From the NCBI RefSeq assembly GCF_000189775.2, contig NC_015555.1:2057001-2121000 (forward strand): a stretch of 64,000 nucleotides of DNA, written 5' to 3'. This DNA is from Thermoanaerobacterium xylanolyticum LX-11 (GTDB lineage Bacteria; Bacillota; Thermoanaerobacteria; Thermoanaerobacterales; Thermoanaerobacteraceae). The notes beneath the pieces were generated by a model. The model did not search any database and was not told the origin of the DNA. It worked only from the letters and a program-made list of their open reading frames with translations. The position numbers were made by a program, and so were the translations under genes. This document shows, one piece after another, positions 1 through 64,000 of the stretch (its first letter is position 1; every line of letters starts with the position of its first letter).

Positions 1-162
1 AACTTCAGACAGACTATTTCTTACGCCATACTGTTTTCCTTCATATCTGTATTTGCAGGAATAATACTCTCCTTCTACCTCAATCTTTCACCAGGCGGCA
101 GCATTGTAATAGTTTCTCTCATAATCATGGGTTTAGCAAGCATAAAGAAGGCAGGTAACTAA
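1..162 (+). CDS. Metal (zinc/manganese-type) ABC transporter permease, C-terminal end only
   Basis: The window opens inside this gene; 53 codons and the TAA stop are visible. The residues form two hydrophobic segments separated by the stretch FYLNLSPGGSIVIVSL, which resembles the last membrane helices of ABC-3 family (ZnuB/MntB) permeases, where a 'SYYL-L-SGATIVL'-like motif recurs. Such proteins form the membrane channel of a zinc or manganese importer with an ATPase and a binding lipoprotein, presumably encoded to the left. The last codons are part of a terminator hairpin, so this was the final gene of its operon. Family assignment rests on a short tail and the metal cannot be told. Confidence 0.6.
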   Translation, partial: NFRQTISYAILFSFISVFAGIILSFYLNLSPGGSIVIVSLIIMGLASIKKAGN

Positions 163-174
163 CCTGCTTTTTTT
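151..174 (+). terminator. Rho-independent terminator overlapping the permease stop codon
   Basis: GCAGGT and ACCTGC form a 6-bp stem around aacta, followed directly by seven T residues. The stop codon lies in the loop. The following 212 bases up to the next gene hold nothing I recognise. Confidence 0.75.
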
Positions 175-386
175 GTTTTTAACTTGGATAATAAAATGTA
201 CTGACTTTAAGATTTTCGTTTAAGTCTTTCTCTATTGGCTATATCTTAAAAACATATATCCCACATACAAAAACAACAAAGTAGCAATCACATCTATTAT
301 ATTAGATATATTTGCAAAAAGCTCTATGCATTCCAACTCCTAAAACCTCCTAACTAAAAAAATCCATTAATATATCCAACAAAAAT

Positions 387-941
387 TTATGGAAAGTACA
401 CATTTCGCTTTAAATATATTTTTTTGCCCATTAATTCTACCACATTATCACCTAATTTCTTTACTGAAATATCATAAACATGATCTTTACGAAGTAAATT
501 TTTAACAAGCAAAACACCTTTTATGATTTCTTTTTCCTGTCTTACAACAATTCCATAATCAGTAGTAGCGCCGTAATTTGATCTATAAACTATAACGGAG
601 CTTGATTCAAACCTAATATTGTGAATTGGCATAAACGCCTCATTTACATTAAGAGTAATAGTAGCAAATAAAATAATGGCTGCAATTGTTGTACTTATCA
701 ATATTAATATTATTGAAATCACACTATTCACTATCTTTGCAGAAATATGTTTAAATCTAAAGCCATTTATTAACAATATCAAAGGTATTATCTGAATACA
801 CAAAGAAAAAATATCGTTTAATTTTAAAGACTTAAATCTTATAAAAGGATAAAAATAATCTAAATTCAATATCCATAAAACATAAATAGCCAATAGAACT
901 ATATGGATAATATATTTGTTATTTCGAATTAAATTATTCAC
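387..941 (-). CDS. Hypothetical membrane protein, 184 aa
   Basis: I do not recognise a family. The first ~97 residues contain three hydrophobic segments (about 10-30, 43-62 and 70-97), followed by a ~85-residue soluble tail rich in alternating hydrophobic and charged residues that could form a small beta domain outside the membrane. The start is taken as the GTG with AGGTG six bases upstream; an earlier in-frame GTG lies inside that ribosome site. It stands alone between the end of a metal transporter operon and an ATPase gene on the same strand, 225 bp apart. No function is proposed. Confidence 0.55.
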   Translation of the reverse strand: MNNLIRNNKYIIHIVLLAIYVLWILNLDYFYPFIRFKSLKLNDIFSLCIQIIPLILLINGFRFKHISAKIVNSVISIILILISTTIAAIILFATITLNVNEAFMPIHNIRFESSSVIVYRSNYGATTDYGIVVRQEKEIIKGVLLVKNLLRKDHVYDISVKKLGDNVVELMGKKIYLKRNVYFP

Positions 942-1166
942 TAATATCACCTATCTTTTATATTTAAATCCAATATCATTCTTTCCTATCTAAAACAGAT
1001 GGAAAAATGCAATCACATCCTTTCCATGTTTGCAATATTTATCAATTGGACTAAATTTATCTTGCAACTTGCTCTCTCTCAATATAAGACAAATTTCTAA
1101 GGAATTTGTTACAGTTTTTTATAAAAATTTTTTAAATGGTTCTCATATTCTTTTGAGAAAAATAAG

Positions 1167-2600
1167 TTAGCGTCTTCCAAACAAATACAAAAATGCATAA
1201 GCAGGAATTTTTACTATTGGTACCTTTGTCGAGACCTTAACTTTCCCATAATCTTCTGGCCTTTTTGTTACTAATATTGCTGAATCAATATTTTTTTCTT
1301 TTTTGCTCATCTCAACAATGGCATCATTCTCGGAAAGTGTCGTATCTTCTCTGAATTTCACTTCGATTAAGGATTTACTATGTGGGAATTCAACCACTAC
1401 ATCAATCTCTTTTTGATTATCATTAGCTTTTCTAAAATAACCTATTCTAGCATTTGTTTGCAGGTAAAAATTATAGATATGTTTAAAAACTGCTGTTTCA
1501 ACCATTATTCCAAGTTCTTTACTGTCTAAGAGTATATTGTCTATCATTAAAACTGCATTTCTTAGGGCAGGGTCGGAAACGTAAATTTTGGGTTTTGCTT
1601 TTAGAACTTTTTTACCGCCTAATTCTATAGGTAAACTTTTATAAATCAAATTTGCATTTTCAAGAAGATGAATATAGTTTTCTAATGTTACTGTTGAAAC
1701 ATCTCCAATTTCTTTACTTATCGTTGAAATACTTATAACATTTGCAGAATTGAAGCATAAGTACAAAAAAACCTTCTCTAACACTGCTAAATTTCTCACA
1801 TTAAACAAGGAAGGTATATCTCTTTTAATAACTTTATCAACCACATCTTCTCTTAACATTCTTTGCACCAAAAATTGGTCTTCTGAGAATACAAATTCGG
1901 GGAATCCTCCTATTGTTAAATACTTATTAAAGTACTTTTGCAATGGCATAAGTAAAAACATAAGCTCATTTAACTGAGAGTCATTTAAATTTGAAATTTC
2001 ATTTAAGTTTAAATTTGGCAGATTGCTTGGTCTTTCTGGAACACCAAGTATTTCGCAAAATTCATAAAAAGAAAGAGTAGGTACAGAAATCACAGTCCAG
2101 CGGCCAACACCACTTTCTTTTGTACCTTCAATAAGTGCAGGAGAAGCTGAACCTGTAGCAATAATTCTCCAGTTTGGTTTGGTGTCATAATAGACTTTTA
2201 ACCATCTGTCCCAATCACTTGCATATTGAATTTCATCTAAAAATATATAAGCCTCTTTTTCTTCATTTATGGTAGTTTCATAAAGATTAATAATTTGGTC
2301 AAAAGAACTTAATTTAAATAAAGGATGATCAAAAGATACATATAATATCTTTTTTGGGTGCACTTGATTTTTTAAAAGAGTTTCTATCATTTGATATAAA
2401 ATTGTAGTTTTACCTACACGACGTGCACCTGAAAGTATGACATATCTTCTGATAGTTGGATGCATTAGTAATTCAAATGCCTGATGATAGACTACTCTCT
2501 TTACGGGTTTGGATAGATCTTGAGGGAAATATCCTTTTCTCCACCATGGGTTATACGAGTACAAAATCCTTAATATATTTTCTGAGCTTGTAATAGACAT
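1167..2600 (-). CDS. AAA+ ATPase of the AAA_14/DUF4143 family, 477 aa
   Basis: The N-terminal half carries a P-loop (GARRVGKTTIL, about residue 58) and a Walker B (AYIFLDEIQYA) typical of the AAA_14 domain. The C-terminal ~200 residues match the DUF4143 pattern, ending in a PD-(D/E)xK-like core (EIDVVVEF...SLIEVKFRED). Members are common, frequently transferred, and poorly understood. The ATG at residue 12 of the longest frame is chosen because GAGGTGAT lies just before it. A 15-bp perfect inverted repeat begins 31 bp upstream of the start and may be an operator. It is monocistronic. Function is unknown; the nuclease-like fold is a family-level inference. Confidence 0.8.
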   Translation of the reverse strand: MSITSSENILRILYSYNPWWRKGYFPQDLSKPVKRVVYHQAFELLMHPTIRRYVILSGARRVGKTTILYQMIETLLKNQVHPKKILYVSFDHPLFKLSSFDQIINLYETTINEEKEAYIFLDEIQYASDWDRWLKVYYDTKPNWRIIATGSASPALIEGTKESGVGRWTVISVPTLSFYEFCEILGVPERPSNLPNLNLNEISNLNDSQLNELMFLLMPLQKYFNKYLTIGGFPEFVFSEDQFLVQRMLREDVVDKVIKRDIPSLFNVRNLAVLEKVFLYLCFNSANVISISTISKEIGDVSTVTLENYIHLLENANLIYKSLPIELGGKKVLKAKPKIYVSDPALRNAVLMIDNILLDSKELGIMVETAVFKHIYNFYLQTNARIGYFRKANDNQKEIDVVVEFPHSKSLIEVKFREDTTLSENDAIVEMSKKEKNIDSAILVTKRPEDYGKVKVSTKVPIVKIPAYAFLYLFGRR

Positions 2601-2631
2601 TTTTATCACCTCTAATATAATATTATAACAC

Positions 2632-2666
2632 ATACTTCATATTTTTATACAAAAAATATGAAGTAT
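2632..2666. repeat. 15-bp perfect inverted repeat upstream of the AAA/DUF4143 gene
   Basis: ATACTTCATATTTTT and AAAAATATGAAGTAT are perfect reverse complements around a 5-base spacer. The repeat begins 31 bp before the ATG of the leftward ATPase gene, a position suited to an operator or to a 5'-UTR hairpin. No adjacent regulator gene is seen. Confidence 0.55.
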
Positions 2667-2730
2667 ACTTTATATTTTATATGTAATTTTTAAAACTACA
2701 TTTTAAATTATTAATTCAGTATCTTTCTAT

Positions 2731-2772
2731 AAAAAAATAAACTGGCGTTTGAAATCTTCATACCAGTTTATT
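2731..2772 (-). terminator. Terminator of the YiiX-like hydrolase gene
   Basis: AATAAACTGG and CCAGTTTATT form a 10-bp stem; on the minus strand it is followed by seven Ts. It sits 30 bp after the stop of the hydrolase gene. Confidence 0.75.
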
Positions 2773-2802
2773 TTATTCATCTAATTTAATTTTGCACTAT
2801 AT

Positions 2803-3585
2803 TTATGATGTAGAATACTCAAACACTTCTGTTTCTTTTGATATAAAGATGTCAATTGGCAACACCCAAAAGCCTCCATTTCCGTCTATGTCTATTCCTG
2901 ATGATTTTTTGTATGCGGACCATGGGACTTTTGAGCAATACCAGTTTTCATCATCGTTTTTGTCAGCCCTCCAATTGTAGGGCTTTCCAACAAACTTTGA
3001 CACTTCATCAATAGCTTTTACTCTTTCTTCTATTGTGGCCTTTGGAACTGTCAGCCCCCATGCCTCACTGAAATTTTCTCTGTAAAACCTTATTGTCTCA
3101 TAAATCACACCTTGATCCGGCTCTGCCGTCAAGAGGCATTTATCATCGATGCTTCCATGATATCTTCTGCTATCAAATATCGCAGCATGTCTTATTGCAC
3201 CTTGCACGTGAAAACCCGGACTTGTAGCAACTATTATGTCCCCAATTGTAAACTTGTCGAATGATATGCTGTTTTTATAAACAACCTTTTCACTGCTTCT
3301 TGAAGGAAACTTCACACCAAATACTTCTTCAGAGTTGATGTTTTTAATTAAATCGTATAAACTTACATAGAATTTATTTACTTCTCCTGCATCCAATGGT
3401 TTTGATATCATGATAGCTCCATTTAGAGTGAGAAATCTTTTATAAAAATCCTCCTTTTTAAAGAAGCTTTTCCTTTTTAAGTTTTCTTTAAAATTAAACT
3501 CTTCAATATTCACACCAGATATTTCAATCTGTTTCGGCATTTCACTGCTACTTGATAGATATTTACTGTTAGGCAGTATGAGCAT
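2803..3585 (-). CDS. YiiX/YebB-like NlpC/P60-type (permuted papain) cysteine hydrolase, 260 aa
   Basis: The second half fits the permuted papain-like amidase group: a DIIVATSP strand, a catalytic-type His in AIRHAAIFD, and a Cys in NWYCSKVPWSAYK downstream, the His-before-Cys order expected of the circularly permuted fold. Relatives cleave amide or ester bonds in lipids or peptides; the substrate here is unknown. The first ~90 residues are not recognised. No signal peptide or membrane helix is seen, so it is probably cytoplasmic. ATG start with AAGGGGG eight bases upstream. It is 57 bp from the exporter gene and ends in its own terminator. Confidence 0.65.
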   Translation of the reverse strand: MLILPNSKYLSSSSEMPKQIEISGVNIEEFNFKENLKRKSFFKKEDFYKRFLTLNGAIMISKPLDAGEVNKFYVSLYDLIKNINSEEVFGVKFPSRSSEKVVYKNSISFDKFTIGDIIVATSPGFHVQGAIRHAAIFDSRRYHGSIDDKCLLTAEPDQGVIYETIRFYRENFSEAWGLTVPKATIEERVKAIDEVSKFVGKPYNWRADKNDDENWYCSKVPWSAYKKSSGIDIDGNGGFWVLPIDIFISKETEVFEYSTS

Positions 3586-3641
3586 TCCTACATCCCCCTT
3601 CTTAATAATCTATGCTGTCATAGAAGGGTTTTGTGCATGTC

Positions 3642-4400
3642 TCATTTAATAATATCAAATACCATTTTTATTGCATATGCAATAGCAACACATATTAGTA
3701 TAGGTCTAATCAATTTTGCGCCATTTTTTATTGCCACTTTAGTGCCAAATCTGGCACCAACTATCATAGCTATTGCCATAGGGATTGCTGCAGAATAAAT
3801 TATCTTACTGCTTATAGCAAATAGAACCAATGATGTAACATTGCTTACAAAATTGAGTATCTTTCCATTTCCAGCACTTATCCTAAAATCATATCCCAGT
3901 AATATTATAAATAAAAAAATGTAAAAAGAGCCTGTACCAGGTCCAAAAAAGCCATCATAGAAACCCAAAACTATAGATATAATAAGTCCAATTGCTATCG
4001 TCTTTTTATTAACACCTTCAAAATTATTTACACTTCCAACATTTTTCGATAGCAATGTATATATTGCAACAAATATCATCAATATTATTATGATGATTCT
4101 CAATTTTGAACTGTCCAATGACAAAACCGCTTTAACGCCTAAAATTGCTCCTATTAATGTCCCAAAAACGAGATATTTCAATAAATTGATATCATATACT
4201 TTGTATTTTATGAAAGTCATAGAGCTTGTAAAAGACGCACAAGTCGATGCAAATTTATTAGTCCCAAGAGCATATGCAGGAGGTACCCCTAAAACCATAA
4301 GCCCCGGAAGGCTTATTATGCCTCCTCCACCTGCTATAGAATCAATAAAAGCAGCAATAAATCCTATTACGCATAATGACAATACATATTTTAATGGCAA
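3642..4400 (-). CDS. TauE/SafE-family membrane exporter (DUF81), ~252 aa
   Basis: About eight hydrophobic segments and the paired motifs typical of the family: DSIAGGGGIISLP near the N-terminus and DGFFGPGTGSF in the middle. TauE/SafE proteins export sulfite, sulfoacetate or other small organic anions; the substrate here cannot be inferred. The start is uncertain: a TTG with GGGGGA seven to eight bases upstream is preferred over another TTG five codons earlier that overlaps that ribosome site. It follows dusB at about 30 bp on the same strand, so the two may be co-transcribed, without an obvious functional link. Confidence 0.8.
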   Translation of the reverse strand: MPLKYVLSLCVIGFIAAFIDSIAGGGGIISLPGLMVLGVPPAYALGTNKFASTCASFTSSMTFIKYKVYDINLLKYLVFGTLIGAILGVKAVLSLDSSKLRIIIIILMIFVAIYTLLSKNVGSVNNFEGVNKKTIAIGLIISIVLGFYDGFFGPGTGSFYIFLFIILLGYDFRISAGNGKILNFVSNVTSLVLFAISSKIIYSAAIPMAIAMIVGARFGTKVAIKNGAKLIRPILICVAIAYAIKMVFDIIK

Positions 4401-4431
4401 GATATCTTCCCCCAAAATACATGGCGTAATT

Positions 4432-5403
4432 TTATGTAGAACTTTTAATGCTAAGTAACAGGTCTTTAATCTCTTTATAGTTAGACATGGTAAATACCAT
4501 TTGCTTTATCTTTGAAGCACCGCGGATTCCTTTTAGATACCATGCTATATGCTTTCTCATCTCCAATATTCCTATATGTTCACCTTTGTATTCTATCATC
4601 ACGTCAAGGTGCCTTAAAATCATATCAATCTTTTCACTTACAATCGGCTCTGGCAGTAGTTCACCTGTATTTAGATAGTGAAGAATCCTTTTAAAAATCC
4701 ATGGATTGCCTTCTGCCCCTCTGCCAACCATCACCGCATCACATCCTGTCTCGTCTATCATTCTTTTTGCATCCTCCGGTGAAAACACATCTCCATTGCC
4801 TATTACAGGTATTTTCAGATTATCCTTTACTTTCTTTATTATATCCCAGTCAGCATTACCTGAATAAAACTGCTCTCTCGTCCTGCCATGAACCGCAACC
4901 GCTTTTACGCCGCAATTTTCAGCCATCTTAGCAATCTCAACAGCATTTACATGAGCATCATCCCATCCTTTCCTTATCTTTATAGTTACAGGCTTTGAAG
5001 AATTTTTCACCACAGCTTTAATTACACTTTCTGCCAATTCAGGTTTAAGCATCAAAGCCGAACCATCGCCGTTTTTTACTATTTTAGGCGTTGGGCATCC
5101 CATGTTTATATCTATCACCTTTGCATTTGATGTATTTAATCTCTTTGCGATTTCACCCATTATATAAGGATCAGAGCCAAATATCTGGAGCGCTACATTT
5201 TCGTCATCATCTATATCTGTAAGAAATTCCGTATTTTCACTTTCATAGTAAAGGCCTTTGGCACTGACCATTTCAGTGTATGTAAATCCACATCCCATCT
5301 CACTGCATATACACCTATAAGGCTTATCTGTGACACCTGCCATAGGCGCCAAAAACACATTGTTTTTGATTTCTACGTCTCCTATGTACAACTTCCTCTT
5401 CAT
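4432..5403 (-). CDS. dusB: tRNA-dihydrouridine synthase
   Basis: FMN-dependent enzyme reducing uridine to dihydrouridine in the tRNA D-loop. The 323-residue length is normal. Diagnostic features are the N-terminal LAPMAGVTDKPYR, the active-site Cys in INMGCPTPKIVKNGDGS (about residue 100), the FMN-phosphate loop GNGDVFSPEDA and VMVGRGAEGNPWIF. The NGDGSALM version is typical of the DusB group. The ATG is placed very close to AGAAGGG. No partner gene is nearby except the TauE-like exporter downstream. Confidence 0.93.
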   Translation of the reverse strand: MKRKLYIGDVEIKNNVFLAPMAGVTDKPYRCICSEMGCGFTYTEMVSAKGLYYESENTEFLTDIDDDENVALQIFGSDPYIMGEIAKRLNTSNAKVIDINMGCPTPKIVKNGDGSALMLKPELAESVIKAVVKNSSKPVTIKIRKGWDDAHVNAVEIAKMAENCGVKAVAVHGRTREQFYSGNADWDIIKKVKDNLKIPVIGNGDVFSPEDAKRMIDETGCDAVMVGRGAEGNPWIFKRILHYLNTGELLPEPIVSEKIDMILRHLDVMIEYKGEHIGILEMRKHIAWYLKGIRGASKIKQMVFTMSNYKEIKDLLLSIKSST

Positions 5404-5503
5404 TCCCTTCTTGCTAAGTCCACATTATCATATTTATTCTTCTATTATTCTATCATTATATTTGTATCTATCCAACTGCCTTCTTATGCTGTTTATGTAT
5501 AGC

Positions 5504-5540
5504 AAAAGGGAAAGCTGCCATCTTACAGCCTTCCCTTTTT
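5504..5540. terminator. Bidirectional terminator-like hairpin after the 5'-nucleotidase
   Basis: AAAAGGGAA-GCTG and CAGC-TTCCCTTTTT pair around ccatctta, with A-rich and T-rich flanks so that it can work on either strand. On the minus strand it follows the 5'-nucleotidase stop by 15 bp. Confidence 0.75.
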
Positions 5541-5555
5541 ACTAAGTTTATTTTT

Positions 5556-8500
5556 CTATTTTGTGTATTTTGCATAAACAAATCCGTATACGCCGTTATA
5601 CAGGACTTTATACCATCCGTCGTATTCGCCGACTACTTTTAATTCATAGCCGTACGGTACTGCTCCTATTTTTAGCGCATTTATGGAATTATTCACTCTG
5701 ATATTAAGTCCGTCTTTAGCAGTCACCTTCACCGATTTTAATACGGCTACATTTGTTAAATCTGGCGACGAAGCTACATACTTGCCATATACATAACCTG
5801 TTTTTCCATTGTATTCAATCTGGTACCAACCATCATTTTCGCCTATTATGTTGATAGATTGACCAGCTCTTACTACACCTATCACTTTATAATTTGTACC
5901 AGCACCTGAACGCACATTTAAAGCTGATGCTGTGACAATGCCTTTACTTCCAACATTTCCTTCTAAAACTGGTGTCTTAGATATTGTCCAGTAGTTGTCG
6001 ACAACAGGATCTATAGTACCTTTCATTTTTATATAACTTATCATTAAGTTTCTTACCTGACCATCATCGCCATATGCTTTAGCTGAGTCAAAGACTATTA
6101 CAGGATTTGTAATTCCTGCTGCCTTCATAAAACCTCCGCCGCCATTAAATCTGTAGTTGTTTATTGCAACAGTAAATACATCGTCATCTTTCACTGGTTT
6201 GCCATTTACTGTCAAATTCTTAATCCTGTTTCCGACAGGCTGTGTAAGATCTATGGTATAACTTGCTCCATAAAGCTGATCAAGGTTGTAATCTGGTATA
6301 TTAAGGGTCTTATCCTTTGTTATAGGATCATCTGGAGATTTGACCTGCTGATAATATCGTGCAGACCATTCCATCCAATCCTTTAACTGTTTACCAGTCA
6401 TCTTTATTCCGTACAAGTAATTTTCAAACACATATACGCTCATCATGTCTTGTATTGTAACATCGCCTTTTAATATCTGAGCAGTGCTGCTTAACGGTGC
6501 GGCTATTGAAAGATCAGTCTTTGCATAGTATTTTTGAACTTTGTTGATAAGATCCATCAAGGCTGTTTCCTTTGTCAACTGATCTTTTCCTAAGAAGTCA
6601 CCAGAAGCTGTGCCTATCTTGGTTCCTACGTATTTGAGAGTCGCTTCTTGGTATGGCTCTGCAAGCTGCATTATGTTTTCATCAGGTTGTACTGAGCTGC
6701 CCATCGCGACAGCTTTGCTTGTTTTGCTGTCAATTGTCCATTTCCCATTTTCATCTTTAGATAAGTTGAAGTCTATCCTTGAAACGTATTGTCCCCATTT
6801 GCCAGGCTCTGTCACTATTACATCTTTACCTTCTGGGTTTTTAAATGTATCCATTTGTATTACAGCATGTGTATGTCCAGCTATTATCGCATCTATCCCA
6901 TTTACACCTTGAGCTACAGCTTTTACCTGATTTTCTGGTATAGTATCTGATGGGCTTTCTTCGCCAGAGTGCATAGCAACAACAACTATGTCTGCCCCAG
7001 CAGCTCTCACTTTAGGTACCCATTTATTTGCTTCTTCTACAAGGTCATTAAATTTAAGCCCCGCGTAATGAGATTTGTCTTCCCATGAAGGAATTTCTTT
7101 TGTAGTAAGTCCTAATATGCCTACTTTCACATCGCCCATAGGTGTAGTTATCGTTTTAATGTAGTAAGGCTCTACAAAGTTGGTGCCATCATCTTTGTAA
7201 GTATTTGCAGATAAGACATGGATGTTCTCCTTTTCCATATCAGCAATTACTCTATTTAAGACATCCAAACCATAATTGAATTCATGGTTCCCTAACGTCC
7301 ACGTATCGTAGTGCATGGCGCCCATAGCCTTCGCCATAGGGTATTCAGACTTTGTGTCAATTTTGTCGTAGTAGTATGAGAGTGGCGTACCTTGAATTGT
7401 ATCACCATTGTCTACTAATACGACATTAGGATTTTCGGATCTTACTTGATCAACATAGCCTGCTACTTTTGCAAGGCCTTGATTAGCTTCTTTTGCACTG
7501 CTGTAATCCCACGGCACCAGATTCCCATGTACATCAGATGTGGCTAAAACTGTTATAGTCGTTTCATTAGAAGCTATCATTGTGGCAGGAGATATTCTAT
7601 TGTCTATTTTCGCCGTTATATGACCTTGTGCCTTTACTGCATCGATAAATGCATCTCTCACTAATTTCTGCGTATCTATGTAAGACTTTTGCACATCGGG
7701 ATCAGTAAATTCTGTAAAACCATCTCCACCAGTTCCCATAAAATTATTCGTTGCTACAAGATATCTTGCATTCATGTCTATTGGTGTACCATCAGATTTC
7801 TTCATGTCAAATACTCTATTCATGGACGGTTTACTTGGATCGTACTTAAATGAAAGACCTGCAACCTGAATGCCTTTGCCACCATCCTGAACCGCTTGTT
7901 CCAATACTTTCTTAATCTCTGCACCAGTCATGCTTACTGTGACAATGGTATTGTCAAATGGCATCAACGTGTACATTGTTCCAACAGTGATGTCGCCTTT
8001 TAATACGTCAGTTCTAAGTCCACCATTGTTTCCAAAGGCAAAATCAGCATTTACAGCATTCTTAACGACTTCTGACGTCCAATTTCCTAAAATCGAATCT
8101 CCAAAAGGATTTGCACTTTGAGTTCTCGTCAAATCTACATCTGCAGTGCCAATGACTTGGCTAAATAACGGTCCAGCGTCTTGTATAGCTTTATCTACTA
8201 TACTTTGAACATCTTCATCAACTACTGGTGTTTTCGTATTGTAATAGCTGTAATCGTCGTTGTAAACCATATCTCCTGCGCTTACAGTACCATCGCTATT
8301 TACTTTTATCTTAAGATCTATAAAACCCATGCCTGCATTGTTGGCAACACCTACAGGTATTCCATTTACTCTGGTTGTGACAATCGTATGTGTATGACCA
8401 CCAAATATAGCATCTACGCCTTTTACGTTCTTAGCAAAATCAATGAGATTACCTGTTGTCTCACCTGTATTCTTATCAGTCGTAGCTCCCATATGCGCTA

Positions 8501-9182
8501 AAACAACTACAATCTGCGCACCATCATTTCTTAACTGCTGTGCAAGATTATTTACAATTGGCACAGGATCTTTAAAATCTACATTACTTATGAGAGATGG
8601 CAAAATTATAGACGGGAATTCTTTGTTATCAACGATTCCAATGATGCCGATCTTTACTCCATCTCTTTCAATTACAACGTATGGTTTCGTGTAACTTACA
8701 GGTTTGCCTGTAGTTTTGTCGTATACATTGGCTGCTAAAACGGGTATTGTAGATCCTTTTAAAACTGCATTATTAGTGTCTATAACAGAATCAATGCCCC
8801 AGTCGTACTCGTGATTTCCTAATGTCATTGCATCAAAGCCAATGCTTTTCATCATATCAATGACAGGCTGTCCTTTTAAAACGTTTGAAAGAGGCGTACC
8901 TTGAAACATATCTCCTCCTGATAGTACGACAGTATCAGGATTTGCTGCCTTTATGTCTTTTATTCTTTTTGCCAATACAGATCCTCTCTCTTGGGTGATA
9001 GGTGTTCCATCGCTTAATTTACCTGATGCTTGCAGATACCCGTGGAAATCAGTGACTTCTACAAAATCAAATGTCTTTGATGTAGCTGCGTATGATATCT
9101 GAGGCATACTTGAAAATACCATGCCAAATACCATCACAAATGTCAAAATGATACTTAAAACTTTGCCTCTACCTTTTAACAT
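5556..9182 (-). CDS. Secreted double 5'-nucleotidase / cyclic phosphodiesterase with two SH3 domains, 1208 aa
   Basis: Exported enzyme that strips phosphate from nucleotides. A signal peptide (about 1-33) ends in SYAAT. Then come two complete UshA/CpdB-like units in tandem: metallophosphatase plus 5'-nucleotidase C domain at about 36-535 (DFHGYL, GGDMFQGTPLSN, GNHEYD, GHTHT) and again at about 540-1065 (SDVHGNL, GDTIQGTPLSYY, GNHEFNYG, GHTHA). Two bacterial SH3 domains at about 1075-1140 and 1150-1208 (LNVRSGAGTNYKVIG and LNIRVNNSINALKIG) probably bind the cell wall. The two-unit layout resembles Bacillus YfkN. Its promoter carries four phased Pho-box hexamers, so induction by phosphate starvation is likely. 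It is monocistronic. Confidence 0.9.
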   Translation of the reverse strand: MLKGRGKVLSIILTFVMVFGMVFSSMPQISYAATSKTFDFVEVTDFHGYLQASGKLSDGTPITQERGSVLAKRIKDIKAANPDTVVLSGGDMFQGTPLSNVLKGQPVIDMMKSIGFDAMTLGNHEYDWGIDSVIDTNNAVLKGSTIPVLAANVYDKTTGKPVSYTKPYVVIERDGVKIGIIGIVDNKEFPSIILPSLISNVDFKDPVPIVNNLAQQLRNDGAQIVVVLAHMGATTDKNTGETTGNLIDFAKNVKGVDAIFGGHTHTIVTTRVNGIPVGVANNAGMGFIDLKIKVNSDGTVSAGDMVYNDDYSYYNTKTPVVDEDVQSIVDKAIQDAGPLFSQVIGTADVDLTRTQSANPFGDSILGNWTSEVVKNAVNADFAFGNNGGLRTDVLKGDITVGTMYTLMPFDNTIVTVSMTGAEIKKVLEQAVQDGGKGIQVAGLSFKYDPSKPSMNRVFDMKKSDGTPIDMNARYLVATNNFMGTGGDGFTEFTDPDVQKSYIDTQKLVRDAFIDAVKAQGHITAKIDNRISPATMIASNETTITVLATSDVHGNLVPWDYSSAKEANQGLAKVAGYVDQVRSENPNVVLVDNGDTIQGTPLSYYYDKIDTKSEYPMAKAMGAMHYDTWTLGNHEFNYGLDVLNRVIADMEKENIHVLSANTYKDDGTNFVEPYYIKTITTPMGDVKVGILGLTTKEIPSWEDKSHYAGLKFNDLVEEANKWVPKVRAAGADIVVVAMHSGEESPSDTIPENQVKAVAQGVNGIDAIIAGHTHAVIQMDTFKNPEGKDVIVTEPGKWGQYVSRIDFNLSKDENGKWTIDSKTSKAVAMGSSVQPDENIMQLAEPYQEATLKYVGTKIGTASGDFLGKDQLTKETALMDLINKVQKYYAKTDLSIAAPLSSTAQILKGDVTIQDMMSVYVFENYLYGIKMTGKQLKDWMEWSARYYQQVKSPDDPITKDKTLNIPDYNLDQLYGASYTIDLTQPVGNRIKNLTVNGKPVKDDDVFTVAINNYRFNGGGGFMKAAGITNPVIVFDSAKAYGDDGQVRNLMISYIKMKGTIDPVVDNYWTISKTPVLEGNVGSKGIVTASALNVRSGAGTNYKVIGVVRAGQSINIIGENDGWYQIEYNGKTGYVYGKYVASSPDLTNVAVLKSVKVTAKDGLNIRVNNSINALKIGAVPYGYELKVVGEYDGWYKVLYNGVYGFVYAKYTK

Positions 9183-9351
9183 ATAAACCCTCCTACTCCT
9201 TTTATTATTTGAAATATTTTTGAGTATAAACGTAATCCCCCCTTATGTCATATCCTTTAAACACAGATGCATTGGAAACGTAGATGTGCATTAACATAAA
9301 ATCAACAAAATCTTAGCTGCTTTGACGATTGGTACAACTTATTACAAGATT

Positions 9352-9405
9352 AATATAACAGACAATTATAAAGCTATTATTAAGTATGTGTTAAAATCAT
9401 GTAAA
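9352..9405 (-). promoter_or_regulatory. Four-repeat Pho box with -10 element
   Basis: On the minus strand, hexamers TTTACA, TTAACA, TTAATA and TTTATA lie at 9405-9400, 9394-9389, 9383-9378 and 9372-9367, each separated by exactly 5 bases. All fit the Gram-positive PhoP consensus TT(A/C/T)A(C/T)A. Nine bases later comes TATATT (9357-9352), a -10 at the spacing known for Bacillus Pho promoters. The 5'-UTR would be ~160 nt. The remainder of the 468-base gap (9183-9650) holds only the upstream terminator and AT-rich sequence. Confidence 0.8.
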
Positions 9406-9611
9406 ACTTAAATTTGTGCACAATATTAATTGTAATATATCAGATGTCAGACAACTTTTAATATAATTTTATATCTTTATAAAAACAATTACAAACCCCA
9501 AAATTTACTTCTATCCAAAATTATACACATTTATCTTAAGAATCCTCTCAATATTAAAAAATTATTCCAATTTGCTATAAATTATAAAAGGTTACTAGAA
9601 AATTTCATTGC

Positions 9612-9636
9612 AAAAAAAAGCCGGAAAACCCGGCTT
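9612..9636 (-). terminator. Terminator of the beta-glucoside PTS operon
   Basis: AAGCCGG and CCGGCTT form a 7-bp GC-rich stem around aaaac, followed on the minus strand by a run of eight Ts. Confidence 0.85.
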
Positions 9637-9650
9637 AAAGTTTACTTATT

Positions 9651-10961
9651 TCATCTATATTGCGGCAAGTAATCTATGTTCTCTCTAATAATATCGTCCA
9701 AGATTTTTTTAGCTACTGTCGCAGATGGTACCAGCGGATGTATCGTTAAAGCTTGAAGTGCAGTATAGTAATCGCCTGTCACACCCGCTTCTATTGTCAA
9801 TTCTTCATACGCCTTTACAGACTGCATCAATCCTCTTATCTTTTTCGGTACATGACCTATATTTATTGGATGTGCACCATTTCTATCTACTAAGGCATTT
9901 GTTTCTATTACCACATCATCAGGCAGATCTAAAATTGTTCCATTGTTTTTTACATTAACTACATGAATGTCCTTTTTATTGTTGTATATTGAGTTTATCA
10001 ATGAACATGCAGCATCGGAATAATGGGCTCCACCCCTTTTCTCCAGTTGTGACGGTTTTACATCGAGATTTGGGTCTTTCTACAATTCAAAAAGTTCTCT
10101 CTCGAGTTTTTTGACTTGTTCACCTCTTGTCCCTATTGTTGACGCATCTTTCTTTTCTTCCTCTAACATTTTATCTGCAAGATAATAATACCTGTGATAT
10201 GGGCACGGATACATTCCAAGTGATTTGATAAACTCAGGTTCCCATGGTAAGTCAGGCACATTTTTCATTGACATAGACTTGCCACCAGCAAAACTATCTA
10301 TCAATTTCTCTGTGATGTCATCTCCATCCAAATACACATGTGTTCCCCAAACAAGATGATTAAGACCTGCAAAATCTATTGACACACGCTTTACGTCTAC
10401 ATCAAGCATTTCTGCAACACCATATACCATACCTATTGGAACATTGCAAAGTCCAATTGTTTTCACATTTGTATGCTTTAAAACTGTTTCTGTTATGATT
10501 CCAGAAGGATTTGTGAAGTTTATAAGCCACGCATTCGGAGATAATTCCTCTATGTCTTTGCATATATCGAGTATCACTGGTATCGTCCTTTGAGCCTTCG
10601 CAAATCCTCCAGGCCCTGTCGTCTCCTGACCTATCACATCATATCTTAAAGGTATTTTTTCGTCTCTGATTCGAGCATCCAAAAGCCCCACTCTAAACTG
10701 TGTAGTTACAAAATCTGCATCTTTTATCGCCTCACGCCTATTCAAAGTCAGGTGAATATTTATATCTACGCCTGCCTTTTCCACCATGCGCTTTGCAAGA
10801 TTTCCTACAATCTCTAACTTTTCTTTTCCTTCCTCAATATCCACAAGGTATAAATCTTTCACAGGCAGCTCATCATACCTTTTTATAAAACCCTCCACCA
10901 ATTCAGGTGTATAGCTAGACCCACCCCCTATGGTAGCTATTTTCAAACCTCTTTTAGACAT
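9651..10961 (-). pseudogene. licH: 6-phospho-beta-glucosidase, glycoside hydrolase family 4, interrupted by an in-frame TAG
   Basis: NAD- and metal-dependent hydrolase expected to split the phosphorylated beta-glucoside delivered by the adjacent PTS. Codons 1-293 hold the NAD loop (ATIGGGSSYTPEL), the metal-site Cys in GLCNVPIG and the His in AGLNHL. Codon 294 is TAG (10080-10082), and the same frame then continues for 142 clean codons (KDPNLDV... to LPQYR) to a TAA. The full frame of 436 codons is the usual GH4 length, so there is one nonsense codon and no frameshift. In LicH as I remember it, this position is Tyr (ELYKDPNL), one base from TAG. Without readthrough the product lacks its last third and is probably inactive. 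Sequencing error is possible. Confidence 0.85.
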
Positions 10962-11002
10962 TTAAAGAACTCTCCTTCCCGTAGTTATTTTTGATACTAC
11001 GG

Positions 11003-11326
11003 TTATTTTACACCTTTTCCAGAATAAATCAATTTATACAAATCGATCATCTCAGTAATCAGATCCTTCGCCAAAATCGCAGACATCATATGATCTTCTG
11101 CGTGCATCAATAGAAGTGTCACATTTTGATGGTCACCATTGGCCTCTTTTTGTAACATACTTGTTTGTATATTATGAGCTTTAATAATTTCTTCTTCGGC
11201 CTTATTAATATAATTTTCCGCCGATTTAAAATCACCATCTTTAGCACTTTTCAGCGCCTCAAAACAATCGCTTTTAGCATTACCTGCATTTAATATAATT
11301 TGAAATACAACCTCTTCTAATTCCAT
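11003..11326 (-). CDS. licA: PTS lactose/cellobiose-family IIA component, 107 aa
   Basis: All-helical IIA protein that passes phosphate from HPr to IIB. The phosphorylated His lies in LLLMHAEDHMMSA (about residue 75), the PTS_IIA Lac signature; length is standard. ATG with TAGGAGG ten bases upstream. It lies between a MupG-like gene (25 bp) and the interrupted GH4 gene (41 bp) in one operon; the B-C-A-H gene set matches the lichenan/cellobiose systems of Bacillus, from which the symbol is borrowed. Lactose/cellobiose-family membership is firm, the exact sugar is inferred. Confidence 0.88.
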   Translation of the reverse strand: MELEEVVFQIILNAGNAKSDCFEALKSAKDGDFKSAENYINKAEEEIIKAHNIQTSMLQKEANGDHQNVTLLLMHAEDHMMSAILAKDLITEMIDLYKLIYSGKGVK

Positions 11327-11351
11327 TATTTTGCCTCCTAAACTATAATGA

Positions 11352-12440
11352 CTATTTGTCTTCTACAAAACTAAACTTTGACCATGGTTTTAAATAATCC
11401 AATAAAAATATTTCTTTTTCATCGATTCTACCCACAACGTTTGTCTTGCCTGTATTTTTAATGTCTTTTAGCGCTATTTGTAATTCTCCTGCATAATTTT
11501 GATATAAATAAGTGTCTATTAATATATCTCCTCTTTTAATATCCGTTACATTATATGGTAAAAATTTATGATCTTTATATTTGACTCTGCTTTGAGTAGA
11601 TCTCAATAAGTATTCCGAAATATCACCTCTAACAAAATGAAATTCTTCCAATACTATTTTTTTATCTATAGACGTTATGTTATCAACTAAGCTCACTCTA
11701 AATTCTAATATATCTTTGTTTATTTGACTAAGCTTTTTTAATTCACTTTCGGATGCAAATGCATTAGCAATAATAACATCATCTATTAATCCTGTAGCAA
11801 ATAAATGTTTTGCTTGAATATCTATGGGAATATCTCTGTGCATTTCTAATGTACATAACCCCTCTGAAATAGGCCATGGTCCAAAAGTCGCATCATTTGA
11901 ACTGATAAAGGCAGCAGTCTTTATCCCCAAATTCTTAAACTTGTAGCTGCATTTATAAAAGTGATCGTAACTTAAACCCGTGTATTTATGAGGATAAAAA
12001 TTATGACATCCAAGTATATTATCTTTATTTGAATTATACGATAAAATATTCTCAATATAATCTGTACCATTGCTCATATTTAAAACAATTTTTAGCCCAT
12101 GATTATTAAATGTCATTATTGATTCTTCCAAGCCACTGTATCCTAAATCGAGTCTTACTCCGTAAAGACCAATATCAGATAATTTTGTTAGATCTGTATA
12201 AGAAATGTTTAATTTTTTTAATATTTCAGGTTCTACGTCTGCTATTACTTTCATCCCAATATCGTTAGAATATTTTACTAAGCTAATAAAATCATTGTAA
12301 TACTTATCAAAATTATTATTTATAGAGATTAAAGTCGTAAATACTAATTCAAATCCGTATTTTGATGCTAAATTAATATACTGTATATTTTCTTCCAAAC
12401 TATTACTATTTAAATAAACTGAAACACCTAATCTTTTCAA
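11352..12440 (-). CDS. MupG/DUF871-family TIM-barrel protein, 362 aa
   Basis: The sequence fits the DUF871 family: KRLGVSVYLN start, repeated beta-alpha units, the 'GPWPISEGLCTLEMHRD' region, and a small C-terminal domain ending GRIDEKEIFLLDYLKPW. The characterised Staphylococcus relative MupG hydrolyses MurNAc-6-phosphate-GlcNAc; other members sit in beta-glucoside PTS operons, as here, so a phospho-disaccharide role is plausible but not shown. Start: the TTG preceded by GAGGTG at seven bases is chosen, because the upstream TTG overlaps that ribosome site. It follows the IIC gene after a 129-bp gap that contains a long hairpin. Confidence 0.7.
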   Translation of the reverse strand: MKRLGVSVYLNSNSLEENIQYINLASKYGFELVFTTLISINNNFDKYYNDFISLVKYSNDIGMKVIADVEPEILKKLNISYTDLTKLSDIGLYGVRLDLGYSGLEESIMTFNNHGLKIVLNMSNGTDYIENILSYNSNKDNILGCHNFYPHKYTGLSYDHFYKCSYKFKNLGIKTAAFISSNDATFGPWPISEGLCTLEMHRDIPIDIQAKHLFATGLIDDVIIANAFASESELKKLSQINKDILEFRVSLVDNITSIDKKIVLEEFHFVRGDISEYLLRSTQSRVKYKDHKFLPYNVTDIKRGDILIDTYLYQNYAGELQIALKDIKNTGKTNVVGRIDEKEIFLLDYLKPWSKFSFVEDK

Positions 12441-12486
12441 TATAATACACCTCAATTTTAATTTTAATAAATTGTTAATAGTGACA

Positions 12487-12548
12487 TGGCATGATAAGCA
12501 AAAACTTTTAAAAGACCGATAATCATGTGTTCGTTGCCTATCACGCCA
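12487..12548 (-). repeat. Intercistronic hairpin between IIC and MupG-like genes
   Basis: TGGCATGATAAGCAA (12487-12501) and TTGCCTATCACGCCA (12534-12548) pair over 15 positions in the minus-strand RNA, two of them G-U, with a 32-nt loop. There is no T-run, so it is more likely to set mRNA stability or processing than to terminate. The arm TTGCTTATCATGCC recurs in the xylF-xylG hairpin. Confidence 0.6.
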
Positions 12549-12569
12549 TTATACAATCACAATTAATGT

Positions 12570-13883
12570 CTATCTAATTTTTTCTTCAGCTAATGCTTCT
12601 TTATTTACTCTATCATTTTTTTCTTCAATTTTTTCTGCCACTAATACAAAAGGTAAATATATTACTACGCTTATAATTAAATTCACTAATGCAAGTAGAG
12701 CACCTCTAATCGAGCCTGTTACCAAAAAACCTCCTATTATAGGTGGTGTAGTCCAAGGCATCATAGCAATAGTCCTTGGTACTAAACCAATTGCTATGGC
12801 AAAATAGCTAATAATTGTTAGAACAACTGGTGTCAAAATAAATGGTATAAAAAATATTGGATTTAAAACTAAAGGCATGCCAAAAATCATCGGTTCGTTA
12901 ATATTGAATATTCCAGGTGCAATAGCTAAATTCGCTACATTCTGCATCTCACTTCTCTTTTTCTTTCTTCTTGATGCAATATAAATAGCTATAATTAATC
13001 CAATTGTTGTACCAGCACCACCTAAATGAACAAATGCGTCAAAAAATGGCGTTGTTACTATATGTGGAATAGCTTTTCCTGCCTTGAATGCAGCTATATT
13101 ATCATTTATAGCAGGTAAATAAACTGCATTTAATATTGGCGCTAATATATTTGTACCATGTAATCCAAAGAACCATAAAAAATGTATTAGAAATGCAACT
13201 ACAATCGCAGAACCTAATGTATCAGCCAAGCCAACTAATGGTGCTTGAATTGCATTAAATATAGCCTGATGAATGTCTGTTAAACCTAACGCCACTGTTA
13301 TTGATTTAAACAACGCCCAAATAGATAATACTATCAAGGATGGCAGTAACGCAGCAAAAGATTTTGCAACAGCAGGTGGCACTCCTTCAGGCATTTTTAT
13401 AACTAATTTTGGATTTCCCAATAAGCGTACAAATATTTCTGTAGAAATAAGAGCTACAATTATCGATACAAATAATCCTTGCGCTCCCAAAAATGCATAT
13501 GGTATTGCCCAATCTTTAGCTGATGATGTATACAGCATCAATAAAGATGCAAATGATACTAATCCAGCACCTATTCCATTTGACTCGTACGACAACGCCA
13601 AATTATAACTTATTGATACAACAACTATAATCGACATTACCGCAAAAGTACCGTTCCACAAATTACCGCCAAATGTTGTCCATGATTTACCAAATATTCC
13701 AACCATAAAATTCTGATATGCTTGTATTGGCAAATTGTTTATCAAAACTGCAAATGCACCGGCAAGTATAAGAGGCATTATCATTGCAAATCCATCACGA
13801 ATGGCAACTAAATGTCTTTCTGAGCCAAACCTCGCAGCAACGGGAACAAAATATTTCTCCAAAAAATCCATAATCTTTTTCAC
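12570..13883 (-). CDS. licC: PTS cellobiose/lichenan-type IIC membrane component, 437 aa
   Basis: Integral membrane channel that imports and phosphorylates a beta-glucoside together with IIA and IIB. About ten hydrophobic segments; family motifs include the N-terminal SERHLVAIRDGFAMIMPLIL, FLWFFGLHGTNI and PGIFNINEPMIFGMP, where the NEP-containing loop binds sugar in this family. GTG start with AGGAGG eight bases before it. It lies 38 bp after IIB in the sigma-54-controlled operon. The IIC family is clear; cellobiose or lichenan oligosaccharides are the likely substrates because of the GH4 partner. Confidence 0.9.
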   Translation of the reverse strand: MKKIMDFLEKYFVPVAARFGSERHLVAIRDGFAMIMPLILAGAFAVLINNLPIQAYQNFMVGIFGKSWTTFGGNLWNGTFAVMSIIVVVSISYNLALSYESNGIGAGLVSFASLLMLYTSSAKDWAIPYAFLGAQGLFVSIIVALISTEIFVRLLGNPKLVIKMPEGVPPAVAKSFAALLPSLIVLSIWALFKSITVALGLTDIHQAIFNAIQAPLVGLADTLGSAIVVAFLIHFLWFFGLHGTNILAPILNAVYLPAINDNIAAFKAGKAIPHIVTTPFFDAFVHLGGAGTTIGLIIAIYIASRRKKKRSEMQNVANLAIAPGIFNINEPMIFGMPLVLNPIFFIPFILTPVVLTIISYFAIAIGLVPRTIAMMPWTTPPIIGGFLVTGSIRGALLALVNLIISVVIYLPFVLVAEKIEEKNDRVNKEALAEEKIR

Positions 13884-13921
13884 ATTACACTCCTCCTGTT
13901 TATAAATATTAAATTATTCCT

Positions 13922-14227
13922 CTACTTTTTTAAGATGCTTAAAGCTTTATCCAAAACTCCTTCACCGTCAACTTTGCCGTAAAGCTTCGAGTCAATTACA
14001 TCAGCAACAATGCCTTTTGGTTCAGCGATTTGCTTGATTTTTTCAAGCAAATATCTTACTTGTGGCCCAATCAATATAACGTCTACATTTTCTAAGTTTC
14101 GTTTTAAATCAGCTTCGGCATAAGCTTCAATCTCAACTTCTACACCTTTTTTGACTGCTGCATCTCTCATCTTTTTTACAAGTAAACTTGTCGACATCCC
14201 TGCTGAACAGACTAATACTATTTTCAT
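13922..14227 (-). CDS. licB: PTS lactose/cellobiose-family IIB component, 101 aa
   Basis: Small cytoplasmic phosphocarrier that receives phosphate from IIA on a Cys and gives it to the sugar bound in IIC. The active Cys is in MKIVLVCSAGMSTSLLV (residue 7), the P-loop signature of the family; length is typical. First gene of the operon: ATG with GGAGGTG 12-13 bases upstream, about 34 nt after the predicted sigma-54 start point. Confidence 0.92.
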   Translation of the reverse strand: MKIVLVCSAGMSTSLLVKKMRDAAVKKGVEVEIEAYAEADLKRNLENVDVILIGPQVRYLLEKIKQIAEPKGIVADVIDSKLYGKVDGEGVLDKALSILKK

Positions 14228-14271
14228 TTAATTTTGTTTCACCTCCAATTTAATTCTCTGCTTATAGATAA

Positions 14272-14287
14272 TGCAAATACCGTGCCA
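14272..14287 (-). promoter_or_regulatory. Sigma-54 (-24/-12) promoter of the PTS operon
   Basis: The minus strand reads TGGCAC-GGTAT-TTGCA, an exact match to TGGCAC-N5-TTGCA, with ten bases between the invariant GG and GC. It faces the IIB gene and lies between it and a gene for a sigma-54 activator. Confidence 0.9.
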
Positions 14288-14339
14288 AAGTAATTTCGAA
14301 TAACAAAAGCCTGAATTTCACGACTTCTTATATCGTTGA

Positions 14340-14395
14340 AATACGTGTATTAATTTGTATCATTTGTAACCGTAATCAATACACATATGTGTATT
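14340..14395 (-). promoter_or_regulatory. Candidate upstream activator sites for the LevR-type regulator
   Basis: A perfect 18-bp palindrome, AATACACATATGTGTATT (14378-14395), overlaps the stop codon of the activator gene. A second inverted element, AATACGTGTATT (14340-14351), lies with its centre 41 bp away, about four helical turns. Both share AATAC/GTATT half-sites. The palindrome is centred ~113 bp before the -12 element, the usual distance for a sigma-54 enhancer. Confidence 0.6.
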
Positions 14396-17096
14396 AAAGC
14401 GAATAAATTATTTTCATTATGCTGACGCATTCATCGTCTGATAAAGTCACATTAAAGGCTTCATTTACTGGTTTTACAGCAGTTTTTATCATTTCGTATT
14501 TTGATGTATTATTTTCTATGATTGTTTTACAGTTTTTGATCCGTATTAATTCACCGCTATTTAATACACGTTCTATTGCACAAGCAAGATGAAGTATTAG
14601 ACCGATTATTTTGTCGTTGTCGAGAGTTACATTGTTTTCTGCTATATTTAGATAAAATTCTTTAAACGCATTGATGTATTTTCCCGCATCAATATTTACG
14701 TTTTCTGCGATTATCTCTTTCATATTGTCTATGGTTTCAAGTGCATCTTTTGAATCAATCATAACTTTTAAAGAACTTAATTTACGATTGTCAAACACAT
14801 CTGTAGGTGAAATGTATTTAAGTGTATCATCGCCTGGGTCAAATGCGCTTACTACGGCTAATACATTCTTTTCTCTTTTTATATTCTGCAGCTTTCGCTT
14901 AAACTCTCTTTTATCCTCTATATTTAAAGGTATGATGTCGATTCCTGCTGATTTTAGATTGAGCTTTTTCTCTAAGATTGATTTTAATTTCAATGCAGTA
15001 CCTTCACCTGTAATGCAGGCAGTTATTATGACATCATTTTTAAATCCGTTTTGCATCTCAAAGTTGTCCTTATATATTCTCCCTATATAAGGGCTCAAAT
15101 TAACTGCAGAATCGTAAACTTCATCAAGTGATGCATTTAATAATGCTTTTCTTCCTGCTTCTAATACCATAGGTGTTGATGCCATTTCAACCGTTTTAAC
15201 CGGAATGCCTGTTTTTTCGTATACCATATCACCAAAGAATACCAATGATCCCATGTCTACTAATAGCAGTACACCTTTTCCCTTATTTGTCTTTTTGATT
15301 AAATCGCAAAGATTATTAAGGGCTATTTCAGGTTTCTGGTCAAGTGGCATATTGTATCCTACGACAAAATTGTCCCCCAACAATCTATTTGACACATCTG
15401 CTATTGATGTAGCCGTGGACTCACCATGCATCGCGACTATGACGCTAACCTTTTCTTCGTCTTTTTCTTGTTTTATGTCAAGGCACAAAAACATGGTTAT
15501 AAAGCCTACTTCATCTTCTGGAACCTCTATGTCAAATTCTCTCTCTATCAATTTTTTAAGCTCTTTAGAAACTTCAAACTCATCCTTGTATATCCTTTTT
15601 ATGTCGTCTAATTGATGGTTTTCTATTTTCTTGCCGCTTGATATCCTTTCGATTGAGCTGGCAACGTGCATAGAAAGTCCGTACAGTGTCTTTTCACTAA
15701 ACTCTCTTTTTAACATTTTTCCTGCATGATTCAGAAAATTATCCACAATATCAACAATTCTCTTGTCGACAACTTTATAAAGCTCTTCTAAATTATATCT
15801 TTTGGCTTCATCAATATATCTTTTCAGATACGTTTCTATATCAAGATTCATTATGAGTTTTATGTCATCTTCATTTATACCTTTTTTCTCCAGAGATTTA
15901 CGCTTTTCTTCCAGTGCTTCGTAAAAGTTAAATGATTTACTATCTTCAGATGCGATAATGTCCATTTTGTCTATTGAAAACATTATTTTGTCGTCTTTTA
16001 CAAATTTATCAATTTTATCTTTTTCCTCTTTGTATTTGAAAAGCCCTCTCTTTATATATTGTGGAAGATCCTCTGTATGTATTACTACTTCCCTGTCTCT
16101 ATTCATCATGAATCCAAGGTATGCCTTTGCCGCACAAAGTTTTATGTCGCTTTTTAACTGTCCTATGTTGTTTGGGCAATCATAAAGCAGAAATGCCTTC
16201 AATGCGTTTGATGTTATTGATATGTCGTTTTTGATTATAGATGCCTCATCAATCATAAAATTTTTTATTATTTCAAATCTCTCTTCATAAGTCCTTTCTT
16301 TTAACGATGGCAAATTTATCACCATCGGAATTCGTCGTGTAAAAGTCTTAAGGAGTATTGATTCCACATTTTCTGTAGTGGCACATATTATAAGTACATC
16401 TACTTTATGCTGTACGTCTGTTTCGCCTAAGTGTCTAAACATTCCTTTATCTATAAGATAAAAAAGCATCTCTTGTCCTTCTGGTGGCAGTCTGTGGACT
16501 TCGTCGAGGAATAGTATTCCTTTGTCCGCTTTTTCTACTATCCCTATCTTATCTTTATCTGCACCAGTGTACGCTCCTTTTTTCACTCCAAATAGTTGTG
16601 CCATGAGAAGCTGCGGATTGTTGGCATAATCAGCACAGTTAAAGGTTACAAACGGAGCATTCGTCTTGATCCTTCCTATCTCTTTGGCATATTCGTACAT
16701 TGTCTCCGCAAACATTGACTTACCAGTGCCCGTCTCACCTAATATTAATGTATGAAGTCCATGTGGTGGATACATGATAGCCGCTTTCGCTTGTTGAACC
16801 GCATTTTTAAGGCTTAGATTTGAACCAATTATCTTTTTAAAAGCATCTTCTTCTACTGTATTAAGATTTTTAGCTAATTCAGCTTGTCTTATGCTGAATA
16901 AAACAGGCTTCCCTTCGATTTTATCTATCTTGCCGTCCTTGTACATTTTATTTAGATCGCTTGACACATTTGCTCTATGAATATTAAGCTCGTTAGATAA
17001 ATCAATTGCAGAGCATCCTGTTATCATACCATCGTTTTTTAGCTGTCTTAGGCATATTTCTTTAAGTTTCTCGTAAACTTTATCAATTCTCTTCAT
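14394..17096 (-). CDS. LevR-type PTS-responsive sigma-54 activator, 900 aa
   Basis: Transcription activator of the downstream PTS operon. Order: N-terminal winged-helix region (1-65); AAA+ domain (about 85-330) with Walker A GETGTGKSMF, the sigma-54 contact loop as GAYTGA, Walker B GILFLDEVH and an arginine-finger region; PRD1 (about 430-540); an EIIA-Man-like domain (about 555-680, opening VIVAMHGEST with its His); an EIIB-like domain (about 690-790); and PRD2 (about 800-900). PTS phosphorylation of the PRDs and EII modules normally tunes activity to sugar supply and catabolite state. ATG with AGGAGG upstream. The perfect -24/-12 promoter and palindrome just downstream support the role. Confidence 0.9.
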   Translation of the reverse strand: MKRIDKVYEKLKEICLRQLKNDGMITGCSAIDLSNELNIHRANVSSDLNKMYKDGKIDKIEGKPVLFSIRQAELAKNLNTVEEDAFKKIIGSNLSLKNAVQQAKAAIMYPPHGLHTLILGETGTGKSMFAETMYEYAKEIGRIKTNAPFVTFNCADYANNPQLLMAQLFGVKKGAYTGADKDKIGIVEKADKGILFLDEVHRLPPEGQEMLFYLIDKGMFRHLGETDVQHKVDVLIICATTENVESILLKTFTRRIPMVINLPSLKERTYEERFEIIKNFMIDEASIIKNDISITSNALKAFLLYDCPNNIGQLKSDIKLCAAKAYLGFMMNRDREVVIHTEDLPQYIKRGLFKYKEEKDKIDKFVKDDKIMFSIDKMDIIASEDSKSFNFYEALEEKRKSLEKKGINEDDIKLIMNLDIETYLKRYIDEAKRYNLEELYKVVDKRIVDIVDNFLNHAGKMLKREFSEKTLYGLSMHVASSIERISSGKKIENHQLDDIKRIYKDEFEVSKELKKLIEREFDIEVPEDEVGFITMFLCLDIKQEKDEEKVSVIVAMHGESTATSIADVSNRLLGDNFVVGYNMPLDQKPEIALNNLCDLIKKTNKGKGVLLLVDMGSLVFFGDMVYEKTGIPVKTVEMASTPMVLEAGRKALLNASLDEVYDSAVNLSPYIGRIYKDNFEMQNGFKNDVIITACITGEGTALKLKSILEKKLNLKSAGIDIIPLNIEDKREFKRKLQNIKREKNVLAVVSAFDPGDDTLKYISPTDVFDNRKLSSLKVMIDSKDALETIDNMKEIIAENVNIDAGKYINAFKEFYLNIAENNVTLDNDKIIGLILHLACAIERVLNSGELIRIKNCKTIIENNTSKYEMIKTAVKPVNEAFNVTLSDDECVSIMKIIYSL

Positions 17097-17267
17097 AAAA
17101 AAATACCTCCTACGAGGTTATTATATCATATTATAATACACATCAAAACACTTTCTAGAAGTTTTAAACAGGATTTATAAGATTCTTTTTTCTGTAGAAT
17201 ATATACATAGATATATTTCTATGATAAAATTATTTTGCTAATTAAAAAATTTTAAGGAGGCAAAATT

Positions 17268-18656
17268 GTGGAAAAAGAAAAGATTCTTAAAGTGCGTGAC
17301 ATCGTCCTTATGAATGTAGTTGCAATCATAGGTTTAAGATGGCTTCCACTTGCCGCAAAATATGGAGCATCTTCTGTAATGCTTTGGATCTTAGCTTCTA
17401 TTTTGTTTTTCATACCTCAAGGACTTGCGGTAGCTGAACTATCTACAGGATGGCCTTATGAAGGTGGCTTGTACGTATGGGCAAAGGAAGCATTTGGCGA
17501 CAAATACGGCTTTTTAACGTCATGGTCGTATTGGCTTACCAATGTGGTATACTACCCGTCTATGCTTATATACATCGCCAGCACTGCTGCTTACATGGTG
17601 AATCCTAAGCTTGCTGATAACGACCGATTTGTATCCATATTTATATTTGTACTTTTTTGGATAATAACGCTTGTAAATATCAATGGTCTTAGTTTAAGCA
17701 AATGGCTTTCAAATGCAGGTGGCCTTTTTGGAACAATAATACCAGGAATACTTCTTATCGGTTTTTCTATATACTGGGTTACTGGGATTCACCAGAAAAT
17801 TCAAGCCACATACACGGTTTCATCGCTTTTCCCTAATCTGTCAAGTTTAAGCAATATCGTCTTCTTTTCATCCATGATATTTGCTTACGCAGGGCTTGAA
17901 TTAGCACCGACACTGGCAGAAAGAACAGAAAATCCTGAAAGGACTTTTCCAAGAGCAATAGTTTTATCTGCTTTCATCATACCAGCATTGTACATCCTTG
18001 GCACCATCTCTATAACCTTCATAGTTCCTCAGAAGGAAATAGGCTTGGCAACGGGGATAATGCAAGCAATACAAATCATATTCAACAAAATCGGCTTAAA
18101 ATATTTAATAGGCGTCGCTGCATTTTTGATATTCATAGGAGGCATTGGCGGCATAAATGCATGGATAATAGGCCCTATAAACATGATCTTTACAAGCTCA
18201 AAAGGCATTATGCCACAATTCTTCACAAAGTCCCACGATAAATATGGGACACCTGTAAATGCCATGATTACACAAGCAATTATCGTAAGTTTACTGATAC
18301 TTATGGCTTTCTCGACTCCTACCGTGGAGTCAGCATATTGGCTTTTGTCCGCCATGACATCGATACTCTACTTTATACCATACCTTGTGATGTTTTCTGC
18401 ACTAATCGTCTTAAGGTATAAAAAGCCTGATGTCAAAAGGCTGTACAAAGTCCCATTTGGAAATTTTGGAGCTTGGCTTGTTGGCGGAATAGGCTTCTTG
18501 GTTGTGTTGTTCTCAATAATCCTTTCTATCATTCCACCTGCAGGCATGAATTTAGGAAGCCTTCTATGGTATGAAGTCAAATTAGTCGGAGGAACACTTC
18601 TTTTCTTGATAATAGGCTTTTTAATATACAGAAATTATGAAAAGAAACTTAAGTAA
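17268..18656 (+). CDS. APC-superfamily amino acid permease, 462 aa
   Basis: About twelve hydrophobic segments, with the family signature near the N-terminus (VVAIIGLRWLP, GLAVAELSTGWPYEGGLYVW) and FAYAGLELAPTLAERTENPERTFPRA in the middle. It resembles the glutamate/GABA-antiporter-like branch of APC carriers; the substrate is not determinable. GTG start with AAGGAGG seven bases upstream. It is transcribed divergently from the LevR-type gene (171 bp apart), monocistronic, and ends in a strong terminator that starts at its stop codon. Confidence 0.85.
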   Translation: MEKEKILKVRDIVLMNVVAIIGLRWLPLAAKYGASSVMLWILASILFFIPQGLAVAELSTGWPYEGGLYVWAKEAFGDKYGFLTSWSYWLTNVVYYPSMLIYIASTAAYMVNPKLADNDRFVSIFIFVLFWIITLVNINGLSLSKWLSNAGGLFGTIIPGILLIGFSIYWVTGIHQKIQATYTVSSLFPNLSSLSNIVFFSSMIFAYAGLELAPTLAERTENPERTFPRAIVLSAFIIPALYILGTISITFIVPQKEIGLATGIMQAIQIIFNKIGLKYLIGVAAFLIFIGGIGGINAWIIGPINMIFTSSKGIMPQFFTKSHDKYGTPVNAMITQAIIVSLLILMAFSTPTVESAYWLLSAMTSILYFIPYLVMFSALIVLRYKKPDVKRLYKVPFGNFGAWLVGGIGFLVVLFSIILSIIPPAGMNLGSLLWYEVKLVGGTLLFLIIGFLIYRNYEKKLK

Positions 18657-18687
18657 AAGGCATTCCACATTGTGGAATGCCTTTTTA
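18655..18687. terminator. Bidirectional terminator between convergent genes
   Basis: AAAAGGCATTCCAC and GTGGAATGCCTTTTT pair almost perfectly around a short loop, with A- and T-runs on both sides. It serves the permease and probably the leftward Pit/DUF47 operon. Confidence 0.85.
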
Positions 18688-18754
18688 TCAGTGCTTCTCT
18701 ATATACGTCCACTTCCAGTCGCTATCAACACCAACAGAATGCCTTACCCAAAAT

Positions 18755-19369
18755 TCATATTTCTTTCACAAGGATATGGCCTAATATCTCTCCTGCCAAG
18801 TCCATCTTATCGGCGCAATTGCTTAAATGTCTGTATATCTCCCGCATTTTTAAAATGTATTTTATATCATCATTCTTTAAAAGCTCTGCTAAATACTTTC
18901 TGTAATATGACTCCATCTCATTTTCAAGTTTTTTAGCTTTTAGGGCGTAATCCATTGCTGATTTTTTATCTTTATCGAGATTATAAACACTTTTATCTAT
19001 AAGCTCTGTACCTCTCAATATGACATCCACCATTTCCCTAAGCTCCACTGTCGGACTAAGCTCATATATCTCCATTTCTTTTACCGTCGTCTCGCAGTAA
19101 TCAAGTATGTTGTCAATGGCACTTGATAGCTCGTATATATCCTCTCTTTCAATAGGTGTTATAAATGTGCTATCAAGTTCATCGATTAACTCTTTTCTTT
19201 TCTTATCAGCCTCTTTCTCTATGATTATAACTTTCTCACCGTCGTCATATTTACCAGTAGTCATATATAGAGCCAATGCCTGAACACCTTTTAAAGCCAA
19301 ATCAGAATGTTCCTGCAACAATTTGTAAAAATCGACGCCCTTTGAAAATAGCCAATTAAACAATCCCAA
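18755..19369 (-). CDS. DUF47 (PhoU-like) phosphate transport accessory protein, 204 aa
   Basis: All-helical protein of the TIGR00153/DUF47 family, distantly PhoU-like: the E-x-x-x-D metal-binding motifs appear in IIEKEADKKRKEL, YELSSAIDNILDYCE and LSNCADKMDLAGEIL. Such proteins are encoded next to Pit carriers and probably regulate them. It starts 14 bp after the Pit gene, so the two are translated from one mRNA. Confidence 0.85.
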   Translation of the reverse strand: MGLFNWLFSKGVDFYKLLQEHSDLALKGVQALALYMTTGKYDDGEKVIIIEKEADKKRKELIDELDSTFITPIEREDIYELSSAIDNILDYCETTVKEMEIYELSPTVELREMVDVILRGTELIDKSVYNLDKDKKSAMDYALKAKKLENEMESYYRKYLAELLKNDDIKYILKMREIYRHLSNCADKMDLAGEILGHILVKEI

Positions 19370-19383
19370 TTTGTATCACACCT

Positions 19384-20382
19384 TCATATAGTTTTAGAAA
19401 TCAAAAATAAGATTGAAGATATCGCAAAAGATGCTGGTATTGTGATAATCCAAGATGCAAACATACTTCTTGCAAACTGCCACCTTACAGCGGTGGGCCT
19501 TTCTTTTGCTCCTACACCAAGTACAGAAGAATTGATTATCTGCGTTCCACTTGTAGGCAGTCCAAAAACTGCAGCAGTTATAACTATGAATAGAGACGAT
19601 ATCTGCGCATTAAAAGAATGAAATGGCTTAACCCTGTATATCCTTGTTCCAACGCTTTTAATCATTCTAAGTCCTCCAAAAAGAAGTCCAAAGGATATCA
19701 TAAAAGCCGACAAAACCTTAATCATATTATGAAATTCACTGCTTCTTGAGAGACTACTTCCTATCGTCAAAATATATATAAGTCCCATTCCTTTTTGAGC
19801 GTCGTTAGCGCCTTGGCCAGCATTTAAGATAAAGAGAGTCAAATATTGAAGCTTTTTTAAAACAGTATTGACCTTTACTCCAGCACTTCTCAAAATACGG
19901 CTTGTGAAATACATCACTAAATATCCTATCAAAAATCCAAAAACAGGAGATAAAAAAAGTGGAATTATGACTTTTAGTAATATTCCGTAGATGTTAATAG
20001 AATAAATTCCATATTTAATTATGAAAGGCCCTATCATGCCTCCAACTAATGCGTGTGAAGAACTGGAAGGCATGCCTATATACCACGTGATGAGATTCCA
20101 AACAACAGCACCAAGTAAGCCTGTAAATATCATGATATACAGATCATTACCAGCAATTGTGAGGTATTTAAGATTAAGCACATCTTTACTGATGGTTGAT
20201 GCAACTGTAGTGCTTAATGTTGCTGTGCCAATAAATTGAGCTAATGACGCTGTTATAAAGGCACTTCTTATACCGATAGATCTTGACGAAATAATCGTAG
20301 CTATAAGATTTCCTTCGTCATGAAATCCTGTGATAAAGATGTATAATAAAATAAAAGCTATTAAAGCATAGTGCAAATTCAT
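19384..20382 (-). CDS. pit: Low-affinity inorganic phosphate transporter, PiT family, 332 aa
   Basis: Ten or so membrane segments with the duplicated PiT signatures: FITGFHDEGNLIATIISSR near the start (the family's GxNDxAN region appears here as GFHDEGN) and LNAGQGANDAQKGMG in the middle, plus WYIGMPSSSSHALVGG and FGLPTSGTQIINSSVLGVG. Transports phosphate with H+ or Na+. The first signature is variant (HDEGN rather than NDxAN), as often seen in Clostridia. ATG with GAGGTG upstream. No Pho box was found in front, unlike the 5'-nucleotidase gene. Confidence 0.88.
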   Translation of the reverse strand: MNLHYALIAFILLYIFITGFHDEGNLIATIISSRSIGIRSAFITASLAQFIGTATLSTTVASTISKDVLNLKYLTIAGNDLYIMIFTGLLGAVVWNLITWYIGMPSSSSHALVGGMIGPFIIKYGIYSINIYGILLKVIIPLFLSPVFGFLIGYLVMYFTSRILRSAGVKVNTVLKKLQYLTLFILNAGQGANDAQKGMGLIYILTIGSSLSRSSEFHNMIKVLSAFMISFGLLFGGLRMIKSVGTRIYRVKPFHSFNAQISSLFIVITAAVFGLPTSGTQIINSSVLGVGAKERPTAVRWQFARSMFASWIITIPASFAISSILFLISKTI

Positions 20383-20407
20383 TTTGACACCTCAATATAT
20401 TTCTTGT

Positions 20408-20451
20408 GGTACATTATATTATGTGCAAATGAATCAAAACGTTAATGTACC
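20408..20451. repeat. Spaced inverted repeat upstream of pit
   Basis: GGTACATTA (20408-20416) and TAATGTACC (20443-20451) are perfect reverse complements 26 bases apart, 26-69 bp upstream of the pit start. It could be a binding site for a regulator or the promoter-distal part of a leader hairpin. Confidence 0.4.
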
Positions 20452-20464
20452 GCAATCATAAATA

Positions 20465-21331
20465 TTATTCCATAGACGCTCTTATACTAAACACTGCTTT
20501 TAGCTCATCGCCAGGCTTTAAATTTTTAATATCTTCCTTTGTGTTCATGGAGTTAGGCTTAGCCATCCAAGGCTCAACACATATAAATTCTTTATCATGT
20601 AATGCCCATACAACTACGTATTTAAAAACTTCATCGTATTTAAGAATAACTTTCATACTTCTTTTTTTATCTAATATAGAGCACTCATTTGATTTAGGCT
20701 CAAAAATAAGATTTACCTCAGTCTTTTTAAAGTCAATCTCTCCATCGAAAATAAGCTGCTTTTTATCTATTGCATCGTAGCATGCATCTGAATCAACTGA
20801 TATTGAAGCATTGTCCTTATTTTCAATGTAAAAATACGGATGAAATCCAGAGTAAAATATCATATTTTTCTCTGACTTATTTACATATTGTTGCTCTATT
20901 GTCAGCATTCCGTTCTTGAGAATATATGTAAAAATAAGTTCAAAATCAAAAGGGTATATTTCCCTTGTCTCGCTGCTGCTTGTAAACTTCAATGTTATCG
21001 ACGCAGAATCATCAGCACTTGTTTTAACTACATCCCACTTATAAAGCCTTGCAATACCATGCTGTTTCATGTTGTACTCTCTGCCATCTATCGTATATTT
21101 CTCATCTTTTAGATATCCACAGATTGGAAAAAGTATCGGTATTCCTCCTCGTATATTCTTTTCGGTATTGTACAGTGTTTCTTTATCAAGATACAATATA
21201 TCTTGTCCAGCCCATACATATCTTGTTATTATACCACCACGTTCCGGCACAACTTCAAAAAACGAATTGCTTTTTAAATCATAAAGTCTGTACGTCTCAA
21301 ATTTATCCATATACTTTTCCACTTTATACAT
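20465..21331 (-). CDS. Aldose 1-epimerase-like (galactose mutarotase fold) protein, 288 aa
   Basis: Beta-sandwich protein of the aldose-1-epimerase superfamily: VVPERGGIITRYVW, GIPILFPICGYL, KQHGIARLYKWDV and FHPYFYIEN with the His residues expected in the active site, then CVEPWMAKPNSMN near the end. This YeaD/LacX-like pattern covers proteins acting on sugars or hexose-6-phosphates; the substrate is unproven. The ATG with GAGGTG six bases upstream is used; a GTG three codons earlier is part of that ribosome site. It stands alone. Confidence 0.8.
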   Translation of the reverse strand: MYKVEKYMDKFETYRLYDLKSNSFFEVVPERGGIITRYVWAGQDILYLDKETLYNTEKNIRGGIPILFPICGYLKDEKYTIDGREYNMKQHGIARLYKWDVVKTSADDSASITLKFTSSSETREIYPFDFELIFTYILKNGMLTIEQQYVNKSEKNMIFYSGFHPYFYIENKDNASISVDSDACYDAIDKKQLIFDGEIDFKKTEVNLIFEPKSNECSILDKKRSMKVILKYDEVFKYVVVWALHDKEFICVEPWMAKPNSMNTKEDIKNLKPGDELKAVFSIRASME

Positions 21332-21471
21332 TTTCAGCACCTCTTTTACTATTTTATCTAAAACATATTATACTATAATCGCCCTAAACTTTTCTAATTT
21401 TTTCAATACATATATTAAATATAAAAGTTAAAAATAATTTTGAAAAAATACTTTTTAGGAGTGTGATAGAA

Positions 21472-21741
21472 ATGGCTGAGGAAAAAGAGCGTTACAAAAA
21501 TCCTCCCAAGCCTGATGATCGTTCTGATAACGTAGGAAAATTACAGGATATGATTCACGATACGATAGAAAATTATAGAGAAGCTGAAGATTACTTGAAA
21601 TTGCACGCTGAAGAACTTTCTCCAGAAGAAATCGCAAGAATCAAAGAGAAAAACCGCCATAGACTTGAAAGCATCCATGGCATGAGAGATGAAATCGTAG
21701 ATGAAGTTGAAGCCGGAAACGGCGTAGACAAAAAAGATTAA
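21472..21741 (+). CDS. tlp: Small acid-soluble spore protein Tlp, 89 aa
   Basis: Highly charged, helical and Cys-free. The KPDDRSDNVGKLQDMI opening and the IKEKNRHRLESIHGMRDEI segment match Tlp, a spore-core protein of Bacillus and Clostridia made late in sporulation. Start: ATG at 21472, ten bases after AGGAG; a GTG three codons earlier overlaps the ribosome site. The N-terminus is a little longer than in many homologues (AEEKERYKNPP before KPDD). Its presence says the organism can form endospores. Terminator follows directly. Confidence 0.88.
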   Translation: MAEEKERYKNPPKPDDRSDNVGKLQDMIHDTIENYREAEDYLKLHAEELSPEEIARIKEKNRHRLESIHGMRDEIVDEVEAGNGVDKKD

Positions 21742-21769
21742 AAATAGGCAGTTCCTCACTGCCTATTTT
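21741..21769. terminator. Terminator between tlp and leuS
   Basis: AAAATAGGCAGT and ACTGCCTATTTT form a 12-bp perfect stem around tcctc. It overlaps the end of leuS and can serve both convergent genes. Confidence 0.85.
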
Positions 21770-24207
21770 ACAACTATATTCACAAGCCTACCCTTTACAA
21801 CCACAACTTTAACTATTTCTTTGCCGTCTATGTATTGTTTTATACTTTCTGCTGAAATCGCAGCATCTTGAATTTCCTTCTCACTTGCATCTGGAGAAAC
21901 TTCAAGGCGTCCTCTTACCTTACCGTTGACTTGTATTGCTATCTCAACAACATCTTTGACTAAAGCTTTTTCATCGTACTCTGGCCATTTTTGATTAAAA
22001 ACAGAATAGCTGTATCCCAATCTCTCCCACATTTCTTCTGCAAAGTGCGGTGCAAAAGGCGCCAAAAGCCTTACAAGATCTGCAATAGTTTCCTCGTACA
22101 ATTTTGTGTTTTTGATTTCTATTTCAGCGTCATATTTATAAAGGGCATTTACAAGCTCCATTATCCTTGCTATAGCAGTATTAAACTGGAACTTTTCAGC
22201 ATCTTCTGTAACGCTCTTTATGGCATAATTTCTTACATAGTTAAGTTCTTTCTCATCTTTTGAAATCTCATCTTTGCCAGCTTTACCCTTTTCCTCTATG
22301 AATTTATCTACAAGCCTTTCAATTCTCTGTATGAAGCGGGACATAGCCTTTATACCATCATCATTCCACGGACCGCCTTCTGTAAAGGCAAATCCAAACA
22401 TCAAGTACATCCTAAATACATCTGAGCCATATTCATTGATGTACTCATCCGGTGATATTGTATTGCCCCTTGATTTGCTCATCTTGTTTCCATCAGGTCC
22501 CAATATTATTCCTTGATGTATGAGAGATTTAAAAGGCTCATCAAAATCAAGATACCCTAAGTCCCTCAATGCCTTAGTGACAAATCTGGCATACAAAAGG
22601 TGCATACATGCGTGTTCAGCACCGCCTATATATTTGTCAACCGGAAGCATCTTGTCAATTAGCTCTTTGTTGAAAGGCTCTTTGTCATTTTTGTTGTCAG
22701 GATACCTTAAGAAGTACCACGATGAATCCACAAATGTGTCAAGTGTATCAGGATCTCTCAATGCTTTACCACCGCATTTAGGGCAAGTGGTATTCATAAA
22801 TTCCTCAGATTTCTTAAGCGGCGACTCTCCATCTGGAGAAAACTCCACATTGTAAGGCAATAATACTGGCAAATCTTCTTCAGGCACAGGAACTAATCCG
22901 CACTTGTCGCAGTGTATTATTGGTATAGGAGCACCCCAATACCTTTGCCTTGATACAAGCCAATCTCTAAGCCTGTAGTTTACCTTAAGCGCTCCTTTGC
23001 CTTCTTTCTCAAGCATCTTCACTATCTCTATCCTTGCATCTTCAGATTTGCTTCCTGTGAAATCACCGCTATCAACAAGAATACCGTATTCAACAAATGG
23101 CAGTGAGTCATCTACTCCATCTTTCCCCTTGATAACTCTCTTTATTGGCAAGTCGTACTTCTTAGCAAATGAATAATCTCTCTCGTCATGGGCAGGTACT
23201 GCCATTACACAGCCTGTCCCGTATGTTGCAAGAACGTAATCAGATATCCATATAGGCACTCTCTCACTTGTAATAGGATGAATAGCGTACGCTCCTGTAA
23301 ATACGCCTGTCTTCTCTTTTTCCGTTGAAAGCCTCTCTATCTCGCTTTGCTTTCTGGCGTATTCTTTATAATCTTCTACATTTCTTCTATGCTCATCTGT
23401 CGTTATGAGATCTACTATCTCATTTTCTGGAGCCAAGACTACGTATGTAACACCGTATAGCGTGTCAGCTCTTGTTGTAAAAACTTTAAACGATATGTCT
23501 TTGCCATCGACTTTAAACTCTATCTCGGCACCGTCTGATTTTCCTATCCAGTTTCTCTGCATCATTTTCGTTTTTTCAGGCCAGTCCAGCTCATCGAGCT
23601 TATTTAAAAGTTCTTCTGCATAATCGGTTATCTTTAAAAACCACTGAGTCAAATCTTTTTTAGTGACTTCAGAGCCACATCTTTCACAAGTACCTTCTAC
23701 AACTTGCTCATTTGCAAGGACTGTCTTGCAGCTTGGACACCAATTGACAGGAGCCTTTTTTCTATAAGCCAAACCTTTCTTGTACAGTTGTAAGAAAACC
23801 CATTGTGTCCACTTATAGTAGTCAGGCAAGCAGGTTATAACCTCATAATCCCAATCAAATGTGGCACCCATCTCTCTTAGCTGTCTTTCCATTGTCTTTA
23901 TGTTTTGAAGGGTAGAATCCTGTGGATGTATGCCTGTCTTTATGGCATAGTTTTCTGCCGGCAATCCAAACGCATCAAAACCCATTGGATGAAAAACTTC
24001 ATAGCCTTGCATCCTTTTCATCCTTGCCCATGAATCAGCAGGCCCATAATTATACCAATGTCCTGCATGTAACTTTGCACCTGATGGATACGAAAACATC
24101 TCAAGACAGTACAGCTTCTTATCAATGTTTTCCGGATTAAACTTGTATAGTTTTGTATCTTCCCACTTCTTTTGCCATTTTTTATCAATATCCCTTGAAT
24201 AAGCCAT
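21763..24207 (-). CDS. leuS: Leucyl-tRNA synthetase, 814 aa
   Basis: Class I synthetase charging tRNA-Leu. Visible: the HIGH-type motif as [10 protein letters not shown] (about residue 45), two CxxC pairs in the zinc/insert regions ([10 protein letters not shown]...CERCGSE and CDKCGLVP), the CP1 editing domain with [18 protein letters not shown], the KMSKS loop as [10 protein letters not shown], and a C-terminal anticodon and tail region. Length is normal for bacteria. ATG with AGGAG before it. Preceded by a complete T-box whose specifier is a Leu codon, so expression rises when tRNA-Leu is uncharged. Confidence 0.97.
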
Positions 24208-24236
24208 CTTCTCACTCCTATTAATATTTTTTGCAT

Positions 24237-24432
24237 AAAAAAGGCTTCACATCACAAAGAGACGAAAGCTACGCTTCCGTGGTACCACTCTTTTTGACGC
24301 AAGCCCACTTATTTCATATAACGGTACAGCCGTGCATACTTTTAATATGCATGCTCAATGGCGAGTTCAGCTAACACAATGCCCTTTCCCACCGTCATAA
24401 GGCTCTCTGAAAAAGTCTTAGCCTACTACTCC
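24237..24432 (-). promoter_or_regulatory. T-box riboswitch, leucine specifier CUC
   Basis: Minus-strand leader of leuS. The T-box core (AGAGUGGUACCACGG, 24291-24277) sits in an antiterminator: AAAGAG/CUCUUU, a UGGUACCA bulge, then CGGAAGC/GCUUUCG around gua. The competing terminator pairs GCUUUCGUC with GAUG(U)GAAGC and ends in CUUUUUU. Stem I shows AGUA, AGAGA and GGUGGGAAAGG elements, and the specifier loop reads GAA-CUC-GCC with CUC at 24365-24363. Confidence 0.93.
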
Positions 24433-24503
24433 ACATCATTGCATTAACAATATATATTTATCAATATTTTATTACAAATGCTCTTAAAATGCAATATGAT
24501 AAA

Positions 24504-25208
24504 TCACCATTGGCGGCCTGGATCACCTGCCATAGAATTAGCTGTTGCCGCAGGATACAGCACATTTACATGGTCAACAAGATTTGTCGTATATGATATG
24601 ACAAATTCAAGCTTGTAATCAGAATTCATCGTATAGCCTAAAACAGTTTGGCTTGGAGTGCCGCTTATAGAGGCTTTATATGGGGCTTTTCCCAATACAT
24701 TTTCAATATCACTTCTTGAAATAGCTTGTAATCTTGGATCAAATGACCTTGTCTCAAAAACCTGCATTCCTTTATTAAATCCAAATACAAGATACTTCTT
24801 TGTAAAAGTCGTATAAGTTCCCTTTGCAGATGAAATATACTCTTGCTTGTCAGAGTTTCCATACACCTTTTCTATATCATCTATAGTAGTTTTACCTGTT
24901 ACAAAATCGCAGTTTATTACTTTACCTTGTTTAGCAAGGCTTACTATCTGATTTATCAAATCAACGTTGCGATTGTCTACAACAGGATTGTGATCTTGTT
25001 TATCACTATTGCCATTATTACTATCATTGCTACTCTTATTTTCATCTTTTGCATTATTATCAGAAGTTGAATTATCATTTGTTGCAGTTTTTTGGCTTTG
25101 CGATTCTTGATTTCTTCTTTGTGCTATATTAGAATTATTGTAAAGCAGGTATCCGGCAAAAATCGATACAGCAACAACAAGTGCTATCAATAAGCCGTAT
25201 TTTTTCAT
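24504..25208 (-). CDS. DUF4309 (YjgB-like) membrane-anchored protein, 234 aa
   Basis: N-terminal membrane anchor or uncleaved signal (about 5-25), a low-complexity Asn/Ser/Asp/Lys linker (about 30-80), then a ~150-residue extracytoplasmic domain with IVSLAKQGKVINCDF and the Asp/Gly pattern of DUF4309, known from Bacillus YjgB. Function unknown. The ATG with GGAGG seven bases upstream is used instead of a TTG two codons earlier. Divergent from the ECF S-component gene; the 188-bp gap contains a perfect palindromic operator nearer to the other gene. Confidence 0.65.
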   Translation of the reverse strand: MKKYGLLIALVVAVSIFAGYLLYNNSNIAQRRNQESQSQKTATNDNSTSDNNAKDENKSSNDSNNGNSDKQDHNPVVDNRNVDLINQIVSLAKQGKVINCDFVTGKTTIDDIEKVYGNSDKQEYISSAKGTYTTFTKKYLVFGFNKGMQVFETRSFDPRLQAISRSDIENVLGKAPYKASISGTPSQTVLGYTMNSDYKLEFVISYTTNLVDHVNVLYPAATANSMAGDPGRQW

Positions 25209-25342
25209 AATCAATCCTCCAATTTTTTATTTATTCCCCCACACAAATGATAACCTTATGCAATGCCTTTCGTCAATGACTTTAAGGGAGATTTAATACA
25301 TAATTAATGTTTTTAATACTTTATTGATAATCGCTTAACAGC

Positions 25343-25373
25343 ATTAAACTATAGTGTTAAAATATAGTTTAAT
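25343..25373. promoter_or_regulatory. 11-bp perfect inverted repeat operator in the ECF S-component promoter
   Basis: ATTAAACTATA (25343-25353) and TATAGTTTAAT (25363-25373) flank a 9-base spacer, 23 bp before the start codon, so it must lie within the transcribed leader or over the start point. The spacing fits a dimeric repressor. I cannot match it to a named regulator box. Confidence 0.6.
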
Positions 25374-25396
25374 AGATTGATGTTGGAGGTGATATT

Positions 25397-25909
25397 ATGG
25401 TAAATGGCACATCACCCAAAAAATTTGACGCAAAATTTATAACAAGAACCGCTATTTTGCTGGCATTGACTATAATCGCACAATTTATCAAGATGCCACA
25501 GCTTGTAACAGGCTCAATCGTAAATGCGATGCTTATTGTATCGGCTTACTTTGTAGGTGTCTGGTCTGGCATCACAATAGGGCTTTTGACGCCAATCATC
25601 GCTTTTTTAGTAGGACTTATGGGATTTCCAATGCTTATACCATTTATAATGGTTGGCAATGCACTTTATGTGATGTTTTTCTCGGCTATTAAAAACAACA
25701 TCATAGGCATGATAACAGGTTCAGTTGTAAAGTTTTTATGGCTGGCAGCTTCTGTAAAGTACATTCTCGTAATGTTTGGCGTAAAAGTACCTCAAAAAAT
25801 TGCAGCAGCCTTTACATTTCCACAATTAGCTACCGCTATAATCGGTGGAATACTATCCATATTTTTAATATTCATCTTGACAGGCTATTTCAATAAATCA
25901 AAGGAGTAG
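25397..25909 (+). CDS. ECF transporter S-component, 170 aa
   Basis: Small membrane protein with five to six hydrophobic segments and the ECF S-component pattern: a polar N-terminus, TRTAILLALTIIAQF, then IVNAMLIVSAYFVGVWSGITIGLLTPIIAFLVG. S-components capture vitamins or related molecules and borrow a shared ATPase/T module, which is not in this window. Substrate unknown. ATG with GGAGGTGAT upstream. A perfect inverted repeat in front suggests repression by its cognate ligand sensor. Its stop codon lies in a hairpin shared with the convergent peptidase gene. Confidence 0.8.
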   Translation: MVNGTSPKKFDAKFITRTAILLALTIIAQFIKMPQLVTGSIVNAMLIVSAYFVGVWSGITIGLLTPIIAFLVGLMGFPMLIPFIMVGNALYVMFFSAIKNNIIGMITGSVVKFLWLAASVKYILVMFGVKVPQKIAAAFTFPQLATAIIGGILSIFLIFILTGYFNKSKE

Positions 25910-25924
25910 GTATATCCCTACTCC
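25903..25924. terminator. Hairpin shared by two convergent stop codons
   Basis: GGAGTAGG and CCTACTCC pair around a 6-base loop, spanning the last codons of the ECF gene and the end of the peptidase gene. There is no T-run, so termination by this hairpin would be weak. Confidence 0.45.
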
Positions 25925-27117
25925 TACTCAATTGCTTCAACGTTTTTTAAATCGGTCATCTTATTTGAAACCCTTAAGATATATTCTATCAAAAAGCTTT
26001 CTTCATATCTTAAAAGCTTTGAATCCACGTTTTCTATAGTATCTGTAAACCAATGATAATTTTTTATAGATCCGTCTTCATCCATGGATAAAAACGCTAT
26101 AGCATCGAATCCACTTGCTAAGACAGGCAGTGCATCTGTGGGCAAAAGCAGATTTTTTCTCCTCTGAACCGTATTTTTGGGGTACTCTTTTGCCATAAGA
26201 TCTGCAACGTCTAAAAGCATTTTGCCCGCTTTCCTGTATATGATCATTCCTTCTCCTTCAAGGTATGTCAGTTTGCCTGCTCCAAGGTTATCAAGTATTA
26301 CAAACTGCGCATCCCTGTCTAATAACCTCTTATACTTCTTCAAGAAATATTTCATTCCCCTTTCGCCAGTCTCTTCGCTGCCTGTAAAGAGGAAAACCAG
26401 TTGCACATCATCAGGAAACTTATCTTTATTATTTGCATAATGATCTGCAATCGCTAATGCCAAAGATACACCAGAACCATTGTCATTAGCACCATTTGTG
26501 TACTTTCCACCTAACTGACATATAAGCAAAAACACAACCATTGCAAATGTTATTAGTATGCCTAATCCCAATAAAACATTTGATACAAAAGAAATATCCA
26601 TTATTTTAAATGCGATACCCAGTGGTATCAAAGCAAATCCCACATAGCCAACGTTAAAAATCATTTTTAATCTTCCAACAATTTTAGGACTGAACATTAG
26701 ACTGCCTTTTTGTGTATCAATGTGGGCAGATATGATTACCTTCTTTTTGTCGTTTTTCTCAAATTTCGTGAATACGTTTTTGGATCTGTGTTTGGGCATT
26801 ATGCTGGTTTCAAAAGACCTGCCGCTTAGCTCTAAAACCAACAAAAATACTGCAACAATGGAAATTAAAAGCTCCACAATATTTAAAAATTTATCGTATA
26901 CAAACGATGCAGCACCCATGATGAAAAGAAGAATCCCAAACTGGAGAGGCAAAATGTAAAGATTGTCTCGTGTTGTTTTAAATTCCTGTACACCAACATC
27001 ATAGCCTAAACTTTTAAGCTTCTCTGCGATGTAATCTGCTGCCTTTCTTTCATTCTTTGTGGCTGAACCACGGTGTTCAAACCTTGAAAGCTCTTTTAAG
27101 TAATCCATACTTTTCAT
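25924..27117 (-). CDS. M28-family membrane metallopeptidase, 397 aa
   Basis: Zinc-dependent aminopeptidase-like protein. Metal ligands are visible in order: VIISAHIDTQKG, GANDNGSGVSLALA, FTGSEETGERG and FVILDNLG, the M28 arrangement. Unusually, hydrophobic hairpins are inserted before and within the catalytic domain (about residues 55-100 and 150-205), so it should be membrane-bound, with an N-terminal ~50 residues (FEHRGSATKNERKAADYIAEKL) that resemble the start of M28/M20 catalytic domains. Its substrate is unknown. It is downstream of the PBP1A gene but separated by ~317 bp and a terminator. Confidence 0.78.
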   Translation of the reverse strand: MKSMDYLKELSRFEHRGSATKNERKAADYIAEKLKSLGYDVGVQEFKTTRDNLYILPLQFGILLFIMGAASFVYDKFLNIVELLISIVAVFLLVLELSGRSFETSIMPKHRSKNVFTKFEKNDKKKVIISAHIDTQKGSLMFSPKIVGRLKMIFNVGYVGFALIPLGIAFKIMDISFVSNVLLGLGILITFAMVVFLLICQLGGKYTNGANDNGSGVSLALAIADHYANNKDKFPDDVQLVFLFTGSEETGERGMKYFLKKYKRLLDRDAQFVILDNLGAGKLTYLEGEGMIIYRKAGKMLLDVADLMAKEYPKNTVQRRKNLLLPTDALPVLASGFDAIAFLSMDEDGSIKNYHWFTDTIENVDSKLLRYEESFLIEYILRVSNKMTDLKNVEAIE

Positions 27118-27240
27118 AATATTCGCCCCCTAACTATATATTTCTACAGACATCTCAATATTCCTTCAATAATTTTTTCCTATGAGTTGATACATTATTC
27201 ACAATAGGGAAATTACTTTAGCCTCCAAAGCGAGCGAAAT

Positions 27241-27263
27241 AAAAAACACCTACTATACAGGTG
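27241..27263 (-). terminator. Terminator between PBP1A and the M28 peptidase
   Basis: CACCT and AGGTG form a short stem around actatac, with a run of six to seven Ts on the minus strand. It lies in the 317-base gap 27118-27434, which otherwise holds the inverted repeat at 27285-27347. Confidence 0.6.
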
Positions 27264-27284
27264 CGAGACAGAAGTTGTACAAAA

Positions 27285-27387
27285 AAATCACCTTTCCGTT
27301 ATTATAGAGTTGTTCAAGCTACTATATAACAAAAGGAAAGGTGATTTAATGGCTAATAAACGAGATGAAACGGCATGCACAAAATAG
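27285..27387 (+). repeat. 13-bp inverted repeat and 12-codon reading frame, possible insertion-element relic
   Basis: AAATCACCTTTCC (27285-27297) and GGAAAGGTGATTT (27335-27347) are perfect reverse complements 37 bases apart. Two bases later a well-placed ATG (27349) follows GGAAAGGTG and reads MANKRDETACTK before TAG. This looks like the 5' edge of a transposase or other gene cut off after 12 codons. On the minus strand the same repeat ends in seven Ts and could terminate PBP1A transcription. I cannot name an element. Confidence 0.35.
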
Positions 27388-27434
27388 ATGTGCGAATACC
27401 ACATTTTTTTACTACTAAGTACAGTGGTTATGAT

Positions 27435-30008
27435 TTAGTGCCCAAGTATAGAGTTTATTATATTTCCAATTCCCTTTTGATTTGTGGTAGAATTTCCTTG
27501 CCCACTGCCATTAGTATTACTGCTATTTGTACTGCTACTATTGCTTTGCCCGCCATTACCGGATGTGTTACTTTGTCCAGTGTTTTCAGATGTATTTCCC
27601 GGTTCCGTGCCATTTGTCGGAGCAGTAGTATCGCCACTATTTGTCGATGGATTTCCAGTTTGTGCTCCGTTGTCATTCTGATTATTTCCCGGCAATACAT
27701 CGCTTCCACTGTCTGACTGTGTAGGCAATACGTATTTGCCGTCGGCGGCGTATGCATTCTGCTCAGGTGTCCTACCTGGAGGATTGATAAACACTTCTTG
27801 TTTCACGAGGAAAGGCGGTGTCCAGGAAGATGCCAGTTTCCCTGTCAATGTATCTATCTGGGCTGATACGTGAACAGTGCAATACTCCGTAGGCTGTGTA
27901 CCTGCAGCAAACATCTCAGTATATGTCCTGTCCCCTCTCGGATCTTCTCTGCACAAATCCGTCGGCAATTCTCCGGAATCTTTGCAGACAGTCTCATATA
28001 CTATTCCCGATGGTTTGTCTGTAAAATGTGTTGGTGGAAGATTTTGATGTATTTGTGCCATGACAGTCCTCCACATCTGAGCCGGGAAAGTACCTCCTAC
28101 CTGCGGCACACCGTAATTTTTCACAGGATTATTTGATGACGGATAACCCATCCATACAGTACCAACATAATATGGCGTAAAACCTGAGAACCAAATGTTG
28201 CCTGAATTCTCAGATGTGCCTGTCTTACCTGCCACATCCATATTAGAAAGCTTGGCAGCAGTACCTGTACCATGGTCTACAACATCCATCATCATGCTTC
28301 TCAATATATAAGCATTTTGCTCACTTAACACCACATGTTCTTCAGGTTTATTGTCTACCAATACTTTTCCTGTAGAGTCTGTAATCTTTGTAAAAGTAAT
28401 CGGACTTATATACATTCCTTTATTGGCAATTGCCCCGTAAGCAGCCGCTTCTTGTATAGGCGTGATGCCTTGACTTAAACCGCCCAATGCCAGAGCTGGA
28501 AGGTACATATCGTTTTTAGTTATGTCAAGTCCAAATTTTTTCCCGTAACTTGCAGAGACATTTATGCCTATTTTGTTGACAACCTGAACAGCAGGCACAT
28601 TCAACGAATCTGTTATAGCTTCCCTTAATGTCACTAAACCATGGTAATAATTGCTTTCATAGTTATGAGGCGTGTACGGCTTTGCACCAGGAAGTGTAAA
28701 TGTGGTAGGAACGTCGTCTACAACTGTAGCAGCGGTAAGACCGCTTTGCAGTGCAGGTCCATACACAGTCAAAGGCTTTATTGATGACCCTGGCTGTCTT
28801 TTTGAATCAGCAAAGCTTATACCTCTTGTGACATATTTAAAGTCATTTGTATTTCTACCACCTACAATACCCTTAATTTCTCCAGTTTTCCAATCTATCA
28901 CTACCATAGCACCCTGTACAGCCTCTTTTGTAGTTGGATCTACAGGGAAAAGCTTTGGATTTTTAAACGCATTTTCCATTATCGTCTGTATGTTTGGATC
29001 CATTGTTGAATATATCCTAAGACCACCATTGTATATTTCATTCAATGCTTCTGATTTAGTCATGCCAAGTTTTTTGACAAGAGCATCTGTAGCATCGTTT
29101 ATGACTTGATCTATAAAATAACCGTGACTGTACGTAGACAAATTGAGATTCTTGAAAACAAAATGCAGCTTTTCATTTATTGCAGCATTGTACTGTTCTT
29201 GAGTGATAAAACCCTGTTTCAGCATTTCACTCAAAACAAGGTGCTGCCTCTCCGTCGCTTGCTGTATATTGGAATCAGGTGAGTACATAGAGGGATTATT
29301 AGTAATACCTGCCAGCATAGCACATTCTGCAAGATCCAACTGACTTACATCCTTGCCAAAATACTGTAGCGCTGCCGCTTGAACACCGTACGCATTTATA
29401 TGTGGACCACCTAAATAAATGGTATTAAGATACGCTTCAAGTATCTGCTTTTTCGTGTACTTTTGCTCTAATTGCCATGCCAGTACAGCCTCTTGAATCT
29501 TTCTCGTCAATGTCTTTTCATCTGTAAGCATGGTATTTTTAACAAGCTGCTGTGTTATAGTGCTGGCACCTTCCACAGGTTTGCCACCAGCCTTTATATC
29601 AACCAAAAATGCACCAATTATCCTCTTAGGATCAATGCCTAAATTATTCTTGTAAAACCTCTGGTCTTCTATGGCCACAACGGCATTTTGTAAATTTTCA
29701 GGAATTTTATCTATAGAAACCCAAAGTCTGTTGTCAGAACCATGTAAAATCGCAGCTTGGCTCCAGCTTCCATCGCTGTTTTTAGCGTACACTATGGACG
29801 ACTGTTTCATCTTCGTCAAGGCATCCTGCGACAGTGGAGGCGTGTTTTTTATTATAGCTAAAACTTTACCGCCAACAACACCAATGCCTGCTAAAAGCAG
29901 TATAATGACACCCCACAGCACAACATTGAATACTTTCTTAAAGGCGCTTTTTTTGCTTTTTTTCTTTTTATTTCTATCACTACGCCTAAGTTGTGTATTG
30001 TTCTCCAT
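27435..30008 (-). CDS. Class A penicillin-binding protein 1A, 857 aa
   Basis: Peptidoglycan glycosyltransferase and transpeptidase. Basic cytoplasmic tail and one membrane helix (about residues 25-50), glycosyltransferase domain (AVVAIEDQRFYKNNLGID with the catalytic Glu; EGASTITQQLVKN; LEAYLNTIYLG), transpeptidase with SxxK in PGSSIKPLTVY, SxN in ITDSLNVPAV and KTG in VAGKTGTSEN. The final ~80 residues are an Asn/Ser/Thr/Gly-rich low-complexity tail. The ATG with GAGGGG eight bases upstream is used; the longest frame adds 16 unlikely residues. Monocistronic. Confidence 0.93.
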   Translation of the reverse strand: MENNTQLRRSDRNKKKKSKKSAFKKVFNVVLWGVIILLLAGIGVVGGKVLAIIKNTPPLSQDALTKMKQSSIVYAKNSDGSWSQAAILHGSDNRLWVSIDKIPENLQNAVVAIEDQRFYKNNLGIDPKRIIGAFLVDIKAGGKPVEGASTITQQLVKNTMLTDEKTLTRKIQEAVLAWQLEQKYTKKQILEAYLNTIYLGGPHINAYGVQAAALQYFGKDVSQLDLAECAMLAGITNNPSMYSPDSNIQQATERQHLVLSEMLKQGFITQEQYNAAINEKLHFVFKNLNLSTYSHGYFIDQVINDATDALVKKLGMTKSEALNEIYNGGLRIYSTMDPNIQTIMENAFKNPKLFPVDPTTKEAVQGAMVVIDWKTGEIKGIVGGRNTNDFKYVTRGISFADSKRQPGSSIKPLTVYGPALQSGLTAATVVDDVPTTFTLPGAKPYTPHNYESNYYHGLVTLREAITDSLNVPAVQVVNKIGINVSASYGKKFGLDITKNDMYLPALALGGLSQGITPIQEAAAYGAIANKGMYISPITFTKITDSTGKVLVDNKPEEHVVLSEQNAYILRSMMMDVVDHGTGTAAKLSNMDVAGKTGTSENSGNIWFSGFTPYYVGTVWMGYPSSNNPVKNYGVPQVGGTFPAQMWRTVMAQIHQNLPPTHFTDKPSGIVYETVCKDSGELPTDLCREDPRGDRTYTEMFAAGTQPTEYCTVHVSAQIDTLTGKLASSWTPPFLVKQEVFINPPGRTPEQNAYAADGKYVLPTQSDSGSDVLPGNNQNDNGAQTGNPSTNSGDTTAPTNGTEPGNTSENTGQSNTSGNGGQSNSSSTNSSNTNGSGQGNSTTNQKGIGNIINSILGH

Positions 30009-30136
30009 AACATATCCCCTCAAAAAATATTTAATACTAATATTATACCATATCATATTATATCATATTTTATTTTCAGACAAATGTCGAAATTATTAAA
30101 AAATAATTAAAAAAGCACATCTGACATAAACCATTA

Positions 30137-31192
30137 TCACACATATGCCAATATTTCCTTTAAAACATCCTGTAGCGGCACTTGAACATCATATAGCTTG
30201 GCTTCAAAAACTGCTTTTGGCATTCCATAAACAACGCATGTCTCTTCAGATTCGATAATGACATGCCCTCCATATTTTTTTACTGATTTACATCCAACAA
30301 GGCCATCATTGCCCATTCCAGTAAGTATAACAGCTAATAAATGCTCTTTATAAATCGGTGCTGCAGAATTTAGCGTAACATCAACTGATGGTTTGTATAA
30401 AATATTATCATCTGAGCTTTCTATAATTTTAAAAACAACTTCATTATCATTTTTTATATGCAAAGTAGTTTGAAATCCTGACGGAGCAATATAAATGTTG
30501 CCAGCCTGTAAAATTTCCCCTTCTTCTGCTTCTTTTACATGAAGTTGGCAGAATGTATCAAATCTTTCAGCTAAAGACTTAGTAAAACCGGGAGGCATGT
30601 GTTGGAGAACAAGTACAGGAACAGGCAAATCTGGTGGAAAATTAGGTAGTATAGATTGCAAAGCGACCGGTCCTCCTGTAGATGTACCTATGATAATTAT
30701 ATTTACTTTTGCCTTTGGTTTATCATTGCTAAGCTCTCTTTTATTAACCATTTCGTCTTTATTAATTTCTGAACATTGTTTTTGTATTTTTTTGCTTTCT
30801 ATTACATTTATCAACTTATTTATAAAATTATCAATAATCTTGTCATCAACATCTTGATTGATTAACTCGCTTTTCAGAAAAAAATCTTCTGCACCTGCTT
30901 CTAACGCTTCTATAGTAGGTTCAGCACCTTCCTCTGTATAATTGCTCAACATTACAATAGGTATATTATACAATTCTTTAATCTTTTTAAGAGCCATAAT
31001 ACCATCCATATTAGGCATTTCAATATCCATAGTTATTATATCCGGATTAAGATTTTGAACTTTTTCTATCGCTTCATATCCGTCTCTGGCGATTCCTACA
31101 ACAGAAAGTTTAGGGTTCTTTTCTATAATTTTAGTAATACACTTTCTCATAAAAGACGAATCATCTACAACTAAAACACCAAACTTTTCCAC
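30137..31192 (-). CDS. cheB: Chemotaxis response regulator methylesterase CheB, 351 aa
   Basis: Removes methyl groups from (or deamidates) chemoreceptors when phosphorylated by CheA. Receiver domain at 1-120 with VDDSS and phospho-acceptor Asp56 (TMDIEMPNMDG); linker with charged residues; catalytic domain about 160-351 with the triad in IIIGTSTGGPVAL (Ser), VLQHMPPGFT (His) and TGMGNDGLVG (Asp). GTG start with AAAGGGATGAT; the gene begins 4 bp after cheR. Last gene of the chemosensory operon. Confidence 0.95.
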   Translation of the reverse strand: MEKFGVLVVDDSSFMRKCITKIIEKNPKLSVVGIARDGYEAIEKVQNLNPDIITMDIEMPNMDGIMALKKIKELYNIPIVMLSNYTEEGAEPTIEALEAGAEDFFLKSELINQDVDDKIIDNFINKLINVIESKKIQKQCSEINKDEMVNKRELSNDKPKAKVNIIIIGTSTGGPVALQSILPNFPPDLPVPVLVLQHMPPGFTKSLAERFDTFCQLHVKEAEEGEILQAGNIYIAPSGFQTTLHIKNDNEVVFKIIESSDDNILYKPSVDVTLNSAAPIYKEHLLAVILTGMGNDGLVGCKSVKKYGGHVIIESEETCVVYGMPKAVFEAKLYDVQVPLQDVLKEILAYV

Positions 31193-31196
31193 TATA

Positions 31197-32009
31197 TCAT
31201 CCCTTTCTTTTATAATAGAAAACAGAAGGCTTATGTATTACTTCAAATCCACTGTGAATACCAGTTATTGACTCAGCATGACCTAATAACAAGTAACCGC
31301 CAGGATTTAAAATTTTGTAAAAATCGTTGATTATTTTTCGAATTGCATGTTCATCAAAATATATTAAAACATTCCTACAAAATATAATATCACATTTTCC
31401 TATTTTCTCTTCAAGATCCTTATCCAAGAGATTTATTCTTTTAAATTCTACCATTTTGGCAATTTCATCTTTAACTCTATAATATTCTCCATGATCTATA
31501 AAAAATTTGTCGTATACATAATTAGGAGTTCTCCTAAACGATAATGAATTTTTCTTATAAAAACCTTTTTCAGCTTTTTCCAATACCTTTTTATTAATGT
31601 CTGTAGCAATAATTTTAACTTCATGGTTTTTTAATAAACCACTGTCTTCAATTAACATACCGATCGTGTACGGCTCCTCACCCGTCGAACAAGCGGCAGA
31701 CCATATGCGCACATTATTGTTTGCAGAATTAATATATTCAGGCAAAATTGAGTTCTTAAATTCTTCTAACAAATTTTCTTCTCTAAAAAAATACGTTTCG
31801 TTCACAGTTATTAATTCTATTAACACATCCAATTCTTCTGGTTCCATTTTGATATATCCAAAATATTCCCAAACAGATAGCCCTAATTCTTTAATCCTTG
31901 TTTCAATTTTTATCTTGAGATTGTTTAAATTATTTTTATAATCAATGCCACAAAAATCGTATATAAAATTAGCCAATTCCCCTAAATAATTCTGTTCATT
32001 TGTTATCAT
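31197..32009 (-). CDS. cheR: Chemoreceptor glutamate methyltransferase CheR, 270 aa
   Basis: S-adenosylmethionine-dependent enzyme methylating receptor glutamates. N-terminal helical domain (1-75), then the methyltransferase core with NETYFFRE, IWSAACSTGEEPYTIGML (SAM site), IIATDINKKVLEKA, and DIIFCRNVLIYFD. No C-terminal receptor-tether-binding extension beyond the beta-subdomain. ATG chosen with AGGGG nine bases upstream rather than the TTG three codons before, which overlaps it. Preceded by a 17-bp hairpin after the receptor gene. Confidence 0.95.
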   Translation of the reverse strand: MITNEQNYLGELANFIYDFCGIDYKNNLNNLKIKIETRIKELGLSVWEYFGYIKMEPEELDVLIELITVNETYFFREENLLEEFKNSILPEYINSANNNVRIWSAACSTGEEPYTIGMLIEDSGLLKNHEVKIIATDINKKVLEKAEKGFYKKNSLSFRRTPNYVYDKFFIDHGEYYRVKDEIAKMVEFKRINLLDKDLEEKIGKCDIIFCRNVLIYFDEHAIRKIINDFYKILNPGGYLLLGHAESITGIHSGFEVIHKPSVFYYKRKG

Positions 32010-32031
32010 ATTTATCAACCCCTAAACAAAA

Positions 32032-32071
32032 TTTGTACTATTGAAGAATATAACTTCTTCAATAGTACAAA
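32032..32071 (-). terminator. Attenuator-like hairpin between mcp and cheR
   Basis: TTTGTACTATTGAAGAA (32032-32048) and its perfect complement (32055-32071) form a 17-bp stem with a 6-base loop; on the minus strand it is followed by TTTTGTTT. It should stop part of the transcription after the receptor gene, giving more receptor than CheR/CheB. Confidence 0.65.
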
Positions 32072-32076
32072 ATATA

Positions 32077-34488
32077 TCATATTTCAAAGCCTCTTAATGT
32101 ATTTTTTATTTGTTCCACATTACTAAGAAGTTCCTCAGTAGTATCGATAGATTTTTCAACATCCTTGCCATTTAAACTTAATAAAGTGCTAAATTCTTTT
32201 ACAAATGCCGCAACTTGCTTAAATTCTGAGGTTTGTTTTTTTATTAACTCTTCAATTTGTTCTGCTTGTTTATTTATAACATTTGAATTGTTCATTTCTT
32301 CGCCGATATTTGCATTTATTTCTTTTGCAACCGCCGCTATTTGTCTTACTTGCTCTCTTGCATTGTTTACTCCTTGTACTATTTCTTCTACTCCTTTTGC
32401 TTGTTCTTTTGTCGCTTGACTTACCTGCGCTGCTTGATTTGTTATATTTTCTACTGCTATTACTATGTTTTGCCCTTGATTTCTCTGCTCTTTTGTAGCA
32501 GCCGCTATCTGTCTTACTTGTTCTCTCGCATTGTTTACTCCTTGTACTATTTCTTCTACTCCTTTTGCTTGTTCTTTTGTTGCTTGACTTACCTGCGCTG
32601 CCTGGTTTGTTATATTTTCTACTGCTATTACTATGTTTTGCCCTTGATTTCTCTGCTCTTTTGCAGCCGTCGCTATCTGTCTTACTTGTTCTCTTGCATT
32701 GTTTACTCCTTGTACTATTTCCTCTACTCCTTTTGCTTGTTCTTTTGTCGCTTGACTCACCTGCGCTGCTTGGTTTGTTATATTTTCTACTGCTTCTACT
32801 ATGTTTTGCCCTTGATTTCTCTGCTCTTTTGTGGCCACCGCTATCTGTCTTACTTGCTCTCTTGCATTGTTTACTCCTTGTACTATTTCCTCTACTCCTT
32901 TTGCTTGTTCTTTTGTCGCTTGCCTTACCTGCGCTGCCTGGTTTGTTATATTTTCTACTGCTATTACTATGTTTTGCCCTTGATTTCTCTGCTCTTCTGC
33001 GGCTAATGTGACTTCGTTAATCTCATTATTTATTTCTTCTATTCCTTCAACAATTTTTTCTATTACTATACTCATATCATTGCTTAACTCAGTTCCACGC
33101 TTAGCCTTATCTTGCCCTACTGCAATTGCTTTCACTGCTTGTTCCGTCTCTTTTTGAACATTCTTTATTAGAGCAGCTATCTCTTTTGTAGCTGTAGCTG
33201 TTCTTTCAGCAAGTTTTCTAACTTCATCTGCTACTACCGCAAACCCTTTGCCATGTTCACCAGCCCTTGCAGCTTCTATCGCTGCATTTAAAGCTAACAA
33301 ATTGGTCTGTTCTGCAATATCATCAATAACTTCCGTAATACTTCCTATTTTTTCAGAACTTTCTCCTAAATTATTTATTACATTTCCTGTAAGATAAATT
33401 GCATCAGTAATATCTTTAATAGAAGATAATGTTTCTTCTACCGATTTCCTGCCATTTTGTGCTTCAGTCTTTAGCGAATCGCTTAATCTTTTAATATTTT
33501 CAGTACTGTTAGCTACTTGATTGATCGATGCTACCATTTCTTCTATCGCCGCCGATGTTTCTTCTGCTGATGCTGACAAACTTTCTGCGTTTCCTGCTAC
33601 TCCTTTTATCGACTTGCTTATCTGCTCTATCGATGCTGATATCTGCTCTACTGAACTTGCTGTGCTTTCGCTATTGCCTGCTACTTGATTTATTGATGCT
33701 ACCATTTCTTCTATCGCTGCCGATGTTTCTTCTGCTGATGCTGACAAACTTTCTGCGTTCCCTGCTACTCCTTTTATCGACTTGCTTATCTGTTCTATCG
33801 ATGCTGATATCTGCTCTACTGAACTTGCTGTACTTTCGCTATTGCCTGCTACTTGATTTATTGATGCTACCATTTCTTCTATCGCTGCCGATGTTTCTTC
33901 TGCTGATGCTGACAAACTTTCTGCGTTCCCTGCTACTCCTTTTATCGACTTGCTTATCTGCTCTATTGATGCTGATATCTGCTCTACTGAACTTGCTGTG
34001 CTTTCGCTATTGCCTGCTACTTGATTTATTGATGCTACCATTTCTTCTATCGCCGCTGATGTTTCTTCTGCTGATGCTGACAAGCTTTCTGCATTCCCTG
34101 CTACTCCTTTTATCGACTTGCTTATCTGCTCTATCGATGCTGATATCTGCTCTACTGAACTTGCTGTACTTTCGCTATTGCCTGCTACTTGATTAGTAAG
34201 ACTGTATAACTTTTCCAAAGAATTATTAGCCTTATCGACAAACTTAACTAATTGCCCTACACTTTCTTCTACATCATTAATCAATCCAGCTAACTCTTCA
34301 GTACCTATTTTAGTTGATTCTATTGTTGTTGACTGCTCTTTTAATCCACTAAGTATCTTATTGGTTATATCTACAAATTTTCCCAATTTGCTGTCAATAT
34401 CATCTACAGCATAAACTGCTCTCTTTAAATTTTCATGATATGTCGTACCTTTTATCAATTTTTTTGCAACATTTTCCTTAAAACTCAT
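32077..34488 (-). CDS. Soluble giant chemoreceptor with symmetric 4x56-residue repeats in both coiled-coil arms, 803 aa
   Basis: Methyl-accepting chemotaxis protein with no membrane segment and no recognisable ligand domain. Residues 1-100 are helical. Residues 101-324 are four 56-residue repeats ([11 protein letters not shown]... ...EEMVASINQ), identical in protein sequence. Residues 325-500 are a single-copy core with the universal hairpin tip ([23 protein letters not shown], tip Glu at about 411). Residues 501-724 are four more 56-residue repeats of a different sequence (RNQGQNIV... ...REQVRQIA), differing at a few positions. Residues 725-803 are a helical tail. The core has 86 residues before and 89 after the tip, so the two arrays are in register across the antiparallel hairpin. 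ATG with GAGGAGG upstream. Part of the cheWA-mcp-cheRB operon. Family certain; length exceptional. Confidence 0.95.
32317..32988 (-). repeat. Four 168-bp tandem repeats encoding the C-terminal receptor arm
   Basis: Four in-frame 168-bp units (residues 501-724 of the receptor), each two 28-residue halves (eight heptads). Copies differ at a few amino acids ([32 protein letters not shown]) and several silent sites, so they are older or less homogenised than the other array. Confidence 0.95.
33517..34188 (-). repeat. Four 168-bp tandem repeats encoding the N-terminal receptor arm
   Basis: Four in-frame 168-bp units (residues 101-324), identical at protein level and separated only by scattered silent changes such as gcc/gct in Ala codons. 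This pattern indicates recent duplication or ongoing gene conversion. Each unit is eight heptads long, the same as the C-terminal arm units, though unrelated in sequence. Confidence 0.95.
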
Positions 34489-34537
34489 TGTTGTACCTCC
34501 TCAAATTTTTATTTAATATTTTTATACAAATTCTTTG

Positions 34538-36562
34538 TCACAGATTTTTTTTGGACGCAGTTGTTTTCACAATTCCAGCAACATCCAAAATACATGCTAC
34601 ATTTCCATCACCTAAAATAGTTGCTCCAGAAAAAATATCAAGTTTTCCTATGTATGAGCTAAAATTTTTAACTACAATTTCTTGATTGCCAATAAGTTCA
34701 TCAACGACAAGTCCAAATCTTTTTTCGGCAATACCTAAAATTACGATGATAATATTTTTATTTTTTCTCTTTCTAGGTACTCTAAAATAATCATGCAGCC
34801 AAATTAGTGAAATTGTTCTTTCTCTAATAATTACAACATCTTGCTTTTTAACTTTTTTTATTTCTTTTTCATTTAACCGTACAATCTCTATTACATTGCT
34901 TACTGGAATAGCATATATTTCATTATTTATTCGTATTAAAAGTCCATTCAAAATAGCCAACGTCAATGGAAGTTTTATTATAAACTTTGTACCTTCCCAT
35001 TCTTTTGTTTCAACTTCTATAACTCCATTAAGTTTATTAATATTATTGCGAACAATATCCATCCCTACTCCACGCCCAGAAATGTCACTGACACTTTGAG
35101 ATGTAGAAAATCCAGGTTTAAAAATTAGCTCTAAAATTTCTTTTTCATTTAATAAGTCTGCATCCTGACGTGAAATTATTCCCTTTTTTAATGCGACTTC
35201 TTTAACCTTATTCAAATTAATTCCACGTCCATCATCTTGAACTGTTAGAATAAACTGATTTTCTTGATGATATGCATTGACTCTTATAGTGCCCTTAGGA
35301 CTTTTACCTGCTTTTAAGCGCTCATCAGGTGTTTCTATTCCGTGATCAGCAGCATTTCTGATTAGATGTACTAATGGATCTGCTAAATCTTCAATTATAG
35401 TTTTATCTAATTCTGTATCTTCACCTTCTATAACTAACTCAATTTCTTTATTAAGAGAATTTGATAAATCTCTTACTAAACGTGGTATTCTGCTAAATAA
35501 TTGTTTAATAGGCAGCATGCGAACTTTTAATACTAATTCTTGAAGCTCATTTGTTATCCTTGATATCTGATTTGAAATTTCTTCTAAATCCTCAAAAGAA
35601 TTATCTGAATTGTATCGTTCATGCAATGAACTAACAATTTGAGTAATTCTTGATTTCTCAATTACAAGTTCGCCAACCATCTCCATCATTTTTTCTAATC
35701 TGCCTATGTCCACTCTAACTGTTTGATTTGCCTTATTTTTTGTCTCATCTGGGGTTTGTCCTTCATAAACATTAGATTTTGTCACGTTGTTGACATTATC
35801 TAATTGGCTATTTATTAAACTTAAATCAAACAAATCTACATTAAAGCTTTCAATCTCCAACATTCTATCTAAAACTCTAACTTTTAATTCTTCTTTATCA
35901 AATTCAGTAATCAACAAATACGAAATATTTTCTACATCAATATTATCATTCACATCTGTCATATCAGGTTCACTTTTAATAACAGTACCCAATTGATTTA
36001 AAAAATTTAAAATCAAAAAAGCACGTATAGCTTTCATAGCGCAATCTTTTTTTAATTTCACTTCACATACAAACACATTTAAACCAGATGCTGCAGCTTG
36101 TTGTGCTTGAATTTGTTGTTCTAAATCGAGTTTAAATTCTTTATTTGTTTCTGAATTCATATTTTCCTTCAATAATTGATCGTCTGACATGTATTTGTGC
36201 AACTCCGATAATATTAAAGTTATATCAGTTTTCATTTCTCCATTTGAAGAAAATTCTTCTTTTAGACTTTTCAACACATCTAAACATCTAAAAAGAACAT
36301 CTATCACTGGCTTTGCTACTTTAATGTTACCGCTTCGTATCTTGTCTAACACATCTTCCATTTCGTGGGTCAAAATTTTCATTTTTTCAAATCCCATTGC
36401 TGCAGACGATCCTTTTAGTGTATGTGCTACCCTAAATAATGTTTTTATTATTTCATCGTCATTTGCATTTTGTTCTAGCTTAAGAATATTTTCTTCAAAA
36501 AGTTGCAGTTGCTCATCAACTTCGTCAAGAAAAGCTCTGATGAATTCCGGAGTATCATACAA
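34538..36562 (-). CDS. cheA: Chemotaxis histidine kinase CheA, ~674 aa
   Basis: Kinase that phosphorylates response regulators under receptor control. Order: Hpt/P1 domain with phospho-His47 (RVAHTLKGSSAAMGF); P2-like region (about 155-255); P3 dimerisation helices (RVDIGRLEKMMEMVGELVIEKSR); HATPase with HLIRNAADHGIE, DDGRGIN and SGRGVGMDIVRNNI; and a CheW-like P5 domain at the C-terminus. The TTG with GGAGGTG six bases upstream is chosen; the longest frame's ATG lies 33 bp earlier inside the end of cheW. 49 bp before the receptor gene. Confidence 0.94.
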   Translation of the reverse strand: MYDTPEFIRAFLDEVDEQLQLFEENILKLEQNANDDEIIKTLFRVAHTLKGSSAAMGFEKMKILTHEMEDVLDKIRSGNIKVAKPVIDVLFRCLDVLKSLKEEFSSNGEMKTDITLILSELHKYMSDDQLLKENMNSETNKEFKLDLEQQIQAQQAAASGLNVFVCEVKLKKDCAMKAIRAFLILNFLNQLGTVIKSEPDMTDVNDNIDVENISYLLITEFDKEELKVRVLDRMLEIESFNVDLFDLSLINSQLDNVNNVTKSNVYEGQTPDETKNKANQTVRVDIGRLEKMMEMVGELVIEKSRITQIVSSLHERYNSDNSFEDLEEISNQISRITNELQELVLKVRMLPIKQLFSRIPRLVRDLSNSLNKEIELVIEGEDTELDKTIIEDLADPLVHLIRNAADHGIETPDERLKAGKSPKGTIRVNAYHQENQFILTVQDDGRGINLNKVKEVALKKGIISRQDADLLNEKEILELIFKPGFSTSQSVSDISGRGVGMDIVRNNINKLNGVIEVETKEWEGTKFIIKLPLTLAILNGLLIRINNEIYAIPVSNVIEIVRLNEKEIKKVKKQDVVIIRERTISLIWLHDYFRVPRKRKNKNIIIVILGIAEKRFGLVVDELIGNQEIVVKNFSSYIGKLDIFSGATILGDGNVACILDVAGIVKTTASKKNL

Positions 36563-36581
36563 TTTATACACCTCCTGCCTG

Positions 36582-37016
36582 TCAATGCTCCGCATTTAAC
36601 AATTTATCGATTTTCATTATTGCTATAACTTCGCCATCTTGTGTAATTCCTAACCCTTCAAAATAATTTCCACTTATTTCGTCTACTGTTTCAGGAGTCG
36701 GTTGAATATCGGAAAACTTTGTGACCTGAATTACTCTATCAACGATTGTGCCAACTAATTCGTCATCAAATCTTAATATTACGATACGTGTTGATTTAGT
36801 ATCAGAATAATCTTCAAGTCCCAATATTCGATGTACATTAATGACTGGTACAATTTTTCCACGCAAATTTATAATACCTTCTAAATATGCTTTGCTATTA
36901 TGCAAATAAGTGATTTTTTTAAATCGGATAATTTCATACACTTCATTTATCTTTATTGCATATTTTTCTCCGCACAATTCACATACAACATATTGGTAAT
37001 CTAATAATTCATTCAA
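36582..37016 (-). CDS. cheW: Chemotaxis coupling protein CheW, 144 aa
   Basis: Two SH3-like subdomains linking CheA to receptors: QYVVCELCGEKYAIKINEVYEIIRF, YLEGIINLRGKIVPVINVHRILGL and FDDELVGTIVDRVIQVTKF are the family's marks. TTG start with GGAGGG eight bases upstream. Its last codons run into the ribosome site of cheA. Confidence 0.94.
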   Translation of the reverse strand: MNELLDYQYVVCELCGEKYAIKINEVYEIIRFKKITYLHNSKAYLEGIINLRGKIVPVINVHRILGLEDYSDTKSTRIVILRFDDELVGTIVDRVIQVTKFSDIQPTPETVDEISGNYFEGLGITQDGEVIAIMKIDKLLNAEH

Positions 37017-37068
37017 ACCAAATTCCCTCCAACAAAATATTTAAGCAAAGTTCAGAAAGCAAATCATA

Positions 37069-38106
37069 CTAACTTTTAATATCTCTATAAATTTTGCTAA
37101 AAAGTTCTGCTATGTATGGATCAAATTGAGTTCCTGCATTCTTTTTTATCTCTAAAATTGCCTGGTCAATTTTTAGTGCTTTTCTATATATGCGGTCATT
37201 TGTCATAGCATCAAAGGCATCTGCAACTGACAAAATACGGCAAAACAATGGGATCTTTTCTCCTTTCAACCCATGAGGATATCCATTTCCATCCCATCTC
37301 TCATGATGGTACAATATGTATTTTGCTATTGTCTTTAACTCTGGTATATTTGAAATAATTTCATATCCTATTTCTGGATGTTTCTTTATTTCGGTCCAAT
37401 CACTATCTGTCAACGGTTCACGCTTTTTAAGAACACTTTCGCTTATGCCTATTTTGCCTATATCGTGTAATATTGCCAAAAGAGCTAACTCATTAAGTTC
37501 TTTCATTGAAAGGTTCATTTCCTTTCCAATAATAAGACAATGGTCTTTTAGCCTCTTAGCGTGTTCCTCAGTTTCCCAACTTTTAAAATGTAATGTGGCA
37601 AGAATTGCATTGACAACAGTACTTCGATGACTCGTGTTCATTACAAACTTTTGTCTATTCATTTCTTCTTCTGCATCTTTTATTGCTTGAATAATTGAAT
37701 TCTCAGAACTACGCTTTGAAGATATTCCAACAGCTACACTCAACTGTTCATCTTTTTTGATTAACTTTATTTTAGTTGAAACAATTGTTTCAATTTTTTT
37801 TGCTGCATTTTCCATGTTGCTGTCATACATGAGTACTAAAAATTCATCTTCTCCCCATCTTGCAATAATATCATTATTTCCCAAACCATGTTTCAACTCA
37901 TTTGCAAGACTTCTTAAAAGCTTATCACCTTCTCTATACCCAAATGTATCATTAATCATTTTAATGCCATTAATATCTAGCATAACTACTGCTATTGAAG
38001 TGTTTTTAAAATTATCTAATTCGCTTAGCTTTTCTTCAACATATTTTCTGGTGTAAAGGCCCGTTAATGGATCATATATATCTATTTCCATATTTTTTGA
38101 ATCCAT
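37069..38106 (-). CDS. GGDEF plus HD-GYP protein (c-di-GMP synthesis/degradation), 345 aa
   Basis: Residues ~8-165 are a GGDEF domain (DPLTGLYTRKYVEEKL; DINGIKMINDTFGYREGDKLL; active-site motif as WGEDEF, with Glu in the second position). Residues ~175-345 are an HD-GYP phosphodiesterase with HDIGKIGI, HPEIGYEI, YHHERWDGNGYPHGLKGEKIP and DAFDAMTNDR, all ligands intact. No receiver, PAS or membrane segment is present. The HD-GYP half is predicted active; cyclase activity is uncertain because of GEDEF. ATG lies ten bases after GGAGGTG. It is the first gene of the chemosensory operon and lies downstream of a c-di-GMP riboswitch on the same strand. Confidence 0.9.
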   Translation of the reverse strand: MDSKNMEIDIYDPLTGLYTRKYVEEKLSELDNFKNTSIAVVMLDINGIKMINDTFGYREGDKLLRSLANELKHGLGNNDIIARWGEDEFLVLMYDSNMENAAKKIETIVSTKIKLIKKDEQLSVAVGISSKRSSENSIIQAIKDAEEEMNRQKFVMNTSHRSTVVNAILATLHFKSWETEEHAKRLKDHCLIIGKEMNLSMKELNELALLAILHDIGKIGISESVLKKREPLTDSDWTEIKKHPEIGYEIISNIPELKTIAKYILYHHERWDGNGYPHGLKGEKIPLFCRILSVADAFDAMTNDRIYRKALKIDQAILEIKKNAGTQFDPYIAELFSKIYRDIKS

Positions 38107-38260
38107 TTCATGCTTTCACCTCCCTCGTATAATATGATTTGTAATCAACTAAAAAGATCGATCTTTAAAAAGATTACAAAATTTAATTGAACCTTGATAA
38201 TTGAATATTGTTTTTTAATTTCGTTATTATTAGCTCTCTCAAGTGCCACTTGATACTTAT

Positions 38261-38382
38261 GCATACATCGCATAACTACTATCTATGTTTGGAATGATGG
38301 ATTGTCAAGCCCGAACGCAGTGAGTTTATTTTAGGCTTGACTATACATCGGCCAAACATATAATCTTCTATACGATGTATGC
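38261..38382 (+). ncRNA. Candidate IS110 bridge RNA: rod of three nested stems
   Basis: Three perfect nested inverted repeats: GCATACATCG/CGATGTATGC (38261-70, 38373-82), TATGTTTGG/CCAAACATA (38284-92, 38352-60) and GTCAAGCC/GGCTTGAC (38304-11, 38334-41). They leave two near-symmetric internal loops of 13/12 and 11/10 bases and a 22-base apical loop. Further stems follow at 38430-38497 and 38587-38610. IS110 transposases use an RNA from the noncoding end with internal guide loops, so this is a candidate; it could instead be an unrelated fold. Confidence 0.4.
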
Positions 38383-38723
38383 TGGATCACTGCATTTTGC
38401 ATTTGTGGTACACGAATTCCCTCTTTCTTCTTCAGGTTGTCTCTGTTAAACTATTTTTAGAATTTGGTTTCAGGGTCGCTCTGAAAACCTCCTGAAGACC
38501 CTACTTTAGGGTACTTCTCGTCTAAGACTGCACCCCTGGGATTACTCGTTTAGTTCTGACTCGCTTGCTGTCCATATCATACTCTTCCGTATGTTTCAGC
38601 ATCCATACGGTGTATCCTATGAGTATTGATATAGTTCTGATATCGCGAGGCTGTTTCTCGGTAATCTGTCAGGGATTAACCTGGTACTGGTTCTCAATTT
38701 TTTTAATGAAAGGAGGAATTTAC

Positions 38724-39957
38724 GTGCCCAGTACTTTATTCGTCGGTATAGACGTAAGCAGTCAATCTAATTCTGTTTTCTTTATTGATCAAGATGGCAA
38801 TAACCTCATTAAGAAACCTTTTTCGGTTTCTAATGATATCCCAGGTGCTTTGTATCATCTCTGAGGTGATTTCTCATGCTAACGCTATTAATGCTTCCTG
38901 TGTCAAAATTGGTATGGAAGCCACTTCTCATTATGCATGGCACCTCCATCTTCACCTGGCTTCTTCTCCTGACCTGGCACCTTTTAACCCTAAATTCTTT
39001 GTTATGAATCCAGGTGTCGTCAAGGGTTTTAAAAAGGCTTATACCTATTTGCCTAAAACTGACGATTTTGATGCCAGAATCATTGCTGATTGTGTCAGAT
39101 TCGGTAGGGTAAACCCTACTCCTATGCCTGACTTTAGGTATGCTGCGCTACAGCGCCTTACTCGTTTTAGATACCATCTGGTACAAACTATATCCAGTGA
39201 AAAGAGCAGAGCTTTGAACCTCCTTTATCTCAAGTTCTCTTCATACAAGGAAGACTGTCCTTTTAGCGACGTCTTTGGCTCAGCATCTACTTCTGTTTTT
39301 GATTCTTTTACTCCTGATGAGATCGCTGTTATGCCTGTGGAGGAACTTGTAGATTTTGTCTTGAGTCATGGCAACAATAGATTGAAAAATCCCGAAGAAA
39401 TTGCTAAGACACTTAAGTCTGCTGCTAATAGGGCATATCGTCTTAATCCTTACATGTGCGATACTGTTAGCATGACTTTGACCATGACTCTTGAAAATAT
39501 AAGATTTCTTGAGTCACAACTTAAAAAACTTGACAAAGAAATCTCTAAACAGCTTAATGGCTTTCACCAAACTCTGACTACTATTCCAGGTTTCGGTAAT
39601 GTATTAGCCGCAGGCCTTGTGGCTGAGATTGGCGATGTTAAGCGGTTTAAAAATGAATGCGCTGTAGCTAAATTTGCAGGCCTCGTGTGGAATAAATATC
39701 AATCTGGCAACTTTAGTGCTGAAGATACCTCTTTAGCTAAGTGCGGTAACCAGTATTTAAGGTACTATCTTGTAGAAGCAGCTAATTGCGTAAGGATACA
39801 CGCAAAAGAATATGCTGATTTCTACTGCAAGAAGTACAATGAGGTTACAAAACACCAGCATAAAAGAGCCCTCGTCTTAACGGCACGTAAGCTTGTAAGA
39901 CTGGTCTTTGCTATGCTGAGTAAAGGCCAAATCTACCAACCAGGAGGTAATGGATAG
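38724..39957 (+). pseudogene. IS110-family transposase with a +1 frameshift
   Basis: DEDD/RuvC-like transposase. The GTG at 38724 follows AGGAGG by seven bases and reads MPSTLFVGIDVSSQSN (first Asp) up to PGALYHL, then hits TGA at 38862-38864. The homologous continuation SEVISHANAIN...GMEATSHYAWHL begins in the next frame at the same place and runs to 39957. It contains the rest of the catalytic set (GMEAT, DDFDARIIAD) and the Tnp_IS116-type C-terminal domain (TIPGFGNVLAAGLVAEIGD; the Ser-containing region follows). Together ~411 residues, a normal length. One extra base near CATCTCTGAGG explains the break. Probably inactive unless it is a sequencing error. Confidence 0.85.
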
Positions 39958-40173
39958 ATTTAATAAGTATTTTTAACTGAATATACTCTAAGTTCCTTCC
40001 ATTATTATCCAATTTATGGTAGGTTTATTAAGTGTTGCCTTTTTTAGAGCTTTTGAGACCTTTATTTTTCAAGGTTCCAAAAAATACTACTTGACATTAC
40101 ACCGCTTGTCTCATAAATAATATTTAATTTTATTGCATCATCTTTTCTACTCTAATTTCATCGATTTATAAAT

Positions 40174-40206
40174 AAAAAAATAGGATAACCACATGGTTGC
40201 CCTATT
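40174..40206 (-). terminator. Intrinsic terminator of the c-di-GMP riboswitch
   Basis: On the minus strand AATAGG-gCAACC and GGTT-atCCTATT pair, followed by seven Ts. Its 5' arm contains GGCAACC, which can instead pair with GGTTGCC of the aptamer's closing helix. Confidence 0.85.
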
Positions 40207-40218
40207 TCAATTAGTAAG

Positions 40219-40298
40219 CTGGCAACCCGGCCATCTTAGCAGAATCTGCTTTAGACCCGTGGCTTTGCGTCCTTATCTTTCGATAAGTTTGCTCTTTT
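40219..40298 (-). promoter_or_regulatory. Cyclic di-GMP-I (GEMM) riboswitch
   Basis: Minus strand. Hallmarks in order: GCAAAC opening of P1 (40292-40287), P2 closed by a GAAA tetraloop (CTTATC-GAAA-GATAAG), GGACGCAAAGCCACGGG, the P3 arm AGCAG/CTGCT, and GATGGCCGGGTTGCC closing P1 (ends 40221). It matches the class I consensus closely. The next gene downstream on its strand, beyond the antisense IS110 element, is the GGDEF/HD-GYP gene. The rest of the gap 39958-40513 is the IS right flank and the recombinase leader. Confidence 0.93.
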
Positions 40299-40330
40299 CA
40301 AGTTCATATTGTTATTCAAAATAGTATAAT

Positions 40331-40366
40331 GTAACAATATAATCATTTTGTTACATTTAATAAGAT
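40331..40366 (+). repeat. Left recombination site: 24-bp core plus 12-bp arm
   Basis: The core (40331-40354) begins GTAACA and ends TGTTAC; it is imperfectly palindromic, with central AATC. It is the exact reverse complement of the core at 41178-41201. ATTTAATAAGAT (40355-40366) follows, and is repeated in direct orientation after the right core. It lies 33 bp upstream of the riboswitch start. Confidence 0.9.
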
Positions 40367-40513
40367 TATAATATATTTGATACATAAGCATTTTAAACAA
40401 TTAATTTAGTGTTTTTATATATATCTATATACAAATCAATGTATCTTTTTTATAATAACTATGTAATCATTTTGACATTATAGTTAAATTATTAATAATT
40501 AGGAGGAAAAATT

Positions 40514-41074
40514 ATGACAGTTGAACCTATACGAGATAAAGTTAAAATAAAGCAAATGTATTATTATTTACAAGGTAAAGATCCTAAATACGGTTTGCTT
40601 TTTAAATTTGGCTTAAATACTGGCTTAAGGATTAGTGATATTTTACCTATAAAGGTCAATGACATTTATACAAGCAATTTTAATTTTCGTGAATATCTTA
40701 CTATTAAAGAGAAAAAAACTGAAAAAGAGAAAAAAATTAAAATTAATGAATCATTAAAAAAGGAAATTGATAAATACATAAAATTAAGATGCTTAAAATA
40801 TGATGATTATTTATTTCCAAGCAATAAAGGCGGACATATAGGAAGAATTCAAAGTTACAGAATTTTAAAAGAAGCCGCTGAAATTGTTGGTGTCGAAAAT
40901 TTTGGTACTCATAGTTTGAGAAAAACTTGGGGTTATTGGAGTTATAAAACATCGCGTTATAATATAGGCTTAATAATGGATACTTTTAATCATAGTTCCC
41001 AAAAAATCACTTTAAGATATATCGGCGTAAATCAAGAACAGAAAGATGAATTATATACATTGGTTCAATTTTAA
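40514..41074 (+). CDS. Single-domain tyrosine recombinase (FimB/FimE-size), 186 aa
   Basis: Catalytic domain of a tyrosine recombinase without the usual N-terminal core-binding domain. Visible residues: Arg in GLNTGLRISDIL, Lys in the EKKTEKEKKI hairpin, H-x-x-R in THSLRKTWG, a His in DTFNHSSQ, and the nucleophile Tyr in LRYIG. The size and layout are like FimB/FimE and clostridial inverting recombinases. ATG with AGGAGG upstream. It lies alone between a perfect pair of 24-bp inverted sites, 159 bp and 103 bp from them. Confidence 0.88.
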   Translation: MTVEPIRDKVKIKQMYYYLQGKDPKYGLLFKFGLNTGLRISDILPIKVNDIYTSNFNFREYLTIKEKKTEKEKKIKINESLKKEIDKYIKLRCLKYDDYLFPSNKGGHIGRIQSYRILKEAAEIVGVENFGTHSLRKTWGYWSYKTSRYNIGLIMDTFNHSSQKITLRYIGVNQEQKDELYTLVQF

Positions 41075-41177
41075 GCAAAAAATGTCATAGAAATTTTTGT
41101 AATAAAATCTTTAAAATTTTGTTATATTATGCAGGATTTTAGATTTTTCTGTCGAATAAGAGAATATGTTGTAATAA

Positions 41178-41213
41178 GTAACAAAATGATTATATTGTTA
41201 CATTTAATAAGAT
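41178..41213 (+). repeat. Right recombination site: inverted 24-bp core plus direct 12-bp arm
   Basis: The core (41178-41201) is the perfect reverse complement of 40331-40354, with central GATT. ATTTAATAAGAT follows (41202-41213) exactly as at the left site. After it lies a hairpin, AAGATACC...GGTATCTT (41210-41233). The rest of the gap 41075-41435 shows nothing else but the aminotransferase terminator. Confidence 0.9.
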
Positions 41214-41389
41214 ACCAAATCTATGGTATCTTGGATATTTGTGTAATCTGTAGATGGTTTATTTTTTACCTGTATCCTTTCAATCCCTCCTGTACGAAAC
41301 ATTCAATCTGTTTGTTAATCTATATATCATTTCGGCAACTTTTAGTAAATTAATTGTTAAATCGATCTAAATGTTTTCTTTTCTATCGC

Positions 41390-41435
41390 AAAAAAAGTTT
41401 AAAACCCATGGGACTTATATCCATGGGTTTTAAAC
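41390..41435 (-). terminator. Terminator of the aminotransferase gene
   Basis: GTTTAAAACCCATGG and CCATGGGTTTTAAAC form a 15-bp perfect stem with a 9-base loop, followed by Ts on the minus strand. It abuts the stop codon. Confidence 0.88.
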
Positions 41436-42605
41436 TTAAAACTTCTTCATAAACTCCCTTATCCTTTTTACTGCCTCTTTTAGATTTTCCATCGATGTGG
41501 CATAAGACATTCTTATGTATCCCTCGCCATGCTCACCAAATGCGCTTCCTGGCACTGCTGCAACTTTCGCCTCATATAAAAGCTTTTTGGCAAATTCTAA
41601 CGATGTTAGTCCAGTCTCTTTGATCGATGGGAAAATGTAAAATGCTCCTTTAGGTTCAAAGCACTCAAAGCCCATATCAATTAAGCTTGAATACAAAAAT
41701 TTCCTTCTTTCATCGTATTTCTCCCGCATAAATTTTACATCGCCATCGCCATTTCTTAAAGCCTCCAATCCTGCATATTGCGATTGGGTCGATGCTGATG
41801 TGACATCGTACTGATGTATCTTTGTCATGTGCTTTACAAAATACTCCGGTGCTGCTATATAGCCAAGCCTCCATCCAGTCATGGCATAAGACTTAGAAAA
41901 GCCATTTATCAAAACAGTCCTTTCCCACATTCCAGGCAGTGACGCAAAACTTACATGCTTAAAGCCATCGTAAACCAGTTCAGAGTATATCTCATCCGTC
42001 ACAACCAGCAAATCGTGCTTTAATACTACTTCAACCAATTTCACCATTTCCTCATAAGGCATGACAGCTCCTGTTGGATTATTCGGATACGGCAAAATCA
42101 AAACCTTCGATCTCTCCGTAACATACTTTTCTAACACATCTGCTTTTAAGACAAAGTTATCTTTTTCATATGTAGGAACAAAGACAGATTTGCCACCAGC
42201 TAACTTTGTACACGGATCATAAGCCACAAATGACGGCTCAGGTATCAAAACTTCATCTCCATCTTCCACAAGAGTATTCAATGCTATGTAAATAGCCTCC
42301 GTCGCACCGATTGTGACAAGTATCTCACCATCAGGCTTATACTCTACATCACAACTTCTTTTAAGATATTTTGATATCTCTTGCCGTAATTCTATAAGCC
42401 CAGCATTTACAGTATATCCAGTTTTACCTTCTAATAATGAGGCATACGCTGCATCGATTATGTGCCTTGGTGTGACAAAATCCGGCTCCCCGATCGTCAG
42501 CGATATAGCACCAGACACTTCTTTTGCCATATTAAAAAAATATCTTATTGTAGATATCTCTATAGATTTTGCACGCTTTGAAACTCTATCTTCGAAATCC
42601 ACCAT
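41436..42605 (-). CDS. Class I/II PLP-dependent aminotransferase, 389 aa
   Basis: Fold-type I aminotransferase of the aspartate/aromatic (PatA/AspC-like) group. Key features: LTIGEPDFVTP near the N-terminus, PYPNNPTGAVM (Asn/Pro contact), DEIYSELVYDG, the PLP-lysine in GFSKSYAMTGWRLGY (about residue 235), and the carboxylate-binding Arg in GYIRMSYATS. Substrate cannot be fixed from sequence. It is monocistronic, with a strong terminator, and lies between the recombinase and the xylose cluster with no evident link to either. Confidence 0.9.
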   Translation of the reverse strand: MVDFEDRVSKRAKSIEISTIRYFFNMAKEVSGAISLTIGEPDFVTPRHIIDAAYASLLEGKTGYTVNAGLIELRQEISKYLKRSCDVEYKPDGEILVTIGATEAIYIALNTLVEDGDEVLIPEPSFVAYDPCTKLAGGKSVFVPTYEKDNFVLKADVLEKYVTERSKVLILPYPNNPTGAVMPYEEMVKLVEVVLKHDLLVVTDEIYSELVYDGFKHVSFASLPGMWERTVLINGFSKSYAMTGWRLGYIAAPEYFVKHMTKIHQYDVTSASTQSQYAGLEALRNGDGDVKFMREKYDERRKFLYSSLIDMGFECFEPKGAFYIFPSIKETGLTSLEFAKKLLYEAKVAAVPGSAFGEHGEGYIRMSYATSMENLKEAVKRIREFMKKF

Positions 42606-42775
42606 GCTCCCCCACTTTCTATAAAAACTCTTGATTCAATTATAATACACAATTTCAACAATTTAAAGCATCATAATCTTTATCCTCTCTTTTTTGTGGA
42701 AATATCTACCAATACTTCGATGACAAGAACAATAAGTACACTGCAATCCACCAATCGCATAAACGTACCTTTCAA

Positions 42776-42967
42776 ATGGTAAAAAAGCTTCAATACAAAC
42801 TATCAATACTAAAAAAGTACGAAATTAAGAGTAAAAAGATAAAAAGCATAGACATACGCAATATAAGAAAAGGCTACTGGAGAATATCCAATAGCCAAAT
42901 ACTCAATACGACCCTTATAAAAAAACACTTTGATGACGCTGACAAAATAATTTTATTCAGCTCCTGA
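42776..42967 (+). pseudogene. Relic of a group II intron maturase C-terminus
   Basis: A 63-codon frame ending ...RNIRKGYWRISNSQILNTTLIKKHF. The RKGYWR-S-S-x-L-x-x-x-L pattern is typical of the C-terminal end of group II intron reverse transcriptase/maturases. The frame extends upstream without a start or ribosome site, and no reverse-transcriptase domain is present in this 394-base gap (42606-42999). It is most likely a degraded fragment on the strand opposite its neighbours. Nothing else is visible in the gap. Confidence 0.45.
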
Positions 42968-42999
42968 TCAATTGAATGCGCTTTTATAGGCACCTTTAA

Positions 43000-44172
43000 T
43001 CAGCCAACAGCTTGAGAACGACGTGTAAGGATGTCAAATACAACAGCTAAAACAAGTATTATACCTTGTATTACGTATTGAATAGAACTTCCAAGTCCCA
43101 TTAAATCCATGCCATTGGTTAATGATGCCATAACCAAGGCACCTATTAATGAGCCTGTAACTTTACCAACACCGCCGTTTGCAGAACATCCACCGATAAA
43201 TGCACCGGCAATTGCCAGGAGCTCAAAACCTGTACCTGCTGTTGGTGAAGCACTTTGCATTCTTGATGCAAAAAGTATTCCTGAAAGTGCAGTCAAAGTT
43301 TCCATAATAACAAATGTGTAAATTAAAACATTTGCCACATTGATACCTGAAAGTTCAGCTGCTTCAGGATTACCACCAACAGCATAAATATGACGTCCAA
43401 ATGTTGTTTTGTTTAATATCACCGTAAATATTGAAACAACTACAAAGACAATAACAAATGTCCAAGAAATACCATTATTCATTGCTAAAATAAGCATTAA
43501 TGCTGCAATCAATGCAACAACAAAAGCGATTTTAGCTATGAAGAAAGGCATAGGTAAAACTTCAAAATTGTATTTTTTCTTTGTGTTACGAGCCTTAACT
43601 TGAAAGTAAATAAACAATACTATACCAATTAAACCAATTACAAGAGTTGATACTGTAAACTCACCTATTTTTCCAAAACTTGGTATAAACCCATTGCCTA
43701 TTTCATTAAAGAATTTATCAGTAATGTTAATTGTACCGCCTGCCTGAGTAGCAAGTAACAATAATCCATGGGAAGATATCATACCTGCCAAAGTTACGAC
43801 AAATGCAGGTATACCAACCTTTGCAATCAGTGTACCAAAGAACAAACCAATAACTGCACCTAAAGCCAGTACAATAAGGATTGCAAGAATAGCTGGAACA
43901 TGATAATTCATCATTAATATTGCAGCTATAGCTCCTAAAAAACCTGAAAGGAAACCGACTGACAAGTCAATTTGCCGAACAATAATTACAAGCGTCATAC
44001 CAGTAGCTAACACTGCTATATAACCCGTTTGATTTATTAAACTTGATATATTATATGGAGAAATAAACGTACCTTTAGTTAAAATAGTAAATAAAACGAA
44101 AATTACAGCTAATGCAATAAACATACCATAATCACGTATGTTTTTTCTAAGAATTACACCTAGTCCTTTCAT
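43000..44172 (-). CDS. xylH: Xylose-type sugar ABC transporter permease
   Basis: About ten membrane segments of the BPD_transp_2 (XylH/RbsC) family; marks include LINQTGYIAVLATGMTLVIIVRQIDLSVG and the GGNPEAAELSGIN loop that contacts the ATPase. The protein is 390 residues from the ATG with GAGGAGGG eight bases upstream; the longer frame adds 23 residues that overlap xylG and lack a ribosome site. Last gene of xylFGH. Xylose is inferred from XylF and the sensor cassette next door. Confidence 0.9.
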   Translation of the reverse strand: MKGLGVILRKNIRDYGMFIALAVIFVLFTILTKGTFISPYNISSLINQTGYIAVLATGMTLVIIVRQIDLSVGFLSGFLGAIAAILMMNYHVPAILAILIVLALGAVIGLFFGTLIAKVGIPAFVVTLAGMISSHGLLLLATQAGGTINITDKFFNEIGNGFIPSFGKIGEFTVSTLVIGLIGIVLFIYFQVKARNTKKKYNFEVLPMPFFIAKIAFVVALIAALMLILAMNNGISWTFVIVFVVVSIFTVILNKTTFGRHIYAVGGNPEAAELSGINVANVLIYTFVIMETLTALSGILFASRMQSASPTAGTGFELLAIAGAFIGGCSANGGVGKVTGSLIGALVMASLTNGMDLMGLGSSIQYVIQGIILVLAVVFDILTRRSQAVG

Positions 44173-44191
44173 AATATCCCTCCTCAAAATA

Positions 44192-45718
44192 TCAGGCCGT
44201 AGCCATTTCCATAATTTTCTCCTCTGTTGCATCCTTAGCATCTATAACACCGGTCATAGTACCATTAGACATAACATATATCCTATCGCTCATACCTAAT
44301 ATTTCAGGTAACTCAGAGGAAATCATTATGATGCTCATACCCCTCTTAACAAGTTCATTCATAATTGTATATATTTCAAACTTGGCTCCAACATCAATTC
44401 CTCGCGTTGGCTCATCCAATATCAACAAGTCTGGCAAAGTAAAAAGTCCTTTAGCTACTGAAACCTTTTGCTGATTACCACCAGACAAAGTCCCAACAAT
44501 TTGCTCGATAGAAGGTGCTTTAATATTTAACTCATTAAAGAATTTATTTGCAGCATTTACTTCTTTATGTTGGTCAATAAAAAGCCCACTCAATAACTGC
44601 TTGAGATTGGAAAGGGTTATATTAAATTTTATATCTTGAATCAATACAAGGCCATTCCCTTTTCTATCTTCTGTAACATATACAATTTTCTCTTTAATAG
44701 CTTTCTCTGGAGAACTTAAATGCTTTTTGACTCCATTAATATATAATTCACCTTTTATATTATAATGCTTTGTATTGCCAAAAATACTTAGAGCCATTTC
44801 AGTACGCCCTGCACCCATAAGTCCTGCAATTCCAACAATTTCACCCTTATGGACTTTAAAATTAATATTATGAAGAATTTCACGTCCTTTGCTTGGATCA
44901 TAAGCTGTCCAATTTTTCAATTCAAAACATACATCTCCATGTTTAACGTCTTCCCTCTTTGGATAAATATCTTCTATCTCTCTACCGACCATATACTTAA
45001 TTATTTCTTTTTCCTCAACTTTGCGTTTAGTGGCATCAATCGACGTAATTGTCTTTCCATCTCTTAAAACCGTGATTGTGTCAGCAATAGAAATAACTTC
45101 TTTTAATTTATGTGAGATCATTATACATGTTATGCCTTGTTGCTTTAATTCTCTTAAAATTTGTAGCAAATTATCACAATCTACTTCACTAAGCGCTGCT
45201 GTCGGCTCATCTAAAATCAAGAGTTTAACATCTTTGCTTAAGGCTTTGCCTATTTCAACAAGCTGTTGAACTCCAACACCGACATCCTTAATTTTAGTTT
45301 CAGGATTAATATTTACGCGAATTCTTTTAAGCACTTCTTTTGCTTTAATAATCGTTTCATTCCAATCTATAAACGAACCTTTTTTGATTTCGTGTCCCAA
45401 AAATATGTTTTCATAAATTGTGAGTTCCGGTATTAAAGCAAGCTCCTGATGTATTATGGCAATTCCTGCTTTTTCACTATCTTCAATACTTCTAAAATGT
45501 TGTTCAGTAGAATTTAAAATAATTCTTCCGGTAAATGTACCTGATGGGTAAACACCAGATAGAATCTTCATCAACGTTGATTTTCCTGCACCATTTTCAC
45601 CCACCAAGCAATGAATTTCTCCTCGTTTAACCTTGAAGTTTACACCATCCAGTGCTTTAACACCAGGGAATGTTTTCCCGATATTATCCATTTCAAGAAT
45701 ATATTCAGCATCTTTCAA
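44192..45718 (-). CDS. xylG: Xylose-type sugar ABC transporter ATPase, 508 aa
   Basis: Two fused ABC domains: the first with GENGAGKSTLMK, LILDEPTAALSEVD; the second with GLMGAGRTEM, TLSGGNQQKVSVAKGL, LILDEPTRGIDVG. The second Walker A is degenerate (no Lys), as is normal for XylG/RbsA. TTG start with AGGAGGTG eight bases before it. It lies between xylF (96-bp gap with a hairpin) and xylH (19 bp). Confidence 0.93.
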   Translation of the reverse strand: MKDAEYILEMDNIGKTFPGVKALDGVNFKVKRGEIHCLVGENGAGKSTLMKILSGVYPSGTFTGRIILNSTEQHFRSIEDSEKAGIAIIHQELALIPELTIYENIFLGHEIKKGSFIDWNETIIKAKEVLKRIRVNINPETKIKDVGVGVQQLVEIGKALSKDVKLLILDEPTAALSEVDCDNLLQILRELKQQGITCIMISHKLKEVISIADTITVLRDGKTITSIDATKRKVEEKEIIKYMVGREIEDIYPKREDVKHGDVCFELKNWTAYDPSKGREILHNINFKVHKGEIVGIAGLMGAGRTEMALSIFGNTKHYNIKGELYINGVKKHLSSPEKAIKEKIVYVTEDRKGNGLVLIQDIKFNITLSNLKQLLSGLFIDQHKEVNAANKFFNELNIKAPSIEQIVGTLSGGNQQKVSVAKGLFTLPDLLILDEPTRGIDVGAKFEIYTIMNELVKRGMSIIMISSELPEILGMSDRIYVMSNGTMTGVIDAKDATEEKIMEMATA

Positions 45719-45744
45719 GAGTTTGCACCTCCTAAATTAAAGTC

Positions 45745-45780
45745 GAAGGGCATGATAAGCAAGCGTTTATCCTACCCTTC
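45745..45780 (-). repeat. Intercistronic hairpin between xylF and xylG
   Basis: GAAGGGCATGATAA and TTATCCTACCCTTC pair over 14 positions with one G-U and one mismatch, loop ~8 nt, no T-run. Such hairpins often protect the abundant binding-protein mRNA. It contains TTGCTTATCATGCC (minus strand), also found in the hairpin at 12487-12548. Confidence 0.65.
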
Positions 45781-45814
45781 CAACTTGTATAACGTAATAA
45801 TAAACAGTCTATTA

Positions 45815-46990
45815 TTATTGTATTGGAACAACTTTACCGTTGTCTATTTTATACAATCCTGAAGAATTAATAATACTTTCAGCATTATCCTTTGTAACGA
45901 TAGTCAAAGGAGCTTTCGTTGCAGGAACGTCTTTACTACCATTATTGTAGGTTGTTACGATACATGATGGCTTTTCATTATTGTTAATAGAATCAACTAT
46001 ATCTTTAACGTCAGCAACAAGTTTTGCATCTGATTTCCAAACTGTCATGCTCTGCTTACCATCTAAGATGTACTGCAATGAAGCCTGTGTAAAGTCCTGA
46101 CCTGTTGAGTAAATCTGAGTAACATCTTTGTCTGCTCTGAATGTATCTGTTATAGCACGTGATGTATCATCATTTGGAGCAAGAACATAAACAACACCCT
46201 TCTGATCTGCTTTTGCTTTTGCCAAGTTAGCTTGTGCTAATGTCTTAGCAGTTGCTGGATCCCAGTTTGTTGTAATCTGACCTATAATTTGAGCTAATTG
46301 ACTGTGATTAAGTGTTGCTGTGTTTTTCAGTGAATCAGCAATACTTGAATTTTCTATTACGAATGTACCATCAGCAATCTTTGGTTGAAGAACACTCCAT
46401 GCACCCTGGAAGAATAAGAATGCATTGTTATCTGAAGGAGCACCTGCATATAAATACAAGTGATTGCCTGTACCCTTAGCATTATCAACCAAATATTGGG
46501 CTTGAGCTGCACCAACAGCTACACTGTCAAATGTTACATAGTAGTCAACATTTGGTGTATTCATTATAAGTCTGTCATAAGAAATAACTTTAACACCTTT
46601 ATCATGAGCCTCGTTTACTTCAGCCGCTGCTGCAGTTGCATCCTGTGGGCATATAACAATCGTCTTTGCGCCCTTAGATATAAGACTTTCAACGTTTGTT
46701 TTTTCAGTAGCGGTATCTCCATTACTATAAAGAATTGTCGCACCTGGCAATGCTTGTTCAAATTGTTTCTGTGCCATTGGCCATCTTGATTCAGCTTTTG
46801 TTGGTAGCACTATACCAACATTTGAATACTTACCTGCAGCATTTGAGCTTGTATTGCTTGAACTTGTATTACTTGAACTTGTATTGCTTGAGCCTGTGCT
46901 GCTTGAGCTTGTACTATTCCCACAACCTGCAAATGCGAAAGTTGCAAAAACCATCAAAGCAACTACAAGCCATAACCTAAATGTTTTCAT
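45815..46990 (-). CDS. xylF: Xylose-binding lipoprotein of the ABC transporter, 391 aa
   Basis: Periplasmic-binding-protein fold (type I) exported as a lipoprotein: signal peptide with lipobox FAGC at about residue 22, a Ser/Thr/Asn-rich linker (about 25-50), then VGIVLPTKAESRWPMAQKQF, ICPQDATAAAAEV, VISYDRLIMNTPNVDYYVTFD and APNDDTSRAITD, the XylF/ChvE pattern. It binds the sugar outside the cell and hands it to XylH/XylG. ATG with AAAGGGG. First gene of the transporter operon, preceded by the terminator of the sensor cassette. Confidence 0.92.
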   Translation of the reverse strand: MKTFRLWLVVALMVFATFAFAGCGNSTSSSSTGSSNTSSSNTSSSNTSSNAAGKYSNVGIVLPTKAESRWPMAQKQFEQALPGATILYSNGDTATEKTNVESLISKGAKTIVICPQDATAAAAEVNEAHDKGVKVISYDRLIMNTPNVDYYVTFDSVAVGAAQAQYLVDNAKGTGNHLYLYAGAPSDNNAFLFFQGAWSVLQPKIADGTFVIENSSIADSLKNTATLNHSQLAQIIGQITTNWDPATAKTLAQANLAKAKADQKGVVYVLAPNDDTSRAITDTFRADKDVTQIYSTGQDFTQASLQYILDGKQSMTVWKSDAKLVADVKDIVDSINNNEKPSCIVTTYNNGSKDVPATKAPLTIVTKDNAESIINSSGLYKIDNGKVVPIQ

Positions 46991-47136
46991 AAATACTATC
47001 CCCTTTCTGTTTTTTGTATTTTCGCTATATATATTCTACAAACATCTTTATTTCGCCTCTAAAACATTTTTTGTTTTTATTCATTTTTTTGCTTTAAATA
47101 ATTTTATTTAAAATTTTATCTGGATTATTTTATGAC

Positions 47137-47165
47137 AAAAAAATAAAGGCTTTAAGCCTTAAAAA
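47137..47165 (-). terminator. Terminator of the sensor cassette
   Basis: AAGGC/GCCTT within AAGGCTTTAAGCCTT, flanked on the minus strand by a T-run (47137-47143). It separates the sensor genes from xylFGH. Confidence 0.7.
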
Positions 47166-47167
47166 AA

Positions 47168-48235
47168 TCAATTGGTATATCTGTAAACATCGTCGCGGCT
47201 ATGGAAGCCATCTTTAATCACAGTATCGTCTATGTTAGTCTTATCAACCGCTATTGGCTCCAGCTTGTAATATGGAACATTGTACTTCCCATCGTAAATC
47301 GTATTGCCTACGTTTAATTTCTCCCCTTTTGCCAATTTCACTGCCAACTTCGCCGCATCTCCAGCAAGTTTATCAATTGGCTTGTATATAGTCATAAGCT
47401 GAGTACCCTCTATTATTCTCTGACATGCGGCAAGGTCAGCATCTTGCGCCACAACAGCCACCTTGCCTGCCAACCTGTGTTCTGACAATGCTTCAATTAT
47501 GCCATTTGCCAATCCGTCGTCACCAGCAATTATTGCATCTATCTTATAATTTTCCTGTATATATTTTTCAGTAGATTGAAATGCGTATTCTGACATCCAG
47601 TTTGGACACCATTCCTCCCCTAATATGTGTATGTCTCCGCTTTTAACCTTTGGAAGCAATACGCTGTCATACCCTTCTTTAAGCATCTTTGTGTTGTTGT
47701 CATTTGTAGCACCATTTATTATGAGATAATTGCCTTTTGGATACCTTTTAATCAGGTATTCTGCCATTAGCTTTCCGACCTTTACATTATCAAATGAAAT
47801 ATATAAATCTACATTTGAATTTAAGACAAGCCTATCGTAGGAAATAACCTTGACACCTGCCTTTTTAGCCATCTCCACCGCTGCAGAAGCTTTCTTAAGA
47901 TCGTTTGGAACAATAACAAGTACATCAATCTTCTTGTCCAGCAAATATTTCACTTGCTTTATCTGATCCTCGTCATCATTGTTTGCATTTTGCACAAAAA
48001 CTTCTGCTCCCAACTCTTTCGCTTTTGCCATGAATATATCCCGATCCTTTACCCATCTTTCTTCTTTTAAAGTGCCAAGAGAAAATCCTATCTTTATCAC
48101 ATTTTTATCACTTGTATCGTCGACATATTTGTTAGTTTCATAATATTTGTATATCCTGTTTCCTAATAACACCAGAAGAACTATCAATATCAACGTAAGC
48201 AGCACTAATATCACATCTCTTAGTTTAACTTTCAA
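47168..48235 (-). CDS. Membrane-anchored xylose-binding sensor protein (XylFII-like), ~355 aa
   Basis: An uncleaved N-terminal membrane helix (DVILVLLTLILIVLLVLLGN, about 7-26) anchors a XylF-like binding domain: IGFSLGTLKEERWVKDRDIF, IVPNDLKKASAAVE, VISYDRLVLNSNVDLYISFD, AGDDGLANGII. In Clostridium beijerinckii, XylFII docks on the LytS kinase and reports xylose, switching on xylFGH through LytR; this gene sits in the same company, so I infer that role. Start: TTG eight bases after GGAGG, overlapping the regulator stop by 11 bp. Confidence 0.8.
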   Translation of the reverse strand: MKVKLRDVILVLLTLILIVLLVLLGNRIYKYYETNKYVDDTSDKNVIKIGFSLGTLKEERWVKDRDIFMAKAKELGAEVFVQNANNDDEDQIKQVKYLLDKKIDVLVIVPNDLKKASAAVEMAKKAGVKVISYDRLVLNSNVDLYISFDNVKVGKLMAEYLIKRYPKGNYLIINGATNDNNTKMLKEGYDSVLLPKVKSGDIHILGEEWCPNWMSEYAFQSTEKYIQENYKIDAIIAGDDGLANGIIEALSEHRLAGKVAVVAQDADLAACQRIIEGTQLMTIYKPIDKLAGDAAKLAVKLAKGEKLNVGNTIYDGKYNVPYYKLEPIAVDKTNIDDTVIKDGFHSRDDVYRYTN

Positions 48236-49820
48236 ACGCAACACCTCCTTTTGATACTCTATTTTTGTAATCTGTAGGAGTCATGCCTGTCTCCTTTCTA
48301 AATATCCTGCTAAAATAGTTAGGATCATTGTATCCTACCTTAAAGCAAACCTCCTTTACACTTGTGGTTTCGTCCTGCAAAAACTCTTTCGCCTTTTCTA
48401 TTCTTACTCGAGTGATGTAATCAACAAAATTGCAATTTGTCTCTTCTTTAAACATCTTGCTGAAATAGTGATAGCTTATGCTTAGCATCTGGGCCACATC
48501 GTAAAGTTTTATATCTTTATGGTAATTTTCATTTATATAATCAATAGCCTTTGCAATAAGTCCTGTGTAGTATTTCTCCCTATTTTTGTGCAATTTCGTT
48601 ATAACGTTTGATACAAATTTTGAAAACATGCCTTTTAGGCTATCTATTTCGTCGGCCTTTAAAATATCAATAATCAAATTTTCTTCTAATACTGACGTAA
48701 CATCACAGTACGTGTTGATTTTAGTCATAACTTCAATAAGAAGGCTAAATACCTTCGATTTAATCATTTCTATACTATCTTCATAATTATGTTGCAATTT
48801 TTTAAAAATACTGTTGACATTAATTAAAGCTCCGTCAATGCTATTGGATATGATATTTTCTACAAGCTCAGCCGTATCATAATTTAAATCAAGTTCTTTT
48901 GTTTCAGATAACTTAATGTCATCAAAATGTGTTATAGCGTCAGAACCTGTCTTTATGGCAAATAAAGCTTCATCATATGACTTCGAAAAATAAGCTGTCT
49001 CATACGGTCTGCCTATGCCTATTCTGACTCCTATCTCGATGTTTCTCATCTCTTTTAAAATCATTTCGCAAAAGCTAATTGAATCATTTTTAATTATATA
49101 TAGATCATCATAAGCTACTGTAGGAACATAGACTATTATCCTGTCAAGCAAAATAGTTGCAAGGCAATCTCTTAAACTTTTTATATATTCTTTAAGGTGC
49201 ATCAGCTTTTCGTGCACTTTAACATTTCCCATAAAGATATCCGAATCTGTACTGTCTTTATCAATCAAAACGACCACGGCAAAACCCATATCCAATTTAA
49301 TATTAAATATATTTCCATAAAAATCAATATCTTCCTGTTTAAAATTAGACGATGATAAGGAATATATCATTTCATTTTCAATATATGGCAGTATCGCTGT
49401 CATTTTTTCCTTCATTTCTAATTCTTTTGCCATATCTTCGCGCTTTTTTTCTACCAATCTTTTGACTTTTTTGACTGTATCTATGACCTTGTTTTTATTT
49501 AGCGGTTTTAAAAGGTAGTCTACTACATCCAGGTTTATTGCCTCTTTTGCATAGTTGAAATAATCATAAGCTGTGATTATGACAAACTCTATATCATTGT
49601 GGCTTTCCTTAATTCTCTTAATTGCCTCTATGCCATCTATGCCAGGCATTCTTATGTCCATGAATACAACATCAGGTTTTAACATATTAGCTTTTTCTAT
49701 GGCTTCTCTTCCCGATTTTGCAAAATCTACAACTTCCACATCATCACAGTTATTATCAATGACAAATTTTACAGAATCCACCACTATCTGCTCGTCATCT
49801 GCTATAAGTATTTTTATCAT
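48225..49820 (-). CDS. YesN-type response regulator, receiver plus AraC DNA-binding domain, 531 aa
   Basis: Receiver domain 1-120 with IADDEQ, phospho-acceptor Asp55 (VFMDIRMPGIDG) and Lys in LLKPLNKNK; a long middle region (about 125-420) of unknown fold; and an AraC-type double helix-turn-helix at about 425-525 (DVAQMLSISYHYFSKMFKEETNCNF, VCFKVGYNDPNYFSRIFRKETGMTP). Likely activates xylFGH on phosphorylation by the adjacent kinase, whose stop overlaps its ATG by four bases. Confidence 0.9.
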   Translation of the reverse strand: MIKILIADDEQIVVDSVKFVIDNNCDDVEVVDFAKSGREAIEKANMLKPDVVFMDIRMPGIDGIEAIKRIKESHNDIEFVIITAYDYFNYAKEAINLDVVDYLLKPLNKNKVIDTVKKVKRLVEKKREDMAKELEMKEKMTAILPYIENEMIYSLSSSNFKQEDIDFYGNIFNIKLDMGFAVVVLIDKDSTDSDIFMGNVKVHEKLMHLKEYIKSLRDCLATILLDRIIVYVPTVAYDDLYIIKNDSISFCEMILKEMRNIEIGVRIGIGRPYETAYFSKSYDEALFAIKTGSDAITHFDDIKLSETKELDLNYDTAELVENIISNSIDGALINVNSIFKKLQHNYEDSIEMIKSKVFSLLIEVMTKINTYCDVTSVLEENLIIDILKADEIDSLKGMFSKFVSNVITKLHKNREKYYTGLIAKAIDYINENYHKDIKLYDVAQMLSISYHYFSKMFKEETNCNFVDYITRVRIEKAKEFLQDETTSVKEVCFKVGYNDPNYFSRIFRKETGMTPTDYKNRVSKGGVAFES

Positions 49821-51325
49821 GCTGCACTACCCCTTCCATCAGGAATCTTTAAAGTCACCCTTGTTCCATATCCTATGCGGCTTTCTATCTCTATGACATC
49901 ACTTATATTGGGCTTATTGTAGTATAGCCTTAAGCGGTTTATCACATTGTGCATTCCAATGCCTGTGACATGCTTATTCTCATCGTTGTCAGGATCATCC
50001 GCAGCCAAAATCTTATCAATACTTTCCTTAGACATTCCCATACCGTTGTCTATGACATCAATATGAATACTATCTCCTACTCTTTTAATCTCTATCTTTA
50101 TATGGCCATCTCCCTCCATGTCTTCTATACCATGAATGAATGCATTTTCAACAACAGGCTGAACAATTGTACAAGGCACTTTTACATCTAAAAGTTTCTC
50201 ATCTATGTCCGCCTGAAATTCCACCTTATCGCCAAATCTTGTCTTTAGAATGTACATGTAATTAAACACATTGTCTATTTCTTCTTTCAGCGTAACTGGT
50301 TTATCAAGTTTTCTGAGATTGTACCTGAAAAGATCCGCCACCTTTTCTATAAATTCAGATGATTTTTCTGCGCCTTCCATCATAGCAATTTGTGATGCTG
50401 CGTTTAAAGTATTAAATAAAAAATGTGGATTTATCTGGGACTGAAGTGCCTTTAATTCCGATTCTCTCAAGATATTTTTCATCTTAAGGTTCTGCATCTC
50501 TTGTTCTTTAAGACGCTTTTCTACTTTAGCCTGCATTTTTATCTCATCTATATAATTTTTAATGTTAGTAACCATATTGTTAAAAGCATCAGCCAAGATA
50601 TTAACTTCATCATCTGTCTTTATTTTAATTGGATCTATGTCAAAATCCCCTTTTGAAATCCTCAATGCTGTGTCAGATAACTCTGAAATCGGCTTTGTTA
50701 TCCTATAAGTGTATATAATTCCCAACACGATATTTAAAACCACAGATATAGCTATCAGAAAAATATTTAAAAAGCTTATAAAAACCATATTCTTAGATAT
50801 TTTGTTGTATTTTATTGTACCTTCCTGAAGTTTATTGTACATTAAATTATTGATGTACAATTTTATATAATCATTTATTTTATTAGCTCTTGTGAAATAC
50901 TCTATATATTCGCTGCTTATTCTGCCTCTCTTGGCATTTACAGCTTTATCTGTCTCAGATAGAAGGCTTATTATCATATTGCCAATGTCCTTTTGCATGA
51001 GGCTGTCATTATCATATGCTGATATGCTCATCATGTCTTCAGCACTATTGTTTAGCTTGTTGCTAATGGTATAATAATTTAGAAGCGAATCGGAAGATTT
51101 TGTGGAAAGATAGTTCTCAACTTCTGTCTCCAGAGAATTTATGTCGTTATTTAGACTGTTTAAGTACACATAATCAGTAAAAATAGACTTTAACCTGTCT
51201 ATTACAATTTTCGCATTATAATAAGAGTATATGCTTGTAATCCCCATAATAAGTGTAGTTATCAAAAGATGTGCAAATATTTTTCTTCTTATTCCTTTAA
51301 ACTGAAATAAACTCTTATTCACCAT
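49817..51325 (-). CDS. LytS/YesM-type sensor histidine kinase, 502 aa
   Basis: Two membrane helices (about 14-36 and 180-207) enclose a ~145-residue outside domain with helical heptad-like character and no recognised ligand fold. HAMP follows at about 205-260, then His_kinase with phospho-His301 (SQINPHFLFNTLNAAS) and HATPase (VVENAFIHGIE, VIDNGMGMS, GIGMHNVINRLRLYY). The helical outside domain is what would be expected if sugar is sensed through a binding protein. ATGA overlap with the regulator; 8 bp after the upstream binding-protein gene. Confidence 0.9.
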   Translation of the reverse strand: MVNKSLFQFKGIRRKIFAHLLITTLIMGITSIYSYYNAKIVIDRLKSIFTDYVYLNSLNNDINSLETEVENYLSTKSSDSLLNYYTISNKLNNSAEDMMSISAYDNDSLMQKDIGNMIISLLSETDKAVNAKRGRISSEYIEYFTRANKINDYIKLYINNLMYNKLQEGTIKYNKISKNMVFISFLNIFLIAISVVLNIVLGIIYTYRITKPISELSDTALRISKGDFDIDPIKIKTDDEVNILADAFNNMVTNIKNYIDEIKMQAKVEKRLKEQEMQNLKMKNILRESELKALQSQINPHFLFNTLNAASQIAMMEGAEKSSEFIEKVADLFRYNLRKLDKPVTLKEEIDNVFNYMYILKTRFGDKVEFQADIDEKLLDVKVPCTIVQPVVENAFIHGIEDMEGDGHIKIEIKRVGDSIHIDVIDNGMGMSKESIDKILAADDPDNDENKHVTGIGMHNVINRLRLYYNKPNISDVIEIESRIGYGTRVTLKIPDGRGSAA

Positions 51326-51333
51326 AACACCTA

Positions 51334-52341
51334 CTAATCTTTTTGTTTTATCTTATCCTCATACTCTTTTACATTGCTTTTAGTTATTATATTTACACCT
51401 GTGTCTATAAAAGTAGAAACATTGTTATTTTTTTTGATCTCAATCATGGCTTTAATGCTTTCATAACCCATCTTATATGGATCGCTCACAACTGTACCGT
51501 AAATTATGCCTTTGTCAACGTACCTTAATATATCAGGTGTATCACCATACCCAACTATAGATATTTCACCTACCTTGCTGAAATCCACCACCACTTGTGC
51601 GGCACCAATTGTATCCACAGAATCTGTAATGTACAAAGCATTTATACCATTGTTGCTATTTATGATGGATTGAGTTATTTCTTCTGCACTTAAAGCACCT
51701 AACTGTGACGTATATACTTTTGAAACTTTCATACCCGGTACACTGTTTATAATGCTTAAGAATCCATTCAGTTTTAAGTTCTGGCTTGTTGTGTCATTTC
51801 CTACATCATTGCTCATGATAACAGCTATATTGGCTTTGCCTCCTGTAGACTGTTTCATAAGCTTTCCAGCTTCTTCTCCCAAAATAAAGCTGTTGGCACC
51901 TACAAAAGATTTCCTTTTGCTGTCTTTTAAATCATTTTCAATCGTAACAACAGGTATATTGTTTGCATACGCTTCATCTATCAACGTATTGAAGTCCCCA
52001 TCATATGAAACATGTGTTATAATACCATCTACTTTTGATAAAACTGCTATATCAAGAAACTCTAATTCTTCGTCAATATTATTAAACTTTGGAGCATTAA
52101 ATTCGACAGCGACGTTGTAGTATTTTGCAGCATCTTCCGCACCTTTTTGCACTTCTTTCCAAAACGGATCCACTGAATTTTGTGCTACTAAATAAAAGTG
52201 ATATAACGGTTTACCTGATAAAACAGGTTCTTCGATCTGCTGAAATTTATATAAAAAAATACTTGATATTGCAATTAGCGTTAACAATATCAATATTATA
52301 TTTTTCTTAAAGAACTTAAAGATGCTATGCAACGTTTTCAT
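51334..52341 (-). CDS. Second membrane-anchored periplasmic-binding-protein sensor, 335 aa
   Basis: Uncleaved N-terminal helix (about 14-28, no lipobox), then a type I sugar-binding fold of the RbsB class: YHFYLVAQNSVDPFWKEVQKGAEDAAK, DGIITHVSYDGDFNTLIDEAYANNIPVVTIEND, GANSFILGEEAGKLM, ALYITDSVDTIGAAQ. It is only distantly like XylF. First gene of the four-gene sensor operon, 8 bp before the kinase, so it probably feeds the same kinase. Ligand unknown. Confidence 0.82.
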   Translation of the reverse strand: MKTLHSIFKFFKKNIILILLTLIAISSIFLYKFQQIEEPVLSGKPLYHFYLVAQNSVDPFWKEVQKGAEDAAKYYNVAVEFNAPKFNNIDEELEFLDIAVLSKVDGIITHVSYDGDFNTLIDEAYANNIPVVTIENDLKDSKRKSFVGANSFILGEEAGKLMKQSTGGKANIAVIMSNDVGNDTTSQNLKLNGFLSIINSVPGMKVSKVYTSQLGALSAEEITQSIINSNNGINALYITDSVDTIGAAQVVVDFSKVGEISIVGYGDTPDILRYVDKGIIYGTVVSDPYKMGYESIKAMIEIKKNNNVSTFIDTGVNIITKSNVKEYEDKIKQKD

Positions 52342-52442
52342 AATTATCTCTTGCCCCCTACCCCTAAATATTACAACAGGGATTGAAATTTTTCAATAGC
52401 CACATATTAAGTTAATGTCACACAATATTTTTTATTCTACAC

Positions 52443-52471
52443 AAAAACAAAAATCCTCTTTCGAGGATTAA
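52443..52471 (-). terminator. Terminator of trpP
   Basis: AATCCTC/GAGGATT stem with a 4-base loop, followed on the minus strand by TTTTTGTTTTTG. Confidence 0.75.
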
Positions 52472-52485
52472 TATATGTCAAAGTG

Positions 52486-53013
52486 CTATTTATTTATAGC
52501 AAGTGTGGACCTGGAGACTTTTTTTATGATGTAGTATCCAATGACTGTAACTATAGTATTTACTACTGCTGTAGGTATTACAACCGTCAACATCAATAGG
52601 TAAAATGGACCCGGCAGTCCTGCTACAATTGATACAACGCCTAAAAAAACAGAACCTGAAATGATTGTCCCTATGATACCAACTACTCCAGCGATAATTC
52701 CATCATTTATTCTATTTCTTAACACTTTAAGCATCAAAATTATGATTGTAGATGTGACAAGTTTATCAATTGGATTTGCAATCTGTCCCCCAGGCATAGA
52801 TCCTGTCAATGCCGTCAATATTCCTGCGATGATCGCTGTTACATAATTGATTTTTAGATCGTCAACGATCATCAGTGATATAAAAAGCATTGAAAGCATA
52901 AAATCTGGCCTCATATTTAGCATGAAAGCAGGTGTGATAAAATGCAGCACTACACCAATAGCCATAAGCAGTGCACAAAGTACAAACTCTCTCAACGTCT
53001 TTCTTGTATCCAA
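52486..53013 (-). CDS. trpP: Tryptophan transporter TrpP, 175 aa
   Basis: Small membrane protein with five to six hydrophobic segments, similar to Bacillus TrpP (YhaG): FVLCALLMAIGVVLHFITPAF, MRPDFMLSMLFISLMI and LTGSMPGGQIANPIDKLVTS. Imports tryptophan. The TTG at 53013, about seven bases after GGGGGG, gives MDTRKTLREF; upstream frame extensions run into the leader's poly-T. The T-box leader reads tryptophan (UGG), which independently supports the assignment. Confidence 0.88.
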   Translation of the reverse strand: MDTRKTLREFVLCALLMAIGVVLHFITPAFMLNMRPDFMLSMLFISLMIVDDLKINYVTAIIAGILTALTGSMPGGQIANPIDKLVTSTIIILMLKVLRNRINDGIIAGVVGIIGTIISGSVFLGVVSIVAGLPGPFYLLMLTVVIPTAVVNTIVTVIGYYIIKKVSRSTLAINK

Positions 53014-53050
53014 ACTCTTCACCCCCCTTCTTAAAAAAAAAAGCAAATTA

Positions 53051-53300
53051 AAAAGCCTTCCACCCCAAATGTAGGGGCGAAAGGCTATGCTTCCACGGTG
53101 CCACCCTTATTAAGACAATATGTCTTATCTCTAAGCACACCAACATGTGCATCACATATAACGGTGTTTACCGGCTCGGCTACTACACTTCACCTCACAT
53201 CTCACAGGCCCATTCGCTAAAGCTATAATAATCAGGCTCACACCATCCCTGACTCGCTTGTATTAGTCGCTCAAGCTACTATTCCTGATCATCGAAGAAT
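53051..53300 (-). promoter_or_regulatory. T-box riboswitch, tryptophan specifier UGG
   Basis: Minus strand leader of trpP. T-box core AGGGUGGCACCGUGG at 53107-53093; terminator AGCCUU..CGCCCC pairing GGGGUG..AAGGCU then UUUUU (53086-53051). Stem I has AGUAG and GGGAUGGUGUGAG-like elements, and the specifier loop reads GAA-UGG-GCC with UGG at 53212-53210, the same frame as GAA-CUC-GCC in the leuS leader. It fills most of the gap 53014-53434. Confidence 0.93.
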
Positions 53301-53394
53301 CTTTTATTTTTTATCATTATACAGCAATAAAATGGATTTGTCAATCATTTTTTAAATTTTTGGACAATAATCGCATTTGAAATTTTATTGCAAT

Positions 53395-53428
53395 AAAAAC
53401 AATCTCCTCAGCAAAAAACTGAGGAGAT
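53395..53428 (-). terminator. Terminator of the small hydrophobic protein gene
   Basis: ATCTCCTCAG/CTGAGGAGAT, a 10-bp perfect stem with a 7-base loop, then TTGTTTTTATTG on the minus strand. Confidence 0.8.
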
Positions 53429-53434
53429 ATTGTG

Positions 53435-53599
53435 CTATCTTTGTACTGTCGGTCTAAACATGTCTAAAACTCCTAATACGACGTGAGCCAATCCAAAGCC
53501 AGTAATTCCAGCACCCAGCATTCCACCTGTCATAAGTCCTGCAGCCGTCACAGCGGCTCCAACACCAGTAACAACCCAACTTGTAGTTCTTCCATTCAT
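53435..53599 (-). CDS. Small hydrophobic protein, 54 aa
   Basis: MNGRTTSWVV... with a Gly/Ala-rich hydrophobic stretch (about residues 8-48) ending LDMFRPTVQR. The ATG follows GGGGAGG at a good distance, and a terminator comes 7 bp after the stop, so a short independent gene is credible even though a longer frame exists upstream. No family recognised; possibly a membrane peptide. Confidence 0.6.
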   Translation of the reverse strand: MNGRTTSWVVTGVGAAVTAAGLMTGGMLGAGITGFGLAHVVLGVLDMFRPTVQR

Positions 53600-53690
53600 A
53601 ATATGCGCCTCCCCAATCAATATTGTTTGTAAAAAAAGAAAAAATATAACCTTGTTTATTTTTAAATAAAAATTACAAAAATATACATTT

Positions 53691-53726
53691 AAAAAGCTCT
53701 CTTTTGAAAATATCAAAAGAGAGCTT
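53691..53726 (-). terminator. Terminator downstream of the galactoside operon and mglC fossil
   Basis: AAGCTCTCTTTTGA/TCAAAAGAGAGCTT, a 14-bp perfect stem with a 5-base loop, then TTTTTAAA on the minus strand. It lies 17 bp after the stop of the fossil permease tail and may originally have ended that operon. Confidence 0.85.
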
Positions 53727-53742
53727 CCCATATTCTTTGATT

Positions 53743-53826
53743 TTATTTTTTTGCTAAATATTTTCTTATGTCTACAGCAACTGCTGAAACAATTATCAAA
53801 CCTTTAATAACGTTATTCTTCTGCTT
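53743..53826 (-). pseudogene. C-terminal fossil of an MglC-like sugar ABC permease
   Basis: Between the alpha-galactosidase stop and the terminator, another frame reads NNVIKGLIIVSAVAVDIRKYLAKK and a stop. This matches the end of galactose/methyl-galactoside permease MglC (E. coli ends IIKGAIIIFAVALDSLKYARKK as I recall it). It is bounded upstream by a stop codon and overlaps the last codons of the alpha-galactosidase gene, so only about 24 residues of the permease remain. Confidence 0.65.
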
Positions 53827-56044
53827 TTATCACATAAACCTTTGACATAAAGTCTGCACTATCTTCCTTGTCTCTGTTAAATATTTCAAGATAGAAATCG
53901 TCTAGAGGTAATCCAGAATACATCAATTCGTCACCATAATAACTTTCTGAACTACCTACAATTCTGTATAAATACTTCGTATCAAGTCCCTTAAGACGTA
54001 TTTTTTTTAATCCTTGATTTGGTTGTGCTAATACTTGATAATATCCTATAATTGCTTCTTTAAGATCTTCAGAAACAACCATCCATGATGTTATATTTCC
54101 ATCACCTTCAAAAGGACTATTTATTCGATAAAAAGTTCCTTTATGAATTAGTTCTCTGTATTTTTTGAAAAATTTTATTTGCTCTTTTATTTTGTCTTTT
54201 TCTTCATATGTTAGCTGACTTAAATCAAGCTCAAAACCAAATGTGCCAAAGTAAGCTACATTAGCTCTTGTTTCAATAGGAGTAATTCGACCAACTTGGT
54301 GATTCGGTACTGCTGAAACATGTGAACCAATTGCATTTATTGGATAGCAAATAGAAGTGCCATATTGTATTTTTAATCGCTCAACTGCATCTGTATTGTC
54401 ACTTGCCCATGCCTGAGGAGCATAATAAAGCATTCCAGGATCAAATCTGCCTCCACCACCAGCACATGACTCAAATAATATATCAGGAAATTCAGACGTC
54501 AATTTTTCATAAAGAGAATATACTCCTAATATATATCTATGAAATACTTCTCCTTGCCTTTCTGGAGGAAGTGCAACAGAATACGGTTCTGTAATATTTC
54601 TGTTCATATCCCATTTTACATAAGAAATAGGTGCTTCCCTCAATATTTTTGAAATCATTTCATATATGTGATTTACAACTTCTTTCCTAGAAAAATCAAG
54701 TACATACTGATTTCTACCATGAGAAACTCTTCTTCCTGGTACTTGAATTATCCAATCAGGATGCTGAGAATAAAGAATACTATCTTTATTAACCATTTCC
54801 GGCTCAATCCAAAGTCCAAATTTCATTCCCATTGCAGTTATTTTTTCCGCTAAACCTTTTATTCCATTAGGTAACTTCTCTCTATTTTCAAACCAATCTC
54901 CTAATGAAGAGGAATCATCATTTCTATTTCCAAACCATCCATCATCCAACACAAAAAGTTCAATCCCTAATTCTTTTGCGGTCCTTGCGATTTCTAATAT
55001 TTTCTTTTCATCAAAATTAAAATAAGTTGCTTCCCAATTATTAATAAGTATTGGTCGAATTTCGTCTCTAAATTTTCCTCTTACTAATCTATTCCTATAA
55101 AGCTTATGAAAAATTTGACTCATGCCATTTAGTCCTTTGTCAGAATAAACCATAACAGCTTCAGGCGTTTGGAAACTCTCACCAGAATCTAGAATCCAGC
55201 CAAAATTAAAAGGATGTATTCCCATAATAACGCGTGTCACGTTATCATAGTCAACTTCTACCTGTGCAAGGAAATTCCCACTATATATTAAGTTAAATCC
55301 AAATACTTCTCCTTCATCTTCAGTAGCCCAAGAACGTTTTAGAGCTATAAAAGGATTCTGCTGAGCGCTGCTTGCACCTCTTATGCTCGAAACAGACTGT
55401 ATCCCTGGTTGAAGTCTGCGAAGTTTAATATATCTCTCTCGTGCCCATGCACCTGATAAATGAATCATATCATAATCGGCATCTGGTAAATCAATGCTCA
55501 TGCTCATTGCCCTCATCAATTTTAACTTCTGCTTACCATTGTTTATAAATCTGGCACTTCTTGTTATTACTCCATACTCTTCAAATATGGTATATGTTAA
55601 TACTAAATCCATATCAATTAGATTATCTTTTAGCCATATCTCCAATGTTAGCGCTTCAGAATCATTTTCAGTATAAGTTGAGGGAAGCCCATCAAGTTTT
55701 GGCTTTCCGTTGTATATTTTATGATTTTGATACTCAAAATTTGTTATTATACTCCCATTTTCCTGCTTTACTTGATATGCAGGCTCTCGAAAATCCGTTG
55801 TGCCATAAGATGGATATTCTTGTCTTAACAAATCTAAAGAAAACTTAAAATCGTCTTTAAAAACATACGCGGTATATGCTCTTGGCAATACATTCATAAG
55901 ATGCCCAAAGGATTCTCTATGATTTAATCTCTTCCCAAAATATAAATGTCCAAGCTGATTATTTTTCATTATCTTTATTATATAGCTTATATAATCGTTC
56001 TGAAGATGAAATTCTTTTTCTGTTTCATTATAGTAAATTTTCAC
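53813..56044 (-). CDS. Alpha-galactosidase, glycoside hydrolase family 36, 743 aa
   Basis: Releases alpha-linked galactose (melibiose, raffinose, galactomannan side chains). N-terminal beta-supersandwich, TIM barrel with LFVLDDGWFGNRNDD, FGLWIEPEMVNKDS, the nucleophile Asp in VKWDMNRNITEP and the acid/base Asp in SDNTDAVERLKIQYG, then a C-terminal beta domain. Length is normal; no signal peptide, so it acts inside the cell on imported sugar. GTG start with AAGGTGG. 13 bp after the GH2 gene. Last gene of its operon. Confidence 0.95.
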   Translation of the reverse strand: MKIYYNETEKEFHLQNDYISYIIKIMKNNQLGHLYFGKRLNHRESFGHLMNVLPRAYTAYVFKDDFKFSLDLLRQEYPSYGTTDFREPAYQVKQENGSIITNFEYQNHKIYNGKPKLDGLPSTYTENDSEALTLEIWLKDNLIDMDLVLTYTIFEEYGVITRSARFINNGKQKLKLMRAMSMSIDLPDADYDMIHLSGAWARERYIKLRRLQPGIQSVSSIRGASSAQQNPFIALKRSWATEDEGEVFGFNLIYSGNFLAQVEVDYDNVTRVIMGIHPFNFGWILDSGESFQTPEAVMVYSDKGLNGMSQIFHKLYRNRLVRGKFRDEIRPILINNWEATYFNFDEKKILEIARTAKELGIELFVLDDGWFGNRNDDSSSLGDWFENREKLPNGIKGLAEKITAMGMKFGLWIEPEMVNKDSILYSQHPDWIIQVPGRRVSHGRNQYVLDFSRKEVVNHIYEMISKILREAPISYVKWDMNRNITEPYSVALPPERQGEVFHRYILGVYSLYEKLTSEFPDILFESCAGGGGRFDPGMLYYAPQAWASDNTDAVERLKIQYGTSICYPINAIGSHVSAVPNHQVGRITPIETRANVAYFGTFGFELDLSQLTYEEKDKIKEQIKFFKKYRELIHKGTFYRINSPFEGDGNITSWMVVSEDLKEAIIGYYQVLAQPNQGLKKIRLKGLDTKYLYRIVGSSESYYGDELMYSGLPLDDFYLEIFNRDKEDSADFMSKVYVIKAEE

Positions 56045-56057
56045 TTAACCCACCTTC

Positions 56058-58307
56058 TCATTCGACTTTTATCATTACATTCTTTTGTCCCAAAGACTTG
56101 GACTTTACTTTGATATTAATTACACCACCTTCATTAATAGTTTCAACCCAAAATGCTATTGCACCACCTATAAGTGCTATTTCATTTGGCCCCTGAAGCT
56201 TCGCAGGACCTTCTATTTCTATTTTAATTACTTCATCAATAAAGGGCAAAAGATTTCCATACTGATCAAGTATTTTAACAACTATTCGCGTGGCATCTTT
56301 TTGAGAAGCATCCAATAATACATCATCAGGCATAACATATAATTGTGTTGGTATAGGTTCAGTAGAAAATTTTCTTTCAATAACTACATTGTTTTTATAA
56401 AATCCTCTTAAATATAGGTCTTCCCATTTCATGCCCCAAGAACCTACTTCTTCTGGCTTTATAATTGAATAGTCTACTATCACTGGCGGATATGGTATGC
56501 CTTTGTACTCAACTCTATTAGGATATATCTTATCTATTTTTGTCTTACTGCCATAATGTAACTCTATATAATCACAATTAGTAAATATAACAAGCGGTAT
56601 AACACCACCGATACTTCTTTCACCTCTGGCCCAAAATGTCACAGGTTCCAATACAGGTTCTACATCTGGAGACACCTGAGATTTGTATACATATGACGCA
56701 AACTTGGGCAATCTAAACATATCCATTACTCCATGATAACATATGCGATCTCCAGATCCAAAATCTTTATGTGTATTATAGTCAAATGCACACCAACCAA
56801 TTGCCCCAGAAATATTATCATCTAAATAAGAAGCATTTTGAACCCTTAAATGGCGTAGACAATGCTCCATCTGCCTTTCCTCGTTATCAAAACGTTTAGT
56901 TGGATACATATGACCATTATATTCTGTCACCAAATAGGGTACATTATATTCAAGACCTGTAACTTCTTGTTGCTTCCTCAATGGTTTATTAATTCCATCA
57001 TGTATAAAATCATTAAATGTATATACATCCTCAAGAAAACTGCTATTTGTTATATATCTAACTCCTCCAGTTTGTCTTGTAGCATCCATCTCATGAGCTA
57101 TCTTATTCATATTTTTGTAAAAAGCATCATCATCCTGAGATTCATTTATCCTAACACCCCAAAGAATAATTGAAGGATGGTTCCAATCTCTCTTAATCAT
57201 TTCTCTTAAATTTTCCTCTGCGACTTTTTTCCACTCGTCATTTCCTATATGCTGCCAACCAGGAATTTCTTCAAATACAAGCAATCCAAGCTCATCACAT
57301 TTGTTTAAAAAATGTTTAGATTGAGGATAATGTGATGTACGAACTATATTTAAATGTAAATCATTTTTTAGAATTTCAGCGTCTTTCTCCTGAACACGTT
57401 TAGGCATAGCATAACCTACATAAGGATAAGATTGATGCCTATTTAATCCTCTTAATTTTAATTTTTTACCATTTAAGTAGAAACCATCCGGTTTAAAAAC
57501 AGCTTCTCGAAAACCAAATGTATCAACATATTCATCGGAAAAATTATTTATTTCCATACCCACTTTAATCTCATACAAATTTGGATTATCGACATCCCAC
57601 AACTTTATATCTCTCAAATTTTCAATATTAAAAGAATAAACGTTTTTTGCCGCATCCACGTATGTATTAAATTCTCTATAAGAAACCTCTTTGCCATTTT
57701 TCTCGTTTATTTTTACCTTAAATTTGACATTTCCACTTTGCTGATTTAAGTTTTCTAAATGCACAATCAAATTTAAGCTTTTTTCGTCATCATATATCCC
57801 ATGTGTTTCAACTTTAGTATTTTTAATAAATACATCGTCATATATTCCTAAGCTTACTTCACGATAAATCCCCCCATATGTCAAATAATCTATCTGGCCT
57901 CCAAAGGGCGGTATATCATTCCTCTCAGTAGAATCAACAACGACCGTAACTATATTTACTTTCCTACCCCAGTCGTAAGCTTCATCAATTCTAACATCAA
58001 ACGGTGTATATCCACCTTTGTGTTCACCAATATATAAATCATTTAAATAAACTTGAGCGTATGCCATTACTCCTTCAAAATGAAGATAAATAGCTTTGCC
58101 TCGATACTCGTCTGATATATTAAGTGGATACTTGTAACATGATTTAACCTGATACATCTTTTCATCAAAATAATTATAGGGCAGTTCTACATTTGTATGA
58201 GGGAGATTTACTATTTCAAATTTCTCCAAATCATCTACTTTTTCGTAACCATCCTCATATTTTGCTTTAAAATACCAATTATTATTAATGTGAATAATTT
58301 CTCTCAT
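56058..58307 (-). CDS. Glycoside hydrolase family 2 protein, probably beta-galactosidase, 749 aa
   Basis: Sugar-binding domain (1-190), immunoglobulin-like domain (about 190-290), TIM barrel (about 290-590) with RGLNRHQSYPYVG, VRTSHYPQSKHFLNKCDELGLLVFEEIPGW, the acid/base Glu in GVRINESQDD and the nucleophile Glu in LVTEYNGHMYPT, then C-terminal beta domains. GH2 covers beta-galactosidase, beta-glucuronidase and beta-mannosidase; the GH36 partner favours galactosidase. ATG with GGAGG six bases upstream preferred to the ATG two codons earlier. No signal peptide. Confidence 0.88.
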   Translation of the reverse strand: MREIIHINNNWYFKAKYEDGYEKVDDLEKFEIVNLPHTNVELPYNYFDEKMYQVKSCYKYPLNISDEYRGKAIYLHFEGVMAYAQVYLNDLYIGEHKGGYTPFDVRIDEAYDWGRKVNIVTVVVDSTERNDIPPFGGQIDYLTYGGIYREVSLGIYDDVFIKNTKVETHGIYDDEKSLNLIVHLENLNQQSGNVKFKVKINEKNGKEVSYREFNTYVDAAKNVYSFNIENLRDIKLWDVDNPNLYEIKVGMEINNFSDEYVDTFGFREAVFKPDGFYLNGKKLKLRGLNRHQSYPYVGYAMPKRVQEKDAEILKNDLHLNIVRTSHYPQSKHFLNKCDELGLLVFEEIPGWQHIGNDEWKKVAEENLREMIKRDWNHPSIILWGVRINESQDDDAFYKNMNKIAHEMDATRQTGGVRYITNSSFLEDVYTFNDFIHDGINKPLRKQQEVTGLEYNVPYLVTEYNGHMYPTKRFDNEERQMEHCLRHLRVQNASYLDDNISGAIGWCAFDYNTHKDFGSGDRICYHGVMDMFRLPKFASYVYKSQVSPDVEPVLEPVTFWARGERSIGGVIPLVIFTNCDYIELHYGSKTKIDKIYPNRVEYKGIPYPPVIVDYSIIKPEEVGSWGMKWEDLYLRGFYKNNVVIERKFSTEPIPTQLYVMPDDVLLDASQKDATRIVVKILDQYGNLLPFIDEVIKIEIEGPAKLQGPNEIALIGGAIAFWVETINEGGVINIKVKSKSLGQKNVMIKVE

Positions 58308-58319
58308 AAACATCCTCCT

Positions 58320-59138
58320 CTACTGCTTTACTGCACCTGTTAAACCTTGTACAAAATATCTCTGAAGTGCAAAGAATATAATTATCATGGGTAAAGTAGC
58401 TACAACAATAGCCGCCATTACAGCTCCATAATCCGGAAAATATGCAGATGCCATATTAGATATTAATAAGGTCATCGTCTTTTGTTTATCAGTTTGTAAT
58501 ATAATAAGTGGCCACAAATATGAATTCCAACTTGTCATAAACGAATATATAGCAGCTGCTGCATATGTAGATTTCATTGTTGGAATAATTATTCTAAAGA
58601 AGATTGTAAACTCGCCTGCACCATCGACTCTTGCCGCTTCAATAGTTTCTTTCGATATCGCTTTAAAACTTTGCCTAAAAAAGAATATAATGAAAGCAGA
58701 TGCTATTGAAGTAATTATTAAACCAAAATGTGTATCAAGTAAACCAAGTTGAACAATTAATCTAAACAGCGGTATCATGAGTGCCGCAAATGGAATCATC
58801 ATAGTTATAAGTATCAAACTATAAATTATTTCCCGTTTTTTAGAATAATATATTTCAAACCCATATGCAGCCATTGATGATATAATCAATGTACCTATTA
58901 CTGTTAATGTAGATACTTTTACAGAATTTAGAAATACATGTCCTAAATTATACGATGTAAAAAGTGTCTTAAAATTATTAATTAATTGATTGCCAAATAA
59001 CATTCTACCTTTTATTACATCAGCAGCCGTATTAGTCATACCCACAATCATCCAATAAAAAGGAAATATTGAAGCTATAAATGCAACTATCAAAAAAACA
59101 TAAACAATAATTTTACTTAAGTATTTACTAATTTTCAA
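58320..59138 (-). CDS. Carbohydrate ABC transporter permease (MalG/MsmG type), 272 aa
   Basis: Six membrane segments and the EAA loop (EAARVDGAGEFTIFFRIIIPTMK) that docks the ATPase, in the MalG-like group. TTG start overlaps the preceding permease gene by four bases. It works with the permease and binding lipoprotein upstream to import an oligosaccharide, probably a galactoside. No ATPase gene is in the operon. Confidence 0.92.
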   Translation of the reverse strand: MKISKYLSKIIVYVFLIVAFIASIFPFYWMIVGMTNTAADVIKGRMLFGNQLINNFKTLFTSYNLGHVFLNSVKVSTLTVIGTLIISSMAAYGFEIYYSKKREIIYSLILITMMIPFAALMIPLFRLIVQLGLLDTHFGLIITSIASAFIIFFFRQSFKAISKETIEAARVDGAGEFTIFFRIIIPTMKSTYAAAAIYSFMTSWNSYLWPLIILQTDKQKTMTLLISNMASAYFPDYGAVMAAIVVATLPMIIIFFALQRYFVQGLTGAVKQ

Positions 59139-60070
59139 TCTTTATCACCTGCCAATTTAAATTGAATTACAGTTAATATACCAGCCATAATTACAATTGA
59201 ATATGAAACAGTGGCTGCATATCCAAAATTAGGCATATATTTAAATGCCAAATTATATATATACACAGACAATGTCAACAAAGAATTTCCTGGACCAACT
59301 GAAGAAGCTGTTACACCACCTGCTGACAAATTCATAGGTTCATCAAATAATTGTAAAGTACCAATTGTCGACATTATAGTTGTAAAAACTATTATTGGTT
59401 TAAGAAGTGGTATTGTTATTGAAAAAAATTGTCTAATCTTACTTGCTCCATCAATTTCTGCTGCCTCATAAATATCATCTGAAATATTTTGTAACCCCGA
59501 TAAATAAAATACCATATTATAACCAGTCCATCGCCAAGTCATAGCAATTATTATCATTACCTTAGCCCAAAATGGATCCATAAGCCAAGGTATTGGCTTA
59601 GAAATTATTCCTAAATGCATTAATCCATCGTTTATAAAGCCATCCGTATTGAACATCATTTTAAATAATGTCGCATAGGCAACAAGCGAAGTAACACTTG
59701 GTAAAAATATTCCTGTTCTAAAAATTCCTCTAAATTTCACTTTTTTATCATTTAATATTGCTGCAAGTATTAATGCTAACAATAACATTATAGGCACTTG
59801 AAAGATAAGAAATTCAAACGTATTTTTTAATGCCATCAAAAACATATCATCATGAAATAGTCTTAAATAATTACCCAATCCAACAAATTTACCAACCACA
59901 CCTTTTGTCGATGTTGTAGATAAATAAAGCGAATATACAATAGGATAGAAAAGAAAAGCAGCAAAAAGTATTATCGAAAAAGATGTAAATATCCATCCAT
60001 ACTTATTTTGCTGTCTTGTTAATAAACTTTTTCTTTTTTTCATTGTTGAAACATTTTTGACGTTAACCAT
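59135..60070 (-). CDS. Carbohydrate ABC transporter permease (MalF/MsmF type), 311 aa
   Basis: Six membrane segments (first at about 28-50) and the EAA loop EAAEIDGASKIRQFFSITIPLLKP, typical of MalF-like sugar permeases. ATG with GAGGTGA upstream. Follows the binding-protein gene after 64 bp that contain a strong hairpin. Confidence 0.92.
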   Translation of the reverse strand: MVNVKNVSTMKKRKSLLTRQQNKYGWIFTSFSIILFAAFLFYPIVYSLYLSTTSTKGVVGKFVGLGNYLRLFHDDMFLMALKNTFEFLIFQVPIMLLLALILAAILNDKKVKFRGIFRTGIFLPSVTSLVAYATLFKMMFNTDGFINDGLMHLGIISKPIPWLMDPFWAKVMIIIAMTWRWTGYNMVFYLSGLQNISDDIYEAAEIDGASKIRQFFSITIPLLKPIIVFTTIMSTIGTLQLFDEPMNLSAGGVTASSVGPGNSLLTLSVYIYNLAFKYMPNFGYAATVSYSIVIMAGILTVIQFKLAGDKD

Positions 60071-60088
60071 AATTTCACCTCTTATTCT

Positions 60089-60116
60089 ATGGAGAAGAGT
60101 AGAAACTCTTCTCCAT
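60089..60116 (-). repeat. 12-bp hairpin after the sugar-binding lipoprotein gene
   Basis: ATGGAGAAGAGT and ACTCTTCTCCAT pair perfectly around agaa. No T-run follows, so it likely protects the upstream lipoprotein mRNA and lowers permease expression. Confidence 0.7.
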
Positions 60117-60134
60117 AAATAATTTCTATAATAT

Positions 60135-61457
60135 TTATTTACCTATTTGATTAATTAATTGATCTTGGGCTTTTTTCAACGCTTCATCAACAGATAATTT
60201 ACCCGAATAGACATCAGGCATTGTAGCCATCACTGCAGAATCAGCTTCATAAGTATACATACCATAATTTACAGAAGGTATCTTTTTCATATAGTCTGAC
60301 AAGTCTGAAAATACTTTTTGCCCTCCAAAGAATGGATCTGGATTTGAATAAGCACTACCACTCTGTGCAGGTATATATGTTCCCATTGCACCCTGATTAA
60401 CTAATATTTGTTGATAAAAATCAACATTACCATCATATATAGTCTTTAAAAAGTCTATTGCAACATCTTTATTTTTTGAGTCATTTAAAACATACCAGCT
60501 TGAACCACCAAGGTTTGAATAATTAACAGATGAACTATCATTCAATCTAGGAATTGGTGCAAGAGCCCATTTACCAGATTGATCTTTTGCAGCTTTTATT
60601 GATCCAATTATCCACACGCCTGAAATAACAGATGCTACATCTCCATTGTTAAATGAAGCCACCCAATTATTCCATCCACTTTCTTTTTTCACAAAATTCG
60701 AATTAATTAATTCTTTATACGTATTAATTGCCTCTTTTAATACTTCATTATTTACCAGATTTGGTTTACCATTAGCATCAAAATACCACTGCCCTGCTGA
60801 TTGCAGCATTATTCTCATCGCACCACCATCTGCAGGATCAAGACTAATCATATCTTTACCTGTTTTTTCTTTGACTTGCTTCCCTATATTCATAAATTGA
60901 TCCCAAGTAATATTATTTAGGTCTTCCGGTTTAATTCCTGCTTGTGAGAGAATATCACTTCTGTAAAAAAACCCTGTTACTCCTGAATCAAATGGTACAC
61001 CGTAAATTTTATTATTTAATGTCATAAATTTAATTTTATAATTTGCAAAATCATTATAATTGATTTTGTTTGTTAAATCTGCAAATGCGTTTGGATAGGC
61101 TTGTAAATATTTTTGAGCATTATAATCTTCAATTAAAACAATATCCGGTAAACCTTCTTTTGAACCTGAAGCTAAAACAGTATTTAATTTCTGTTCAACA
61201 TCTGCTTTTGCCATCTCAACAACATCAATCTGTACATTTGGATGATCTTTTACATAAATTGATTTAGCCAAGTTCATTACAGGTATATTAAAATTTGGAT
61301 CCCATGCCCATATCGTAATTTTCTGCTTTGAAGAGCTCGAAGATGTTGATTTAGTTGAATTCTGTGATGTGGACGAATTATTAGAATTTCCACAACCCGT
61401 AAGTAAAACTGAAGCAATTAAAATCACGCTAATAACATAGGAAATTATTTTTTTCAT
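60135..61457 (-). CDS. Sugar-binding lipoprotein of an ABC transporter (family 1 SBP), 440 aa
   Basis: Signal peptide with lipobox LTGC (about residue 22), Ser/Thr/Asn linker, then the maltose-binding-protein-like fold: KITIWAWDPNFNIP, DIVLIEDYNAQKYLQAYP, YGVPFDSGVTGFFYRSD, ALAPIPRLND. Captures an oligosaccharide outside the cell for the two permeases downstream. ATG with AAAGGAG. First gene of the galactoside operon. Confidence 0.92.
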   Translation of the reverse strand: MKKIISYVISVILIASVLLTGCGNSNNSSTSQNSTKSTSSSSSKQKITIWAWDPNFNIPVMNLAKSIYVKDHPNVQIDVVEMAKADVEQKLNTVLASGSKEGLPDIVLIEDYNAQKYLQAYPNAFADLTNKINYNDFANYKIKFMTLNNKIYGVPFDSGVTGFFYRSDILSQAGIKPEDLNNITWDQFMNIGKQVKEKTGKDMISLDPADGGAMRIMLQSAGQWYFDANGKPNLVNNEVLKEAINTYKELINSNFVKKESGWNNWVASFNNGDVASVISGVWIIGSIKAAKDQSGKWALAPIPRLNDSSSVNYSNLGGSSWYVLNDSKNKDVAIDFLKTIYDGNVDFYQQILVNQGAMGTYIPAQSGSAYSNPDPFFGGQKVFSDLSDYMKKIPSVNYGMYTYEADSAVMATMPDVYSGKLSVDEALKKAQDQLINQIGK

Positions 61458-61654
61458 TACTAACTTCTCCTTTCTTATAAAACAATTTTTTTAAAAGTTA
61501 TAGTGAATAGAGTTATTCTTAATATATCACCCCTTTTCGTAATCGCATAGTCTTTAGATAAACTTAGAAGCAAGAATACCTACATTACCTCTTAATACAT
61601 TTAACTATTACAATTAATTTTTTATTAAAAAGGTTTATCAATATTAATATTTTA

Positions 61655-61674
61655 TTAGTTTAAGCCTAAACTAA
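61655..61674. promoter_or_regulatory. Palindrome upstream of the galactoside operon
   Basis: TTAGTTTA and TAAACTAA flank agcc, a perfect 8-bp inverted repeat ~200 bp before the lipoprotein start, with a partial further copy (TAATCTAAAC) close by. It could be an activator site. The rest of the 513-base gap 61458-61970 is AT-rich and shows nothing else but the kduD terminator. Confidence 0.4.
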
Positions 61675-61935
61675 AAGCCTTGAATCTAATCTAAACATTT
61701 TCAATTGCTATAAATAAATTGCTCGCCCGACAGTACCCTTTATTAAATATTCTAATTAATCTTATAAACTTATTCCTTTATTTGTATAACATTAACAAAA
61801 TCAACTCCCTTTCTTAATATAAATTTTATCATTAATATTGTTCAACGTCAAGCACTTAATTAATATATTCGACACAAATTTAAAAAATCCTTCTAATATT
61901 TCTGTTGTTAATTAAATTTTTTTATAAAGTGTATT

Positions 61936-61960
61936 AAAAAAGCATGGCACTTTGCCATGC
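61936..61960 (-). terminator. Terminator of kduD
   Basis: GCATGGCA/TGCCATGC, an 8-bp stem with a short loop, then six Ts on the minus strand. Confidence 0.85.
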
Positions 61961-61970
61961 CATTTTCCTA

Positions 61971-62750
61971 TCATCTTACAAGCCAGCCTCCATCGACAGC
62001 CAATACGTGTCCGTTTACATAGTCTGAAGCTTTGCTTGCCAAAAACACTAATGCTCCCATCACATCAAACGGATGTCCCCATCTCCCTGCAGGTATTCTC
62101 GAAAGTATCTCGGCATTTCTGCTTGCATCAGCTCTTATTGGAGCAGTATTGTTGGTTTCAATATATCCTGGGGCTATTGCATTTACCTGTATGTTTTTGT
62201 CTGCCAATTCATTTGCAAAAGCCCTTGTAATTCCTACAACCCCGTGCTTTGATGCCGTATATGCCGGCACAAATTTTCCGCCTTGAAACGAAAGCATCGA
62301 AGCTATGTTTATGATTTTCCCGCCACCTTGTTTAACCATTACCTTCGCTACTTCATGGCTTAAATAATACACTGCATTCAAATTTATGTCGAGAACTGCT
62401 TTCCAGTCTTCGTCTTTATAATCAAGTAGAGGAGACCTTTTTATTGTACCTGCATTGTTTACAAGTATGTCTATCTTACCATAAAACTCAAGACATTTGT
62501 CTACAACTGCATTTATATTCTCTCTGATCGATAAATCTGTCTGAAAGAATTCTACCTTTCTCCCTTCTTTTTCGATAAGATCTCTCGTTTCATCAAAGCG
62601 GTCATTATGGGTAACTATGAATAAGTCAGCACCGGCTTTCGCCAATGCCACCGCATACCCTTGTCCTAATCCTGTATTGCCACCCGTTACGATTGCTACT
62701 TTTCCATCTAATCTGAAAAAGTCCATTGAAAAGTCATTAATGCTGTACAT
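61971..62750 (-). CDS. kduD: 2-dehydro-3-deoxy-D-gluconate 5-dehydrogenase (KduD), 259 aa
   Basis: Short-chain dehydrogenase converting 2,5-diketo-3-deoxygluconate to KDG in pectin/hexuronate breakdown. NAD loop VTGGNTGLGQGYA, NNAGTIKRSPLLDY, catalytic Ser in NIASMLSFQGG and Tyr/Lys in PAYTASKHGVVG, and AIAPGYIETNNTAPIRAD, which is characteristic of KduD. ATG with GAGGAGG. Directly follows kduI (12 bp). Confidence 0.92.
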   Translation of the reverse strand: MYSINDFSMDFFRLDGKVAIVTGGNTGLGQGYAVALAKAGADLFIVTHNDRFDETRDLIEKEGRKVEFFQTDLSIRENINAVVDKCLEFYGKIDILVNNAGTIKRSPLLDYKDEDWKAVLDINLNAVYYLSHEVAKVMVKQGGGKIINIASMLSFQGGKFVPAYTASKHGVVGITRAFANELADKNIQVNAIAPGYIETNNTAPIRADASRNAEILSRIPAGRWGHPFDVMGALVFLASKASDYVNGHVLAVDGGWLVR

Positions 62751-62762
62751 GATTTAACCTCC

Positions 62763-63593
62763 TCATCTTAGATCTTTTGTAGGTATAGTATCCATATCTG
62801 TGAATGCCTGATTCTCGCCTACCATTCCCCATATAAATGTGTAATTCTTTGTACCTACGCCCGAGTGAATCGACCAGCTTGGTGATATGACCGCTTGCTC
62901 ATTTTTAACGACAATATGCCTTGTCTCATTTGGTGTACCCATAAAGTGAAATACAACATTATCTTCGTCCATATTGAAATAAAGATAGACTTCCATCCTC
63001 CTGTCATGGGTATGGCACGGTATTGTATTCCATATACTACCAGGTTCTAATATGGTCATGCCCATCACTAATTGACAGCTTTGGCATACCGCAGGGTGGA
63101 TATACTGATTTATAGTCCTCTTATTGCACTCCTCATCAGTGCCTGCTTTTACTTTATTTGCATCGTTTAAACCTATTTTGACCGTAGGATAGCTTTTATG
63201 AGCTGTAGCGCTATTGATGTAGAACTTCGCAGGTTTTGAAATATCTACACTTTCGAAGCTTACTTCCTTTACCCCCATGCCGACGTACAATCCATCGCTA
63301 TTTTTTAGCTCATACTTTTCGCCATCTAAATTCACGATGCCCGTTCCGCCTATATTAATTATGCCCATCTCTCTCCTCTCCAAAAAATAATTTGTCCCTA
63401 ATTCTTTGCTTGTCTCAAGGCGAAGCACCTCATTTATCGGTACAACACCTGCCACGATTATCCTATCTACATGGCTGTAGATCATATTAATCTTACCTGT
63501 CTCGAATAGATTTTCGATTAAAAAATGTCTTCTCAATTCAGATGTATCATAGTGCTTAACGTCTTCATAATGACTCGCATACCTTATCTCCAT
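62763..63593 (-). CDS. kduI: 5-keto-4-deoxyuronate isomerase (KduI), 276 aa
   Basis: Cupin isomerase making 2,5-diketo-3-deoxygluconate from the unsaturated-uronate product of pectin lyases. MEIRYASHYEDVKHYDTSELRRHFL start, LGTNYFLERREMGIINIGGTG, and the metal-binding TIPCHTHDRRMEVYLYF are diagnostic. The ATG with AGGAGGGA gives the family's standard length; the longer frame would add 30 residues through the operator region. Operon with kduD. Confidence 0.95.
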   Translation of the reverse strand: MEIRYASHYEDVKHYDTSELRRHFLIENLFETGKINMIYSHVDRIIVAGVVPINEVLRLETSKELGTNYFLERREMGIINIGGTGIVNLDGEKYELKNSDGLYVGMGVKEVSFESVDISKPAKFYINSATAHKSYPTVKIGLNDANKVKAGTDEECNKRTINQYIHPAVCQSCQLVMGMTILEPGSIWNTIPCHTHDRRMEVYLYFNMDEDNVVFHFMGTPNETRHIVVKNEQAVISPSWSIHSGVGTKNYTFIWGMVGENQAFTDMDTIPTKDLR

Positions 63594-63613
63594 AAAAATC
63601 CCTCCTGATTTTT

Positions 63614-63633
63614 CTGTTACCGTTAACGTAACG
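63614..63633. promoter_or_regulatory. Candidate LacI-type operator before kduI
   Basis: GTTAC-CGTTAAC-GTAAC (63616-63632) holds GTTAC/GTAAC inverted arms and an internal CGTTAACG palindrome. It lies 23-39 bp upstream of the kduI start and just after the LacI-family gene, overlapping where its promoter would be. Confidence 0.4.
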
Positions 63634-63679
63634 TCTAAATAAAGTATACTCTTTATCTTGGAAATAGTCAATGACACTA

Positions 63680-64000
63680 TCAACTTTCCCTTAAAGATTT
63701 TCTTATCACAAGCTGTGGTTTGAGAATTATTTTCTTCGAAATTATCGCGCCACCTGTTAATAGATTCAACATCGTTTCTGCGACTACTTTTCCCATTCGG
63801 CTTCCGTTTTGATCCACCGTAGTCAATGGGACAGGTAACATGGACGATTGCTGAATATTGTCATATCCTGCAATACCTATATCATAAGGTATATTAATGT
63901 TGTTTAAATAGCAGTACTTTATTACTCCTAATGCCACAGTATCATTTATGGCAAATATACTGTCAACACCTTTTTCAATTAGAACTTTTGCCAAGTTAAA
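63680..64000 (-). CDS. LacI-family transcriptional regulator, C-terminal part
   Basis: The window ends inside this gene; the visible 106 codons are the end of the ligand-binding domain: VDSIFAINDTVALGVIKYC, IPYDIGIAGYDNIQQSSMLPVPLTTVDQNGSRMGKVVAETML, and LKPQLVIRKSLRES, all standard for LacI/GalR proteins. The DNA-binding domain lies beyond 64000. Its position just before kduI-kduD suggests control of hexuronate genes. Confidence 0.9.
   Translation of the reverse strand, partial: FNLAKVLIEKGVDSIFAINDTVALGVIKYCYLNNINIPYDIGIAGYDNIQQSSMLPVPLTTVDQNGSRMGKVVAETMLNLLTGGAIISKKIILKPQLVIRKSLRES

Follow-up and report, generated by a model that had tools for sequence, protein, structure and literature searches.

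Results

A soluble chemoreceptor with both arms lengthened by 56-residue repeats

The minus strand of the window, a 64,000-nucleotide stretch of Thermoanaerobacterium xylanolyticum LX-11 (NC_015555.1, positions 2,057,001 to 2,121,000), encodes an 803-residue soluble bacterial chemoreceptor whose two coiled-coil arms are symmetrically lengthened by 56-residue repeats (Table 1). The protein belongs to the methyl-accepting chemotaxis proteins (MCPs) by its Pfam signalling domain and by the conserved hairpin tip at Glu411, and a single heptad phase runs through both arms, which span 410 (N) and 392 (C) residues and so have the near-equal lengths of an MCP hairpin. Proline, tryptophan and cysteine are absent from the entire chain. 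A Kyte-Doolittle search for a membrane segment with a 19-residue window reached a maximum of 0.75 and found none, which places the protein among the cytoplasmic receptors. The first-pass annotation of this DNA had proposed both the single register and the lack of a membrane domain, and both proposals agree with these measurements.

Tandem Repeats Finder (TRF) recovered two 168-bp arrays with 97% and 93% matches and scores of 1282 (N) and 1206 (C). The four N-array units (residues 101-324) are identical to one another in amino acids, and the four C-array units (residues ~500-723) are 93-96% identical to each other. The N array thus stands exactly as first described, from the sequence and from TRF alike; the C array, originally placed at residues 501-724, is equally real, with boundaries that can be drawn just as well at 500-723. 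Each unit is itself composed of two diverged 28-residue halves (14/28 identical between the halves of the N unit). When N and C units were compared in all circular phases, the best identity was 11/56 against 10.2 in shuffled sequences, in accord with the earlier description of two arrays unrelated in sequence and equal in unit length and copy number; a shared origin of the N and C units was considered and dropped, the identity being no better than that of shuffles. Glu411 lies 87 residues past the end of the N array and 89-90 residues ahead of the start of the C array, and because these distances are nearly equal, the two arrays would lie side by side in an antiparallel hairpin.

Table 1 Features of the extended receptor and its gene neighbourhood (window coordinates).
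Feature	Position	Strand	Evidence
cheB, methylesterase with receiver domain	30137..31192	-	PF01339 1.7e-60, PF00072
cheR, methyltransferase	31197..32018	-	PF01739 7.3e-58
mcp, 803-residue soluble methyl-accepting chemotaxis protein with extended arms	32077..34488	-	ORF; PF00015 5.7e-65; no membrane segment
C-terminal distal region, residues 725-803	32080..32316	-	Sequence; AlphaFold2 helix break 770-774
C-arm array, residues 501-724 (equally 500-723), 4 x 56 residues	32317..32988	-	TRF, repeat analysis
Signalling core with hairpin tip, residues 325-500	32989..33516	-	PF00015; homology to 2ch7
Hairpin-tip Glu411	33256..33258	-	Position in conserved tip sequence
N-arm array, residues 101-324, 4 x 56 residues, 3 methylation-type motifs per unit	33517..34188	-	TRF, repeat and motif analysis
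N-terminal distal region, residues 1-100, family-specific, possible distal cap	34189..34488	-	Kept across relatives; AlphaFold2 helix break 51-55, modest confidence
cheA of the second chemosensory system	34538..36595	-	Hpt, P2, H-kinase_dim, HATPase_c and CheW domains; co-occurs with the long receptor
cheW	36582..37016	-	PF01584 1.3e-33
GGDEF and HD-domain protein, upstream, same orientation	37069..38106	-	PF00990, PF13487

The repeats are homogenised within species and conserved between them

The LX-11 genome is assembled as a single contig of 2.53 Mb, and a second complete genome of Thermoanaerobacterium (G001) encodes a receptor of the same 803-residue layout with 4 + 4 units, even though its N terminus and first unit are only 84% identical to the LX-11 protein. 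Units within one species differ mostly by 1-10 nt in both arrays (G001 has one diverged end unit, which differs by up to 15), whereas units of the two species are 14-28 nt apart, again in both arrays. Distances within a species are therefore smaller than those between species, as expected if both arrays have been homogenised within each species while the 4:4 arrangement was kept. All 10 variable sites among the LX-11 N units fall at third codon positions, and between species the N array shows a pN of 0.002 against a pS of 0.459. Judged from such substitution patterns, the repeat unit is under strong purifying selection.

Arm lengths match in every intact relative

We collected relatives by running a profile of the N-terminal region on 398 genomes of the phylum, followed by the classes of its matches, which added three intact members from distant Bacillota: the receptors of G329 (1029 residues, 6 N and 6 C units), G498 (1030 residues, 6 N and 6 C units) and G366 (1253 residues, 8 N and 8 C units). 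The evidence base for matched arms thus consists of five intact genes from three lineages, with N:C unit counts of 4:4, 4:4, 6:6, 6:6 and 8:8. Their arms span 392-635 residues, with the N arm longer than the C arm by 18, 18, 16, 15 and 18 residues. A gapless alignment of 511 columns, covering three units, the core and three units, accommodates all five proteins, four of which have no proline. In the CheR and CheB trees, the 4:4, 8:8 and 6:6 states fall on separate branches. Matches from Acidobacteriota and spirochaetes were dropped as relatives, having no 56-residue arrays in both arms, and searches of plasmids for related sequence gave no match.

The sole mismatch is in G011, a member of the same family in a different genus (L035, 4289-7596), where 5 N and 6 C units give an arm difference of -39. 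This receptor gene has an in-frame TAA within the core, and a transposase ORF stands between it and cheR; because of the in-frame stop and the adjacent transposase, the gene is probably no longer under selection. Were its TAA to prove a sequencing error, G011 would stand as a genuine exception to matched arms. Copy numbers that vary independently between the arms, which the first-pass annotation had named as evidence against its reading, were accordingly seen once, and in a gene with these defects.

That annotation had also supposed that when one arm lengthens the other does so to match, and the equal counts in all five intact genes, with an arm difference held at 15-18 residues, uphold this as an outcome. 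Its further suggestion, that one duplication answers another, fares less well: two pairs of N units in G366 are identical at every base, and the C array holds no equally recent event. Since this recent exchange in the N array has no C-array partner, we prefer selection for equal arms to paired duplication, and the sequence data fit a history in which equal arms are kept by selection on the outcome. Similarity matrices of facing units correlate in G498 (p 0.004), in G329 (p 0.035) and in G366 (p 0.056); G329 and G498 are not independent, and diverged end units may drive the signal.

Several assemblies were left out of the copy-number comparison: G003, G004 and G005, whose arrays are cut by contig ends, G308, which has assembly gaps within its repeats, and G349, whose receptor is cut by a contig end. 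In the fragmented assembly of G003 (T. saccharolyticum NTOU1; L032), two N units are all that is visible and the cheA frame is split; the low N count is either real or a collapsed repeat. G308 (L123) encodes another long MCP, the repeat region of which consists of runs of N at two places, and G349 (L122, 2-7293) a more distant MCP with ~5 units of 56 residues on the C side.

Repeated DNA is prone to misassembly, and the arrays are indeed broken in several fragmented relatives, as expected of repeats in short-read assemblies. We nevertheless find it scarcely credible that the LX-11 arrays are an artefact: the first-pass annotation had held that fewer or unequal repeats would betray one, and we found 4 + 4 units in an independent complete genome in a diverged gene, different synonymous substitutions carried by the individual copies, and equal arrays even in relatives whose units have strongly diverged. 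Real repeats might still expand and contract freely by neutral slippage, their equal counts reflecting coincidence or shared ancestry. Exchange is clearly active, the repeats being homogenised within species, and the independent lineages are few. Against this, the matched states are three and sit on separate branches with a constant arm difference, the units are under purifying selection, and the only mismatch occurs in the broken G011 gene, and we consider slippage an improbable source of the equality.

The duplicated block carries methylation-type motifs

We counted methylation-type motifs in the form [ASTG][ASTG]xx[EQ][EQ]xx[ASTG][ASTG], which was our own choice, and found three in each N unit, 12 in all, against 0.47 in shuffled sequences. 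In the N arm the Glu/Gln pair of every motif, at residues 113/114, 141/142 and 148/149 in the first unit and every 56 residues from there, occupies heptad positions b and c, which are exposed. Each of the other intact relatives carries 10-13 motifs over its full length; among the other LX-11 receptors counted there are 1-4, and 7 in a two-tipped cytoplasmic receptor. In G366 and G329 the units have diverged, the strict motif is missing from some of them and it begins further from the tip. Behind the long-array receptor of G349 come three consecutive CheR-family ORFs and, after them, CheB and a CheA-like ORF. Measured from the tip, the inner array ends fall at about the position of the methylation sites of E. 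coli receptors. These sites are residues 297, 304, 311 and 493 in Tsr (PMC1079850). On account of the motif count, the b/c placement, the E. coli-like tip distance and the CheR ORFs of G349, the duplicated block probably belongs to the adaptation region, in which case lengthening would multiply adaptation sites.

A simpler reading takes the arrays as inert spacers that set rod length, for example the gap between two CheA/CheW layers, with motifs that are merely inherited. We give it appreciable, if less than even, weight. Paired heptads are the way in which MCPs are known to vary in length, the two baseplates of cytoplasmic arrays are separated by 30-35 nm (PMC3964821), and some of the diverged G366 and G329 units do without the strict motif. 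A spacer, however, does not call for a motif count so far above shuffles and always at b/c, for N units identical in amino acids with a pN of 0.002 between species, which is stricter than a plain spacer needs, or for the three CheR ORFs beside the G349 receptor. Alternatively, the protein could be a peripheral membrane receptor, its N-terminal ~15 residues folding into an amphipathic helix by which the distal end is held at the membrane, with the tip array deep in the cell. Across the family the chain begins with basic, partly hydrophobic residues, and the N-terminal window tops a combined moment-and-charge score in G000; the hydrophobic moments are modest (0.20-0.32), however, other windows equal or exceed it in relatives, and no membrane segment was found. 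Such anchoring seems unlikely to us, and an N-terminal membrane helix was dropped as a feature because its signal was weak.

Rod length and structure prediction

If straight, the arrays and core would form a rod of ~46 nm at 0.15 nm per residue, and the full arms one of at most ~60 nm. AlphaFold2 modelled the full protein as largely helical, the chain turning at the tip, with confidence that was good near the tip, moderate at the distal ends and low in the arrays, and a 510-residue fragment of a relative was modelled with confidence only near the tip; arm pairing was not readable from either model. Beyond the arrays, the full model breaks its helices at residues 51-55 and 770-774, at the same level on both arms, and these breaks may conceivably mark a small distal cap.

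The receptor probably belongs to a second chemosensory system

On the minus strand, the receptor gene lies in the order GGDEF-HD, cheW, cheA, mcp, cheR, cheB, which associates it directly with CheA, CheW, CheR and CheB. The CheA of this cluster is ~42% identical to the other CheA of the genome, and within the family sample its close homologues occur in exactly the six long-receptor genomes; a close homologue was sought in G329 and G498 and none was found. Homologues of cheR and cheB adjoin the receptor gene in all six loci readable across the region (with the transposase between in G011), and G011 and G366 also have a CheY with the cluster. Only some Thermoanaerobacterium have the GGDEF-HD gene there: it is by the cluster in G000, G003, G004 and G005 and absent from the fetched loci of G001, G011 and G366; it was dropped as a fixed output of the system, not being conserved.

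The C arms of three other receptors of the LX-11 genome could be measured and have 155-166 residues. Receptors of unequal length segregate into separate arrays (PMC6759762), and for this reason the long receptor should form an array of its own, apart from the shorter receptors. The same genome (L006/L008, C1 ~40.6-42 kb) also codes for an MCP-like protein of 645 residues whose single chain holds two signalling tips; a protein of repeated CheW-like sequence adjoins it.

An IS110-type transposase gene (38785-39957) lies just upstream of the GGDEF-HD gene, and a tyrosine-recombinase gene (40514-41074) is near the che cluster. Homologues or fragments of the recombinase occur near the same cluster in G001, G003, G005 and G366 (77% identity in G366, which is of another class), and a tyrosine recombinase near the clusters may hint at transfer.

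Discussion

A proposed symmetrically extended hairpin

We think it likely that this soluble MCP serves a dedicated second system, its hairpin lengthened symmetrically by 8-heptad blocks, with equal arms selected and probably with multiplied adaptation sites, and that it works in its own CheA/CheW array. The repetition of 56-residue (8-heptad) blocks in each arm would lengthen the antiparallel coiled-coil hairpin symmetrically, each N-arm block facing one C-arm block; because every N block would face a C block, the arrays must be equal for the register to hold to the distal end. Selection would hold the copy numbers equal while exchange homogenises the units. Additional N blocks would offer more putative adaptation sites to the adjacent CheR and CheB, together with a longer rod, and the receptor would assemble with CheA/CheW into an array separate from the cell's shorter receptors. 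Going further, the number of paired units (4, 6 or 8) could be an evolutionary dial for rod length and methylation-site number, with unequal arms rejected. We hold this extension to be doubtful; were it true, receptor reach and adaptation range would change in whole paired modules.

The rule that the arms lengthen together can be examined in this family as a natural experiment, with matched 4:4, 6:6 and 8:8 states and one mismatched, broken gene. The family takes a model signalling protein to lengths well past the named classes and opens to test whether such arrays exist in cells and whether signal and adaptation travel through rods of ~50-90 nm.

Comparison with known receptors

Soluble chemoreceptors are common, and a few rare receptors are stated to exceed 32 paired heptads (PMC6628036), so that the initial remark that no receptor like this had been described was too strong. 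Our literature search found no description of paired 56-residue arrays, much of the subscription literature being outside its reach. The cytoplasmic arrays of Rhodobacter sphaeroides and Vibrio cholerae, with baseplates ~30-35 nm apart (PMC3964821), are likewise built of soluble receptors without a membrane segment, but no long-repeat arrays are described there, and the LX-11 receptor would need a much wider spacing if sandwiched in the same way. The closest solved relative, a soluble MCP of Thermotoga maritima (PDB 2ch7), matches LX-11 residues 268-568/569, which comprise the core flanked by about one unit in either arm, and its solved chain of 309 residues is without the remaining units. The G329, G498 and G366 receptors share with LX-11 the N-terminal family, the 56-residue spacing, the constant arm difference and the adjacent cheR and cheB, and differ in having 6:6, 6:6 and 8:8 units that are more diverged and, in G329 and G498, in that no close counterpart of the second-system CheA was found.

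Named MCP length classes extend from 24H to 64H (MiST 3.0, PMC6943060). The LX-11 receptor shares with them the PF00015 core, the hairpin tip and two coiled-coil arms equal in heptads, and differs in being built of tandem 56-residue units. From array to array it counts ~89 heptads, with ~121 in G329 and ~153 in G366, and at ~89 against 64 in the longest named class it falls outside all of them by heptad count. The receptor thus belongs to the MCP family, where it is a new and extreme variant beyond the named length classes.

Follow-up and report, generated by a model that had tools for sequence, protein, structure and literature searches.

Within the analysed stretch of 64 kb from a thermophilic clostridium (hereafter the window), a segment of ~0.87 kb is very probably a self-contained inversion switch, which is run by the recombinase gene enclosed in it and serves a signalling operon led by a riboswitch. 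The inversion of the segment is well supported. According to the proposed mechanism, the recombinase of the segment would act on both inverted sites and the segment would flip. In the present orientation, a sigma-H-type promoter by the right site would fire away from the target, toward a hairpin (OFF), and after the flip it would drive the transcription of the riboswitch, the GGDEF-HD gene, and the che operon, the riboswitch terminator letting transcription pass at low c-di-GMP only. Expression would thus depend on three serial inputs, namely orientation, sigma-H activity, and c-di-GMP.

A broader reading is held with moderate confidence. The segment would belong to a Clostridia-wide set of self-encoded inversion cassettes for chemotaxis and c-di-GMP, with shared arms, a private 6-bp core which would prevent recombination with paralogs, and often a sigma-H promoter, and the three-input gate at the stationary-phase transition would decide the entry into a motile or a sessile state.

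Crossover sites and the enclosed recombinase

The sequence GTAACAATATAATCATTTTGTTAC at 40331–40354 has its exact reverse complement at 41178–41201, as a previous reading made from the sequence only had stated. The match of 24 bp lengthens by 3 bp to a perfect 27-bp pair, that is, a left crossover site at 40328–40354 and its reverse complement, the right site, at 41178–41204. The left site has the arms ATGTAACA/TGTTAC and a central 6 bp of TAATCA. Within the window, this pair is the sole perfect inverted repeat of at least 16 bp with a span of 0.2–3 kb, and thus it is not attributed to chance. In the whole genome (2.53 Mb in a single contig, with closest relatives in Thermoanaerobacterium), only two pairs, both bearing a recombinase, depart from the site pattern by one mismatch at most. 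Since there is no other pair within this limit, targets acted on in trans in the own genome were rejected.

Just beyond the arms, the sequences at 40355–40366 and 41202–41212 are directly repeated, though the cores are inverted. Such direct repeats are found at both sites of the two copies in the own genome (the one in the window and that of L002) and are not family-wide.

The single gene between the sites, in accordance with the sequence-only reading, encodes a tyrosine recombinase of 186 aa (40514–41074, plus strand). It is an intact ORF which consists of the catalytic domain only and is presumed to invert its own segment. Residues 22–174 match Pfam Phage_integrase (7.7e-20) and include the R, H-x-x-R, H, and Y of tyrosine recombinases. 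In the alignment of relatives, these residues (R39, H133-x-x-R136, H160, and Y169) do not vary, so the recombinase looks functional. The predicted fold matches XerA, XerH, and integron integrase. Against the NCBIfam model of FimB/FimE-type tyrosine DNA invertases (NF007371), the protein scores 30.7 bits with a cut-off of 222; it would work like FimB but is not classed as FimB by NCBIfam.

Upstream of the gene, a putative recombinase promoter and leader (40422–40513, plus strand) contains an ATGTATC-type half-site near a TATAAT. A second half-site-like motif (ATGTAACA/ATGTATC ... TTACAT) overlaps, by eye, the −10 region of the recombinase in many relatives. Autoregulation or autorepression of the recombinase through the leader half-site is possible.

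The second recombinase copy of the genome (C1:38938–39492) is 82% identical and is flanked by an inverted pair of its own, whose spacer differs. The leader between this second switch and its MCP gene (L002 2395–2690, ∼C1:39.8–40.1 kb) holds a two-part repeated element, which is MITE-like and occurs dozens of times in congeners. The leader was considered as a new riboswitch and rejected because of the absence of any Rfam match, the weak fold (z −1.3), and the repeated element.

The cassette family and its inversion

Relatives were gathered from 61 genomes (the own one included) and from 61 named contig loci. For each locus, the best inverted match over 28 bp flanking the gene served as the score, and 22/28 or better was taken as a pair. 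At identities of at least 59%, 51 of the 55 assessable genome loci have an inverted pair of their own around the recombinase, and the four loci without a pair score 19–21 of 28. Four loci were set aside because their flanks were masked or ran off a contig. None of the 10 relatives at 30–52% identity has a pair, and their scores of 17–20 are at the level of chance.

In every one of the 50 aligned pairs, both sites have the same central 6 bp. Between loci, four of these six positions agree in only 24–44%, and mismatches within pairs reach 30% at the outer positions of the arms. As the pairs were picked by overall similarity, a high mean is expected, but mismatches in the arms with none in the centre are not. 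Judged from these alignments, such a pattern resembles that of a strand-exchange overlap in which identity is required. Paralogs of the same genome have different cores.

The same cassette occurs at ∼50 other loci across Clostridia, before chemotaxis and c-di-GMP genes. On the 5′ side of the recombinase, the 75 proteins compared with Pfam include CheW (16), MCP signal (13), HD (13), EAL (8), Hpt (8), GGDEF (7), response regulator (5), and FapA (4). On the other side, 86 proteins are spread over 139 families, none of which exceeds 3, with no enrichment in signalling. Three cassettes (L027, L071, and L083) were read as flipped, and there the signalling gene is found 3′ of the recombinase. This one-sided enrichment, together with the paired sites and the natural inversion described below, supports the earlier proposal that the switch governs the riboswitch-led operon to its left.

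The clearest inversion is that of the fapA locus of Thermoanaerobacterium. Four loci (L026, L034, L076, and L077) share one orientation, and L027, from the single-contig genome G001, has the opposite one. In the frame of the recombinase, the L027 segment is identical to those of L026 and L077 at 900 of 907 positions, and the flanks are swapped and reverse-complemented at 92–95% identity over up to 1.3 kb. Homologous targets are also found on opposite sides in L083/L084 and L058/L071, which are weaker cases with 67% nucleotide identity. All orientations were called from assemblies.

For the window locus itself, the orthologs L022, L028, and L087 all have the orientation of the window, and thus we infer flipping here from the other copies and from the breaks of another assembly, G002. 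In this genome, the operon-side contig (C28) ends with ...TAGTATAATG (...TAATG) and the aminotransferase-side contig (C11) starts with CATAAAACATATACC (CAT...). These ends are the exact outer edges of both sites, and the segment with its recombinase is absent from the assembly. The contigs of L048 and L088 likewise end at a site. Since a repeat of ∼27 bp on its own would not be expected to interrupt an assembly built with long k-mers, a G002 culture holding both orientations is the likeliest explanation; another assembly cause could also have produced the breaks. Overall, the flipping proposed in the sequence-only reading is well supported by the site pairs of the 51 relatives, the natural inversion, and the assembly breaks.

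The presence of one gene between terminal inverted repeats also recalls a small mobile element that transposes near signalling genes, with inversion as an incidental property. Two copies per genome here, a patchy distribution, and distant relatives (<60% identity) in phages and plasmids are in line with such an element. However, the termini match within each copy and differ among copies, the insertion is non-random (signalling genes on one side and in one orientation), the promoter architecture is conserved, and inversion in place is observed. In addition, the cassette flanks show no general direct duplication, as the family-wide test gave 6.64 against 6.63 expected, of 20; on this chance-level count, the direct repeats outside the arms were rejected as a trace of integration. 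A mobile element is therefore very unlikely, and the inversion switch is preferred.

A clean empty site was not found among the congeners examined. G002 was rejected as an empty site because the breaks at the sites place its operon and its aminotransferase gene on different contigs. G006, which has the aminotransferase gene without an adjacent switch, was likewise rejected, as it is not a clean empty site.

Predicted outward promoter, riboswitch, and proposed target operon

A predicted outward sigma-H promoter, GCAGGATTT-N11-GTCGAAT, is located at 41131–41157 (plus strand), 20 bp inside the right site. It adjoins the 3′ end of the recombinase gene and is currently directed away from the riboswitch. 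It matches exactly the sigma-H consensus RNAGGAWWW and RNNGAAT (PMC8510167), with a spacer of 11 nt. The sigma-H model was applied after the motif had been noticed in the cassettes, and the consensus itself is independent (PMC8510167). With the segment inverted, the core of the promoter would move to 40375–40399 (minus strand) and precede the riboswitch by 72 nt.

Both outward ends of 53 cassettes were scanned against dinucleotide shuffles with a threshold of z > 2. At the 3′ end of the recombinase, sigma-H-like promoters exceed it in 23 of the 53 and sigma-A-like ones in 14. At the 5′ end, there is one of each type in 53 cassettes, which is no commoner than in shuffled sequence. Of 54 right ends (together 5.6 kb), 13 contain the exact sigma-H pattern; it is absent from the rest of the segments and, in 32 kb flanking the right sites on the outside, is seen once on each strand. 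Roughly half of the loci are without a clear sigma-H site and have a sigma-A-like or weak promoter only.

In the own genome, the sigma-H pattern occurs 77 times, versus 30 for the reversed pattern. It precedes genes read by eye from their translations as spoVG, dnaG, hpf, and sigE, and sigma-H itself is encoded (369 bits). The TGTCGAA at the 3′ end was also read as a Spo0A box. As it stands at a fixed distance of 11 nt from AGGAWWW, which is the sigma-H layout, this was dropped as the main reading; an overlap of the motif with a 0A box is possible.

In the sequence-only reading, the promoter was the TATAAT at 40370–40365 (minus strand), and the present orientation was ON for the riboswitch operon. 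The hexamer exists, and the AT-rich region by the operon could hold a weak promoter. However, no −35 can be recognised for the hexamer, and the orthologs L022, L087, and L028 do not conserve it. Outward promoters on that side of the 53 cassettes are, as mentioned above, at the level of shuffled sequence. Moreover, in the inverted cassette of G001 it is the 3′-end promoter that faces fapA. A promoter at the TATAAT, with the present state ON, is judged very unlikely.

The conserved promoter is the one at the 3′ end, and not the hexamer at 40365. As it is directed to the right, at a hairpin, the window is predicted to represent the OFF state of the switch. This terminator-like hairpin past the right site (41395–41437, z −6.5) had been recognised previously and is real. 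It would halt OFF-state transcription ahead of the convergent aminotransferase gene.

The c-di-GMP riboswitch previously placed to the left of the segment is also present. Its c-di-GMP-I aptamer (40218–40303, minus strand) lies beyond the segment, toward the target, and scores 85 bits with RF01051, against an Rfam gathering score of 35. Riboswitches of the c-di-GMP-I type are located between site and target at ∼10 loci, that is, the window, L025, L036, L039, L040, L059, L067, L078, L079, and L092. Two T-box leaders are also found on the minus strand of the window (24255–24448 and 53070–53301).

The expression platform after the aptamer is an intrinsic terminator (40172–40208, minus strand) of the form AAUAGGGCAACC-AUGU-GGUUAUCCUAUU-U7. 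The aptamer strand GGGUUGCC is able to pair with GGGCAACC of the terminator, which suggests that c-di-GMP would favour termination, with readthrough only at low c-di-GMP. Such termination would be a negative feedback on the gene of the GGDEF-domain protein.

The first gene of the target operon encodes a GGDEF-HD protein of 345 aa (37069–38106, minus strand; domains assigned by Pfam in the ortholog). The rest of the operon (30137–37016, minus strand) consists of genes named from their sequences: CheW (36582–37016), CheA (34538–36595), MCP (32077–34488), CheR (31197–32018), and CheB (30137–31192), all on the minus strand.

The earlier description of this operon as the target led by the riboswitch holds, but it missed an IS110-type insertion element of 2 kb (38123–40111, plus strand; transposase ORF 38785–39957). 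This insertion separates the riboswitch from the operon and lies directly ahead of the ribosome-binding site that serves the GGDEF-HD gene. The genome has further full copies at C1:2161072 and C1:1922445 as well as a split one near C1:1.02 Mb, and the orthologs L036 and G002 are without the element. In this position it may leave the switch partly uncoupled, and it may have weakened or broken the coupling of riboswitch and operon in this strain.

The same element, together with the broken recombinases of related species, would fit a degenerate, locked relic, that is, a segment which no longer inverts or matters here and has been uncoupled by the insertion. For instance, the gene is truncated with loss of the left site in L029 (G003), has a stop in L031 (G005), and is frameshifted in NTOU1 (L087/L028). 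These cases suggest repeated locking of the switch among congeners. The window, however, has an intact recombinase, perfect sites, and a sigma-H promoter at consensus, which suggests recent selection or use. A locked relic is therefore unlikely, and a switch still able to invert is the preferred reading.

Relation to known inversion systems

The E. coli recombinases FimB/FimE and IpuA/IpuB are tyrosine recombinases of ∼190–200 aa which consist of the catalytic domain only and flip promoter segments. The recombinase of the window, with 186 aa, has the same composition. Hin of Salmonella is a serine recombinase; its segment has an outward promoter, and the Hin switch is not known to have a riboswitch or a sigma-H promoter. 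Unlike Hin, the enzyme of the window is a tyrosine recombinase, and it is accompanied by a riboswitch and a sigma-H-type promoter. As in the phase 2 flagellin switch, where the Hin gene is inside the invertible segment (PMC5903667), the recombinase gene of the window is inside its segment. The E. coli ipuS element is 260 bp long, with adjacent recombinase genes, and overlaps only the end of ipuA (PMC6083910), whereas here the gene is enclosed.

Invertible promoters near signalling genes are already known in Clostridia, as is the combination of inversion with c-di-GMP riboswitches in C. difficile flg and cmr. For the former, Sekulovic et al. 2018 report, from reads, invertible sites by signalling and chemotaxis genes of Clostridia, with examples from Anaerotignum, Desulfitobacterium, and C. 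thermocellum, and their text assigns to these sites neither a recombinase family nor a common site, promoter class, or cassette design (PMC5903667). A group of Clostridia invertons tied to a tyrosine recombinase group (PMC11892184) could overlap with the cassette family. In the open-access literature, no description was found of a self-encoding cassette with a locus-specific core and a sigma-H promoter; as the search was restricted to this literature, the absence is not proof of novelty.

If the broader reading is true, one leader joins random DNA inversion, a stationary-phase sigma factor, and c-di-GMP sensing, and the ON/OFF state is predictable from sequence. The site family would also be a test bed for the way in which core identity separates paralogous switches of tyrosine recombinases. 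Phase variation of signalling is known mainly from C. difficile, with RecV acting from afar, and it would reach many non-pathogenic, thermophilic, and environmental Clostridia through a portable one-gene cassette.

The RecV switches of C. difficile, that is, pdcB (Cdi2), the flagellar switch (Cdi4), and cmr, are similar to the window in the clostridial inversion by a tyrosine recombinase and in targets related to c-di-GMP and motility. The promoter is within the segment in pdcB and cmr, and a c-di-GMP riboswitch is paired with the invertible element in flg and cmr (PMC9286219, PMC5386303, PMC8844915). The flg and pdcB segments are short (154–174 bp), in contrast to the segment of the window. 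Compared by description, RecV inverts cwpV and flg and is encoded elsewhere, whereas here a recombinase is inside each segment. Unlike the RecV switches, the cassettes share their arms, have a locus-specific core of 6 bp, and often carry a promoter of the sigma-H type.
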